NCBI GenBank assembly: GCA_016938475.1
Contig: JAFGUP010000071.1
Coordinates: forward strand, 1-46,860
DNA length: 46,860 bases
Reading direction: 5' to 3'
From: Sphaerochaetaceae bacterium
GTDB taxonomy: Bacteria > Spirochaetota > Spirochaetia > Sphaerochaetales > Sphaerochaetaceae
Under the pieces are notes generated by a model. That model saw only the letters and a program-made list of their open reading frames with translations, ran no database searches and was not told the origin of the DNA. Position 1 is the first letter of the stretch. The number at the start of each line of letters is the position of its first letter. The position numbers and the translations under genes are program-made. Positions 1-46,860 of this stretch are shown here, piece after piece.

Positions 1-300
1 ACGTCGTCATAAGCGATATTGCAGCCTCGTACGCTGTGGAGACCTCACGGGATAAGCCATCATTCTTTCCTCGTTTACCCGCCTGATGTACGCCCAAAGG
101 TCATATTGTCTTTTGGACTTCTCTGTATCATTACCAGCTTATCTCGCTTACTATCAGGTTTCTGTTCGTCGGGCCACGATTTCGCTATTGCTTCCTCTCT
201 CCCACACCTCGCGATGTGAAACTTGCAAGTCGCTATCGGGTTCGTCGACAATTACGCCCCTTGGGACTTTCACCCAAGAATGATGACATGCCCGTCATAC
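1..300 (-). mobile_element. Group II intron, 5' end and domain I (partial, runs off window)
   Basis: Read on the minus strand, the segment starts GTATG (position 300 downward, close to the GUGYG start of group II introns). It then carries the characteristic GGGTGAAAGTCCC stem near the 5' end, followed by a domain-I-like run of short stems. The exon base just before the start is TTGTCTT (307-301). Its exact complement AAGACAA occurs inside the element at 112-106, the expected relation between IBS1 and EBS1. The insertion point is immediately after a terminator stem (308-330) on the same strand, the hallmark target of bacterial class C introns. The reverse transcriptase/maturase gene and the 3' end would lie to the left of the window. 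Open frames within 19-585 are incidental. Class assignment is inference; group II intron identity is well supported by the pairing. Confidence 0.8.
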
Positions 301-330
301 AAGACAACACCCGCTCAACAAGAGCGGGTG
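301..330 (-). terminator. Intrinsic terminator of the 382-996 gene, serving as intron target
   Basis: A perfect 9-bp stem (CACCCGCTC at 308-316 with GAGCGGGTG at 322-330) encloses a 5-nt loop. On the minus strand it is followed by the T-rich TTGTCTT (307-301). The intron begins at the next base, so the original T-tract has been interrupted. The hairpin is about 50 bp downstream of the stop codon of the minus-strand gene. Confidence 0.8.
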
Positions 331-381
331 CGCTGCATAACGTATATTTCCAGGAAAAAGATTGCCTCTTCTGTGTACCCT

Positions 382-996
382 TTACAAAGCTTCAACAAGT
401 GCTACTATCGTGCCTTCGAACTGTCCTGTTCCTGCTGTCGTTTCGGGAAGACCGAACGTCTGGTTCAATGCACCGGCAACAGTTGCTTCAAGAGCAAGAG
501 TCTGCCATCTCAGACCATTTCCTGTGGTCTGGAGAACCACTCCGCTGATAGATCCGGGATCAGTAGTTGTAGCTACAGTAGCTGATCCGATAGTGCCGGA
601 ACCAGCTACGGTTATCGTGGAATTACCACTCGAACTTGTATAGCCGAGAGCATAGGGTACGTAATAGGTTGTCGCACCTAAGGTAAGTGACAGAGGAGTT
701 ACCGTGAAGGTCACGTCCATCTGAGTGTTACCGGTGGTATAGAGGTTGTAGTACCCAATCGACTGAGCACCAGTTCCTTCCAGGTTGATACCGCTTACCG
801 TATAATCCCCTTCCAGAGCACCGGAGATCTCATCTCTCACATCATTCGCCGTAGTATTGTCAGCTTCAGTGAATCCATGGTAGAGCTTTCCTGCCTGAGC
901 TGCATTGAGCGTCAGTGTCGTGTCTCCCTGACCTGTAGCAGCAAAGAGTGTTATGGCCAGTAATGTGATAATCAGAATAGAAATAATCTTTTTCAT
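382..996 (-). CDS. Secreted protein of unknown function (204 aa)
   Basis: I do not recognise a family. The protein begins MKKII and has a hydrophobic signal peptide ending near AATGQG, so it is probably exported to the periplasm or outer membrane. The mature part is rich in Thr, Ser, Gly and Val with alternating polar/hydrophobic residues, suggesting beta structure; it has no Cys and no obvious repeats. The start at 996 was chosen over an upstream in-frame ATG at 1047 because AAAGGAGAAG precedes it and because the upstream ATG would overlap the -10 box of the promoter at 1038-1066. It stands alone with its own promoter and terminator. An adhesin- or pilin-like surface protein is possible but not shown. 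Confidence 0.75.
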   Translation of the reverse strand: MKKIISILIITLLAITLFAATGQGDTTLTLNAAQAGKLYHGFTEADNTTANDVRDEISGALEGDYTVSGINLEGTGAQSIGYYNLYTTGNTQMDVTFTVTPLSLTLGATTYYVPYALGYTSSSGNSTITVAGSGTIGSATVATTTDPGSISGVVLQTTGNGLRWQTLALEATVAGALNQTFGLPETTAGTGQFEGTIVALVEAL

Positions 997-1037
997 ATAA
1001 CTTCTCCTTTCCAGAAGGGTCTTCCAGTTGTGTCTTA

Positions 1038-1066
1038 ACAATACCAAAAAACCACACTTATGTCAA
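1038..1066 (-). promoter_or_regulatory. Sigma-70 promoter for the 382-996 gene
   Basis: On the minus strand, TTGACA (1066-1061), a 17-nt spacer and TATTGT (1043-1038). It predicts transcription from about 1031, giving a leader of about 35 nt that contains the AAAGGAGAAG ribosome-binding site. Confidence 0.75.
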
Positions 1067-1388
1067 CACAATATATATAAAAATTCAATACAGATTATCT
1101 TAAAAAGAAATGTACATATAATTTAATGCATTATAATAAAATATTTACTTCTCTAAAAAATAATCTTCTGTCAACTTTAGGATATTCATAGTGTTTTCTG
1201 TCTTAAAACTCATCATGCACAACAGAAATGAGAGCGATTTGCGCACATCTACATCATCTCTTCTGACACACATAAACAGGTTCTAGCATAAGTTGCTAGA
1301 GGATTAGGACCCTGACGATGAAATCCACACTCAAAGGTCTGTGTGGCACACATCTACTGGTAATTCATGACATTGAGGACACAACAAC
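1067..1388. other. AT-rich intergenic stretch without a recognised gene
   Basis: This lies between two divergently transcribed genes. The left half is very AT-rich. The only local structure I see is a 6-bp inverted repeat, TCTAGC (1282-1287) and GCTAGA (1295-1300), with a 7-nt loop and no T-tract. No coding frame with a ribosome-binding site and no RNA gene was recognised. Confidence 0.5.
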
Positions 1389-1416
1389 TTGATAATCACT
1401 GCCCTCTCTGTATATA
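1389..1416 (+). promoter_or_regulatory. Probable promoter of the CNNM/CorC-like gene
   Basis: TTGATA (1389-1394), a 16-nt spacer and TATATA (1411-1416), about 55 nt before the start codon at 1470. A TATAGT two bases further on (1413-1418) is an alternative -10 with an 18-nt spacer. Confidence 0.5.
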
Positions 1417-1469
1417 GTGACCTGTATGGAAGACCCATTATCGTATAAACGTACCGCATGGAGGACTCA

Positions 1470-2729
1470 ATGATCCTCCACCTCTCAGTAATTCTCCTTC
1501 TGATCATTCTGTCAGCATTCTTCAGTTCTTCGGAAACAGCCTTCACATCACTCAGTTTCCTTCAGATACGATCGCTTGAAACCGACAACAGGAGAAGCAG
1601 CCGTCTGGCCTCACGACTGGCCAAATCACCCGACACCCTGCTCACAACGATCCTCATCGGAAATAACATTGTCAATCTCACCGCCTCTGCACTCACCACA
1701 ACCTTCGCATTGAAGATAGGCGGCTCCTATGCTGTCAGTTACGGCACCGGGATCCTGACCCTTCTTATCCTGATCTTCGGAGAAATTGTTCCAAAGCAAC
1801 TTGCCATTACGCACAACATGGCCTTCGCCCGTTTCTCTTCCGGTATCATCAAGATGATGTCGGTGCTTCTGTATCCTCTGATCGCAGTCATCCGGTTCGT
1901 CAGTAACACGATCACCCGGCTGTTCAATCGGGAATCGGAAGGTTCCATGTCTCTGGATGCTCTGATGCATGTTGTGGATGTTGCGGAAAACGAAGGAATA
2001 GTCGATGAGTATGAGACATCCCTTGTTCAACGAGTACTCCACTTCAGTGAGGCACCGGTTAAATCGGTGATGACCCACCGTACCGACCTGTTCAGCCTCT
2101 CTCAGACCCTCACCCTCGGTGAAGCCTTCAGCTCGATCGTGAACAGTAAGTTCTCCCGTATCCCGCTGTACGGGGAGAGTCCCGAGGACATCGTGGGAGT
2201 GGTTCTCATTAGAGACCTTCTCCTTGCAGAAGTAGAGGGAAAAACCGAGAGCTGCCTGGATGAGTATATGATCAAGCCTGTCTTCGTCCCCGAGAACCGC
2301 AAGGTCGATGATATGCTGTTCCAGTTCCAGCAGAACAAACAGCAAATCGCCATCGTCCTTGACGAGTATGGTGGTCTCAGCGGTATCGTCACCCTGGAAG
2401 ATATCATCGAACAGCTGTTCGGTGAGATCTATGACGAACATGAGGTCGGCCATATCCTGAGAATTCAGAAGGAGGAGCATGAGAACTCCTACCTTATCAT
2501 GGCGGACACCTCTCTTCAGGAGATCAGTGATGAACTGGATCTGCATCTGGACAACATGCAGGAGTTGAACAAGACCCTTGCAGCCTACCTGATCGAGACG
2601 CTGGGAACGATTCCCGTTGCAGGGGAGATCCTCGGAGTCGACTATGGAAAGTACGAAATTCTCGAGATGAACAAGAACAGAATAGAGCGGGTCAGACTCG
2701 TCCTCACGAACGGGGATGAGGATCAGTGA
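1470..2729 (+). CDS. CNNM/CorC-HlyC family membrane protein (DUF21 + CBS pair)
   Basis: A 419-aa integral membrane protein of the CNNM/CorC (formerly 'hemolysin C') family, whose members are implicated in Mg2+ and other divalent cation efflux. The N-terminal about 180 residues form the DUF21 transmembrane domain, with the family-typical FFSSSETAF near residue 20 and GEIVPK at about 104-109. A CBS-domain pair (about 200-320, with the typical [17 protein letters not shown] segment) would bind adenine nucleotides. The C-terminal about 80 residues match the CorC/HlyC small domain. The start at 1470 is preferred over an ATG at 1458 because GGAGG (1460-1464) lies 5 nt upstream. The gene ends 49 bp before leuS, whose promoter sits in the gap. 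Confidence 0.9.
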
Positions 2730-2743
2730 AGAGCTGAACTTTA

Positions 2744-2772
2744 TTGACACCTTTGGCACGCAAGGGTATGAT
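2744..2772 (+). promoter_or_regulatory. Near-consensus promoter of leuS, predicting a leaderless mRNA
   Basis: TTGACA (2744-2749), exactly 17 nt, TATGAT (2767-2772), then only 6 nt before ATG at 2779. The usual distance from the -10 box to the start point puts +1 on or next to the A of the start codon. There is no Shine-Dalgarno sequence between promoter and ATG. Confidence 0.75.
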
Positions 2773-2778
2773 TCGCGC

Positions 2779-5295
2779 ATGAGTAGCTATCCTTTTGAAC
2801 AGATTGAATTGAAATGGCAGAAATACTGGGAGGACAACGAGTCCTTCCGCGTCACGGAAGACCCGAAGGTCCCCGAAGACAAGAGGCTGTACGTCCTTGA
2901 TATGTTCCCCTATCCCTCCGGAGCCGGGTTGCATGTGGGTCATCCCGAAGGGTATACAGCTACCGATATATATTGCCGCTACAAACGGATGAACGGATAC
3001 AACGTTCTGCATCCGATGGGGTTCGATTCCTTCGGCCTTCCCGCCGAAAACTACGCGATCAAGACCGGAACACACCCGAAGGTTACCACCGAAGCAAACA
3101 TCGAGAACTTCCGCAAGCAGATCAAGCGTCTGGGGTTCAGCTACGACTGGTCACGGGAGATCTCCACGCACACCAGTGAATACTATCGGTGGACACAGTG
3201 GATCTTCCTCAAACTCTATGAAAAGAATCTTGCCTATGAATCGGAAACACCGATCAACTGGTGCCCTTCCTGCCATACAGGCCTTGCCAATGAGGAAGTG
3301 AAGGACGGTAAGTGCGAACGGTGCAGTACGACAGTCACGAGAAAGAACATCAGGCAGTGGATTCTCAAGATCACAGAATATGCCGACCGCCTCCTTGACG
3401 ACCTCGAGGAACTCGACTGGTCTGAATCGATCAAAGCCATGCAGAGAAACTGGATCGGCAAGAGTCATGGCGCTTCAGTGCGTTTCCCGATCGAGAACAG
3501 TGATGAGGTCCTTGAAGTATTCACAACCAGAAGCGACACCCTGTTCGGTGCGACCTACATGGTTATCGCACCCGAACACCCCTTTGTCCATGCTCTCACC
3601 ACCAGAGAGTGCAGTGAGGCGGTTCATGAATACGTATCTCAAGCTGCACAGAAATCGGACCTTGAAAGAACCGACCTCGCAAAGGACAAGAGCGGAGTGT
3701 TCAGTGGTTCATACGCGATCAATCCTCTGAACGGCACGAAAATTCCTATCTGGATAGCCGACTACGTCCTTGCCTCCTACGGTACCGGGGCCATCATGGC
3801 TGTTCCTGCACACGATCAGCGTGACTGGGAATTCGCCGTGAAGTTCGACCTGCCCATCATAGAAGTGCTCAAGAGTGACCAGGGTGTGAAGGTGTCAGCT
3901 TTCACCGGGGATGGGATTCACATCAACAGTGACTTCCTTAACGGCCTGGATAAGCAGGAAGCCATCGATACGATGAATGAGTACCTCAAAGAGAAGAACA
4001 TCGGGGAACCCACTGTCAGTTATAAACTGAGGGACTGGGTCTTCAGCCGACAGCGCTACTGGGGAGAACCGATCCCCCTCGTCCACTGTGACTCCTGCGG
4101 TATCGTCCCCCTCAGGGAAGAGGACCTACCCCTCACACTCCCCGAGGTTGAATCGTATGCCCCCTCAGGAACCGGAGAATCCCCCCTTTCGACCATCGAA
4201 AGCTGGGTTGAAACGACCTGTCCGGCATGTGGAGGGAAAGCACACCGGGAGACCAACACGATGCCTCAGTGGGCAGGCTCCTGCTGGTACTTCCTGCGCT
4301 ACCTCGACCCGAAGAACACAGAAGCGCTTGCAGCGAAAGAGGCGATGAAGTACTGGATGCCGGTAGACCTCTACGTGGGAGGGGCAGAGCATGCGGTACT
4401 CCACCTCCTGTATGCCCGTTTCTGGCATAAGGTTCTGTACGACCTGGGTATCGTGGACACGAAAGAGCCGTTCCAGCGCCTGGTCAATCAGGGAATGATT
4501 ACCTCCTTCGCGTTCCAGAAAAAGGACAAGACCCTCGTATCGGTCGAGGATGCCGAAGAAACCGGTGTCGACACCTTTGCGGAAAAAGGAACCGGAGAAC
4601 CGCTCGAGCGCGTGATCGCCAAGATGTCAAAATCACTGAAGAACGTCATCAATCCTGATGAGATCATTGACGAATTCGGTGCAGATTCGATGAGAATGTA
4701 TGAAATGTTCATGGGACCTCTGCAGGTATCGAAACCGTGGTCAACATCGGGCCTTTCAGGTGTCTATCGTTTCCTTGACAGAGTATGGCGCCTTTCACAG
4801 AAGGGAATCAGTGAAGAGAAGGCAGACGAGGATAGTATCAAACTTCTTCATAAGACGATAAAGAAAGTGGGTGAAGACACTGACAGCCTCGACTTCAATA
4901 CGGCCATCAGCCAGATGATGATATTTACCAATGAACTGTATAAGAAAGAGACCCTCCCCCGCGAGGTATGGGAACCGTTCATACTTCTCCTCTCCCCCTA
5001 CACTCCTCACCTGAGTGAAGAACTCTGGGCGATGGCGGGTCATGCCCCCTCCGTCTCGCTTCAGCCGTGGCCGCAGTATATCCCAGAGCTCACGGTGGAT
5101 GATACGTTGGAGATCGTCGTTCAGGTCAACGGAAAAGTAAGAGCCAGATTCGATGCTGCCAAAGGGACAGACAAGGAGCTCCTTCTTTCACGGGCCCTGG
5201 AACAGGAGAGAATCAGTGAGCTCACTGAAGGGAAACAGATCGTCAAGACGATCGTCATTCCCGACAAGATCGTCAATATCGTAGTGAAGGGATAA
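2779..5295 (+). CDS. leuS: Leucyl-tRNA synthetase
   Basis: Cytoplasmic class I aminoacyl-tRNA synthetase that charges tRNA-Leu. It is 838 aa, close to the usual bacterial length of about 860. The HIGH-type motif is GLHVGH at about 49-54 and KMSKS is at 615-619. A zinc-type CPSC...CERC cluster is at 162-182, and the CP1 editing domain includes TTRSDTLFG (about 249) and the [15 protein letters not shown] signature. A second Cys pair lies in CPACGG, and the C-terminal anticodon and tail domain ends with [10 protein letters not shown]. The frame is open upstream to 2716, but that region holds the promoter, so ATG 2779 is chosen. A strong terminator follows. Confidence 0.97.
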
Positions 5296-5314
5296 TCTGA
5301 AAAAAAGAACCTGC

Positions 5315-5344
5315 AGGACCGCCGCCAGGCGGTCCTTTCCTTTT
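5315..5344 (+). terminator. Intrinsic terminator after leuS
   Basis: A perfect 9-bp stem AGGACCGCC (5315-5323) / GGCGGTCCT (5328-5336) with loop GCCA, followed by TTTCCTTTT. An A-run before the stem (5300-5306) would let it also act in the reverse direction, although no minus-strand gene nearby needs it. Confidence 0.9.
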
Positions 5345-5400
5345 ATCACAACAACTATAGAAAACATAACTATATAGATCAGAATATCTGTCGTTGCATC

Positions 5401-5429
5401 TTGAATATTTTTCTCTTCCTCTCTACACT
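5401..5429 (+). promoter_or_regulatory. Promoter of the 5437 gene, predicting a leaderless mRNA
   Basis: TTGAAT (5401-5406), a 17-nt spacer, TACACT (5424-5429), then 7 nt to ATG 5437. No Shine-Dalgarno sequence is present. The same arrangement occurs before leuS, nth and lgt in this window, which strengthens both the promoter and the short gene behind it. Confidence 0.6.
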
Positions 5430-5436
5430 TCGGCGT

Positions 5437-5793
5437 ATGAAGAACCTTCCGCCGGTAGTGATTCTTGCGTTCCTGTTCCTTGTATCAGGAGCCCTTGAGC
5501 TAGCGGCCGATACGCCACAGTACACCTCCCCCGATCCCGCAGAAAAACTTTTCATCTCCCATGATGTATATGAGGTCACAGTGAATACAGGTGAACTGCA
5601 CATAGGTGAACGGGAAGGGAGGGAAGAACGCGCACCCCGAGAGAATGAAGAGATCAATGATGCAGAGGTTATGGTGATGCAGAGCCTGCCGATGTATGCA
5701 CGGCTTCTTCCTTCCTGCCGGGTTCTCCCCTTTGTAACCACTGTTCACAGGTCCTTCCCCTTCAATAAAGCTCCCCCCTGCCCTATCAGCTGA
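5437..5793 (+). CDS. Small secreted protein of unknown function (118 aa)
   Basis: It begins MKNLPPVVIL with a clear hydrophobic signal segment ending around LELAADT, so export is likely. The middle of the mature part is strongly charged (Glu/Arg-rich around GEREGREERAPRENEE). The last about 30 residues, with two Cys and many Pro, look less protein-like and could reflect a decayed or frameshifted end. No family is recognised. The frame extends upstream to 5401, but that codon is the -35 box, so 5437 is chosen. The gene is isolated between the leuS terminator and the 5849 gene. Support is the signal peptide and promoter only. Confidence 0.5.
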   Translation: MKNLPPVVILAFLFLVSGALELAADTPQYTSPDPAEKLFISHDVYEVTVNTGELHIGEREGREERAPRENEEINDAEVMVMQSLPMYARLLPSCRVLPFVTTVHRSFPFNKAPPCPIS

Positions 5794-5801
5794 TATACCT
5801 T

Positions 5802-5824
5802 CATCCCCGTCGGGGGATGTTATC
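5802..5824 (+). terminator. Possible weak terminator hairpin
   Basis: CATCCCC (5802-5808) pairs with GGGGATG (5813-5819) around a GTCG tetraloop, followed by only a short TTAT. It sits between the 5437 gene and the 5849 gene. The poor T-tract leaves termination doubtful; it could equally be an RNA structure in the leader of the 5849 operon. Confidence 0.4.
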
Positions 5825-5848
5825 ACATAGTAAAGCAAGGGAAAAACC

Positions 5849-6199
5849 ATGAATCATACACCACAACACATGACGGACAGTCCTTCTCAGGACACCGTTA
5901 CCCTCACAGAAACTTCAACAATGAGAGAACTCTATCATCTCCTTGAAACAGAGACCCTTCCTGAATATATCGCACTTCAGATGAACGGGCACTCAGCCTC
6001 TACCTATATAGACAGGGAGGAAGTAAGAGAATTCATTACCCCGTACATCCTTTTAATCGATACACAGATGAAGGCACAGTTCCTGGACCGGCTCGGACAG
6101 CTTTCCATCACACCCTTCATACGAGAGGAGAACACTCTCTCGCATGAGATACAGACCGAATCTGAGGACATGGAGACCCTGATCGCATCCTCCTTCTAG
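5849..6199 (+). CDS. Hypothetical protein (116 aa), first gene of the EIIA-CBS/permease operon
   Basis: I do not recognise a family. It has no signal peptide and no membrane segment, so it is probably cytoplasmic. It is acidic and Thr/Glu-rich with predicted helices (MRELYHLLETETLPEYIALQ), and ends in a polar tail. AAGGG lies 7 nt before ATG 5849. It is 54 bp upstream of the EIIA-like/CBS regulator and in the same direction. It may be a small regulatory partner of the permease system, which is inference from position only. Confidence 0.65.
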   Translation: MNHTPQHMTDSPSQDTVTLTETSTMRELYHLLETETLPEYIALQMNGHSASTYIDREEVREFITPYILLIDTQMKAQFLDRLGQLSITPFIREENTLSHEIQTESEDMETLIASSF

Positions 6200-6253
6200 A
6201 AGAGGGGTGATGCAGGTCATGACATTCGACCATCTACCATTTGGAGGCGAACA

Positions 6254-7150
6254 ATGCAGTTTCGTAGATACGTTACGGAAGAGAGTATTTTTCTGAATAG
6301 GAATTTCGATTCTGTTCAGGATGTACTGGCATTCCTGGCCTTGCAGTTCTCAAAGAGCTCAGGCCTCACACAACAGCAAGCACTTTCTCTCCTTGAAGAG
6401 AGAGAGCAACTCAGCTCGACATGGCTTGGCAACCACACGATGATGCCCCACAACCACTCCCCTCTCGTGAAGGGACTCTCGATCATATTCATCCGTTGTG
6501 CCGCTCCGCTCATCCTGGAAACAGGAAAAGAGGTGAAGTATATCTTTTCAATCCTCACCAGCGGAAACGAACAGGACGTCTACCTGAGAGTCATTCAGGG
6601 AATCGGAAGGCTCATTAGAACCCGGACAGATGAACTTGACAGGTGCAGCACACCTCTCGAAATGCTCAACCTTATCGGTGAGAGTTCAGCGGATATGGCA
6701 AGTCCTCTGACCGCGGGTGATCTTGCCCGGTACTGGCCGCGTGCCAGGGATACAGATACCCTCTCGGTCGCTGTCGATCAGATGAAGCGGCATAGGATCT
6801 ACTTTCTTCCGGTCTACCATGAGGGCTCAGGCAGGATATGCGGGGTTCTGGACCTTGTCGACCTGCTGAAAGCAGGATTTCCCGATTATGTGTTCCACCT
6901 CCACAACCTGTCTATGCTGAAGGATTTCCAGCCGGTCAAATACTTCTGGAAGAACGAAGGAGAGGCACAGATCAGTGAGTATCTGAGGGATCACAGACCT
7001 TACGTTATTCGCGATACGGTCAGTTATCCCGAGATATTCTTCATGATGATCCGCGGGAACAGACGTCACCTTCTGGTAGTCGATGAACACGATGAAATGG
7101 TCGGAATTATCGACCCGAACGAAATCATCAACAAGATGCTGAGGCCATGA
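6254..7150 (+). CDS. EIIA-like (PtsN/fructose type) domain fused to two CBS domains
   Basis: A 298-aa soluble protein. Residues about 10-125 resemble PTS EIIA type 2 domains: the helix LTQQQALSLLEEREQLSST is followed by a segment with MPHNH, where His66 aligns with the phosphorylatable His of the family's PH motif, then GKEVKYIFSILTS. Residues about 150-210 and 240-297 are CBS modules (PVYHEGSGRICGVLDLVDLL and VVDEHDEMVGIIDPNEII). The architecture suggests a sensor combining phosphotransfer and nucleotide binding. Its stop overlaps the start of the downstream permease (ATGA), so the two are probably co-translated and the protein likely controls that permease. Whether His66 is phosphorylated cannot be told from sequence. 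Confidence 0.8.
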   Translation: MQFRRYVTEESIFLNRNFDSVQDVLAFLALQFSKSSGLTQQQALSLLEEREQLSSTWLGNHTMMPHNHSPLVKGLSIIFIRCAAPLILETGKEVKYIFSILTSGNEQDVYLRVIQGIGRLIRTRTDELDRCSTPLEMLNLIGESSADMASPLTAGDLARYWPRARDTDTLSVAVDQMKRHRIYFLPVYHEGSGRICGVLDLVDLLKAGFPDYVFHLHNLSMLKDFQPVKYFWKNEGEAQISEYLRDHRPYVIRDTVSYPEIFFMMIRGNRRHLLVVDEHDEMVGIIDPNEIINKMLRP

Positions 7151-8427
7151 TGATGAATATACATATGATAATCGCCGTACTCGTGTTCATCATCGTCTAT
7201 GCCCTTCTTATCATGGAAAAGATGAATAAAGCGATAGCAGTACTCCTTGGAGCTTCACTGTATCTGGTATTTCACTTCATCCCCTTTCATGATGCGGTTG
7301 AACATATCGATATGAATGTCATCTTCCTGCTGATCGGCATGATGATGATTGTCAAAGTGACAGAACAGAGCGGAGTGTTCGAATATGTGGCAGTGAAGGG
7401 AGCCAAGATAGTCAAAGCGGACCCTATTGCCTTTCTTGCCCTTCTGTTCGGGATCACAGCGATCTTTTCGGCGCTGCTGGATAACGTGACCACGATCCTG
7501 CTGATAACGCCGGTCACCCTGCTTCTCACTACGCAGATGGAGATCAATGCTCTCCCATTTGTCATCACAGAGATCATCGCATCGAACGTCGGAGGGACAG
7601 CGACACTGATCGGGGACCCTCCGAACATCATGATCGGATCTGCGGCAGGTCTCAGTTTCATGGATTTTCTCATCAACCTCGCCCCTATCATCGGAGTTAT
7701 ATCTTTGGTGATCATGGGACTGCTCATCCTCCTGTTCAAGAAACAGCTGGTAGTGTCCGAGTTGAACAGAAAACGGATCCTTGCGATGGATGAAACTCTC
7801 CTGATCACCAACGGAACACTCATGAAGAAATCTCTCACCGTACTGGGACTCGTCATTCTGGGTTTCCTTTTTCACGGTCTGCTCGAAACCGAACCGAGTG
7901 TGATAGCTCTGGCAGGAGCAAGCGTTCTTATCCTGTGGACAAAGGAAGATCTGGAGAAGATTCTCAAGGAGGTGGAGTGGGATACGATACTCTTCTTCGT
8001 CGGGCTGTTCATCATGGTGGGCGTTCTCGATTATGTGGGAGTCATCGACCGTCTTGCTGATGCAATGAAGGAGCTTACAGAAGGGGACCTGAAGAAGACC
8101 AGTGCGGCACTACTGTTCACCAGTGGAATCTTCAGCGGAATTCTCGACAATATTCCCCTTGTCGCCACCTTCATCCCGGTCGTGAAGATCATGGGCAGTG
8201 AGGTCTCGACCCACGCGATAGAACCACTGTGGTGGTCACTCGCTCTCGGCTCGTGTCTCGGCGGAAACGGCACTCTGGTGGGAGCGAGTGCGAACGTGAT
8301 TATGTTCGGCTTCGCAAAGAAGAACAATGTGAAACTCACCTTCTCAAGTTATCTTGCCTACGGAATTCCCATCACACTGACGACTCTTGTCATTGCCTAC
8401 GGATATGTGATGCTGAGGTACTATTGA
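7147..8427 (+). CDS. ArsB/NhaD-type ion transporter (IT superfamily permease)
   Basis: A 426-aa polytopic membrane protein with about 11-12 hydrophobic segments. The two inverted-repeat signature loops of the ion-transporter superfamily are visible: GGTATLIGDPPNIMIG in the first half and GGNGTLVGASANVIM in the second. Each is preceded by a DN motif (ALLDNVTTI, GILDNIPLV). Relatives include NhaD Na+/H+ antiporters, ArsB arsenite pumps and P-protein-like permeases, so the substrate cannot be assigned. It starts with three consecutive ATG codons and overlaps the EIIA-CBS gene by 4 nt. It converges on sdaA with a 1-bp gap and no terminator between them. Confidence 0.88.
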   Translation: MMMNIHMIIAVLVFIIVYALLIMEKMNKAIAVLLGASLYLVFHFIPFHDAVEHIDMNVIFLLIGMMMIVKVTEQSGVFEYVAVKGAKIVKADPIAFLALLFGITAIFSALLDNVTTILLITPVTLLLTTQMEINALPFVITEIIASNVGGTATLIGDPPNIMIGSAAGLSFMDFLINLAPIIGVISLVIMGLLILLFKKQLVVSELNRKRILAMDETLLITNGTLMKKSLTVLGLVILGFLFHGLLETEPSVIALAGASVLILWTKEDLEKILKEVEWDTILFFVGLFIMVGVLDYVGVIDRLADAMKELTEGDLKKTSAALLFTSGIFSGILDNIPLVATFIPVVKIMGSEVSTHAIEPLWWSLALGSCLGGNGTLVGASANVIMFGFAKKNNVKLTFSSYLAYGIPITLTTLVIAYGYVMLRYY

Positions 8428-8428
8428 T

Positions 8429-9634
8429 TCATGTGAACCGTGCAAGGCCTCCCAGACTGGTCTCCCTGTAGAGAGAGGGGAGTGCCTGCCCGGTTTCCAG
8501 CATCACCTCGGTCACCGTGTCGAAGGAGACTTTGTGCCGCCCATCCGAAAGGAGTGCGAATGAAGCATGATCAAGGGAACGCATCGTCGCGAGTGCGTTG
8601 CGTTCGATACAGGGGATCTGCACAAGACCCATCATCGGGTCACAGGTAAGACCCAGATGGTGTTCAAGGCCCATCTCCGCCGCATACTCTATCTGGTGAA
8701 TACTTCCACCAAGCAGCTGAGCAACCGCGGCCGACGCCATGGCACAGGCCACCCCTATTTCACCCTGACAGCCCACCTCGGCACCGCTGATCGATCCGTT
8801 ATGCTTGGCAAGGTTTCCGATAAGACCGGCAGTAAGAAGCGCTCTGTAGACCTTCATCTCCGAGAGGTGATACTGGTTCTTGATATACAGCAGAACTCCC
8901 GGAAGAACTCCGCAGCTTCCACAGGTAGGAGCTGTGACGATCTTCCCCCCTGAAGCATTCTCTTCGGAAACAGCAAGAGCATAACTGAGTGCACGCGCCG
9001 GTGTTCCCAGAACTCCACCCATATCATTCGCCTGAGCAAAGTACTGACTTGCCTTACGTGGAAGTTTCAGCCCACCGGGAAGGACTCCTTCCTCCTCAAG
9101 ACCCCGGTGGATGGCCTCGACCATGACAGACCAGATCTCTTTCATGTAATCAAGAATCTCTTCCCCCTCATACTTCACAACGAACTCCCACAGTCTGATT
9201 CCTTCCTTGCTGCAGTACCGGAGGATATTGTCCATTCGTGTCAGGTACTGGGGGTAGATGGAATCCTTTCTGTCATCCCTGTCGGATTCACTGAGAACCT
9301 TTCCACCCCCTACACTGTAGTAGGTCTCCCTGCCGATCTCCTGCTCCTGTTCATCGAAGGCGATGAGCGTGAGAGCGTTGGGGTGAAAGGGAAGACTCTC
9401 TTCGGGAAACCAGAGAATCGTGACAGGTTTGCCGAGGGAATTGAAAACATCCCTGATAGCTGTATCGGTAAGGTGCCCCTTTCCTGTTGCTGCAAGAGAG
9501 CCGTAGAGCTTCGCCTGGAACGAGGCTGTATCAGGGTAGAGAGCATGAAAGGTGTTACTTGCATAGCGGGGACCCATCGTGTGTGAAGAAGATGGTCCGT
9601 GTCCAATACGGTAAAGCTCTCTGATTGATTCCAT
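8429..9634 (-). CDS. sdaA: L-serine dehydratase, iron-sulfur type, single chain
   Basis: Deaminates L-serine to pyruvate and ammonia in the cytoplasm using an oxygen-sensitive [4Fe-4S] cluster. It is 401 aa, somewhat shorter than single-chain SdaA of enterobacteria (about 454), with the beta domain first (GPSSSHTMGP near residue 15) and the alpha domain after. Probable cluster cysteines lie in GCQGEIG, LTCDPMMG and PCIERNA; APTCGSCG is also family-typical. No Shine-Dalgarno sequence precedes ATG 9634. A TACACT hexamer ends 6 nt before it, as in other leaderless candidates here. The 9661 lipoprotein gene ends 26 bp upstream. Confidence 0.95.
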   Translation of the reverse strand: MESIRELYRIGHGPSSSHTMGPRYASNTFHALYPDTASFQAKLYGSLAATGKGHLTDTAIRDVFNSLGKPVTILWFPEESLPFHPNALTLIAFDEQEQEIGRETYYSVGGGKVLSESDRDDRKDSIYPQYLTRMDNILRYCSKEGIRLWEFVVKYEGEEILDYMKEIWSVMVEAIHRGLEEEGVLPGGLKLPRKASQYFAQANDMGGVLGTPARALSYALAVSEENASGGKIVTAPTCGSCGVLPGVLLYIKNQYHLSEMKVYRALLTAGLIGNLAKHNGSISGAEVGCQGEIGVACAMASAAVAQLLGGSIHQIEYAAEMGLEHHLGLTCDPMMGLVQIPCIERNALATMRSLDHASFALLSDGRHKVSFDTVTEVMLETGQALPSLYRETSLGGLARFT

Positions 9635-9640
9635 AGCCTG

Positions 9641-9669
9641 AGTGTAACGACTTTTCCCTGTTAAGGGAA
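9641..9669 (-). promoter_or_regulatory. Possible promoter of sdaA
   Basis: On the minus strand TACACT (9646-9641) lies 6 nt before ATG 9634, with only a weak -35 (TTCCCT at 9669-9664) 17 nt upstream. The -10 placement matches other leaderless candidates in the window, but the poor -35 makes this tentative; sdaA may instead be read through from the lipoprotein gene. Confidence 0.35.
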
Positions 9670-10485
9670 GGAGAGTGCTGATCGATACATCGCATGATAC
9701 TCAGCCTGGGTGATCGTGAATATGATATCAGCCGGGCGTACAACGCAGGTGGGAACCTTCTGTTCATCCTCGCTGATGATGATATCAAGGACGAGTTTGA
9801 GGTCATGATTCATAAAGGTGTGAATTCCTGCGGTGAGGGGCGGAAGCTGAACAGGCTGGTAGTCTCCTTTGTAGAACGAAACACCCCGGTACCCGTCTTG
9901 ATGATACCGTCCGGGGGGAATGGACTCAAGCGTGTGAACGTAGCGAATGGAAGCAGAGAGTCCATCACCGTCATACAAACCCGTGACAAGGTCCTGCAGC
10001 AGTGAGGGGTAGTGGATATCATCCACCCTCTTCACATCCTCAGCGATCGCACGATAGGAGAGGTTCTGTATCAGCGGTGACCAGTCCCTGTTTATGCGCT
10101 GAAGATACGAACAGAGAAGACCTTCTTCGCTGTTCAATTCGATCGTACGCCCCTGTTCATCACCGTCGAGACCTCCGCCCAGCGGAGAAAGCTCACCCAG
10201 CGGATATGCGGTGAACAGGATAGTACGTCGTGAAGGTACAAGGAACTTCACTTCCCGCTCTCCCACAGAGAGGGGAACATTCACGAGAGTATCACCTGAG
10301 GTATAGGTGAGCGTATACCACAGCAGTCTGCCACTCACCGTCTCCCAGGTATGTTCATCCGAAAGACTGACCGTGACCAACCTGTCTGAACTGCAGGTAG
10401 TGAGCAGGGAGAGAGACAGAAGGAGAATAAGAAAGAACAGCCGTCCCATACATATACTACGGAAGGCTGTTCGTTTCTCCTTCAT
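9661..10485 (-). CDS. Putative lipoprotein of unknown function (274 aa)
   Basis: The N-terminus has a basic stretch, a hydrophobic core and LLTTC, a lipobox-like site with Cys31 as the acylated residue. Thr at -1 is unusual outside spirochaetes, whose lipoboxes are looser. Lgt, the enzyme that would modify it, is encoded at 27843-28859. The mature part has no recognised domain. Two starts are possible: ATG 10485 (no Shine-Dalgarno, TATCAT ending 4 nt upstream) or ATG 10449, which leaves a typical short signal peptide. It lies between aroF-pheA (61 bp upstream) and sdaA (26 bp downstream). Confidence 0.7.
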   Translation of the reverse strand: MKEKRTAFRSICMGRLFFLILLLSLSLLTTCSSDRLVTVSLSDEHTWETVSGRLLWYTLTYTSGDTLVNVPLSVGEREVKFLVPSRRTILFTAYPLGELSPLGGGLDGDEQGRTIELNSEEGLLCSYLQRINRDWSPLIQNLSYRAIAEDVKRVDDIHYPSLLQDLVTGLYDGDGLSASIRYVHTLESIPPGRYHQDGYRGVSFYKGDYQPVQLPPLTAGIHTFMNHDLKLVLDIIISEDEQKVPTCVVRPADIIFTITQAEYHAMYRSALSFP

Positions 10486-10526
10486 CTATATGATAAAGAG
10501 TGAAGATTCACATGAAAATCATCTAC

Positions 10527-10541
10527 GCAGGTATCACCTGC
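10527..10541 (-). terminator. Hairpin downstream of the aroF-pheA fusion
   Basis: GCAGGT (10527-10532) pairs with ACCTGC (10536-10541) around a 3-nt loop. On the minus strand it is followed after a few bases by GATTTTC. It is a short, weak terminator candidate. The 11-base sequence CAGGTATCACC occurs twice, at 10528-10538 and 10548-10558, the latter containing the stop codon of the fusion gene. Confidence 0.4.
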
Positions 10542-10546
10542 TACTG

Positions 10547-12457
10547 TCAGGTATCACCCTTGTAGGTCCCGAGAATCCTGAAGCTGTCTGTGTGTTCAAT
10601 GATCTCCTGAGAGGCACGATGAAGCTTTTCCATATCTATCAGCTCTGATTCAACGAAGAACGAATATTCCCATGGCTTACCCGGTATGGGGCGTGATTCA
10701 AGCTTCTTCATGTTCAGTCCGTAGTCACTGAGGGTCTTAAGGACATCGAACAGGGAGCCGGGACGGTCATGAACGCTGAACACCATAGCAACACGGTCGG
10801 CAGTGATGGAACTTCTGAACTCCTGTGCATCTTCTTCACGGGTAAGCACGTAAAATCGGGTATAGTTCCTGCTGTTCGTTTCGATACCATCTCTCAGAAT
10901 CTTCACGCCGCTGCGCTTTGCTGCATTCTCGCTGGCAATGGCAACACAGGAAGGGTCTCCTATCTCAACGATATGGGTCACGGAACCTGCTGTATCGAAA
11001 AATGGCACCGCTTCAGCAAAAGGAATCTCCTTCGTGAGGAACTCACTGCACTGTGCGATCCCCTGCGGATGACTGAACACCCGCTTCACTCCTTCGAGTG
11101 TGGCATCCTGCAGACCGATAAGATTATGCCTGATCCTGATCTGTCGCTCACCGACAACCGTAAGGTCCGGGTAGACATTCAGCAGGTCAAGCACCTCGTT
11201 CACAGTCCCTCCCAGGGTATTCTCGACCGGAAGGACTGCATAGCGGGCCTTTCGCGTCATGACCGCTTCGAAAGCATCTTTGAACAGGTGGCAGGCAAGA
11301 GTCTTCACCTCGGCATCAAATACATGCTGCACAGCCTGTTCGCTGTACGCTCCTCTCTCCCCCTGGAAAGCAACCACAAGTTCATCACTCTGAACTGACA
11401 CAGGTACAGCACTGTCCGGGGAAATGATTCGTGTTCTGGGTGTACGCACGAGAGATTTGCCGACAACGGGACACAGCGCCTCAACATCCTTCATCAGTTT
11501 GTCGAACTGCTGTGGATAGAGAGACTGCGGCCCATCGGAAAAAGCCTTGTCAGGATCATTGTGCACCTCGACAACGAAACCGCTGGCCCCTGCCGCTATG
11601 ATACTCAGAGACATCGGAGCAACCATATCCCGAAGGCCTGTCGCATGGGAAGGATCGGCGATAACTGGCAGGTGAGTCAGCTTCTGAACAACAGGAATAG
11701 CACTTATATCGAGCGTGTTTCGGGTGGCACTCTCATAGGTCCTGATCCCCCGTTCACAGAGAATGACCTGATCGGTACCGCTCGCCATGAGATACTCACT
11801 GGCCATCAGCCACTCTTCGATAGTAGCTGAAAGACCTCGTTTGAGAAGGACAGGCATGCCAGTCTTTCCCACAGCCTTCAGCAGTTCGAAGTTCTGCATG
11901 TTACGTGCTCCAATCTGGAACATATCTATGTACCCTGCCATCATATCAACATCACCGGGACTCACAATCTCAGTCGCGATCGGCATATCATACGCATCTC
12001 CCGCTTCCCGAAGGTACTTGAGTCCCTCTTCTCCGAGACCCTGGAACGAGTAAGGAGATGTTCTGGGCTTGAAAGCGCCGCCACGCAGTATCACAGCTCC
12101 GCTTTCACGGACCTTCCTGGCGACCTCCATGATCTGTTCACGGCTCTCCACAGCGCAGGGACCTGCTATGACAGCAATCCTGTTGCCGCCGATCTTCACA
12201 TTCCCGACCTGAACAATAGTGTCGCTCTTCTTCAGTTCACGGCTTGCAAGCTTATACGGCTTGCTGATAGGAATGACTTCAAGTACACCATCAAGCAGGA
12301 GAACTTCTCTCGGATCTATCCGTCTCTCTCCGACGGCTCCCAGAACGGTCTCTTCCTGACCGACTATCTCCTTCACTTTGAACGAATGCCCCTTGAGAAA
12401 TTCTTTTATCGCATGCTTTTGCGTTTCTGTTATCTGTTTTTTCAATACGACTATCAT
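10547..12457 (-). CDS. Bifunctional DAHP synthase / prephenate dehydratase fusion
   Basis: A 636-aa protein joining the first step of the shikimate pathway to a late step of phenylalanine synthesis. Residues 1-70 form the ferredoxin-like N-terminal regulatory domain of type I-beta DAHP synthases. The catalytic barrel spans about 85-340, with AGPCAVES (98-105), KPRTSPYSFQG (130-140) and DPSHATG (268-274). After a linker (about 341-358) comes prephenate dehydratase (about 360-545), with the catalytic TRF at 533-535. A C-terminal ACT domain has DRPGSLF and ESRP (587-590), the phenylalanine-binding signature. No chorismate mutase domain is present. Phe binding to ACT could control both activities. 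No Shine-Dalgarno sequence is visible; a promoter lies just upstream. Confidence 0.93.
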   Translation of the reverse strand: MIVVLKKQITETQKHAIKEFLKGHSFKVKEIVGQEETVLGAVGERRIDPREVLLLDGVLEVIPISKPYKLASRELKKSDTIVQVGNVKIGGNRIAVIAGPCAVESREQIMEVARKVRESGAVILRGGAFKPRTSPYSFQGLGEEGLKYLREAGDAYDMPIATEIVSPGDVDMMAGYIDMFQIGARNMQNFELLKAVGKTGMPVLLKRGLSATIEEWLMASEYLMASGTDQVILCERGIRTYESATRNTLDISAIPVVQKLTHLPVIADPSHATGLRDMVAPMSLSIIAAGASGFVVEVHNDPDKAFSDGPQSLYPQQFDKLMKDVEALCPVVGKSLVRTPRTRIISPDSAVPVSVQSDELVVAFQGERGAYSEQAVQHVFDAEVKTLACHLFKDAFEAVMTRKARYAVLPVENTLGGTVNEVLDLLNVYPDLTVVGERQIRIRHNLIGLQDATLEGVKRVFSHPQGIAQCSEFLTKEIPFAEAVPFFDTAGSVTHIVEIGDPSCVAIASENAAKRSGVKILRDGIETNSRNYTRFYVLTREEDAQEFRSSITADRVAMVFSVHDRPGSLFDVLKTLSDYGLNMKKLESRPIPGKPWEYSFFVESELIDMEKLHRASQEIIEHTDSFRILGTYKGDT

Positions 12458-12466
12458 ATGGATTGA

Positions 12467-12495
12467 AACCTAAATCTTTTACCCTGTTGTGTCAA
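12467..12495 (-). promoter_or_regulatory. Probable promoter of the DAHP synthase/prephenate dehydratase gene
   Basis: On the minus strand TTGACA (12495-12490), 17 nt, then TAGGTT (12472-12467), which keeps the key T1, A2 and T6 of the -10 box. Nine bases separate it from ATG 12457, leaving at most a 2-3 nt leader. Confidence 0.5.
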
Positions 12496-12544
12496 GCTGA
12501 ATCAGCCGTTTTAACGACCCGGATCACCCTGTCTCCCCTCCCCA

Positions 12545-12573
12545 TTGAATAGCTGTGTAGACAGTGGTATACC
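12545..12573 (+). promoter_or_regulatory. Promoter of nth, predicting a leaderless mRNA
   Basis: TTGAAT (12545-12550), 17 nt, TATACC (12568-12573), then 7 nt to ATG 12581. The in-frame TTG at 12545 is part of the -35 box and is therefore not a plausible start codon. Confidence 0.65.
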
Positions 12574-12580
12574 TTTCAAC

Positions 12581-13249
12581 ATGAACACACCTGATGCCTA
12601 CTGGGATACCATTTTCAAGAAGATCCGACAAAACCTCTCGAAAACCTCAACAGGATTCCCCTCCGTCTCGCAGGTTGCATACGAAAAGCATGACCCCTTC
12701 CGTGTCCTGATCGCGACACTCATCAGCCTGAGGACACGCGATGAGGTAACCCTCACAGCCAGTTCACGTCTCTTCAGTGAAGCCGATACGCCTCAGTCCA
12801 TGCTGGACCTCGATGAACAGAAGATAGCCGAGCTGATCTATCCTGCCGGATTTTATCGGACAAAGGCAAAGAACATCAGAAAGATCTCACAGCTTCTTAT
12901 GACAGATCATGGAGGGAAAGTACCTGCTGATCAGGAAGCTCTCCTTGCCCTACCTGGTGTCGGAATCAAGACAGCGAACCTCACCCTGAATCTCGGATTT
13001 AACATCGATGCGATCTGTGTTGACACTCACGTACACCGGATAAGCAACAGGATGGGATGGATACAGACAAAGACTCCGGAAGAATCGGAGAAAGCACTTC
13101 AGCTGGTTATGCCTCGACGTCACTGGATCCCGCTTAATGAAGCACTGGTACTGTTCGGTCAACAGACCTGCACACCTCTTTCACCGAAGTGCTCTGTGTG
13201 CCCGCTGCAAGAGAGCTGTCCCAAAACGGAAGTCACGAAGAGAAGGTAG
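12581..13249 (+). CDS. nth: Endonuclease III-type DNA glycosylase/AP lyase
   Basis: Base-excision-repair enzyme that removes oxidised pyrimidines and cleaves at AP sites. It is 222 aa, about the normal length. The helix-hairpin-helix motif LPGVGIKTAN carries the catalytic Lys130, and VDTHVHR supplies the catalytic Asp148. The C-terminal [4Fe-4S] loop has Cys197, 204, 207 and 213 (C-x6-C-x2-C-x5-C). ATG 12581 was chosen because the upstream extension overlaps promoter elements. The last 17 bp overlap, tail to tail, the end of metF on the other strand. Confidence 0.95.
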   Translation: MNTPDAYWDTIFKKIRQNLSKTSTGFPSVSQVAYEKHDPFRVLIATLISLRTRDEVTLTASSRLFSEADTPQSMLDLDEQKIAELIYPAGFYRTKAKNIRKISQLLMTDHGGKVPADQEALLALPGVGIKTANLTLNLGFNIDAICVDTHVHRISNRMGWIQTKTPEESEKALQLVMPRRHWIPLNEALVLFGQQTCTPLSPKCSVCPLQESCPKTEVTKRR

Positions 13250-14192
13250 CCGAGGCGACTTTTCTGACAGCATGGGCCTTCCCCTGCGTATAGAAATGGA
13301 CTCCCGGTACTCCGTTTTTCAGCAGATCCTCAACCTGGTGGATACAGAAATCGACTCCGATCTCTCTGATATCGGCAGGACTTGAAGCCTGCTCAACAGA
13401 GCAGACAAGTGAGTTGGGAATATCGACAGCAAAGGTCTGAGGGAGGAGTTCAAGATCCCGTTTTCGCTGCAGTGGCTTGATACCGGGAATGATCGGCACC
13501 TCGATGCCATGAGAGCGACATGTGTCGATGAAACGGTAGAAGGCGTCGTTGTCGAAGAACAGCTGCGTGACAATATAATCGGCTCCCGCATCCACCTTAC
13601 GTTTCAGCATCTCGATATCCTTCTCCATATTAGGAGCTTCGATATGTTTTTCAGGGTACCCTGCGACCCCTACACAGAAGGAGATGCCGGTCCCGTTATC
13701 ATAGAGATGATCAAGGTATTCACCCCGTTTGAGAGCCTCTATCTGGGCAACGAGAGCATCAGTGTGCTCATAACCTCCCGGAGTTTTCACGTACCGCTTC
13801 TCCCCGCTCACGGGATCCCCTCTGAGAGCAAGGACGTTCTCTATCCCGAGAAAGTTCAGCTCCACCAGTTGATCCTCCAGCTGATCCTTCGTGTTACCGC
13901 CGCAGATCAGATGGGGCACCACGGGAATGCCGTAGGTGTGTTCGATAGCTGCAGAAAGACCGACAGTTCCCGGGCGACGGCGCATCATCCTCCGTTCGAT
14001 AGAACCATCCGGATGGTCGATATAGACCACCTCCTGCTGGTGGGTCGTGATATTGATGTAACCTGGTTCAAACGGGAGAAGAGAGTTTATCGTCTCATAC
14101 ACATCCTGTATCGTATGCCCCTTCAACGGAGGAATGATCTCAAAGGTGAACAGAGGTTTCCCCGACTGTTTCAATACATCCAACACTCTCAT
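13233..14192 (-). CDS. metF: 5,10-methylenetetrahydrofolate reductase
   Basis: A 319-aa FAD-dependent reductase producing 5-methyl-THF, the methyl donor for MetH. The TIM-barrel signatures are visible: FTFEIIPP near the N-terminus with the catalytic Glu, GIENVLALRGDPV for flavin and folate binding, and ADYIVTQLFFDNDAFYRF. The start codon overlaps the metH stop (14189-14192), so the two are translationally coupled and work in sequence. No Shine-Dalgarno or separate promoter was seen. Its end overlaps nth by 17 bp. Confidence 0.96.
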   Translation of the reverse strand: MRVLDVLKQSGKPLFTFEIIPPLKGHTIQDVYETINSLLPFEPGYINITTHQQEVVYIDHPDGSIERRMMRRRPGTVGLSAAIEHTYGIPVVPHLICGGNTKDQLEDQLVELNFLGIENVLALRGDPVSGEKRYVKTPGGYEHTDALVAQIEALKRGEYLDHLYDNGTGISFCVGVAGYPEKHIEAPNMEKDIEMLKRKVDAGADYIVTQLFFDNDAFYRFIDTCRSHGIEVPIIPGIKPLQRKRDLELLPQTFAVDIPNSLVCSVEQASSPADIREIGVDFCIHQVEDLLKNGVPGVHFYTQGKAHAVRKVASATFSS

Positions 14193-17100
14193 ATCGTCTC
14201 CTTTGGCGATTCACTATACAAATCGACCGGCATCATGTCCAGAACCTCGGTGCGTGAACGTCCAGTAAGCTGTGCGTAGTGCACAAGCTGCTGTTCACTG
14301 ATCCCGTGAAGGGTGAAGTACCCTGCATCCTGACCTCCCAGATAGAACCCCGATACGGTGCTGAGCGGTTTCATTGCCATTGATTCGGTGAGGGTGATGC
14401 CACAGGAACCTGTCACCTCAAGGAGATCGAAAACCTGCTGTTTCATTGTATGATCCGGGGTCACCGGATACCCTATCCCGGGACGTACCGTCTTCACCTT
14501 CCACAGAGGTTGCACGATACGCTGTTCTGTATACTCACTGAACGCCTCGGCGAGACGGTTCGAGAAAGTTGCGAGCAGAAGGGCCGAATAGTCATCTCCC
14601 GCATCTTTGTACTTCTGCTCAAGAGGTTCGATGGCCAGTCCTGCAGAGAGGACAAACATACCAAGGGTATCGATCTCACTGTCGTGAATAAAATCCCCCA
14701 TCGAGAGGAATCGCCCCTGCCGGTCGGGCATCTGTGACCTCAGGAAGGTAAAGGAGGTCTCTATCGCACCTGTGGTAATCCGGATGCGTCCCTGAGGATC
14801 CTTTGTAACTGGGAACAGTCCGTACACTCCCCTGATAGATGCATTGAGCGCTTCAAGCACCTCGGGAATCTCGAGTAGTGCAGACAGATCCTTTTTCAGC
14901 GTGTTAGCTTCTTCGCTCTCGGGAGAGACAAGCCATGCCTTGAAGAAGTTTGGGTAGGTAACGTATGGAAGAAGATCCTCAAGTCGAACCCAGTCGATCA
15001 CATGTGTATAAGGAAGGGTACTGAACAGAGTGGGCTCCTGTTTGTGAAATCGGTGTCTGACGGCCTCACTGTAGGGAGAAAGAAGGAACTGGCTGCGCTT
15101 TGAATCTTCCCGGATCTCCCGGTAGCGACGGTCAGTCGTCTCGATGAACGATTCTGCCTGGCTCGAAAGAAGGGTCAGCGCACTCGAAACCGCCTGAGTC
15201 GCATCACGGCCATGGAAGACTCGTGCCGGATAGGAGGGTGCGATACGGATTGCCGTGTGTCGCTCGCTCGTCGTCGCACCGCCGATCAGTATCGGTATAT
15301 CCATCCCCTCCTGTTTGAACAGGGAGCACACCTGCTCCATCTCCTTAAGAGATGGGGTAATCAGACCGCTGAGGGCGACGAGGTCGGCTGCATGGGTGCG
15401 AGCAGCATCAAGAATCTGTCGGGCAGGAACCATCACACCCAGATCTATCACTTTGAAGTTGTTGCATTCCAGGACAAGAATGACGATGTTCTTGCCGATA
15501 TCATGCACATCTCCCTTGACCGTCGCAAAAACGACCGTTCCGGCAGTGGATCCCTGTGCGGATTTCGCCTCCGTCAGTCGCGGCTGAAGAATAGCAACAG
15601 CCATCTTCATCACCCGGGCAGAGCGAACGACCTGAGGTAGGAACATCCGTCCTTCTTGGAACAGAGCACCGACGACCTTCATGCCATCCATCAGAGGGCC
15701 CTCTATGATCTCAACCGCCTCCAGATCAGAGAGAGCTGAAAGGTCCTGTTCAAGGTAGGTGTCGACTCCCTTCTTCAAAGCCCAGATGAGACGCTCACCA
15801 CCGGCGGGAGGAAGGTGTTCGTCAACGATCTTCTCCTTCCGTACCAGCTCCCGGTCCTGCACATTGATTGCATGTTCGATAAGCGCCTCGGTGTTTACAC
15901 CCTCTATTGCCGAACGGACGATCGCATAGGTCTCCTGATCAAGGAGAGAACCGTCACTCTGCGTCTCGGGGTTGATGATCGCCATCGACAGTCCCCTCTG
16001 TCTCGCCATATCAAGGAATACGGCATGCATCGCTTCCCGGATGAAGTTATTTCCTCTGAAACTGAAACTGAGATTGCTCACACCTCCACTGACCTTCACC
16101 CCGGGCAGGTGTTCTGTGATCCAGGCCACGGCCTCTATGAAATCCTTCCCGTACGAATCGTGTTCTTCGATCCCTGTGGCGATGGTGAGGACGTTCGGAT
16201 CGAAGACGATACTCGTTGGTGCTATACCCTGATCGGTCAGCAGCGTATATGATCTCTGTGCGATCTCTATCTTCTTTTCGAAGGTTGCAGCCTGACCGTG
16301 TTCATCGAATAGCATGACAACCATGGCAGCTCCCATCGAATCGATGAACCGTGCCTTGCTGATGAACAGCTCTTCCCCGTCTTTCAGCGATATCGAATTG
16401 ACGATCGCCCTTCCCTGTATCTCTTTGAGAGCGGTGACTATCGTAGGCCAGTCGGAGGAATCGATCATGAAGGGGATACGCGCGATGTCCGGGTCACTGA
16501 GCGCATGACGAAGAAGTGTCCGCATCTCGCTGACCGAATCGATCAGAGCGTCGTCAAGGCAGATATCGATGACCTTTGAGCCCATCTCGATCTGTGAGCG
16601 CAGCACTGAGAGTGCTTGTGTGTATCGATGCTCTCTGATCAGCCTGGCGAACTTTCTCGAACCTGCCACATTGCTCCTCTCACCTACCACGATGAAGGAA
16701 TCAGGGTCCTCAAGCGGCTCTAGCCCACTGAGTGAAAAGCTTCTCTCCTTCGGTACTCTCGAAGGTGCGGGGTACTGAGAGAGTGAGTCCCTGAGGGCAC
16801 GGATATGAACAGGCGTAGTCCCGCAGCACCCCCCCACGATGTGAAGCAGCCCCTGTTTGAGAGGTTCCGACATCAGAGATACGAACTCGCTGGCACTCTG
16901 CTCATAATCCCCGTCAAGATTGGGAAATCCGGCATTCGGGTGGGCACTAAGGGGAAAGGGGGACACTGCAGCGACCCGGTCGATCAGTGGAAGCATCTCT
17001 CTGATACCGGTCGAACAGTTGAGACCGAGAGAGAACAGAGGGTAATAACTCATCGAAGAGACAAAGGCCTCCACTGTCTGTCCGCTCAGAGTCCTGTTCG

Positions 17101-17746
17101 AGTTGTCACTGAAAGTGACCGAGACCATGACCGGAAGTTCCTTACCCTGCTTTTTCATCTCGGTGTAAACGGCTGTGAGGGCAGCTTTCACAACGAGGGT
17201 ATCAAAGGCAGTTTCGATGAGAAACAGGTCCACGTTCCCATCCAGAAGCCCTCGTGCCTGCTCGCTGAAAATCTCGACAAACTCATCGAAGGATGCATCA
17301 CGACGTGTGAGATCCTCTGCTGAGGCAGAGAAGCTCGCTGCCTTACCCGTCGGTCCGATAGAGCCAGCCACGAAGGCGTACCGGGTCTCCTCTTCTGCCT
17401 CTATTTCTTCCACAGCGGCACGGGCCAGCTCTGCAGCGGCGAGATTGAGATCATAGGAGAGATGATCGAGACCGTACTCAGCAAGAGAGAATCTATTCGC
17501 ACCGAAGGTGTCTGTTGAGATGAGATCTGCTCCGGCCTTCAAATACTCGAGATGAATGTCATAAATGGCGTCGGGACGGGTGAACAGGAGGATCTCGGAA
17601 CAACCGAGGGCAGGCGGCCTCTGTTCATATGAATAATCATCCTCACTCAGGTGCAGACCCTGTATGGCAGTTCCCATCGCGCCATCAAGGATCAGCACCG
17701 TATTCCCCATCTTCTGTCTCAGAAATTCTTCTCGTGTCATCGCCAT
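14189..17746 (-). CDS. metH: Cobalamin-dependent methionine synthase
   Basis: A four-module cytoplasmic enzyme (about 1185 aa; about 1227 in E. coli) that transfers methyl from 5-methyl-THF via B12 to homocysteine. In order: the homocysteine domain with zinc ligands in GLNCSTG and GGCCGTTP; the pterin domain with VVGERSNVAGSRKF; the B12 cap and binding domain with DVHDIG (the His that coordinates cobalt) and ILIGGATTSERH; and a full SAM-dependent reactivation domain with RPGIGYP. The start is uncertain: GTG 17752 is 5 nt after GGTGAGG, while ATG 17746 and ATG 17740 follow. A promoter lies at 17783-17811. No cobalamin riboswitch was seen; the leader is too short to hold one. Confidence 0.96.
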   Translation of the reverse strand: MAMTREEFLRQKMGNTVLILDGAMGTAIQGLHLSEDDYSYEQRPPALGCSEILLFTRPDAIYDIHLEYLKAGADLISTDTFGANRFSLAEYGLDHLSYDLNLAAAELARAAVEEIEAEEETRYAFVAGSIGPTGKAASFSASAEDLTRRDASFDEFVEIFSEQARGLLDGNVDLFLIETAFDTLVVKAALTAVYTEMKKQGKELPVMVSVTFSDNSNRTLSGQTVEAFVSSMSYYPLFSLGLNCSTGIREMLPLIDRVAAVSPFPLSAHPNAGFPNLDGDYEQSASEFVSLMSEPLKQGLLHIVGGCCGTTPVHIRALRDSLSQYPAPSRVPKERSFSLSGLEPLEDPDSFIVVGERSNVAGSRKFARLIREHRYTQALSVLRSQIEMGSKVIDICLDDALIDSVSEMRTLLRHALSDPDIARIPFMIDSSDWPTIVTALKEIQGRAIVNSISLKDGEELFISKARFIDSMGAAMVVMLFDEHGQAATFEKKIEIAQRSYTLLTDQGIAPTSIVFDPNVLTIATGIEEHDSYGKDFIEAVAWITEHLPGVKVSGGVSNLSFSFRGNNFIREAMHAVFLDMARQRGLSMAIINPETQSDGSLLDQETYAIVRSAIEGVNTEALIEHAINVQDRELVRKEKIVDEHLPPAGGERLIWALKKGVDTYLEQDLSALSDLEAVEIIEGPLMDGMKVVGALFQEGRMFLPQVVRSARVMKMAVAILQPRLTEAKSAQGSTAGTVVFATVKGDVHDIGKNIVILVLECNNFKVIDLGVMVPARQILDAARTHAADLVALSGLITPSLKEMEQVCSLFKQEGMDIPILIGGATTSERHTAIRIAPSYPARVFHGRDATQAVSSALTLLSSQAESFIETTDRRYREIREDSKRSQFLLSPYSEAVRHRFHKQEPTLFSTLPYTHVIDWVRLEDLLPYVTYPNFFKAWLVSPESEEANTLKKDLSALLEIPEVLEALNASIRGVYGLFPVTKDPQGRIRITTGAIETSFTFLRSQMPDRQGRFLSMGDFIHDSEIDTLGMFVLSAGLAIEPLEQKYKDAGDDYSALLLATFSNRLAEAFSEYTEQRIVQPLWKVKTVRPGIGYPVTPDHTMKQQVFDLLEVTGSCGITLTESMAMKPLSTVSGFYLGGQDAGYFTLHGISEQQLVHYAQLTGRSRTEVLDMMPVDLYSESPKETI

Positions 17747-17782
17747 TACCACCACATCCTCACCGGTCTTCAAGTGGAAGAC

Positions 17783-17811
17783 AGTGTACTTGAAAGGAGG
17801 GAACCTCTCAA
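17783..17811 (-). promoter_or_regulatory. Promoter of the metH-metF operon
   Basis: On the minus strand TTGAGA (17811-17806), 17 nt, TACACT (17788-17783). It lies in the 68-bp gap after the NIF3-insert-like gene and gives a leader of about 25-30 nt containing GGTGAGG. Confidence 0.55.
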
Positions 17812-17814
17812 GCC

Positions 17815-18129
17815 TCACACGCCGGTATAAACCCTGTAATAGTGGAAAGCAGGTGTCTGATAAGGATGTGAGTCCTTCAGAGCTGTCACTACGTCATCAA
17901 TGTTTTCTTCGGGAACGACCATCTCGACTCTCATCTCCCGAACCCGTTCAAGAACACCGGAAGTACCGATGAACGGTCGGGCAGATTCAAGGGGAAGGAA
18001 CTGGCCGAGACCTACACTTTCAAAAGAGCAATGCGAATACCCGCCGAAAGCCCCGCCTCCGGCAGCGAACACCTGATTCTTAACCGCTTCAAGATGCGTA
18101 AGAGGAACAAAGAACACCAACACATACAT
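17815..18129 (-). CDS. Stand-alone NIF3/YqfO insert-like (PII/CutA-fold) protein
   Basis: A 104-aa protein resembling the PII-like domain inserted in long NIF3 proteins such as YqfO. It has an initial beta strand MYVLVFFVP, GGGAFGGYSHCSF, a GLGQFLPL..ARPFIG segment and the terminal SHPYQTPAFHYY. The function of such single-domain proteins is not established; ligand binding or metal sensing is plausible. The start at 18129 has a strong AGGAGG 7 nt upstream, whereas the frame extending to 18264 has none. It is divergent from pth and lies 68 bp before the metH start. Confidence 0.8.
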   Translation of the reverse strand: MYVLVFFVPLTHLEAVKNQVFAAGGGAFGGYSHCSFESVGLGQFLPLESARPFIGTSGVLERVREMRVEMVVPEENIDDVVTALKDSHPYQTPAFHYYRVYTGV

Positions 18130-18189
18130 ATGGCAGCCTCCTGAAAGGATTATCGCACTGAAATTGTGAAACGACAACGAAAGCACCTC

Positions 18190-18219
18190 TTGAAACTCAG
18201 ACTCTTGATCCTTTATTCT
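18190..18219 (+). promoter_or_regulatory. Probable promoter of pth
   Basis: TTGAAA (18190-18195), 18 nt, TATTCT (18214-18219), then 10 nt to ATG 18230. No Shine-Dalgarno sequence is present, so the mRNA would have a leader of only a few bases. Confidence 0.5.
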
Positions 18220-18229
18220 TGAAACACTC

Positions 18230-18799
18230 ATGAAGATAGCTTTGATCGTCTTTCTTGGGAACAAGGGAGCTTCCTATTCACATACACGCCACAATGCAGG
18301 CTGGCTTCTGTACGAGGATCGTTTCAACGAGTCCTCCGAAACTCTGCGTCAGAAGTTCCATGGCCTGCACGGCTCTATGATCTGTGCCGGAAAGACCATA
18401 CGCACGCTCTTCCCTCATACCTATATGAATGAAAGTGGCAGGAGTGTCAGTGCGATGCTGTCGTACTTTTCTATAACCAGTGAAGAGACTCTTATCGTGC
18501 ATGATGATATAGAACTTCCCTTCGGAGCTCTTACCCTTCAGAAGGGGGGGTCTGCCTCAGGTCATAACGGGTTACGAAGTATCTTCCGGCTATGCGGAAC
18601 CACTGATTTCCTTAGACTGCGCATCGGAGTAGGACGGGGAAAGGGTACGGATGTCGCATCGTATGTGCTCTCAAGATTCTCGATCGAAGAAGAACCTTTG
18701 CTGCCTGATCTCTTCAAACAGGGAGAGCTCATCATACGGGACACTCTTCTTGGAACAATACAGGAAAAAAAACTCCCTTTTTCGAAGAGAGTACTTTAA
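18230..18799 (+). CDS. pth: Peptidyl-tRNA hydrolase
   Basis: Releases peptides from prematurely dissociated peptidyl-tRNA so that the tRNA can be recycled. It is 189 aa, the usual bacterial length. Catalytic His21 is in THTR-like SHTRHNAGW, with Asn in TYMNESG, Asp in IVHDDIELPFG, and GSASGHNGLRS in the substrate cleft. FLRLRIGVGRG is also typical. Position 10 is GNKG rather than the common GNPG, a mild deviation. It starts a plus-strand run ending with the membrane protein at 24340; a 102-bp gap separates it from the GH13 gene. Confidence 0.95.
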   Translation: MKIALIVFLGNKGASYSHTRHNAGWLLYEDRFNESSETLRQKFHGLHGSMICAGKTIRTLFPHTYMNESGRSVSAMLSYFSITSEETLIVHDDIELPFGALTLQKGGSASGHNGLRSIFRLCGTTDFLRLRIGVGRGKGTDVASYVLSRFSIEEEPLLPDLFKQGELIIRDTLLGTIQEKKLPFSKRVL

Positions 18800-18901
18800 T
18801 ATGGAAGTAACAGGAATACTCGACACTGTCGTGGAGATAGTACAGCTTCAACCTGATCATGACCGCACAGAAACGATCAGCTCACGAACAAGGAGTTCTA
18901 C

Positions 18902-21900
18902 ATGGAGTTACGGGATTTACGCATCGCAGACCAGACACGAAAAGGCATCGACTATGAAACGGCCTTGTGCATCACCGATTTCGATATAGAAAAACTCTAC
19001 CGAGATGCAAAAGATTTCGTCTATATCTACAACAACAGGCACAAAGACGATCCCCCGGAAACACTCCTGTCAGCGGCGAAGGTCCATGCCTTCGGTGTCC
19101 TCCACCTCCTGTATCAGGTTGTCGCCACCACCTACGACGAAGCTCAGGGAGGCACCTTCTTTCAGTCGCTGAAACAGGAAGCTGCCCAATCAGAATCAAC
19201 GATGGAGATGCTCAGATTCTATGACCGACAGTTCCCGTCAAAGCTGCCTGATGAGCAGAAACATATCAGCAACCCCTCTGCTGAAGATGCCAGGGGTCTG
19301 TTCCTTCACCGGGTCTTTCTTGAAAACCCTGCACTCAACACCTCTGCCGCACCCCTTATTTCACCTGCAGGGCTGACCTTCCCCTCCAGTCTCAAAGGTT
19401 TTACCCAGCTGGCGCAGACCCATTCCTTTCGTAGCGGCATCGTTGAAGGTACTCGGGAAGATCTTTTCACGTTCCTTACCACACCGGCTAAGGAACATCC
19501 TGAATCTCTCACTGAACAGATCTCTTTCATCATGGTGCATTGGGGTACTCTCATTCCGCAGGAACTGAAGAAGGGTCTCCTGCATGTCCTGGATGTCATC
19601 AGAGAGGAGGAGAAGGTCCGTTTCGGTGGTGGTCCGGGACCGGCAGTGGTACAGAACTACCAATTCCTTGAGCACGAGTATGAAGCATTCAGCAGTGATT
19701 GGGACTGGATGCCGAATGTCGTGATGATGGCAAAGAGCACCCTCGTCTGGCTTGATCAGCTCTCACGCGCATATGGACGTCCCATCGACACTCTCGACAA
19801 GATTCCCGACAGGGAGCTTGATCTGCTCAGCGAAAGAGGTTTCAATGCACTGTGGCTGATCGGCATCTGGGAAAGAAGTGAGGCAAGCAAGAAGATCAAG
19901 CACTACTGCGGGAATCCTGAGGCAGAGGCGAGTGCCTACAGTCTTAAAAGCTACAATATAGACCAGAAGATCGGAGGCTGGCAGGCCTATCACAACCTCA
20001 ACGAACGGTGCCACGATCGCCATATCAGACTGGCTAGTGATATGGTTCCAAACCACACCGGACTTGACAGTGAATGGGCTCTGTACCATCCCGAGTATTT
20101 CGTCCGCTCTCCCTATTCTCCATTCCCCTCCTACTCGTTCAACGGAGCCGACCTATCGCCGGATGACAGGATCGAAGTGAAGATCGACGATCATTACTAT
20201 GACCGGACCGATGCTGCAGTCGCCTATAGACGGGTCAACAGGGAAACCAATGAGACTACGTATATCTTCCATGGAAACGACGGAACTTCAATGCCCTGGA
20301 ATGATACTGCACAGCTTGATTTTCTCAATCCGAATACACGTGAAGCTGTCATTCAGCAGATTCTCCATGTTGCACGAAACTTTCATATCATCCGTTTCGA
20401 TGCTGCCATGACACTCGCCAAACGCCACATCCAGAGACTCTGGTACCCGCGTCCGGGTTCAGGAGGTGATATCCCCGGCAGGGCAGGGTACGCTCTCAGT
20501 GACGAAGAGTTCAACAACGCCATCCCGATAGAGTTCTGGAGAGAGGTCGTTGACCGTATTACACTTGAAGTGCCCGACACACTCCTGCTTGCAGAGGCCT
20601 TCTGGATGATGGAAGGATACTTCGTGAGAACCCTTGGAATGCACAGAGTCTACAACAGTGCGTTCATGAATATGCTGAAGAATCAGGCGAACAAGGAGTA
20701 TCGTGACACTATCAAGAACACTCTTTCGTTCGACCCCGAAGTATTGAAACGGTTCGTCAACTTCATGAACAACCCCGATGAGGATACGGCGATAGCCCAG
20801 TTCGGGGATGGGGACAAGTATTTCGGAGTGGCGACACTGCTATCCACGATGCCCGGTCTTCCCATGTACGGTCACGGACAGCTCGAAGGCTTCCATGAGA
20901 AGTACGGTATGGAATATTCGAAAGCATATTGGAATGAGTTCCCCAACGAACACTTGATTCGTGAGCATGAGCGGAGGATCTTCCCCTTACTGCGCCTTCG
21001 GTACCTCTTCAGCGGCTCTGAACACTTCGAGATATTCGATGCAATCGACAATGGTCATGTCAGTGAATCGATCTTCGCCTATGTGAACGGAGTCAAGGAG
21101 ATCAAGGCTCTTGTACTGTACAACAATCAGTACGAACATGCCGGAGGGAAGATCTACCAGAGTTCACCGAAACTGGAAAGAAAGGATGAAGGAGAAAGGG
21201 AGCTGAGAACCGTCAGTTTTGCACAAGCCCTCGGTCTCACCTTCGCCGATGACACCTACGTCCTCTATGAGAGCTTTCCCGGAAATATGAGCTATATAGC
21301 CCGCTCGAAGGACCTGTACGACCACGGCTTCTGGGTCTCGCTCAATGGATACGAAACACAGGTCCTCCTTCACATCAGAGAAGTAAGAGATCTTGACGGT
21401 TCGTATGCACAGCTGCTGGCCCATCTTGACGGAAAGGGAACACGATCCCTTGAGCGTGATATCGCATGGATTCGGATGAGGAAACTGCACCATTCCCTTG
21501 AGAACTTCGCAAAAGAGGAGATGCTCGAATATATCAGGCAGACTGCCGCACAGAAGGAGATGGGAAGCAGAGATATTCGCAAGTATGTCCTGCTCATAGG
21601 TGAATCGTATGCCCGTTTCGCAACGACCTACGAACAGATGAGCGAGAGGTCAAAGGAAAAGATCCCTTCTCTCGTCAGAGAGATGCAGCCAAGAGATATG
21701 CTGTTGACGATTCAGAATCTTACAGCCTGTTATAGCGAGGAAACTGATCATCCGTTCCTTCCTGTCGGTGGTGTTCTGCTCAGCGAACTACCCATGCTCA
21801 TCAATGCGAGCCTCATCATGTCTCTGTTCATTGACAGAGAGAGCGGTTATGAACACGCGATCGATATAGCTGACTCTCTCGTTCTCGAACGGCTGTTCGC

Positions 21901-22276
21901 ACCACTTTCAACTATGCTCGGGATTGATGTGGATTATCGTCTTCGGAATCTGCTGCTGCTGGCAACCGCTCTGGTCACTATTCCCCGTTCACTTAGGAAC
22001 CATCTGGAACAGGAAGAACCTGATGCCTGCAGAATGTTATCTGACCTTCTGGCAGATGAGGGTTTCAGGACGCTTATCCATCAGAACGAACATCAGGGAG
22101 TCACCTATTATCGCAAGGAATCATTCCAGGAGATGGTGTATCTGATCACGCTGGGTGTAGCAATGGAGAAAGGCGATTATTACAACAGAAAGATGACGAA
22201 AGCAGCTCAGGCATGGCTACGGGCCGATGCCCTGTCCGAGTATCGGATAGAGAGGCTGCTGGAAGGCATTCAGTGA
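18902..22276 (+). CDS. Large cytoplasmic GH13 (alpha-amylase family) protein
   Basis: 1124 aa without a signal peptide, so probably cytoplasmic. The GH13 barrel occupies roughly residues 250-750. Region I is SDMVPNH (about 379-385), the nucleophile is Asp500 in IIRFDAAMT, the acid/base is Glu565 in LLLAEAFWM, and the third acid is probably Asp626 in NNPDED. That last site departs from the usual NHD, because the preceding His is missing. MPGLPMYGHGQLEG is also family-like. The N-terminal about 250 and C-terminal about 350 residues match nothing I recognise. AAGGAG lies upstream of ATG 18902. It probably acts on intracellular alpha-glucan; specificity cannot be stated. Confidence 0.85.
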   Translation: MELRDLRIADQTRKGIDYETALCITDFDIEKLYRDAKDFVYIYNNRHKDDPPETLLSAAKVHAFGVLHLLYQVVATTYDEAQGGTFFQSLKQEAAQSESTMEMLRFYDRQFPSKLPDEQKHISNPSAEDARGLFLHRVFLENPALNTSAAPLISPAGLTFPSSLKGFTQLAQTHSFRSGIVEGTREDLFTFLTTPAKEHPESLTEQISFIMVHWGTLIPQELKKGLLHVLDVIREEEKVRFGGGPGPAVVQNYQFLEHEYEAFSSDWDWMPNVVMMAKSTLVWLDQLSRAYGRPIDTLDKIPDRELDLLSERGFNALWLIGIWERSEASKKIKHYCGNPEAEASAYSLKSYNIDQKIGGWQAYHNLNERCHDRHIRLASDMVPNHTGLDSEWALYHPEYFVRSPYSPFPSYSFNGADLSPDDRIEVKIDDHYYDRTDAAVAYRRVNRETNETTYIFHGNDGTSMPWNDTAQLDFLNPNTREAVIQQILHVARNFHIIRFDAAMTLAKRHIQRLWYPRPGSGGDIPGRAGYALSDEEFNNAIPIEFWREVVDRITLEVPDTLLLAEAFWMMEGYFVRTLGMHRVYNSAFMNMLKNQANKEYRDTIKNTLSFDPEVLKRFVNFMNNPDEDTAIAQFGDGDKYFGVATLLSTMPGLPMYGHGQLEGFHEKYGMEYSKAYWNEFPNEHLIREHERRIFPLLRLRYLFSGSEHFEIFDAIDNGHVSESIFAYVNGVKEIKALVLYNNQYEHAGGKIYQSSPKLERKDEGERELRTVSFAQALGLTFADDTYVLYESFPGNMSYIARSKDLYDHGFWVSLNGYETQVLLHIREVRDLDGSYAQLLAHLDGKGTRSLERDIAWIRMRKLHHSLENFAKEEMLEYIRQTAAQKEMGSRDIRKYVLLIGESYARFATTYEQMSERSKEKIPSLVREMQPRDMLLTIQNLTACYSEETDHPFLPVGGVLLSELPMLINASLIMSLFIDRESGYEHAIDIADSLVLERLFAPLSTMLGIDVDYRLRNLLLLATALVTIPRSLRNHLEQEEPDACRMLSDLLADEGFRTLIHQNEHQGVTYYRKESFQEMVYLITLGVAMEKGDYYNRKMTKAAQAWLRADALSEYRIERLLEGIQ

Positions 22277-22318
22277 AGTTTGATTGACTTCTTAGAAGCT
22301 ATAAGATAGGGTTATGAC

Positions 22319-23560
22319 ATGAAAACTTGGATGCTGTACATTGGAGCAGTTCTGCTCGGCCTAGCCTCTTCACTTCTCCTTCAGACATGGGATTGGTATC
22401 AACCGATTCTTCAACTTCTCGTTCCCCTGATGAGAGAGATATCACTGTTCATACTCTTCCCCGTAGTCCTCACGCTCTACAGTGCAGGGAGTGCCTCACT
22501 CCTGAGGCATCGGAACGCCTCGATCCTGTATGTATCGACAGTGTTCTGGGCTCTTTCAACGACGCTGATACTCACCTTTGCTGCAAGTTATGCCCTATAT
22601 TTCATCCCTGAGGGATTTCTGGCATTGCCTGCAGCGGCCTCCTCCGGGGGAGTTCAGATCCAGATTCCGACCTATGAGTCAATAAAGAACCTGATAGTAA
22701 GCGACAATGCATTTTCCCAGCTGACAGTCACTTCGACCCATCTTCTTCCTATGATAGTCGTCTCGATTATTGTCGGGTACTCGATAAAACCCAACTATGA
22801 GGCGATACGACCAGCGTATGTGGTAGCAAACTCCTTTGCTGAGGCGATATTGCGGCTTTCCAAGGTGACTACCCTCCTGTTCGCTCTCCCTGTGTTTGTA
22901 CTCAGTGCACACTTTTTCAGTTCAGTACAGCTGATGGCTCTGATTGTTGAAGCGGCGGTGCTGACGGGACTGTATGGACTCATCACGATCCTGATGCTGT
23001 TCGCTCTTCTTCCTCTCATCTGGGGCCTGTATACCGGGTTCCACCGGGGCAACCCCTACCGTGTCATCTTCCGCGGTTTTTCAGCCCTGATATCCAGCTT
23101 CTTCTTCCAGAGCACCATTGAATCCACGATGGCTCTCGTTGCCCTTTCTCAGCAGAACAACCGGGTCAAGAAACGGGTAGCCGGTACAGCCATTCCACTT
23201 TACTCGATCTTCGGCAAAGGTGGGAGCGCTCTATTGGCTTCGGTGACAGTCCTCATCATTCTGACGGGTTCCAGCATGGAATTGAACGTCCTGTTAATAG
23301 CGCTCATCGCTCTCTTCTCAGCCTTCGTGTCTCTGGCAAGTTCCTTCGCGATTAAAACGGAGGTGGTGTTCATCATGCTTACTGCCTACATGGGTATCGG
23401 TAACAGTGAGCTCTCAGTACCATCGGCGATCATCATCCTTCTTCCTCTCATTCAGGGTCTTGCCTCTCTTATAAACGCTGCAATCGCGCTCCTCGGAGCT
23501 GCATACACTTCACGGATCATAAGTACAGATGATATACCTGAGCATGCTCAGACCCTGTAA
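22319..23560 (+). CDS. Dicarboxylate/amino acid:cation symporter family (SDF/DAACS) protein
   Basis: A 413-aa membrane protein with about 8 transmembrane segments and two re-entrant-like regions. The last third resembles the SDF family substrate site: SALISSFFFQSTIESTM, then PLYSIFGKGGSAL where typical members have the NMDGT region. The NMDGT motif itself is not visible, so the protein is a divergent member and the usual glutamate/aspartate specificity should not be assumed. AGGG lies upstream of ATG 22319. It is 42 bp after the GH13 gene and 6 bp before the next membrane protein. Confidence 0.75.
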   Translation: MKTWMLYIGAVLLGLASSLLLQTWDWYQPILQLLVPLMREISLFILFPVVLTLYSAGSASLLRHRNASILYVSTVFWALSTTLILTFAASYALYFIPEGFLALPAAASSGGVQIQIPTYESIKNLIVSDNAFSQLTVTSTHLLPMIVVSIIVGYSIKPNYEAIRPAYVVANSFAEAILRLSKVTTLLFALPVFVLSAHFFSSVQLMALIVEAAVLTGLYGLITILMLFALLPLIWGLYTGFHRGNPYRVIFRGFSALISSFFFQSTIESTMALVALSQQNNRVKKRVAGTAIPLYSIFGKGGSALLASVTVLIILTGSSMELNVLLIALIALFSAFVSLASSFAIKTEVVFIMLTAYMGIGNSELSVPSAIIILLPLIQGLASLINAAIALLGAAYTSRIISTDDIPEHAQTL

Positions 23561-23566
23561 GAACGG

Positions 23567-24340
23567 ATGAAACGGATACGACGAACAGCGAGGATCTCCT
23601 ACCTTCTTCTGTGCATTGCCCTGTGCCTGATACATATCTATTTGATGTTCAGGATCACGTATCCGATTCCGGCTGAGCTGGAATCGGCAGCCCTTCTTTC
23701 CAGCATCAACCCCCTGTATGTCACTGCTTCATTCCTGTTCATCATTGCCAGCGGTATCGGATTTTTCGGAATACTGCGCCTGCGCCCAACCTCAAGAAAC
23801 GAGGTGGAGAAGACCGTACTTCCCCTCACCTACACACTATTTCTCTTTTTCACTCTTCCGATCATCTCTTCCTCCCTGTTCCTTGAGACAACATATCTGA
23901 ATCTTGAGAAGTCCTATATAGCCATCCTGTTCATGGCATTCAGCTTCTTCCTTGTAACGGGAGTGTTTCAGATGGGAATGAACAGTTCCCGTGTCAACCG
24001 GTTTTACCCGTTCATCCCTCTCCTTTCGTTCTGGGTAGCTTCCCTGATCCCGCCGTATACTCAGGTGACCGGTAAAGGACTCATCACGAGCAGGCTGCCG
24101 TCAATGATCCTTCTGATCACTCTCACACTCTCTTTCGTCACCATCCTCACCTACTGGGGACACTTCCTGCAGAGCAGGACACGACAGACCCTGGTCAAGG
24201 CAATAAGGACCACATTAGTGCTCAGTGGGACATGTGTGTTTGTATTCGGTATGAACAGCTCTCTATCGCTGGCTGGAGCAGTGCTGTATATAAGTGGGAC
24301 CTCCCTCGGTCTCTACCGCGGAAGGTCCAATCTTCTGTGA
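23567..24340 (+). CDS. Polytopic membrane protein of unknown function (257 aa)
   Basis: No family recognised. About seven or eight hydrophobic segments cover nearly the whole length, with a basic N-terminus (MKRIRRTAR) and short polar loops. It starts 6 bp after the symporter stop and is very likely co-translated, so it may assist or stabilise that transporter; this is inferred from position alone. It ends 13 bp before the convergent gpmI gene. Confidence 0.7.
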   Translation: MKRIRRTARISYLLLCIALCLIHIYLMFRITYPIPAELESAALLSSINPLYVTASFLFIIASGIGFFGILRLRPTSRNEVEKTVLPLTYTLFLFFTLPIISSSLFLETTYLNLEKSYIAILFMAFSFFLVTGVFQMGMNSSRVNRFYPFIPLLSFWVASLIPPYTQVTGKGLITSRLPSMILLITLTLSFVTILTYWGHFLQSRTRQTLVKAIRTTLVLSGTCVFVFGMNSSLSLAGAVLYISGTSLGLYRGRSNLL

Positions 24341-24353
24341 CTGTCTGTTCTGA

Positions 24354-26000
24354 CTATGTAAGATTCACAATGCTCTGATCGTAATCTTCGGGAGGATCGA
24401 ACCCGAGAAAGTTCATTATGGTCGCAGGTATCGATGAGATGCCGAGTCCTTCTTTCAGCTTTGTCTCATACTCACCGCTGTACTCACTGTCGTAAATAAT
24501 GAAAGGTACAGGGTTAAGGGAGTGAGAGGTCTTTGCTTTGGGAGAACCGTTTTCTTTGTACTGCACTTCACCCTTCTTGTTGTGTTCAAACATATCGTCG
24601 GCATTACCATGATCCGCAGTGAGAAGGAGGACACCGCCGACCTCATCTATCACCTTCTTGAGTCTGGCAAGCTGAAGGTCCATGGCTTCCATGGAGCAGA
24701 TCACTGCCTGATAGATCCCGGTATGTCCGACCATATCACCGTTGGGATAGTTGAGCTTGATCAGGTCATATTCTCCACTTCTGATGGCTTTGATCACAGC
24801 ATCGGTGATCTCTGCAGTCTTCATCCATGGGCGCTGTTCGAATGGAACGATATCGGAAGGAATCTCGACATAGGTCTCGAGGGACGAATCAAACATTCCG
24901 CTCCTGTTACCGTTGAAGAAATAGGTAACATGCCCGAACTTCTGTGTCTCGCTGATCGAAAACTGTTTGACTCCGCTCGCACACAGGTATTCTGCCATTG
25001 TCCTGTCGATCTGAGGGGGAGAGACCAGATACTGTGAAGGCACGTGAAGATCTCCATCATACTCCATCATACCTGCGTATTCGACGTCGGGAACACGTTT
25101 TCTATCAAATTCAGTAAGTTCTTTAGCCTCGAAGGCCTTGGTGATCTCAAGAGCCCTGTCACCTCTGAAGTTGAACAGGATTACACTGTCATGATCAACG
25201 ATCGGTCCGACAGGTTCTTCTCCATCAGCGACGACAAAGGGAGGAAGATCCTGATCGATAGCACCACTCTCCTTTCTCAGGGTCTCGATTGCCTCATGTG
25301 CTGAAGGGAACTTCCGCTGCTCGGCAAGAACATGGGTCTTCCATCCCTCTTCCACCATCGACCAGTTCGCGTTATACCGGTCCATTGTGATGGCCATTCT
25401 TCCGCCGCCACTGGCAATTTTTGCATCGAACGTATCATCGTTAAGAGATACGAGGAACTCTTCGAACGGATCAAAATACTCAAGAGCGCTCACTTCCCCG
25501 ACATCACGACCATCAAGAAGGGCATGAATTCTCACCTTCCTGACACCCATCTCCTTAGCCTTGGAAACCATCTTCCTCAGGTTGTCGACATGCGAATGCA
25601 CATTCCCGTCACTTAACAAACCTATAAAATGCAGAGAAGAATCATGACTTTTCACGTTATCAACGAGACGGTTCCAGGTATCACCTTCAAACATCGCACC
25701 GCTTTTTATGCTCTGGCTGACGAGCTTCGCACCCTGTGCAAACACTCGCCCGCACCCTATGGCATTGTGGCCGACTTCGCTGTTTCCCATATCATCATCA
25801 CTGGGAAGACCGACTGCTTCCCCATGTGCCTTGAGAGAAGTCCAGGGAGAGGATGCGTAGAAGGCATCGAGAGCTTCGGTATGGGCCTGCCTGACGGCAT
25901 CTCCTTCACTGTAGGTTCCAAAGCCCACTCCGTCCATGATCACAAGAACCACCGGGCCTTTTCTTGAAATCGTACTATTTTTCTTCAATGGTTGTACCAT
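24354..26000 (-). CDS. gpmI: 2,3-bisphosphoglycerate-independent phosphoglycerate mutase
   Basis: A glycolytic and gluconeogenic enzyme interconverting 3- and 2-phosphoglycerate with two Mn2+ ions. It is 548 aa, slightly longer than the usual 510-515. Alkaline-phosphatase-fold motifs are present: VIMDGVGFG (metal Asp23), DMGNSEVGHN with phospho-serine Ser74, LLDGRDVG, FNFRGDRALEI, LLTADHGNADDM and KTSHSLNPVPF. ATG 26000 is preferred over an upstream in-frame start at 26042 because AAGGAG lies 7 nt before it. It is the last gene of the lgt-pepP-gpmI run, 67 bp after pepP. Confidence 0.96.
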   Translation of the reverse strand: MVQPLKKNSTISRKGPVVLVIMDGVGFGTYSEGDAVRQAHTEALDAFYASSPWTSLKAHGEAVGLPSDDDMGNSEVGHNAIGCGRVFAQGAKLVSQSIKSGAMFEGDTWNRLVDNVKSHDSSLHFIGLLSDGNVHSHVDNLRKMVSKAKEMGVRKVRIHALLDGRDVGEVSALEYFDPFEEFLVSLNDDTFDAKIASGGGRMAITMDRYNANWSMVEEGWKTHVLAEQRKFPSAHEAIETLRKESGAIDQDLPPFVVADGEEPVGPIVDHDSVILFNFRGDRALEITKAFEAKELTEFDRKRVPDVEYAGMMEYDGDLHVPSQYLVSPPQIDRTMAEYLCASGVKQFSISETQKFGHVTYFFNGNRSGMFDSSLETYVEIPSDIVPFEQRPWMKTAEITDAVIKAIRSGEYDLIKLNYPNGDMVGHTGIYQAVICSMEAMDLQLARLKKVIDEVGGVLLLTADHGNADDMFEHNKKGEVQYKENGSPKAKTSHSLNPVPFIIYDSEYSGEYETKLKEGLGISSIPATIMNFLGFDPPEDYDQSIVNLT

Positions 26001-26067
26001 GCTGAAACTCCTTATTGGTGTAATTTCTCTCAATATACTCAATTATCTACCGATGGGTAAAGTGACT

Positions 26068-27846
26068 TCACTTCTTCAGGGGCAAAGTGGCCTGTTTCAA
26101 CCACTGTTCATCCGGCTCCTCAAGCGAACGGGAGAGCTCATCATAAACCCACTGATGATAGGCATCGAGCATTGCGACCTCTTCATCTGTAAGAAGCGAC
26201 AGATCAATCAGTCGTCTCTCGAAAGGACAGAGGGTGAGCACTTCGAAGGTATAGAACGGACCGAATTCACTCACTCCCTCTTCAAACACACTCACCAGGT
26301 TCTCCAGACGTATGCCGTAGGACCCTCTGCGGTACAGGCCCGGCTCATTGCTGAGCACGTTACCCGGCTCAAGCGGAAGGTCAATCGGATGTGGGCTGAT
26401 TCGCATCGGACCCTCATGCACACCGAGACAGAAGCCTACTCCATGACCGGTACCATGCGTATAGGCATACCCGCGGTTCCAGAGGAACTGCCGTGCAAGA
26501 ACATCAAGCTGATACCCCTTCGTCCCCCTGGGAAAGCGTGCTCTCGAAAGCGCGAGATTCCCTTTGAGGACAAGTGTGTAATCCCGTTTCATCTCATCGC
26601 TTGCCTCTCCGAACAGAAGCGTTCGCGTTACATCTGTCGTACCGGTAAGATACTGACCTCCGGTATCGAGTACGAGAAGAGAGTTTTCGATGAGTTTCGC
26701 GGAACTCTCTTCGCTGGCGCTGTAGTGTTCCATGGCACCATGAGCGGCAAAGCCCGCGATCGGTGAAAAGGAGGGGAACAGGTACTCGTCACTCTCCTTC
26801 CTGAAAGATTCGAGCCGATCAGCGATCGAAATCTCATCAAGAGGTTCCTGATTGTTATCAAGCGAAGACAGGAGGCGAACAAGCGCAATCCCGTCCAGAT
26901 AATGAGCTCTACGAAACCCTTCTATCTCTGTGGCATTCTTTCGGGCCTTCAGGAAGGTGGAAATCTGTATCTTCTGCTCAAGCACCTTTGCTTCCTCCTG
27001 GAGGCGCGCAAAGAGCTCTTGAGTTGTTTGGGATGTGGAAACGACTACCACAGGACTCGGTGCAATGAGATCGGAGAGCTCCTTATAAAACGATTCGTAG
27101 GAGAAAAGATCGATGTCTCTGGAAACGAGGGTGTACAGATCTTCATCAAACCGTTCACGGTCGGTGAACAGCACCACGCGCGCTTCTGTGATGACAAGAT
27201 ACGCATAGAACACTGGAGTATAGGGAAGGTCTCTTCCCCTGAGGTTGAGAACCCATGCTATATCATCGAGGGTGGAAATCACTATTGATGAGGCCTTGAG
27301 TTTCTTAATGGCACTTCTCAGCTGTGCCAGTTTCTCACCTCGGCTTCTGCCTGCAATCTCGTCAGGAAGTTCTTTGAGCATAGAAAACGGCCTGTCGGGG
27401 CGATCCGGCCACAGCTCATCAAAGATATCGGAGATGATAGTCAGAGCCGTTCTACTCCCTGCGAGATTCTTCTTGAGTGTACGATAGTCATCCACACTGA
27501 TGGTACTGCCGTCCACAGCAAGGGTGGTAAGCTGCTGTTCTCCCACCCACTCGAAAGGGTCGAGTACTCCTTCTACACCAAGCAGATGAAGTGTCACGGA
27601 GGTTCCCTTCGTCTGCACCTCTCCCTGAATATAATACCGTGAATCAACCCACAGATGACACGCATCGGTTGTGACTATAACTGTTCCCGCCGAGCCGGTG
27701 AATCCCGTTATCCACTGCCGTATCCGGTAGCGTTCGGGTACATACTCACCCAGATGTACATCAGTGCCGCTTATATACAGGGAGGAAAGTCCCTGCTCTT
27801 TAAGATACGACTGCAGGGCAGCTATTCGCTCATCAACGTGTATCAT
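26068..27846 (-). CDS. Three-domain Xaa-Pro aminopeptidase (M24)
   Basis: A 592-aa cytoplasmic peptidase removing N-terminal residues that precede proline. Two creatinase-like N-terminal domains (with QWITGFTGSAGT and LWVDSRYYIQ) precede the pita-bread catalytic domain. Dinuclear metal ligands lie in LVLDTGGQY, TTDVTRTL, THGTGHGVGF, LSNEPGLY and YGIRLEN. The length and the two N-terminal domains match the long, eukaryote-type aminopeptidase P group rather than the about 440-aa PepP of E. coli. The ATG overlaps the lgt stop by 4 nt, so translation is coupled. Confidence 0.93.
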   Translation of the reverse strand: MIHVDERIAALQSYLKEQGLSSLYISGTDVHLGEYVPERYRIRQWITGFTGSAGTVIVTTDACHLWVDSRYYIQGEVQTKGTSVTLHLLGVEGVLDPFEWVGEQQLTTLAVDGSTISVDDYRTLKKNLAGSRTALTIISDIFDELWPDRPDRPFSMLKELPDEIAGRSRGEKLAQLRSAIKKLKASSIVISTLDDIAWVLNLRGRDLPYTPVFYAYLVITEARVVLFTDRERFDEDLYTLVSRDIDLFSYESFYKELSDLIAPSPVVVVSTSQTTQELFARLQEEAKVLEQKIQISTFLKARKNATEIEGFRRAHYLDGIALVRLLSSLDNNQEPLDEISIADRLESFRKESDEYLFPSFSPIAGFAAHGAMEHYSASEESSAKLIENSLLVLDTGGQYLTGTTDVTRTLLFGEASDEMKRDYTLVLKGNLALSRARFPRGTKGYQLDVLARQFLWNRGYAYTHGTGHGVGFCLGVHEGPMRISPHPIDLPLEPGNVLSNEPGLYRRGSYGIRLENLVSVFEEGVSEFGPFYTFEVLTLCPFERRLIDLSLLTDEEVAMLDAYHQWVYDELSRSLEEPDEQWLKQATLPLKK

Positions 27847-28859
27847 CTTGTTTTCTTCCTTCTCTTCTTACGGTTTTGAGCTGCAGAGCGTGCAGCTGCT
27901 GCAGCTAGTGCTGCCTGTGCAGCCTTTTCCTGTTTCCTGACTGCAAGATACCGGCTGAAGAACAGGAGCCCTACCCCGGCTGTCACCATCAGAAAACTGA
28001 GGAGCTGCCCCATTGAAATGTTCAGCAGTGAGGTGAAAAGCATCGTGGGTCCATCACCTATGATATACCCGAGCTGACGGTCGGGTTCTCTCAGATATTC
28101 GATACAGAAGCGTGCTGTCCCATACCCGATCAGGTACCAGGCAACAGACTGACCTTCTCTGTTCCGTCTAGGCTGAATGATAAAGTACAGAAACAGGAAC
28201 AGTACGACACCTTCGAACAGAGCCTCATAGAGCTGAGAGGGGTGTCGGGGTAGATTGATCAGCGCTCCAGAGGAGTATTCCAGCCCTATGGAAGTGGCTA
28301 TCTCACGAACCCATGTTTCATTCTCGGGGAACCGTTGTGCCAGTGGAAAGGTGATTGCCCATGGAAGGGTGGAGACCTTTCCCCACAGCTCTCCGTTGAT
28401 GAAGTTGCCCAGACGGCCGAACGTATAGCCCAGGGGAATTGCAGTTACAAGAATGTCTCCGAGGTGAAGGAAGTTGAACCGATACCTCTTGGCGAACAGG
28501 GCTACAGCCAGGACTACGCCAACAAGCCCGCCATGATAACTCATCCCCGGAAGTCCGATGAACTGGCCATTCCTGAACGGCCAGAAAATCAGATGGGGAT
28601 TCATCCAGTAAAAGAAAGACCCTTCATACAGAAGGGTTGAGAACAGACGCGCTCCGAGAATCAACCCCGTGATCGCATAGAGAAAGAGGGTCAGTGTATC
28701 ATCATTGCTGATTGAAATCTTTCCTTTTTTTCTCTGAAGCATAACGAGAAGGTAGGTGATTGCAAATGCGACCAGGTACATCAGGGAGTACCATCTGATA
28801 GGGAGAGAGGGAAATACGGTAGGTGATATCCACGAAGGAAAAGCTATGTAGGTTGCCAT
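27843..28859 (-). CDS. lgt: Prolipoprotein diacylglyceryl transferase
   Basis: An inner-membrane enzyme that adds diacylglycerol to the lipobox Cys of prolipoproteins. It is 338 aa, with about seven transmembrane helices. GMSYHGGLVG contains the essential His, and GRLGNFINGELWG is the Lgt signature with catalytic Arg/Asn/Glu; EYLREPD is also conserved. The C-terminal about 40 residues form an Ala-rich then Lys/Arg-rich tail (KKRRKKTR), an extension beyond the usual about 290 aa. A promoter 6 nt upstream of the ATG predicts a leaderless mRNA. The gene leads the lgt-pepP-gpmI run. Confidence 0.96.
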   Translation of the reverse strand: MATYIAFPSWISPTVFPSLPIRWYSLMYLVAFAITYLLVMLQRKKGKISISNDDTLTLFLYAITGLILGARLFSTLLYEGSFFYWMNPHLIFWPFRNGQFIGLPGMSYHGGLVGVVLAVALFAKRYRFNFLHLGDILVTAIPLGYTFGRLGNFINGELWGKVSTLPWAITFPLAQRFPENETWVREIATSIGLEYSSGALINLPRHPSQLYEALFEGVVLFLFLYFIIQPRRNREGQSVAWYLIGYGTARFCIEYLREPDRQLGYIIGDGPTMLFTSLLNISMGQLLSFLMVTAGVGLLFFSRYLAVRKQEKAAQAALAAAAARSAAQNRKKRRKKTR

Positions 28860-28865
28860 GAACGA

Positions 28866-28894
28866 AGTGTAGTAAGAGATGAGTCAGTGGTCAA
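28866..28894 (-). promoter_or_regulatory. Promoter of lgt, predicting a leaderless mRNA
   Basis: On the minus strand TTGACC (28894-28889), 17 nt, TACACT (28871-28866), then 6 nt to ATG 28859. No Shine-Dalgarno sequence is present. It shares the 83-bp gap with the divergent ctpA promoter. Confidence 0.7.
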
Positions 28895-28906
28895 CCATAT
28901 TCATGG

Positions 28907-28935
28907 TAGTCTTTTCCCTTCTTTTTTTTTATACT
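28907..28935 (+). promoter_or_regulatory. Possible promoter of ctpA
   Basis: TATACT (28930-28935) lies 7 nt before ATG 28943, preceded by a nine-T run. The -35 position (28907-28912, TAGTCT) matches consensus at only three bases. No Shine-Dalgarno sequence is present. Confidence 0.45.
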
Positions 28936-28942
28936 TGAAAGT

Positions 28943-30370
28943 ATGAAAAAGCTAATGATCCTATGGTGTATTATTCTCGTTCTTGTACCGCAGGCCCTCT
29001 TCTCCGGGGGCTCGGAGGAACAGGTCATTGAAGCACTGTTCTCATCGCAGACGTTTGAGGATCAGACAGGTGATCAGATCTCGCAGAACATGCAGAAACT
29101 GGAACTCCTGTACAGGATTGTCGATAGAGATTTCCTGTTTGATATAGATCACAAGAACGTCTATGAGGAGATGGCGAAAGGACTCTTTGAGGGACTGAAG
29201 GACGAGTACTCTGCCTTTATTATCAGTAAGGAAAGTTCAGACTTCTCGGAAGAGACGACAGGTAGGTACAGCGGTATAGGCTCGTATATATCGAAGAACT
29301 ACCTTGAGTATCGTGATTTTACCCGTCCGGAAACCTACATGATCAACATCACAAGCGTGTTTCCCGGCAGCCCGGCAGAACAGGCAGGCCTCCTTTCTGG
29401 TGACCTCATCAGTCACATAGACGGGGAGCCTGTGGATGACCTCGAGGCTGAGGAAGCTTCAGCAAGGCTGAAGGGGGAACCGGGAACGACTGTCACGCTG
29501 ACCATCGTTCGGGGCAAGGTGAGTTTTGATGTGGATGTCGTACGTCAGACCGTTCAGGTCCCAACAGTCTCTAGCGATCTGATAGAAGAGGATATCGGGT
29601 ATCTGCAGATCACGCAGTTCACCGATTCGACAGCACGGCAGGTATATGATGAGTTTATCAGAATGAACCTCGAATCCCTTTCCTCTCTCATTATCGACTT
29701 GAGAAACAATCCGGGAGGCATAGTGGATTCGACACTCAGAATTGCCGACATGATTCTCGATGATGGTAAGATTGTTCAGATACATGCAAAAGACGAAACG
29801 AAACAGAGAGTGTATGTGGCAAGTGAAGATCTTGTTGTTCCTAAGGACCTCCAGATAGTAATGCTTGTGAACGGGGGGAGCGCCAGCAGCTCTGAAATCC
29901 TTGCCGGAGCACTCAGGGATAATGACCGGGCGACACTGATCGGCACAACAACCTACGGGAAGGGACTCATCCAGGTCGTCTCCCCCTTCGGTGACGGCTA
30001 TTATACCCTCACCTGGAGCCAGTATCAGACTCCCGATGGTAATGATATTCACGAAATCGGGATACCGGTAGATATCGAGATAGAAGGTACAATGGTTGAA
30101 GAAGATCAGATGGAAGCCTATCTTGAATTCATCAGCACCGATCTGACCAGCTCCTTTGTGGAAAAACACCCTGAGGGGACTCAGGAAGATTACGGACTAT
30201 ATCTCGACCAGGTTGTTCCGAAGGAGACCGGTATCAGTGAAGAGGTCTTCCGTCTTGTACTCAGACGGGAATACCTGAAGAACATCCCCTTCGATGACAG
30301 ACCAGTTGCTGATGTGGAGTTTGATGCCGTACTGAAACGGGCTGTTGATTATATCAGGAACGGGCTGTGA
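28943..30370 (+). CDS. C-terminal processing protease, S41 family
   Basis: A 475-aa periplasmic serine protease with a signal peptide (MKKLMILWCIILVL...). The order is: N-terminal helical region with DEYSAFI near residue 90; PDZ domain at about 120-200 (SPAEQAGLLSGDLI); and the S41 catalytic core. Catalytic Ser315 lies in GGSASSSEI and Lys340 in YGKGLIQ; their 25-residue spacing equals that of plant D1-processing protease. The Ser/Lys dyad is complete, so the enzyme should be active. It may trim envelope proteins. Its stop overlaps the GTG start of rsmE. Confidence 0.94.
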   Translation: MKKLMILWCIILVLVPQALFSGGSEEQVIEALFSSQTFEDQTGDQISQNMQKLELLYRIVDRDFLFDIDHKNVYEEMAKGLFEGLKDEYSAFIISKESSDFSEETTGRYSGIGSYISKNYLEYRDFTRPETYMINITSVFPGSPAEQAGLLSGDLISHIDGEPVDDLEAEEASARLKGEPGTTVTLTIVRGKVSFDVDVVRQTVQVPTVSSDLIEEDIGYLQITQFTDSTARQVYDEFIRMNLESLSSLIIDLRNNPGGIVDSTLRIADMILDDGKIVQIHAKDETKQRVYVASEDLVVPKDLQIVMLVNGGSASSSEILAGALRDNDRATLIGTTTYGKGLIQVVSPFGDGYYTLTWSQYQTPDGNDIHEIGIPVDIEIEGTMVEEDQMEAYLEFISTDLTSSFVEKHPEGTQEDYGLYLDQVVPKETGISEEVFRLVLRREYLKNIPFDDRPVADVEFDAVLKRAVDYIRNGL

Positions 30371-31158
30371 GGATATTCCTGCTTCCACCCTCGTATGAGG
30401 GTGAACAGATAGTGCAGATTGCCGGAAAGGAGTATCACTACCTCATCAACGTTCTTCGCCTCAAAGAGGGCATGAAGCTGACAGGAAGGGACGGTCAAGG
30501 GATCTATTACACCCTCACCGTCTCCTCTATCGGCCCATCGAAGGTACTGCTGACGGCTGAAGTGCAGCGTGAAGGAGCACGTGAGACCATTGATGTCTTC
30601 AGTGCCTTCAGAGGCCCTTTCCCGTCTGTGCACCTCTATCAGTGCGTGGGAAAAGGCAAGAAGCTGGAACAGATCATTCGTCAGTGTACGGAACTGGGTA
30701 TCGCGAGTATCACTCCGGTCATGAGCCGGTACACTCTCAGTGATGTCACGAAGAACTGGAATGTGAAGAGCCAACGCTACAGGAAAGTGGCAGAGCAGGC
30801 AATTCAACAGAGCGCATCTCCAGTCATGACACAGATTGAGGAGCCAGTGCGTATACAGGATATCGCCTGTCGGGTGGCCGACCTCTCCCGTCTGTTTGTG
30901 CTGCATCAGTCCCTTGAGAGTTCACGTACCACCATCTTCTCCCATACCAGAGACCTTATCGAAAAGGACCCGACCTCTCCAATCAGTCTTCTGGTAGGAC
31001 CGGAGGGAGGTTTCAGTGATGAGGAAGTGTCGGCTCTTATTGACAGCGGTGCAAGGGGCGTTCTTCTGCAGACAAATATCCTGAGAACGGAAACAGCTGC
31101 GGTTACAGCATCTGCAATTATTATACAATTTGCAATTGACATGCTCTCTCACACCTGA
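30367..31158 (+). CDS. rsmE: 16S rRNA m3U1498 methyltransferase
   Basis: A 263-aa SPOUT-fold enzyme methylating 16S rRNA at U1498. An N-terminal PUA-like region (EYHYLINVLRLKEG) is followed by the trefoil-knot domain with KKLEQIIRQCTELG, LLVGPEGGFSDEE and ILRTETAAVTA, the family's SAM-binding knot. It begins with GTG overlapping the ctpA TGA (GTGA), indicating translational coupling. The next gene has its own promoter 5 bp downstream of the stop. Confidence 0.95.
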   Translation: MRIFLLPPSYEGEQIVQIAGKEYHYLINVLRLKEGMKLTGRDGQGIYYTLTVSSIGPSKVLLTAEVQREGARETIDVFSAFRGPFPSVHLYQCVGKGKKLEQIIRQCTELGIASITPVMSRYTLSDVTKNWNVKSQRYRKVAEQAIQQSASPVMTQIEEPVRIQDIACRVADLSRLFVLHQSLESSRTTIFSHTRDLIEKDPTSPISLLVGPEGGFSDEEVSALIDSGARGVLLQTNILRTETAAVTASAIIIQFAIDMLSHT

Positions 31159-31162
31159 GAGA

Positions 31163-31191
31163 TTGCTTACACAACACAGCCGTTTTATAGT
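31163..31191 (+). promoter_or_regulatory. Promoter of the sigma-54-activator-like gene
   Basis: TTGCTT (31163-31168), 17 nt, TATAGT (31186-31191). It gives a leader of about 30 nt containing AAGGAG before ATG 31228. Confidence 0.6.
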
Positions 31192-31227
31192 GCCAATCCT
31201 CTATGCAATCCTATCAAGGAGTGAATC

Positions 31228-32385
31228 ATGGCTGTTTATCTGTTTACCAAGAATACCGTACTGCTTCATGAGGTTCAGAGCCATCTTACCAACCATGTCA
31301 TACGGGTCTCACGCGAATCGACGATCAGGAAGGTCTGTTCCACGATCATCAGAGACCCACATGCCATTCTCATCATAGATGAGTCGTATCATACTCAGGG
31401 ACTGTTCCCTCTTCTCGAGTACATCCTCTCGTGCAACCTTCCCGGTCCGAGAATTCTCATACCAGCGCGCAAGGGCTTGCAGAGCAGTTACGCATCGGAC
31501 GGGACTACCGCCATTCTCTATCGACCTTTCACAGGCAGGCAGTTTTCCCGGTGTCTGCTTTCTCTCCTCCCTCTCAGTGTAGTCAGGGAATATGTGAAGG
31601 AGGATCTCATCGAGGTCCCTGAACTGTACTCCAGAGAGGGAACTGACAATCTCATCGGCACCTCTGCCGGTATTCGAGAAATCAGGGACATGATACATAC
31701 GATAGCTGATCGGTATCGTGCTGTCCATATTACCGGAGAGACAGGGACAGGCAAGGAAGTAGTGGCAGATACCATCATATCTCAGAGCCCAGAGTCGTCC
31801 GTCATCGAAAAGGTGAACTGCTCCACCATCCCTGTGAGCCTTGCTGATTCATTTCTCTTTGGGGCACGCAAAGGAGCTTATACAGACTCGAAAGAGGATC
31901 GTCCGGGGTGCATCGAACGTGCCCATGGGGGAATTCTCTTCCTTGACGAGATCGAAGATCTACCCTATGAGATCCAGGGAAAACTTCTGAGAGTGATCGA
32001 GAGTGGAGAATTCCTTCCTGTCGGCTCAGATCATCTCCTGCACAGCCGGTTTCAACTGATCAGCGCAAGCAATATAGACATCGAAGGCCTCATCCGTCAC
32101 AGATCTTTCAGACTCGATCTGTACCACCGTATCACACCGATTATCATCCGTATCCCTCCCTTGAGGGAGAGAATTGAGGATATCCCCCTTCTGGTTGATC
32201 ATTTCCTGCACAGAGAACATGAGAAAAGACAGGTAACGGAGGACTCTCTGGAAAGACTGATGGAATATACGTGGCCAGGCAACATACGCCAGCTGTACAA
32301 TGTCCTCGAACAACTCAGACTGTTCACACCTCCCTCCTCACCCCTCTCTCTCGACGCACTCCCCACCTCCCAGATATTCAGATAA
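31228..32385 (+). CDS. Degenerate NtrC-like AAA+ protein without DNA-binding domain
   Basis: 385 aa. Residues 1-about 120 look like a receiver domain, but the acidic pair after strand 1 is absent (AVYLFTKNT) and the strand-5 Lys is Arg (LYRPF); only an Asp in LIIDES remains. Residues about 140-370 are an AAA+ sigma-54 interaction domain, with Walker A GETGTGKE (170-177), Walker B GGILFLDEIED (about 234-244) and a WPGNIRQL lid motif. The GAFTGA loop that contacts sigma-54 reads GAYTDS (216-221). The chain stops after the lid, with no Fis-type helix-turn-helix. ATP hydrolysis is likely retained, but classical promoter activation is doubtful. AAGGAG precedes the start. Confidence 0.88.
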   Translation: MAVYLFTKNTVLLHEVQSHLTNHVIRVSRESTIRKVCSTIIRDPHAILIIDESYHTQGLFPLLEYILSCNLPGPRILIPARKGLQSSYASDGTTAILYRPFTGRQFSRCLLSLLPLSVVREYVKEDLIEVPELYSREGTDNLIGTSAGIREIRDMIHTIADRYRAVHITGETGTGKEVVADTIISQSPESSVIEKVNCSTIPVSLADSFLFGARKGAYTDSKEDRPGCIERAHGGILFLDEIEDLPYEIQGKLLRVIESGEFLPVGSDHLLHSRFQLISASNIDIEGLIRHRSFRLDLYHRITPIIIRIPPLRERIEDIPLLVDHFLHREHEKRQVTEDSLERLMEYTWPGNIRQLYNVLEQLRLFTPPSSPLSLDALPTSQIFR

Positions 32386-32818
32386 TACACACATGGGAGG
32401 TCTACAGTCTGCCTCCTTATATCGATAATGACTCCCACGTGATTCTCTGGCAAAGCGAGAGTAATGGAAGCACTCGTACAGGCTAAATACATATACATGG
32501 CCGTATGCATTGTTTCCATTACCCCTCAGGTTGCAACCCTATGAACGTCTCCTGTGCAACATCTAAAGCGAAGAATGGAGAAGGTTGCACGTATAATGGT
32601 ACGTGAGTGATCCTTTGAATCATACGGACTATAATCTTTTACAGTATCTGTATCCCGATACCTCAGCTGGCTCAGGCCACCATTGATGCAATTGCGTGCG
32701 AATATCCACATACACTACGAATCACATCACACACTCCATGGGAAAATATTCATGTGAGATATGATCAGGACTTTTCCTCTCCGGGTTAGTGTATTCAGAT
32801 AAAGAAGTACAAGTTCTC
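32386..32818. other. Gene-free region with TTGCA-type palindromes
   Basis: No convincing coding frame. Three related sequences cluster here: the perfect 10-bp palindrome GGTTGCAACC (32529-32538), GTGCAAC (32554-32560) and GTTGCAC (32584-32590), the last two forming an inverted pair. TATAAT hexamers follow at 32592-32597 and 32630-32635, without good -35 boxes. A regulator target or a small RNA is possible but not shown. No terminator with a T-run was found behind the 31228 gene; GGAGG/CCTCC just after its stop is only a 5-bp stem. Confidence 0.4.
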
Positions 32819-32847
32819 TTGACAAACCATGAGATCCTTTGTATGTT
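32819..32847 (+). promoter_or_regulatory. Promoter of the TetR gene
   Basis: TTGACA (32819-32824), 17 nt, TATGTT (32842-32847). The operator at 32846-32860 begins inside the -10 box and covers the start point, so a bound repressor would block initiation (autoregulation). Confidence 0.75.
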
Positions 32848-32860
32848 AGTGAACGTTAAC
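32846..32860 (+). promoter_or_regulatory. TetR operator 1
   Basis: TTAGTGAACGTTAAC, within a partly symmetrical ATGTTA...TAACAT context. It agrees at 13 of 15 positions with the site at 33489-33503 before the RND gene. Shared sequence at the promoter of the regulator and before its neighbour operon is the usual arrangement for TetR-controlled pumps. Binding by this TetR is inferred. Confidence 0.7.
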
Positions 32861-32877
32861 ATAGATTGAGGAGCATG

Positions 32878-33465
32878 ATGAAAGACTATACAGAGCGGCA
32901 GAGACAGATCATAGATACATCACTCACCCTCTCATCTCAGGGAGGAATGAATACCCTGACGATCAGGAATATCGCCAGGGACCTCGGCGTCACCGAACCA
33001 GCCATCTACCGGCACTTTGACTCGAAACACGAGATCCTTGTTGCGATGCTCGATGTCCTGCAGTCGACAATCTCTCCCCACTTCATGCTGCTCAACAGGA
33101 AAGAGGTATCGACCGAATCCTTCTTCATCCCGTTCTTCACTGCTCTGTTCACGACGATCGAGGAGAACCCGGCTTTCGCCCTGTTCATCTTCAGTGAGGA
33201 GGTCTTCCACTCGGATGCGACTCTGCGGCCTCACTTGAGTGAACTGCTCGAGAAGATCCTGAAGAATCTTGAGACGCTCTGTGCAGGATTACAGAGTTCG
33301 ACGCATATCTCAGACAGCTTAACGGCTTCAGATATTGCCTTTATCATCCTTTCCACCGTCCGTCTGACAGTCACCAGATGGAATGTCGCACAGGAGAAGT
33401 ATTCCCTTGTCTCACAGGTGGAGCAGCTCAACCGCCTATTATGTACCGTACTGTTCAACCGGTAG
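32878..33465 (+). CDS. TetR/AcrR family transcriptional regulator
   Basis: 195 aa. The N-terminal helix-turn-helix has LTIRNIARDLGVTEPAIYRHFDSK (residues about 24-47), typical of TetR proteins; the C-terminal ligand-binding and dimer region is helical and divergent. ATG 32878 or ATG 32875 are the candidate starts; GAGGAG (32868-32873) gives a sensible 4-nt spacing only for 32878. It lies 59 bp before the RND gene, and the same operator precedes both, so it probably represses itself and the exporter operon until a ligand binds. The ligand is unknown. Confidence 0.92.
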   Translation: MKDYTERQRQIIDTSLTLSSQGGMNTLTIRNIARDLGVTEPAIYRHFDSKHEILVAMLDVLQSTISPHFMLLNRKEVSTESFFIPFFTALFTTIEENPAFALFIFSEEVFHSDATLRPHLSELLEKILKNLETLCAGLQSSTHISDSLTASDIAFIILSTVRLTVTRWNVAQEKYSLVSQVEQLNRLLCTVLFNR

Positions 33466-33488
33466 GTATATTTTTTTCACCAAAGATG

Positions 33489-33503
33489 TTAGTTATCGTT
33501 AAC
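33489..33503 (+). promoter_or_regulatory. TetR operator 2, before the RND operon
   Basis: TTAGTTATCGTTAAC, inside a better inverted repeat with TAGTTA and TAACTA arms around TCGT (33490-33505). It differs from operator 1 at two of 15 bases. TATATA (33504-33509), a possible -10 box, abuts it, and AAGGAG (33509-33514) lies between that box and ATG 33525. No clear -35 was identified. Confidence 0.7.
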
Positions 33504-33524
33504 TATATAAGGAGTGTATAGAGA

Positions 33525-35840
33525 ATGAAAAGAATCACACAACGGCCATTGCCGGTGCTGCTCGCTATTCTGCTGATCAGCATTCTGTTCGTCCTGCAGA
33601 TCGCTGACAATGCACAGCTGGAAACCGACCTTGATGAGTACATGCCATCAGAGCATCCGGCCTTTGTCGCAAGTGACGCAGCAAGTGAAGAGTTCGGGAT
33701 CACCGACTCGATCATGATCGCCATCGAGCATCCCGAGAGCATCTATAATGTGGGCACCTTCGATAAGATACGGGAGCTCTCTGAACAGCTCCCCGAAGTA
33801 TTCGAGGAACTGCTTGATGAAGATATCACCAGCCTGTATCACGCTGACAATATCACCGGCAGTGAATGGGGTCTTGAAGTGGGTCCGTTCTTTGAAGAGA
33901 CCCCGGAAAGTCAGGAAGAGTTCGATCTCCTGAGAGAACAGGTTGCCTCCAATGAGATGGTGTACGGAAGCGTGGTCAGTCTCGATGAGACCAGTACCAT
34001 CATCGTATTCCCCCTCGATGAGGAAGCCGATACGAAAACGCTCGAGAAGGAACTCACCGAGTACATCTCCCGGTATGAAGGCCCCGAGAACATCTATGTT
34101 GCGGGAAGACCTATCGTCGAGGGCGCTCTGGCTTCCCTCGGGCCTGCCGATATGGCACGTATGTTCCCCATCGTCATGATCACCATGATCATTCTGCTGT
34201 ACATCCTTCTCAGAAGCATACGCCACACGATCCTGAACATGGTGATCGTCCTTCTAGGAACCATCGCAGCCTTCGGGACCATGGCCATGTTCAAGATACC
34301 GGTCTATTCCGTTGACACGATGATCCCGGTGATGCTGATAGCGATCGGAGTCGCCTACGGGATCCACATGCACAACACCATCATGTATCTGGTCAGGAAG
34401 AACTCTCTGATCACAAAAGACCAGTTGATCAATGAGACACTCTCACAGATGACCCGACCGGTTGTCATGGCGGCTATCACCACTGCGATCGGCTTCTCCG
34501 CTCTCATGACCTCGCAGGTTCTCCCCGTGCGGTATTTCGGACTGTTCTCATCCATCGGAGTCCTCAGCGAGATGCTGTTCGCCTTACTTCTCTTCCCCCT
34601 CTCCATCCGGCTCCTCGGTGTACCGAAGACGGGCAGGAAACGGGAGGATGAAGACCTTGAGCTGCCTGTGCAGGGGAAGATCAAGGATCATCGATGGACC
34701 GTATATATCATGAACAAGGGGAAGTTGATCACCCTGATCGCCGTCATCGTTGCCGTCCTTGGCGGAGTCGGTGCCACGAAGATCTGGATCGACACCAGCT
34801 TCCTTGCCAACTTCGAAGAGGATCATCCTATCAGTGTCACAGACAGGTTCGTGAATGAAACCTTTGCAGGAACGAGCTCGATAAACATCATCCTGTCCGG
34901 TGAACAGCCCGATACGTTCAAGACCCCCGAAGCTCTCTCACTCATGGCTGAGATGCAGGACGCATTCGTAGAGGATCCGATGATCGGAGGCGCTTTCAGC
35001 CTCACTGACTTCATCAAGAGGATGAACTTCGTTCTCAATGAAGAACAGGATGAGTATTTCTCCATCCCTGACAACCAGGAACTCATTGCCCAGTACCTGC
35101 TTCTGTACGATATGAGTGGAGACCCCGAGACGATCGCGAAAGTCGTGGACTATGACTATCAGAAGACGAATATGACGCTGCAGCTGAAGAGTGATTCATC
35201 GAGTCTGATCGAGAAGATCATCGCTCAGGTCGCGACCTATGAAGAAGACTTCGGGGACCTGGGTATCACCATCACCTACGCAGGAAGTGGCTACACCTCC
35301 TTCATCTTCGCAGACCTCCTGATGGAAGGACAGGTTCTCTCCCTCGGTATCTCCTTCCTGATAGTTGCCGTACTGCTCACTCTCGTGTTCAAGAGTATGT
35401 TCATCGGAATAGCCGGGACGACACCCATCGCCATCACTGCAACGGTCAACTTCGGTGTGATGGGCCTCCTGGGGATCCCTCTCAGCTCCGCGACAGCTCT
35501 CATCTCATCGATCGCGATCGGGATCGGAGTGGACTATGCCATCCACCTCATCGAACACTACATGAACCGGAGGAACGAAGGGTTCTCCATCAGCGAGACC
35601 GTGAACGAGACGATATCGCACACAGGGAAAGCGATCATCTTCAATGCCATAGCCGTTATGGGAGGATTCATCGTTCTGACCTTCAGCGTCTTCCCGCCGA
35701 ACAGACAGGTGGGCTCACTCATCGCCCTCAATATGGTGCTCAGTGCACTCGGGACCCTCTCAGTCCTTCTCGTGACACTCGTGCATCTCGACAAAAAACA
35801 CAGGCTGCCCATCAAGACCGCAGCTGCCAATAAGGAGTAA
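33525..35840 (+). CDS. RND superfamily exporter (MmpL/HAE3 type)
   Basis: A 771-aa inner-membrane protein with the two-fold RND layout: TM1, a first periplasmic loop of about 190 residues (acidic, Glu-rich), TM2-6 (about 210-370), a cytoplasmic linker, TM7, a second loop, and TM8-12. ATSQ/IGVAYGIHMHN in TM4 and IGIGVDYAIHLIEHY in TM10 are family-typical and carry the acidic or polar residues used in proton coupling. The size and single-chain pseudo-dimer fit HAE3/MmpL lipid- or hydrophobe-exporting proteins rather than the about 1050-aa drug pumps. No membrane-fusion protein gene is nearby. It overlaps functionally with the LolA-like and OMP genes behind it. Confidence 0.92.
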   Translation: MKRITQRPLPVLLAILLISILFVLQIADNAQLETDLDEYMPSEHPAFVASDAASEEFGITDSIMIAIEHPESIYNVGTFDKIRELSEQLPEVFEELLDEDITSLYHADNITGSEWGLEVGPFFEETPESQEEFDLLREQVASNEMVYGSVVSLDETSTIIVFPLDEEADTKTLEKELTEYISRYEGPENIYVAGRPIVEGALASLGPADMARMFPIVMITMIILLYILLRSIRHTILNMVIVLLGTIAAFGTMAMFKIPVYSVDTMIPVMLIAIGVAYGIHMHNTIMYLVRKNSLITKDQLINETLSQMTRPVVMAAITTAIGFSALMTSQVLPVRYFGLFSSIGVLSEMLFALLLFPLSIRLLGVPKTGRKREDEDLELPVQGKIKDHRWTVYIMNKGKLITLIAVIVAVLGGVGATKIWIDTSFLANFEEDHPISVTDRFVNETFAGTSSINIILSGEQPDTFKTPEALSLMAEMQDAFVEDPMIGGAFSLTDFIKRMNFVLNEEQDEYFSIPDNQELIAQYLLLYDMSGDPETIAKVVDYDYQKTNMTLQLKSDSSSLIEKIIAQVATYEEDFGDLGITITYAGSGYTSFIFADLLMEGQVLSLGISFLIVAVLLTLVFKSMFIGIAGTTPIAITATVNFGVMGLLGIPLSSATALISSIAIGIGVDYAIHLIEHYMNRRNEGFSISETVNETISHTGKAIIFNAIAVMGGFIVLTFSVFPPNRQVGSLIALNMVLSALGTLSVLLVTLVHLDKKHRLPIKTAAANKE

Positions 35841-35844
35841 CACC

Positions 35845-36624
35845 ATGAAAGCAAAAAGAATCATAGGGGGACTTATCCTCCTCATCGCAACCACATCATT
35901 GTACGCTGTTCCCATCACAGGTGAGCAGATCATGCAGAACGTATATGACCGGGACACCGGCAACAACATGCAGGCCAACCTCAGGATGGAGATCATGAAC
36001 TCGAGGGGACAGGTCAGAGAGCGGGACATCATCCAGGTGAGTCAGGAGGATCAGGACGGTATCGAGAAGAAACTGATGTTCTTCCTCTCGCCGGCCGATG
36101 TGAAAGACACCGGATTCCTGAGCATCAGCTATCCGGATGACAGAGATGACGACCAGTGGATCTATCTGCCGGCGCTCAGAAGAGTGAAAAGGATCGCAGC
36201 GAAGAACCAGAACGACTCGTTCATGGGCAGCGACTTCACCTACGATGATATGGGGACAAGGAACCCCAACAAGGACGTTCATACCCTTCTCGGGACAACA
36301 ATGATCGATGGACAGGAATGCTATATCGTCGAGAGTATCCCGAAGGTGTCGAACAAGGAGTTCGACAGGACTGTCACCTACATCGTGAAGGACCAATGGT
36401 ACGGACTGAACAAGGAGTATCACTACAAGGGTGAAATGGTGAGAGAGCTGACCATCAACAGTCTCGAGTCGATCAACGGCATCTACGTCATCAACGACAT
36501 GGTGATGGAGAACCATGACAAGGGAACTCAGACACGTATCACCATGAGTGATGTGAGTTTTGACAACGACCTCGACTCGGGCATATTCACCGACCGACAG
36601 CTGAAAATGGGACCGAGATTCTAA
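35845..36624 (+). CDS. Outer-membrane lipoprotein-sorting (LolA-like) protein
   Basis: A 259-aa periplasmic protein with an N-terminal signal peptide ending near LYAVP. The remainder resembles the LolA-like fold often paired with MmpL/RND exporters: LRMEIMNSRGQVRERD, QWIYLPALRRVKRI, FMGSDFTYDDM and a beta-rich C-terminal half. Such proteins are thought to ferry lipid or lipoprotein across the periplasm. It has no lipobox Cys. It starts 4 bp after the RND stop with AAGGAG upstream, so it belongs to the same transcript and probably receives the exporter's cargo. Confidence 0.88.
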   Translation: MKAKRIIGGLILLIATTSLYAVPITGEQIMQNVYDRDTGNNMQANLRMEIMNSRGQVRERDIIQVSQEDQDGIEKKLMFFLSPADVKDTGFLSISYPDDRDDDQWIYLPALRRVKRIAAKNQNDSFMGSDFTYDDMGTRNPNKDVHTLLGTTMIDGQECYIVESIPKVSNKEFDRTVTYIVKDQWYGLNKEYHYKGEMVRELTINSLESINGIYVINDMVMENHDKGTQTRITMSDVSFDNDLDSGIFTDRQLKMGPRF

Positions 36625-36637
36625 GGAGAACACAACA

Positions 36638-37888
36638 ATGACCACAAAGAACAGAAAACGAACAATACTATCAGTACTGCTGACTCTTGCAGTGACCGTC
36701 ATCACTCTGCCGGCATCAGATATATCATTCACGGGATTGTCACAGACGAGACTTGCACTCGCTTTTGAAGATGCGGCTATCCCCTATTATGAGCAGAAGC
36801 TCGATATGCACATCGACATCTACAAACATATGAGTCACCTGTTCATCCAGCCGTACCTTTCGGTCGATCAGGATGAGGATATCGAGTTCGCCATGAGAGA
36901 ACTCTATGCCGATTTCTATCTTGATGCGATGGATATCAGAGTGGGCAAACAGATCATCGCGACGGGACAGGCTGACGGACTGTACCTGACCAATATGATA
37001 AGCCCCCTCAATATGAGCGATTTTCTGCTCAGTGAGACCCATGAACTGCAGATGGGAGTTCCTGCGGTGAAAGCGAGCTACTACTACGATGCCTTCACCT
37101 TCACAGCGCTGTGGATCTCTCATTTCGTACCCGCAGAGACCTTCTCCAGTGATTCCTACTGGTTCAACAGCCCGACGTTCCTGAGTGGAGGCTCGGTGAA
37201 TATGGCAGATCCCGAAACTCCGGAACTCTCCATCGAAAACAGCGAGGTCTTCGGTAAGGCAAGTTACTTCGGCGCCCTTGCTACCGTTGAAGTGCTCGGC
37301 GGCTACACCTGGACCGACACACCCTATGCCTTCTCCATCGATACCGGCACCGGCACCATCACTACCGAGTACGGTCGATACGGTGTCCTCGGGGCAGCCG
37401 TATCGGCTCCTGTCTCCTCTGCGGTACTGAGAACCGAGATCCTCGCATCATTCGACAAGCCTTTTGCTTCGGTGGTTCCGGGAACGCCTCCTTCTGTCAG
37501 TGTCGAAGAACACTCTGTGATCGATGGCATTCTCGGTATCGATATCGATCTGGCAGGATTCTCCCTCTCAGCTCAGTACCGGGGAACGTACATGACAGAT
37601 CACAACGAGACACTCATCACTGACGGTAAGCCGGCGAAGGAGTATGCTCAGCTGGCAACGCTCAACATCCAGAAGAGTTTCCTCGATGACACCCTGACAG
37701 CCGGTATCTTCACGATCGTCGAATTCGATGAGTTCAACATACTGGTCAGGCCCTCTGTCACCTACATCATCGAAGATGCCGTTGAGATTGAGGCTGAACT
37801 CATCCTGTTTGCCGGAGATGACGAGGGAACCTACGGAGTCTACAATGACAGGTCGGTCACATCCCTCTCTCTCAACTATTACTTCTAG
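36638..37888 (+). CDS. Outer-membrane beta-barrel protein of the RND cassette
   Basis: 416 aa. A signal peptide (TILSVLLTLAVTVITLPAS) is followed by alternating amphipathic strands rich in Tyr, Thr and Asp, and the chain ends SLSLNYYF with a C-terminal Phe, the signal recognised by the BAM complex. The length would suit about 16 or more strands. It starts 13 bp after the LolA-like gene and ends the TetR-RND-LolA-OMP cassette. A role as outer-membrane acceptor or exit pore for the exported molecule is inferred from position. No named family is assigned. Confidence 0.82.
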   Translation: MTTKNRKRTILSVLLTLAVTVITLPASDISFTGLSQTRLALAFEDAAIPYYEQKLDMHIDIYKHMSHLFIQPYLSVDQDEDIEFAMRELYADFYLDAMDIRVGKQIIATGQADGLYLTNMISPLNMSDFLLSETHELQMGVPAVKASYYYDAFTFTALWISHFVPAETFSSDSYWFNSPTFLSGGSVNMADPETPELSIENSEVFGKASYFGALATVEVLGGYTWTDTPYAFSIDTGTGTITTEYGRYGVLGAAVSAPVSSAVLRTEILASFDKPFASVVPGTPPSVSVEEHSVIDGILGIDIDLAGFSLSAQYRGTYMTDHNETLITDGKPAKEYAQLATLNIQKSFLDDTLTAGIFTIVEFDEFNILVRPSVTYIIEDAVEIEAELILFAGDDEGTYGVYNDRSVTSLSLNYYF

Positions 37889-37895
37889 CTCCCCC

Positions 37896-37958
37896 GCACC
37901 CGAACCCCCTTCTGCAATCCACTCCTGATTTCATGTTCAGGAGGGATCGGGTGCTTTT
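37896..37958 (+). terminator. Terminator 1 after the RND cassette
   Basis: Outer stem GCACCCGA (37896-37903) / TCGGGTGC (37947-37954), inner stem CTCCTGA (37922-37928) / TCAGGAG (37937-37943), then TTTT. It begins 7 bp after the stop codon. Confidence 0.75.
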
Positions 37959-37959
37959 C

Positions 37960-38005
37960 TTCGGATTCGCAATCGGTACATCCTGCTTATCCGAACCGTT
38001 TTTTT
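37960..38005 (+). terminator. Terminator 2 after the RND cassette
   Basis: TTCGGAT (37960-37966) pairs with ATCCGAA (37989-37995), or alternatively CGGT (37974-37977) with ACCG (37995-37998), followed by seven T (37999-38005). Confidence 0.55.
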
Positions 38006-38010
38006 CTCCT

Positions 38011-38070
38011 GCACCCCCTTTCCTTCCTGCCATTCACTCCTGATAGTGGAAGGGAAGTGCGGGTGCTTTT
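38011..38070 (+). terminator. Terminator 3 after the RND cassette, resembling terminator 1
   Basis: GCACCC (38011-38016) pairs with GGGTGC (38061-38066), with inner pairing CCTTCC / GGAAGG and CACT / AGTG, then TTTT. It shares the words CACTCCTGAT and GGGTGCTTTTC with terminator 1 at similar positions, suggesting a duplicated element. Confidence 0.6.
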
Positions 38071-38184
38071 CCTCAGACGACAGAGCATTCCAGAAGGTCA
38101 GGGAACGCCTCTCACACTGTGGGGAACCGGGACGAATTTCCCTACCTTCATATTCTACTCATACAAAATTTGCACTCTTTTAAC

Positions 38185-38210
38185 ATTCATTCTCACAAGA
38201 GAGAATGAAT
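38185..38210. repeat. 10-bp inverted repeat
   Basis: ATTCATTCTC (38185-38194) and GAGAATGAAT (38201-38210) are perfectly complementary around a 6-nt centre, extendable by AAC/GTT with one bulge. It is AT-rich and lacks a T-tract, so an operator or a structural element is more likely than a terminator. Confidence 0.6.
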
Positions 38211-38297
38211 TGTTATTCTGCACCCGTGAGAGGAAACTCGTGTGAAAAAATTCCTTAAATTGAGAGAATTCCTTCTGCAGGAAGCCCTTGAGTAACC

Positions 38298-38312
38298 TGT
38301 GGATAACTTGTG
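38298..38312 (+). repeat. DnaA-box-containing repeat, copy 1
   Basis: TGTGGATAACTTGTG. The first nine bases are the exact complement of the consensus DnaA box TTATCCACA. A second, imperfect box (TGTGGAATA) overlaps its end at 38309-38317. Confidence 0.7.
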
Positions 38313-38521
38313 GAATACCTGTACCGGTCTCACCCCCCTGCCACTACCTAAAAACCCAATAATTCTTATATAGAAATTTAGTAAAAATATGATTCTCTAG
38401 AATTTTCTATATCTTTCTATAGCAATGTTTTATATAGCCATAAAAAAACTTCCACCGTGGAAGCGTACGAAGTTATGCTACTCCAAAGCTAATCAGGACG
38501 AATCTCGCATGAGAACAACCT

Positions 38522-38536
38522 TGTGGATAACTTGTG
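38522..38536 (+). repeat. DnaA-box-containing repeat, copy 2
   Basis: Identical to the 15-mer at 38298-38312 and in the same orientation, 224 bp downstream. A weaker TTGGATAAC follows at about 38545. Confidence 0.7.
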
Positions 38537-38696
38537 TATATGAATTGGATAACTCGCACAGAAAAAAGAATAAATCCTTGCTGAGGCAACCATTTATCCT
38601 CCTTGAAGCTCCTGCTGACGGAACCTTGAATCTTCCGTCTGATACTTGTTACAGCAGTGTCACAATTATAGGTCCACTGTACCTGCAACATTTTTA

Positions 38697-38724
38697 TTGA
38701 CATACTTATTATAAGATATATAAT
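38697..38724 (+). promoter_or_regulatory. Consensus promoter of the 38761 cluster
   Basis: TTGACA (38697-38702), 16 nt, TATAAT (38719-38724): both hexamers are perfect. GAGG lies 8 nt before ATG 38761. Such a strong promoter would be expected to need repression, and it overlaps the inverted repeat at 38704-38728. Confidence 0.85.
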
Positions 38725-38728
38725 AAGT
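38704..38728. promoter_or_regulatory. Perfect inverted repeat over the -10 box, probable operator
   Basis: Arms ACTTATTATA (38704-38713) and TATAATAAGT (38719-38728) around a 5-nt centre; the right arm contains the whole -10 box. CTTAT/ATAAG half-sites recur within it (38705-38715) and again as CTTATAAG (38729-38736). The regulator is not encoded in the window. Confidence 0.7.
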
Positions 38729-38760
38729 CTTATAAGTTTAAACCATACGAGGCAAAGTAT

Positions 38761-39882
38761 ATGATCAATGTCGGATTTGCATTCAATTTCAATGTTCAAC
38801 GATGTGAAGTGGAAGTAGGTGACGAGAAGCAGATTCTCGATAGAGGATACCATCAGCTTCTGGACCTTTTCATCACACATAAACTCAAGGCGAACCTGTT
38901 TCTCTCCGGTTTCACCACAACCCTCCTTCAGGAGATGGATCCGTCACTCATCACACGTATCAAGGATCGAGTCGGCAAAGAGTTCCACCTTGGAACCTAT
39001 ACCTACACGCATCCGATTCCCCAGCTCCTTACCTCGGAGGAGTTCGAGCGGCAGATGGCAAGAGGCCTTGAGATTGACCGGGAAGTTTTGGATTCACAGA
39101 CAAAAGGCTTCCTTCCACCGGAGTTTGCCTTCACCACGGAGATGGGAAATATCCTTCATGATCAGGGAGTACAATGGATTATAGCACTCTCTTCACAGAT
39201 CAAAAAGGGCCTCGATATCACAGGAATCGATCAGGATCCGTACATTCCCTGTAAGACCGACCTCGGTCAGGGCCGGACACTCATCGCTGTTCCCGCGATG
39301 TACCAGCTTCCCGATACACCTGCCCGGTTCTTTAAACTCATGATGAAGGGGAAACTGGACGTGGATACGGTCATCGATGGTATACGGAAGTTCCATGAAC
39401 TGCACCCAGATACCTTGCTGCTGTTCAAGAGAGATGCCGAGACGATTTTCATCGACTATCTGAACAGCGGGTTTGAAAAGACCTACGAGGTCATGGATGA
39501 GTTTCTAACGAAGCTCAAGGCACTTGATTTCGTGAATCCAGTCTGGATAGAAGATATCCTGAGCCAGCAGCGTGAGTACACCACCATCACACTGCCCGAC
39601 TATCTTGGAAATACAACTCTCGAAACCTTCACAGAAGGTGATGCTGCTCCGATCTGGGACACCACCCGCCACGTGCGGGAAACAATCGCGAAAGCACAGC
39701 AGGAAGGAAAGGATCAGGATCTTATTGATCAGGCCTGGGAACACCTCATGCTCTCACACAACTCGGACGGGAGGATCGGGTACTGGTTTAGTGAATGGAA
39801 TCCGGGTGAACATACGGTCGCACCTTCACGCAGACGCTTTGTCGAGGAGCATCTTCAGGCCGCTCTCGAGCTCCTTGAGTAG
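38761..39882 (+). CDS. GH57-like / polysaccharide-deacetylase-fold protein
   Basis: 373 aa without a signal peptide, so probably cytoplasmic. It resembles the (beta/alpha)7 barrel of GH57 enzymes: YTYTHPIPQLL near residue 81-91, GFLPPEFAF with Glu121 in the position of the GH57 nucleophile, LLFKRDAETIF with Asp225 as a candidate acid, and a terminal region with WEHLMLSHNSDGRIGYW like the family's C-terminal helices. The usual N-terminal HQP motif is replaced by FAFNFN, so activity and substrate are uncertain. It leads a co-directional cluster whose phosphohexomutase follows 11 bp later, suggesting intracellular sugar metabolism. Confidence 0.7.
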   Translation: MINVGFAFNFNVQRCEVEVGDEKQILDRGYHQLLDLFITHKLKANLFLSGFTTTLLQEMDPSLITRIKDRVGKEFHLGTYTYTHPIPQLLTSEEFERQMARGLEIDREVLDSQTKGFLPPEFAFTTEMGNILHDQGVQWIIALSSQIKKGLDITGIDQDPYIPCKTDLGQGRTLIAVPAMYQLPDTPARFFKLMMKGKLDVDTVIDGIRKFHELHPDTLLLFKRDAETIFIDYLNSGFEKTYEVMDEFLTKLKALDFVNPVWIEDILSQQREYTTITLPDYLGNTTLETFTEGDAAPIWDTTRHVRETIAKAQQEGKDQDLIDQAWEHLMLSHNSDGRIGYWFSEWNPGEHTVAPSRRRFVEEHLQAALELLE

Positions 39883-39893
39883 GTAGATGATAG

Positions 39894-41684
39894 ATGGCAT
39901 ACATCGTCTTCGATCCTGACATGAGCATTGTCCCGGCAATCTCTTCTCGTTCGTTACTCATCCAGGGGGGAGATCCCTGCCCCCTTTGGGAACGAATCCT
40001 GTCAGTTCTCGAATCCCGTTTTCCCCCTGACAGCATGTTCGTGTTCTCACGATTAAGAGCTCTTCTTGACGAACAGGAGGTACATACGGATCAGGAGATG
40101 TACACTCACTGCGAACGGATGCAATACAGGCTTCAAGGGACCGATGGAGTCAGGGGTGTCGTGCGATACGGAACAGACAGCCCTGATCCGGTACGATTTT
40201 TCATGAAGGAGAGAGTACTTACCGGAGACTTCTGTTTTCACTACACAAGAGGGTTCCTGAACATGCTGCAGGAGGAAGGTGGAGCTGCTGTAAAAGAAGT
40301 AGCCTTCGGCGAGGACGGTAGAGACTATCACCGGGGAGGAGAACTGAAAAACATGATCCTCCGGGCCCTTGCATCTGAGGGGACCACGGGAATCGACCTG
40401 GGAATCGTTCCGACACCATATCTGTCTCAATACAGTCAAGCCCACAGCATTCCTGCGATAATGCTTACCGCAAGTCATAATCCGGAAAGCCACAACGGTA
40501 TCAAGCTTTTCATTGATGGAAGAAAACTCTACCCTTCAGGTACGCTCGGTGAATACCGTCTTTCGTCAATCATCCTGCGGGCACCGCAGGCAGGTATACA
40601 AGAGAACAGTACGCTCCCATCGGTGATTACATCGAAGATTCATAATCAGATCGTTGATGAAATGATATTCGAGTTAAGAATGCTGGATGCTTCGTTTTTC
40701 GAAAACACTCCACTCCTTGTCGACTGTGCGAACGGAGCGGCAAGCAGTTACTTCATCGATGCTCTCAAAGGGGCGGGGATTGCTCATCTGCCGCTCTTCT
40801 GCCGTCAGGGCAGGTACCTGATCAATGACGGGTGCGGAGTAGCCTCGATCGAAGAGATTCAGCATCAGGAACAGGACATACTTCAGAGCCATCCTACCGT
40901 CCAAGCTCTTGTGGATGAAGTCGAACACAGAAAGTCTGTAGAAGGATACGCGATAGTCCTTGACGGGGATGGGGACAGAGCGTTCATCATTCGGTATCGG
41001 AAAGGAAGTGTGACTGTCCTGAATGGAGACCACCTGGGATATCTGATTATTCGCTCTCTCAAAGAGAAACACAGGGTCTTTCACACTATCGAAAGTGCCT
41101 ATGTGATGAAAACGGTACTGCACGCGACAGGCTCAGATGAGCCTGTAGTTACCTGTGTGGGAGATAGATGGCTCGCCCGTGAGATGTTCGACAGGGAAGA
41201 AAATGCCGTGGGGTTCGAGTCCTCGGGGCATGTGATGTTCCCACAGGATATCCGAGATACAGAAGGGGCGGGACTCAGGAACTATTCCGGTAACGGGATG
41301 AGGACAGCGGTATATGCTCTGAGAGAGCTGATCACCGGAGGGATAGATCTCAATCTGTTCGATACCTATGAATTGCAGAGTACCTATAGGAAAGGAGAGC
41401 TGGACAAATTCTTCAGGGAATCGACCCTCTGGAAGAAGATTCGCTCTATCTTCATCGCCAGTTCATCCTGCACAGCACAGGAGTTCGAATTTGCTCACGA
41501 GCCAGACCTTCTGTTCTTTTTCCTTGCTAATGGGGAGGAAGAGATCGGATGGTGTTATGTAAGACCCTCCGGCACAGAGTCCAAACTCACACTACGGATC
41601 AGTGTCACCTCTCAGTACAGAGCGATTGCTCAGGAAGTCATGCATACAGTCACACAGGAAATGAATACGACATTTCCCTTGTAG
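39894..41684 (+). CDS. Alpha-D-phosphohexomutase (phosphogluco/phosphomannomutase family)
   Basis: 596 aa. It interconverts hexose 1- and 6-phosphates via a phosphoserine. The active-site loop is TASHNP with Ser194, metal binding is DGDGDRA (Asp357, 359, 361), sugar binding is GFESSGH, and phosphate binding is RPSGTESK. The family's N-terminal motif, usually at the very start, is QGTDGVRG at 81-88; the preceding 80 residues are an unfamiliar extension. The internal spacing is also longer than in typical members of about 450-580 aa. The specific sugar cannot be told from sequence. It is 11 bp after the GH57-like gene. Confidence 0.9.
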   Translation: MAYIVFDPDMSIVPAISSRSLLIQGGDPCPLWERILSVLESRFPPDSMFVFSRLRALLDEQEVHTDQEMYTHCERMQYRLQGTDGVRGVVRYGTDSPDPVRFFMKERVLTGDFCFHYTRGFLNMLQEEGGAAVKEVAFGEDGRDYHRGGELKNMILRALASEGTTGIDLGIVPTPYLSQYSQAHSIPAIMLTASHNPESHNGIKLFIDGRKLYPSGTLGEYRLSSIILRAPQAGIQENSTLPSVITSKIHNQIVDEMIFELRMLDASFFENTPLLVDCANGAASSYFIDALKGAGIAHLPLFCRQGRYLINDGCGVASIEEIQHQEQDILQSHPTVQALVDEVEHRKSVEGYAIVLDGDGDRAFIIRYRKGSVTVLNGDHLGYLIIRSLKEKHRVFHTIESAYVMKTVLHATGSDEPVVTCVGDRWLAREMFDREENAVGFESSGHVMFPQDIRDTEGAGLRNYSGNGMRTAVYALRELITGGIDLNLFDTYELQSTYRKGELDKFFRESTLWKKIRSIFIASSSCTAQEFEFAHEPDLLFFFLANGEEEIGWCYVRPSGTESKLTLRISVTSQYRAIAQEVMHTVTQEMNTTFPL

Positions 41685-41692
41685 GGTAGTAA

Positions 41693-41709
41693 AAACCGTG
41701 TAACGGTTT
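41693..41709. promoter_or_regulatory. 17-bp palindrome before the ABC importer operon
   Basis: AAACCGT (41693-41699) and ACGGTTT (41703-41709) around GTA, between the phosphohexomutase stop and the GGAGG of the solute-binding protein. Size and symmetry fit a LacI/GntR-type operator. No T-tract follows, so termination is unlikely. No matching regulator gene is in the window. Confidence 0.55.
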
Positions 41710-41730
41710 AAGATATTATTGGAGGTTTAT

Positions 41731-43029
41731 ATGAAAAGAAACGCGATTGTGTTGATGGTTTCTCTGTCTCTCATCCTTTTCTCACAGGTACTGTTCGCAG
41801 CCGGTCAAGCAGACCAGGCTCAGAAGGGAGATGCCGGTGAAGTGACAGAAATCGTCTACTGGCAGTATTTCTATGAAACGAAATCGAAGCTGATGGATAA
41901 GCTCATCGAGATGTTCGAAGCGGAACATCCTGATATCAGGGTTGTCCAGCAGACCTTCCCGTATGAACAGTACAATACCAAGGTAGCATCCTCCGTTCCC
42001 TCGGGGACAGGACCGAACGTCATCAATCTCTACTATGGATGGCTCCCTACCTATATTGACTCCGGGTACCTTCAGCCTCTGCCGACCTCGCAGTTCCCTA
42101 ACGAGAAGATAGAACAGGAATTCTTCCCGCTCGTACGTGCTGCTAAATTCGACGGCTCCTACTACGCCCTGCCGACCGCGGTCCGTTCACTTGCCCTCTT
42201 CTGGAACAAGGATCTGTTCAAGGAAGCCGGACTCGACCCGGAACGTCCGCCCAGAACGGTCGAAGAATTGGTAGATTTCGCAGAAATGCTTACGATAACC
42301 GACAAGAACGGCAATTACCTGCAAACAGGCCTTACCCTTGAGCTTCGGGCACAGATGCACCACTGGGTACGTGAAGTACTTATCAGACAGATGGGTGGAA
42401 CTCCCTATTCGGATGACAATAGAAGTGTCACCTACGACAGTCAGGCAGGTTACGACGCATTCACCTTTTTCACAGACCTTCATCTAAAGAACAAGGTAGG
42501 AATGCCGAACTTCATGACCGATGATGTCACAGCATTCAAATCAGGTGCCATGGCAATGACCATCGACGGATCGTTCCGTCTCGGGACTCTTGATGGAGTG
42601 CAGGGTCTTAACTACGGCGTGACCGAACTGCCGAGTATGAACGGTATCTCATCAAGCTTCGCAAGCTTCTGGGCAAACGGTATCACTAGTTTCACGACCG
42701 GCAAAGAACTTGAAGCATCCTTGAAGTTCCTCGAATTCCTCACCTCGGACGAGGTGATGTCGATGTGGCTCGATGCGATAGGCGAACTCCCTGCAAAGCA
42801 GGCTCTCGCTCTCACTGATGAGTTCAGGAACAACCCTAAATACGGGCCGTTCATCAGAAGCCTCGAGTATGCACATGCAACGAAATTCATCGATGAAAGC
42901 GTCCAAAGAAAAGTCTGGATCGATGCCTATGATCAGGTTGTCTTGAACAATGCATCTATTCGGGATGCTGTGAACGAAGCAGCTGCAACCGAACAGAAGA
43001 TGCTCGATTCCTACTACAATTCAAAATAA
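41731..43029 (+). CDS. ABC importer solute-binding protein (carbohydrate type)
   Basis: A 432-aa periplasmic binding protein of the family-1 extracellular solute-binding class. The signal peptide MKRNAIVLMVSLSLILFSQ ends near LFAAGQA. The mature protein starts with the typical ITYWQYF-like strand (IVYWQYFYETKS) and contains FPYEQYNTKV and ALFWNKDLFKEAGLDPERPP, hallmarks of sugar-binding members. There is no lipobox Cys, so it is probably soluble. ATG 41731 has GGAGG 5 nt upstream; an upstream in-frame TTG lies inside that site. The two permease genes follow. The sugar is unknown. Confidence 0.93.
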   Translation: MKRNAIVLMVSLSLILFSQVLFAAGQADQAQKGDAGEVTEIVYWQYFYETKSKLMDKLIEMFEAEHPDIRVVQQTFPYEQYNTKVASSVPSGTGPNVINLYYGWLPTYIDSGYLQPLPTSQFPNEKIEQEFFPLVRAAKFDGSYYALPTAVRSLALFWNKDLFKEAGLDPERPPRTVEELVDFAEMLTITDKNGNYLQTGLTLELRAQMHHWVREVLIRQMGGTPYSDDNRSVTYDSQAGYDAFTFFTDLHLKNKVGMPNFMTDDVTAFKSGAMAMTIDGSFRLGTLDGVQGLNYGVTELPSMNGISSSFASFWANGITSFTTGKELEASLKFLEFLTSDEVMSMWLDAIGELPAKQALALTDEFRNNPKYGPFIRSLEYAHATKFIDESVQRKVWIDAYDQVVLNNASIRDAVNEAAATEQKMLDSYYNSK

Positions 43030-43045
43030 GATTCAGAATGTTGTT

Positions 43046-43069
43046 CGGGCAGACCGCAAACGGTGCCCG
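43046..43069 (+). other. Intercistronic hairpin between binding protein and permease genes
   Basis: CGGGCA (43046-43051) pairs with TGCCCG (43064-43069), with an inner CCG/CGG and a CAAA loop. There is no T-tract. GC-rich stems at this place commonly protect the 3' end of the abundant binding-protein mRNA or partly terminate transcription. Confidence 0.65.
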
Positions 43070-43099
43070 GGCAGCTGTGTTCTTCTCAGAGGGGGGCTC

Positions 43100-43999
43100 A
43101 TGAAGCGACCGCAGTCATACACCATTGAACACACGAAAAGGATATGGGCATATACATTCCTTGTTGTACCTGTTCTATTCTATCTCACCATACGATTCTA
43201 TCCCACTTTTTATGCCTTCTTCCTCTCACTTACCGACTGGGACATTGTGTCGCGGGATAAGAATTTCATAGGGCTGACAAACTATAGAAACCTGTTTCAG
43301 GACCCGATCTTCTGGAAAACGCTTTCCAACACAGGCTTCTACGTGTTGTACGGACTTCCGATAAGCCTTCTCTCAGGTTTCATCCTGGCCTATAACATTG
43401 ACAGGCTGAAAAAGGGAGAAGGAGTGTTCAAAGCGCTCTACTTCCTCCCCTATATCACCTCGATGGTAGCAATTGCATGGGTGTGGAGGTGGCTCTATCA
43501 GCCTGCACCGATCGGTGTGTTCAACAAGATTCTCATCTCGATCGGTCTTCCTCAACAGAAGTTTCTCTTCAGTCAGACACAGGCCCTTCCCTCGATCCTT
43601 GCACCTACCATCTGGGCCGATGTCGGTTTCCAGCTGATCATCTTCCTTGCCGGCCTGAAAGGGATCAGCAGGCAATACTATGAAGCCGCCGAAATCGATG
43701 GTGCTGACAACTGGGATCAGCTTCGGTATATCACCCTTCCCCTTCTCAAGCCCACCATCGTCTTCCTCATCATTACGGGTACGATACGGTACCTCAGGAT
43801 CTTCACGCAGGTTCTCAACATGTCCTATCAGGGGGAAGGGGGTCCTCTCAACTCAACCAAGCCTCTTGTCCTGTATATCTACCACAGTGCATTCCAGCAG
43901 TTCGACATGGGGTATGCCGCCGCAATGACGGTAATCCTGTTCCTGATCATTCTCATGATCACGCTCATTCAGTTAAAGGTGATGAAAAGTGAAGACTAA
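43100..43999 (+). CDS. ABC sugar permease, MalF/UgpA type
   Basis: A 299-aa inner-membrane permease with six transmembrane segments. The cytoplasmic EAA loop reads EAAEIDGADNWDQLRYITLP, the contact site for the ATPase. GAGGGG lies just upstream of ATG 43100. It overlaps the second permease gene by 11 bp. With the 41731 binding protein it forms a CUT1-type importer. No ATPase gene is present in the visible cluster, so a shared MsmK/UgpC-like ATPase encoded elsewhere probably energises it. Confidence 0.94.
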   Translation: MKRPQSYTIEHTKRIWAYTFLVVPVLFYLTIRFYPTFYAFFLSLTDWDIVSRDKNFIGLTNYRNLFQDPIFWKTLSNTGFYVLYGLPISLLSGFILAYNIDRLKKGEGVFKALYFLPYITSMVAIAWVWRWLYQPAPIGVFNKILISIGLPQQKFLFSQTQALPSILAPTIWADVGFQLIIFLAGLKGISRQYYEAAEIDGADNWDQLRYITLPLLKPTIVFLIITGTIRYLRIFTQVLNMSYQGEGGPLNSTKPLVLYIYHSAFQQFDMGYAAAMTVILFLIILMITLIQLKVMKSED

Positions 44000-44810
44000 C
44001 TACAAACCGATAGATGTACTGCGCCCTGTGATACTGATCATCCTGGGCCTGCTGATGCTATTTCCGTTCGCATGGATGATCGCAACGAGTTTCAAACAGG
44101 GAAGAGATGTCTTTTCCCTCTCGATCATTCCCGAGAATCCGACCTTCGCAAATTATCTTAACATCTTTTCCAACAGCAATTTCCCTTTCTGGTTCCTCAA
44201 CTCTCTTATAGTCGGTCTTGCAGTTACTGCATCCGTACTCTTCTTTGATTCCCTTGTCGGGTTCACCCTGAGCAAATATTCATTCAGAGGGAAAAAAATC
44301 ATCTTCATCCTTATCCTATCTACCATGATGATACCGACCGAGATGCTCGTAATCCCCTGGTACATCATGTCCAACGAACTCCACTGGGTCGACACCTACT
44401 GGGGAGTGATGTTCCCCGGTCTGATGTCCGGTTTCGGAACTTTCCTGATGCGGCAGTTCTTTCAGACCGTTCCCGAAGACCTTCTTGATGCCGGTCGTAT
44501 AGACGGACTGAACGAGTTCTACCTCTTCTCCAGAATAGCTATTCCTCTGGTCAAGCCGGCTCTCTCAGCTCTGGCGATATTCAGTTTCATCGGAAACTGG
44601 AATGCCTTCATGTGGCCACTGATTGTAAGTAATAAAGTGACGATGTATACCCTTCCGGTCGGCTTATCCTTCTTCAACGGGGAGTTTCAGAGTCAGTGGG
44701 AGATGGTGATGACAGGAGCTTCGATCGCCACGATCCCGGTCTTCTTTATTTTCATCCTCTTTCAGAGGCAGATTATACAAGGTATCGCCCTTACAGGAGT
44801 GAAAGGGTGA
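43989..44810 (+). CDS. ABC sugar permease, MalG/UgpE type
   Basis: 273 aa, six transmembrane segments, with the EAA-type loop DAGRIDGLNEFYLFSRIAIP. It starts with GTG at 43989 inside the end of the first permease gene (11-bp overlap), a coupled arrangement typical of this pair. PFAWMIATSFK near the N-terminus and FQRQIIQGIALTGVKG at the C-terminus are characteristic of the family. The heterodimeric partner is the 43100 gene. Confidence 0.94.
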   Translation: MKTNYKPIDVLRPVILIILGLLMLFPFAWMIATSFKQGRDVFSLSIIPENPTFANYLNIFSNSNFPFWFLNSLIVGLAVTASVLFFDSLVGFTLSKYSFRGKKIIFILILSTMMIPTEMLVIPWYIMSNELHWVDTYWGVMFPGLMSGFGTFLMRQFFQTVPEDLLDAGRIDGLNEFYLFSRIAIPLVKPALSALAIFSFIGNWNAFMWPLIVSNKVTMYTLPVGLSFFNGEFQSQWEMVMTGASIATIPVFFIFILFQRQIIQGIALTGVKG

Positions 44811-44846
44811 TAGATTTTTCAAACTCACGCATAATGAGGTACACCT

Positions 44847-45761
44847 ATGATTCAAAACACGCAGGTCTTTGATTTCCATTGCCATTTCCCCGTCGACTCT
44901 CCATGGTTTCCCGACTACGCCATGCCGGGCAAAGTGTCTTTCGATGATACGGGGAGCCGTGACCATCACGAACAGTGGAGAAAGGCATTCAATTTTTCCG
45001 AACCCGATCAACCGATGGGTGACAGGGAAAGCGCCGATCGTTATATACAGGATATGAATGAAAAGGGAATCGAGAGGATCAACTTCGTTTCCGGTGGAGG
45101 AAACAAGCGACTGGCGGACATCGTTGCGATGTATCCACAGCGTTTCACCGGTTTTGCACACCATCACCCGGAGGTTCCCGATGCGGCCGATCAGCTTGAG
45201 ACAGCACTGAGAGATTATCATCTCAAGGGGTATAAGCTGCTGGGTCCTCTGATCGATACCCATCTCAGTGACCGCTCGTTCTACCCTCTCTGGGAGATCT
45301 GCGAAACATACCAGGTCCCTGTCCTCATACATTTCGGCCTCCTCGGCGCTGCCGGAGGAACCCCTCATGGAACGAATATCTCTCCCATGAGTATCGCACA
45401 GGCCTCCCGTGATTTCCCGAAACTGAATTTCATAGTCCCCCATTTCGGCTGTACTCACATGCAGGACCTCCTGCAGGTGTGCTGGACACGTCCCAATGTC
45501 TATGTCGACACCTCGGGTTCGAATCAGTGGATACGGTGGATGCCCTACCCTCTCACGCTCGAGGATGTCATCCAGAAGTATGTGCAGACGGTCGGTCCGG
45601 GCCGCATCATCTTTGCTACCGACAGCAGCTATTTCCCACGTGGATTTGCAAAAATCTACCTTGAAGAACAGCATAAACTGTTCCGATTCGCAGGGCTCGA
45701 TGATGATGAGATAGACATGGTATTCAACCGCAATGCACGGCATCTGATTGGAGAAGTATGA
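44847..45761 (+). CDS. Metal-dependent hydrolase, amidohydrolase-2 family
   Basis: A 304-aa cytoplasmic TIM-barrel protein. Metal ligands expected for the family are visible: His11 and His13 in FDFHCHF, His162 in LIHFG, His199 in VPHFGC, and Asp259 in FATDSS. Members include decarboxylases, lactonases and hydrolases, so the reaction is not assigned. GAGG lies upstream of ATG 44847. It follows the second permease by 36 bp and overlaps the next gene (ATGA), so it probably acts on the imported compound or a product of it. Confidence 0.85.
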   Translation: MIQNTQVFDFHCHFPVDSPWFPDYAMPGKVSFDDTGSRDHHEQWRKAFNFSEPDQPMGDRESADRYIQDMNEKGIERINFVSGGGNKRLADIVAMYPQRFTGFAHHHPEVPDAADQLETALRDYHLKGYKLLGPLIDTHLSDRSFYPLWEICETYQVPVLIHFGLLGAAGGTPHGTNISPMSIAQASRDFPKLNFIVPHFGCTHMQDLLQVCWTRPNVYVDTSGSNQWIRWMPYPLTLEDVIQKYVQTVGPGRIIFATDSSYFPRGFAKIYLEEQHKLFRFAGLDDDEIDMVFNRNARHLIGEV

Positions 45762-46860
45762 ACGGACTGTCAGGCACCCGAAGGAATCTGATACGTATCG
45801 CCCGAGAAGAGATGCAGCTCACGATGGGTTGTACCGATCCTGTTGCAATAGCTTACAGTGCCAATACGGCGATCCATCAGTATTGCGAAAAAAATGGGGT
45901 TTCCCACTCCTCAGCCATCGGTTCGATCCAATCGATAGAGTTGGAACTTGACAGGAACCTGTTCAAGAATGCCTCGTATGCCCGTATACCCAACACTGAC
46001 GGGAAGGGAATCAGCCTTGCACTGTTTCTCGGCATGTCTCTTGAAAGACCCTTCTCCCCTCTGCTCATATTCGACATGGTCACACGATCCCTCGTAGATC
46101 AATCTGAAGATCTGGAGCGGATACTTCCTTTGAACATCACCATACGTCATGACAAGGATCATGTGTTCTGTTCCACAAGGCTAACCTTCCGAGACTCGAA
46201 AGAGTCCGTTGCATCCCTGGAATATCATCATGATACGATGGTATTCCGGTCCTGCTGTGAGAATACGCTGGAACAGAATACCTATTACCCTGAAAGTGAT
46301 CAGGAAGAGCCTTTCGAGGAACTTCCGCTTGATGAGGTTCTCTCTCTCATCGATACAATTCCACTTGATCAGATCGAGTTTATCGCTGACGGGTTCGACC
46401 ATAATATGAGAGCAGTCGGCAGAGGAAACGATGAAATAGCCCTATCGGTGTTTGATCAGTCGTCTCTCATCGGACACGCCAGACGTGATATCGGTCAGGC
46501 GACGCTTAACCGGATGAATGGTCTGGATGTGCCGATCATGGCATGTGGAGGTTCAGGGAACCATGGGATTACCTTCTTCATCTCTTTGCAGTATGGCTCA
46601 AACCTGTTGTCCGGGAAAACCCCTCACCTGCATCATATAACTCTCCTCGGTCTCTATCTGTTGCATATCATCAAGATACGGACCGGGATCCTGACCCCGA
46701 TGTGCGGCTGCGCGATCAGCAGTGCAATGGCTGTGGCAGCATCTCTGGTATGGGCACAGACACATGAGGAGAAGAAGGTGATCATCAGCATGAACTATAT
46801 ACTGAACACCCTGGCAGGCCTTGCCTGTGACGGAGCAAAACCCTCGTGCTATCTCAAGAC
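45758..46860 (+). CDS. UPF0597 / L-cysteine desulfidase-like protein (partial, 3' end beyond window)
   Basis: The frame is open from ATG 45758 to the window end (367 codons), with GAGAAG just upstream and a 4-nt overlap with the hydrolase gene. Family signatures are clear: GCTDP near residue 25 (GCTEP in most members), ACGGSGNHGI, MCGCAISSA and ACDGAKPSC, whose Cys residues would bind an Fe-S cluster. Relatives include archaeal L-cysteine desulfidase and YhaM/CyuA, and the fold is related to the serine dehydratase alpha domain. Being in a sugar-type operon suggests a different substrate, perhaps another amino or hydroxy acid; this is inference. Confidence 0.85.
   Translation, partial: MNGLSGTRRNLIRIAREEMQLTMGCTDPVAIAYSANTAIHQYCEKNGVSHSSAIGSIQSIELELDRNLFKNASYARIPNTDGKGISLALFLGMSLERPFSPLLIFDMVTRSLVDQSEDLERILPLNITIRHDKDHVFCSTRLTFRDSKESVASLEYHHDTMVFRSCCENTLEQNTYYPESDQEEPFEELPLDEVLSLIDTIPLDQIEFIADGFDHNMRAVGRGNDEIALSVFDQSSLIGHARRDIGQATLNRMNGLDVPIMACGGSGNHGITFFISLQYGSNLLSGKTPHLHHITLLGLYLLHIIKIRTGILTPMCGCAISSAMAVAASLVWAQTHEEKKVIISMNYILNTLAGLACDGAKPSCYLK

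Follow-up and report, generated by a model that had tools for sequence, protein, structure and literature searches.

Which substrate would call for a sugar-type importer, a GH57-like enzyme, a phosphohexomutase, an amidohydrolase and a putative Fe-S enzyme, all encoded side by side? The question is raised by the right end of the window (the whole stretch of 46,860 nucleotides analysed, from a Sphaerochaetaceae bacterium), which carries six complete genes and a seventh cut by the contig end at position 46860, inside the UPF0597-like gene. An ORF check placed the genes at the positions below and agrees with the sequence-only reading, which had described six co-directional genes, a partial seventh, and overlaps; these amount to 11 nt between the two permease genes and 4 nt between the amidohydrolase and UPF0597 genes. 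The features are as follows.

38697..38724, + strand: operon promoter, TTGACA-16-TATAAT (consensus match 12/12)
38704..38728, no strand: predicted operator, a 25-bp palindrome that the ROK regulator probably binds (conserved at the relatives' clusters, a single site in this genome)
38761..39882, + strand: GH57-like enzyme, predicted alpha-glycosidase, possibly a phosphorylase (Pfam GH57 55.1 bits, alignment, AlphaFold2 model)
39894..41684, + strand: phosphohexomutase (Pfam PGM_PMM_I 68.6 bits; best NCBIfam match phosphoglucosamine mutase, below cut-off)
41693..41709, no strand: second palindrome, AAACCGTGTAACGGTTT (7-nt arms; not conserved, probably not an operator)
41731..43029, + strand: CUT1 substrate-binding protein (Pfam SBP_bac_8 142.4 bits)
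43100..43999, + strand: CUT1 permease 1 (Pfam BPD_transp_1 46 bits)
43989..44810, + strand: CUT1 permease 2 (Pfam BPD_transp_1 65 bits)
44847..45761, + strand: Amidohydro_2 enzyme (Pfam PF04909 115.7 bits, gathering cut-off 26.4)
45758..46860, + strand: UPF0597/SDH_alpha-like Fe-S enzyme, truncated at the end of the contig (Pfam SDH_alpha 72 bits)
L147:11747-12700, - strand: EamA-type exporter, after the UPF0597 remainder on contig C297
L147:10541-11740, - strand: ROK regulator, after the UPF0597 remainder on contig C297

The binding-protein frame is open from a TTG at 41719, the better start being the ATG at 41731 behind GGAGG. The rightward extension that had been proposed as a check leads to contig C297 of the same genome, at the end of which lies the remainder of the cut UPF0597 gene; the order UPF0597, EamA-type exporter, ROK regulator found there is that of the relatives' loci L045-L048.

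Of 61 genomes, six encode the GH57-like protein, and the same six, with no others, encode the amidohydrolase, the two lying no more than about 7 kb apart in each. A comparison of neighbourhoods across spirochaetes, the other check suggested earlier, therefore shows genes that are co-inherited, not unrelated. In a phylum sample of 296 genomes (E 1e-60), the GH57-like protein was found in two, both of which also carry the amidohydrolase, and the amidohydrolase in three, indicating that the cluster is rare.

The first palindrome is perfect, with 10-nt arms, and overlies the promoter; promoter-like matches as such are not enriched over the whole region (5 against a shuffle mean of 9.3). The operator is present once in the 3.07-Mb genome G000 and once each in the relatives G034, G039, G061 and G062, always at the cluster. 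Three sites lie at the cluster in G020 and in G065, where the GH57, binding-protein and mutase genes form separate units, each headed by the same palindrome. A control pattern, the operator read backward, gave one match each in G020 and G034 and two in G065. A search allowing three mismatches did not recover the operator in the genomes G004, G023 and G063, nor did one allowing six in the loci L049, L051, L052 and L055-L057. Because one palindrome heads all three units in two relatives, a single regulator likely controls the cluster. Both palindromes of the sequence-only reading (at 38704 and 41693) are present, but the separate control of two halves that it drew from them is rejected: only the first is conserved and it is shared by the three split units, whereas no counterpart of the second was found before the binding-protein gene in the five relatives scanned. 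The loci L042 and L043 have their own unrelated palindromes before that gene (7-8-nt arms). Judged by its sequence, the regulator is a ROK family member and not NagC itself, which is its best match (120.5 bits against an equivalog cut-off of 650). Together, these comparisons strongly imply that the genes are one co-inherited, co-regulated unit.

The importer comprises the binding protein and two permeases of a CUT1 system. The ATPase gene reported as missing is indeed not found within the window cluster, an ordinary situation, as the genome has genes for MalK-type ATPases at other places (two OB_MalK-domain proteins, on contigs C196 and C284). This gene content strongly implies a CUT1 ABC importer that takes in a small solute, presumably with such an ATPase. 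The nearest named solved relatives of the binding protein are maltose/acarbose binders (GacH and maltose-binding constructs), and an attempt to choose the ligand from the nearest solved binding proteins failed to point one out.

For the first gene, a CE4 deacetylase is ruled out by fold comparison. Its product matches Pfam Polysacc_deac at 28 bits, and a profile search of solved sequences retrieved 12 chains, ten of them deacetylases by name (the other two are 7bly and 8b3s). Its AlphaFold2 model (pLDDT 87) has the GH57 barrel fold with a helical C-terminal part and aligns 347 of 373 residues to 7e1y, which we take to be a GH57 amylopullulanase (Z 32.8, rmsd 2.9); 9kyq, GH57 by title, follows at Z 31.3, and the best match outside GH57 is the deacetylase 3rxz at Z 20.9. 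The full-length fold is shared with GH57 amylopullulanases and branching enzymes, from which the 373-residue window enzyme differs by an identity of 12-16% in these structural alignments and by genomic context. E121 (FLPPE) and D225 (KRD.E) are invariant in 12/12 aligned GH57-like proteins and presumably correspond, from the motifs we associate with the family, to the GH57 nucleophile and acid/base.

The mutase is, by profile comparison, a GlmM-like paralogue: GlmM models match it best (128.4 and 111.7 bits, the next at 60), below their equivalog cut-offs of 439 and 447.55. They also match all six cluster mutases, each of which retains TASHNP and DGDGDR. It is poorly conserved (29-34%, versus 57-81% for the other cluster proteins). 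In the window cluster, no gene was seen that would encode a kinase for free hexosamines. In the amidohydrolase, H11, H13, H162, H199 and D259 are invariant in 30/30 sequences and would, by analogy, be metal ligands. The solved proteins nearest to it are decarboxylases, lactonase-like proteins and hydratases, with no amidase among them, and choosing its reaction by fold failed because the top structural matches are too close together (COG3618 24.3, BB4693 24.2, decarboxylases about 23).

The label of desulfidase/dehydratase-like Fe-S enzyme holds for the family of the last gene and for its cluster-binding cysteines (MCGC and CDGAKPSC in the window protein), but should not be read as that of a plain desulfidase. 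The cluster UPF0597 proteins resemble the L-cysteine desulfidase CyuA (PMC12647591) in sequence family, in the catalytic Cys and in the cysteines that bind the cluster. Of the CyuA dyad Cys23/Glu25, however, they retain the Cys and have Asp for the catalytic Glu in 10/10, so they should not be labelled simply as cysteine desulfidases, and plain cysteine may not be the substrate. Non-cluster homologues have Glu in 12 of 14 cases (the other two lack the motif), and the same source mentions Asp at this place in a few CyuA genomes. One of the ten cluster proteins, L051, does not show the CDGAK..C pattern. UPF0597 adjoins the amidohydrolase in 9/80 loci, six spirochaete and three Bacillota.

Outside the spirochaetes, loci with the amidohydrolase often also carry a fumarate-type lyase, an importer and a ROK protein. 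The lyase is found in 47 of 67 non-spirochaete loci, all 47 with an importer; 15 of the 67 lack the importer and 20 the lyase, some of these contigs ending nearby, and none has GH57 or the mutase. The importer of Actinobacterial and Thermoanaerobacter loci belongs to another family, ROK kinase-like proteins occur in 22/80 loci, and a SolA-type oxidase lies near 4/80. Record titles place the module, in varying form, in genera of the spirochaetes, Chloroflexota, Bacillota, Actinomycetota and Trueperaceae (Deinococcota). This distribution strongly implies that the amidohydrolase is the cross-phylum core enzyme of the module. The cluster lyases share sequence family and the catalytic motif SSIMPQK with argininosuccinate lyase and EDDS lyase; their closest solved proteins, 6rx8 and 6g3d, are deposited as argininosuccinate lyase and are, we assume, EDDS lyase. 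Unlike argininosuccinate lyase, they lack SGYNRDFQ after the catalytic motif (0/49, one of them, L063, being a 211-residue piece without that motif, versus 12/12 ArgH-type matches, so labelled by similarity and this same signature), which we take to mark the arginine site; the loop that follows the motif also differs from that of 6rx8. Eight of ten intact-GH57 spirochaete genomes tested for both have no lyase beyond ArgH-type matches. G004 (at a different locus) and G064 (in the same operon) have both, so the replacement of the lyase by GH57 is not clean.

The sequence-only reading is supported in part; its suggestion that the substrate combines a sugar with an amino or carboxylic part holds, as the best interpretation of the co-inherited genes. 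With evenly balanced confidence, we propose an operon dedicated to catabolism and controlled by a single repressor of the ROK family, whose substrate would be an acidic glycoside of an amino sugar bearing an amino acid. The amidohydrolase would remove the aminoacyl part, after which the link between the amino sugar and a C4 dicarboxylate would be cut by the GH57-like enzyme in most spirochaetes tested, and in other phyla by the fumarate-releasing lyase of argininosuccinate-lyase fold. The sugar may enter hexosamine metabolism through the GlmM-like mutase in spirochaetes and through ROK kinase-like proteins in Clostridia and Actinobacteria, and the released amino acid may leave the cell through EamA or, in anaerobes, be degraded by the UPF0597 enzyme. 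Similar to ROK-regulated CUT1 sugar operons of Thermotoga (for example the ChiR/chitobiose-nag and TreR regulons; PMC3750489), the cluster combines a ROK regulator, a local operator, an ABC sugar importer and an intracellular glycosidase, to which it adds the amidohydrolase and UPF0597, and other phyla the lyase.

The metabolite fitting most parts is bacillithiol or a close relative; a scavenging pathway for it is a candidate reading, though less likely than not. After CUT1 import, its Cys would be taken off by the Amidohydro_2 enzyme and, being freed, degraded by a specialised UPF0597 enzyme. Malate would be freed in spirochaetes by a GH57-fold alpha-glucosaminidase, or by a phosphorylase feeding the GlmM-like mutase, and fumarate in Bacillota, Chloroflexota and others by a repurposed enzyme of argininosuccinate-lyase fold. 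The known amidase Bca is an LmbE/PIG-L type protein, unlike the cluster's Amidohydro_2. Bacillithiol is Cys-GlcN-malate (PMC4360819), and the bonds handled in its metabolism (BshA/B/C, Bca amidase), an amide and a glycosidic link to malate, are those that the predicted enzymes would cut. The gene bshC is present in 7/30 cluster genomes (in G081 only as two pieces below cut-off) and was not found in any of the 13 spirochaetes among them. Turnover of their own bacillithiol is therefore unlikely as the main role, and the count does not speak for or against bacillithiol as food. No paper on such a food pathway or gene set stood among the matches listed from the open-licence literature, which is no proof of absence.

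An ordinary alpha-glucoside operon, in which a maltose-like oligosaccharide is imported and cut inside the cell by GH57 while the mutase handles the sugar phosphate, agrees with the nearest named binding proteins and with amylopullulanases and branching enzymes as structural neighbours of GH57. It leaves the amidohydrolase and UPF0597 as accessory and appears rather unlikely: the cross-phylum core of importer, amidohydrolase and often lyase lacks GH57 and mutase, a neutral glucan requires neither amidohydrolase nor lyase, and the mutase is closer to GlmM than to glucose-phosphate mutases.

Some CUT1 importers take up Amadori compounds, and fructosyl-asparagine could be deamidated by the amidohydrolase, split as fructosyl-aspartate by the lyase into fumarate and fructosamine, and phosphorylated by a ROK kinase. 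The kinase-like proteins and the proximity of the lyase to 6rx8/6g3d are consistent with such catabolism, as is the broad amine range of EDDS lyase on N-substituted aspartates (PMC9486952). We nevertheless consider it quite unlikely, since Amadori compounds have no glycosidic bond and GH57 is unexplained, as is UPF0597, and no FrlB/FraB-like deglycase stood out by eye. Natural aminopolycarboxylates (EDDS, aspergillomarasmine or opine type) would also suit a C-N lyase resembling 6rx8/6g3d, with UPF0597 acting on a product that resembles serine or diaminopropionate, and with the SolA-type oxidase serving some loci as FAD amine oxidase. They are a very doubtful substrate, as the sugar-type importer, ROK proteins, GH57 and GlmM-like mutase all indicate a sugar, and the loop after the catalytic motif is unlike that of 6rx8. 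That the genes are neighbours without joint function, as the weakly conserved mutase might suggest, is highly improbable given the co-occurrence of GH57 and amidohydrolase and the operator shared by three separate units in two genomes.

The residue differences described above put in doubt the automatic labels of module proteins as argininosuccinate lyase and cysteine desulfidase. If the substrate is bacillithiol, the cluster would be a way of using a major bacterial thiol as a nutrient, and the GH57, UPF0597 and lyase subfamilies would be tied to defined reactions; either way, it yields a handful of substrates that can be tested directly.

All seven ORFs of the sequence-only reading, with the families named for them, were found in the window, which is the complete contig C240 (46860 bases) of a 3.07 Mb genome (G000) in 395 contigs. 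The seventh ORF, coding for a UPF0597/SDH_alpha-like protein, is truncated by the contig end. The cluster could be extended rightward as that reading had proposed: a search of the same genome with the full-length homologue of locus L046 located the missing C-terminus at the extreme end of contig C297 (minus strand, E 9e-4), followed by an EamA-type exporter (top model 62 bits, under that model's cut-off) and a ROK regulator. Comparison of the ends of C240 and C297 gave no overlap, and about 18 residues (400-417), judged against L046, are absent between the two pieces. Because the order UPF0597, EamA, ROK is common to L045, L046, L047 and L048, the full cluster most likely comprises the GH57-like, mutase, binding protein, two permease, amidohydrolase, UPF0597, EamA and ROK genes, across a C240-C297 junction that we infer. 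Ahead of it (32866-37888), a TetR-type regulator, an RND/MMPL-like transporter, and LolA-like and beta-barrel-like proteins were seen by eye in series.

Among 61 genomes searched at E 1e-20 (60 relatives plus our own), the amidohydrolase is present in six and the GH57-like protein in the identical six, about 7 kb or less apart, in agreement with the grouping first proposed; the UPF0597 gene is part of the cluster in three of them. Identity to the window proteins, where measured, is 57-81% for the binding protein, permeases, amidohydrolase and GH57 protein and 29-34% for the mutase. Both enzymes are absent from the two other genomes of the genus, and among 296 further genomes of the phylum (E 1e-60) GH57 was found in two and the amidohydrolase in three. 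Three spirochaete loci (L055, L056, L057) have GH57 and two different amidohydrolases (51-53% and 26-29% identity to the window protein) next to a divergent importer. In L048, the GH57-like gene (G062:C68:28339-29407) carries 10 in-frame stops in its best match, reflecting decay or poor sequence, and the operator and the other cluster genes are still present.

The GH57 gene is preceded by a perfect TTGACA-16-TATAAT promoter, overlapped by a 25-bp palindrome. With at most two mismatches, the palindrome also precedes the GH57 gene in L040, L041, L044, L047 and L053, and the broken one in L048. Two of these loci, L044 and L053, have it also before the binding-protein gene (three mismatches and one, respectively) and at the 5' end of the mutase gene, which lies on the other strand (two and three), the latter site in L053 falling within the longest reading of the mutase ORF. 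L042, L043 and L050 have weak versions (5-6 mismatches), and none was found at up to six mismatches in L049, L051, L052, L055, L056, L057, L147 (the C297 end) or L148 (a G004 locus). Three Markov resamplings per locus, with up to six mismatches allowed, yielded an average of 0.33 sites for L044 and none for the other 16 of the 17 loci tested this way. Genome-wide (up to three mismatches), matches occur in 7 of 10 genomes: the cluster palindrome is the sole match in G000, G034, G039, G061 and G062, and G020 and G065 have three sites each at the cluster, with three three-mismatch sites elsewhere in G020. With the pattern read backward as a control, G020 and G034 each gave one match and G065 two. 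The cluster ROK protein is the predicted binder; control of sugar operons by ROK regulators is amply documented (PMC3750489). The cluster is a real, conserved catabolic module, probably under single regulation.

A scan with the amidohydrolase alignment gave 125 relatives, the best 80 of which (13 spirochaete, 67 non-spirochaete) were taken; within these 80, the non-spirochaete hosts are mainly Chloroflexota, Paenibacillus, Cohnella, Clostridia, Micromonospora, Thermoanaerobacter and Trueperaceae. Of the 67, 29 carry two or more of the three CUT1 components, 23 have an importer of another kind (FbpA/FbpB-like, in most cases together with its ATPase), and 36 have a ROK protein. An argininosuccinate-lyase-family lyase occurs in 47, all with an importer; within the DNA covered, no lyase was found in 20 and no importer in 15, several of these contigs stopping close by. 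GH57 and the mutase were found in none of the 67. Nine of the 80 loci (six spirochaete, three Bacillota) have UPF0597 next to the amidohydrolase. A FAD-dependent SolA/sarcosine-oxidase-like gene, which could act on an N-methylated product, lies close to the module in four of the 80 (L067, L081, L124 and L108, there immediately after the permeases).

The lyase best matches the solved structures 6rx8/6g3d (250 bits), labelled argininosuccinate lyase in the deposition and which we take to be EDDS lyase, ahead of the argininosuccinate lyase 2e9f (215 bits). The motif first used matched 47 of 49 cluster lyases, with L051 read on its own (GDIDD) and L063 being a fragment. The loop is [GA]D-x-x-D in 26 of the 47 and WEDSNN or YEDSNN in 21, all 21 from actinobacterial loci; this acidic loop could bind an amine. 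The equivalent region is SGYNRDFQ in 12 of 12 ArgH-type proteins and in none of the 49 (the L063 fragment included), so that by this test the cluster lyases do not appear to be argininosuccinate lyases. The 21 actinobacterial loci (in L074-L121; Micromonospora, Plantactinospora, Saccharomonospora) pair amidohydrolase and lyase with an FbpA/PhnS-like importer, and possibly serve a different substrate.

In spirochaetes, lyase and GH57 are mostly mutually exclusive. Across 12 genomes, GH57 is accompanied by an ArgH-type hit alone in G000, G020, G023, G034, G039, G061, G063 and G065; GH57 and lyase occur together in G004 and G064; G066 has the lyase without GH57; and G062, with its broken GH57, lacks the lyase, its hits being one of ArgH type and more distant family members. 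GH57 is absent from all 13 non-spirochaete genomes tested (E 1e-10). The G004 lyase sits at a separate locus with enolase-superfamily and TRAP-type genes, as judged by eye:

8547-10073 of L148 (G004:C1:2672000-2690000), minus strand, related argininosuccinate-lyase-family lyase

Around it, by eye, lie the two enolase-superfamily proteins, the TRAP-type genes, a sugar kinase, an HpcH-like aldolase and a further CUT1 set, a setting that looks like a separate catabolic role for this kind of lyase. A divergent family member in G062 (L131, G062:C189:20617-21972), with a changed catalytic loop (SSLMPNK), adjoins LacI-like and binding-protein-like ORFs by eye.

The GH57-like model (pLDDT 87) matches GH57 enzymes, some of them assigned to the family by title, over nearly its full length (Z 32.8 to 24.1, one further at 21.2); the top-scoring deacetylase reaches 20.9. 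The amidohydrolase model (pLDDT 92) groups with ACMSD/COG3618, with no one reaction standing out; its invariant K130, R230, R253 and R265, beside the presumed metal ligands, would suit an anionic substrate. CyuA (PMC12647591) uses Cys23 and Glu25 for catalysis and has three cluster-binding cysteines; the gene-cluster UPF0597 proteins keep the catalytic Cys but replace Glu by Asp (10 of 10), and have SGNHG (seven) or SGNLG (three) in place of SGNQG. Among 14 non-cluster homologues from spirochaete relatives, SGNQG is present in all, Glu in 12, and the motif is missing in two. Spirochaete and Bacillota cluster proteins form one group in a FastTree tree (local support 0.925). From their sequences they look like a specialised subfamily whose substrate may be cysteine-like, and plain cysteine should not be assumed.

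An importer and the amidohydrolase are the recurring pair, the variable part being the way a second bond is broken, either by GH57 with the GlmM-like mutase or by the fumarate-type lyase, in some loci with a ROK kinase-like protein. Should GH57 and the lyase share one substrate, the bond would be a glycosidic C-O as seen from one end and a malate C-O as seen from the other, which would make the substrate an O-glycosyl malate. The GlmM-like mutase points to an amino sugar, as does the NagC-like regulator; UPF0597 hints at a product resembling cysteine or serine. To our knowledge, bacillithiol is the one common metabolite with all three parts; its linkage is alpha, which would suit GH57. It is described as Cys-GlcN-malate (PMC4360819). 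Reached by a chain of reasoning from gene composition, bacillithiol is a rather doubtful candidate for the module's substrate, and the most exciting reading of it.
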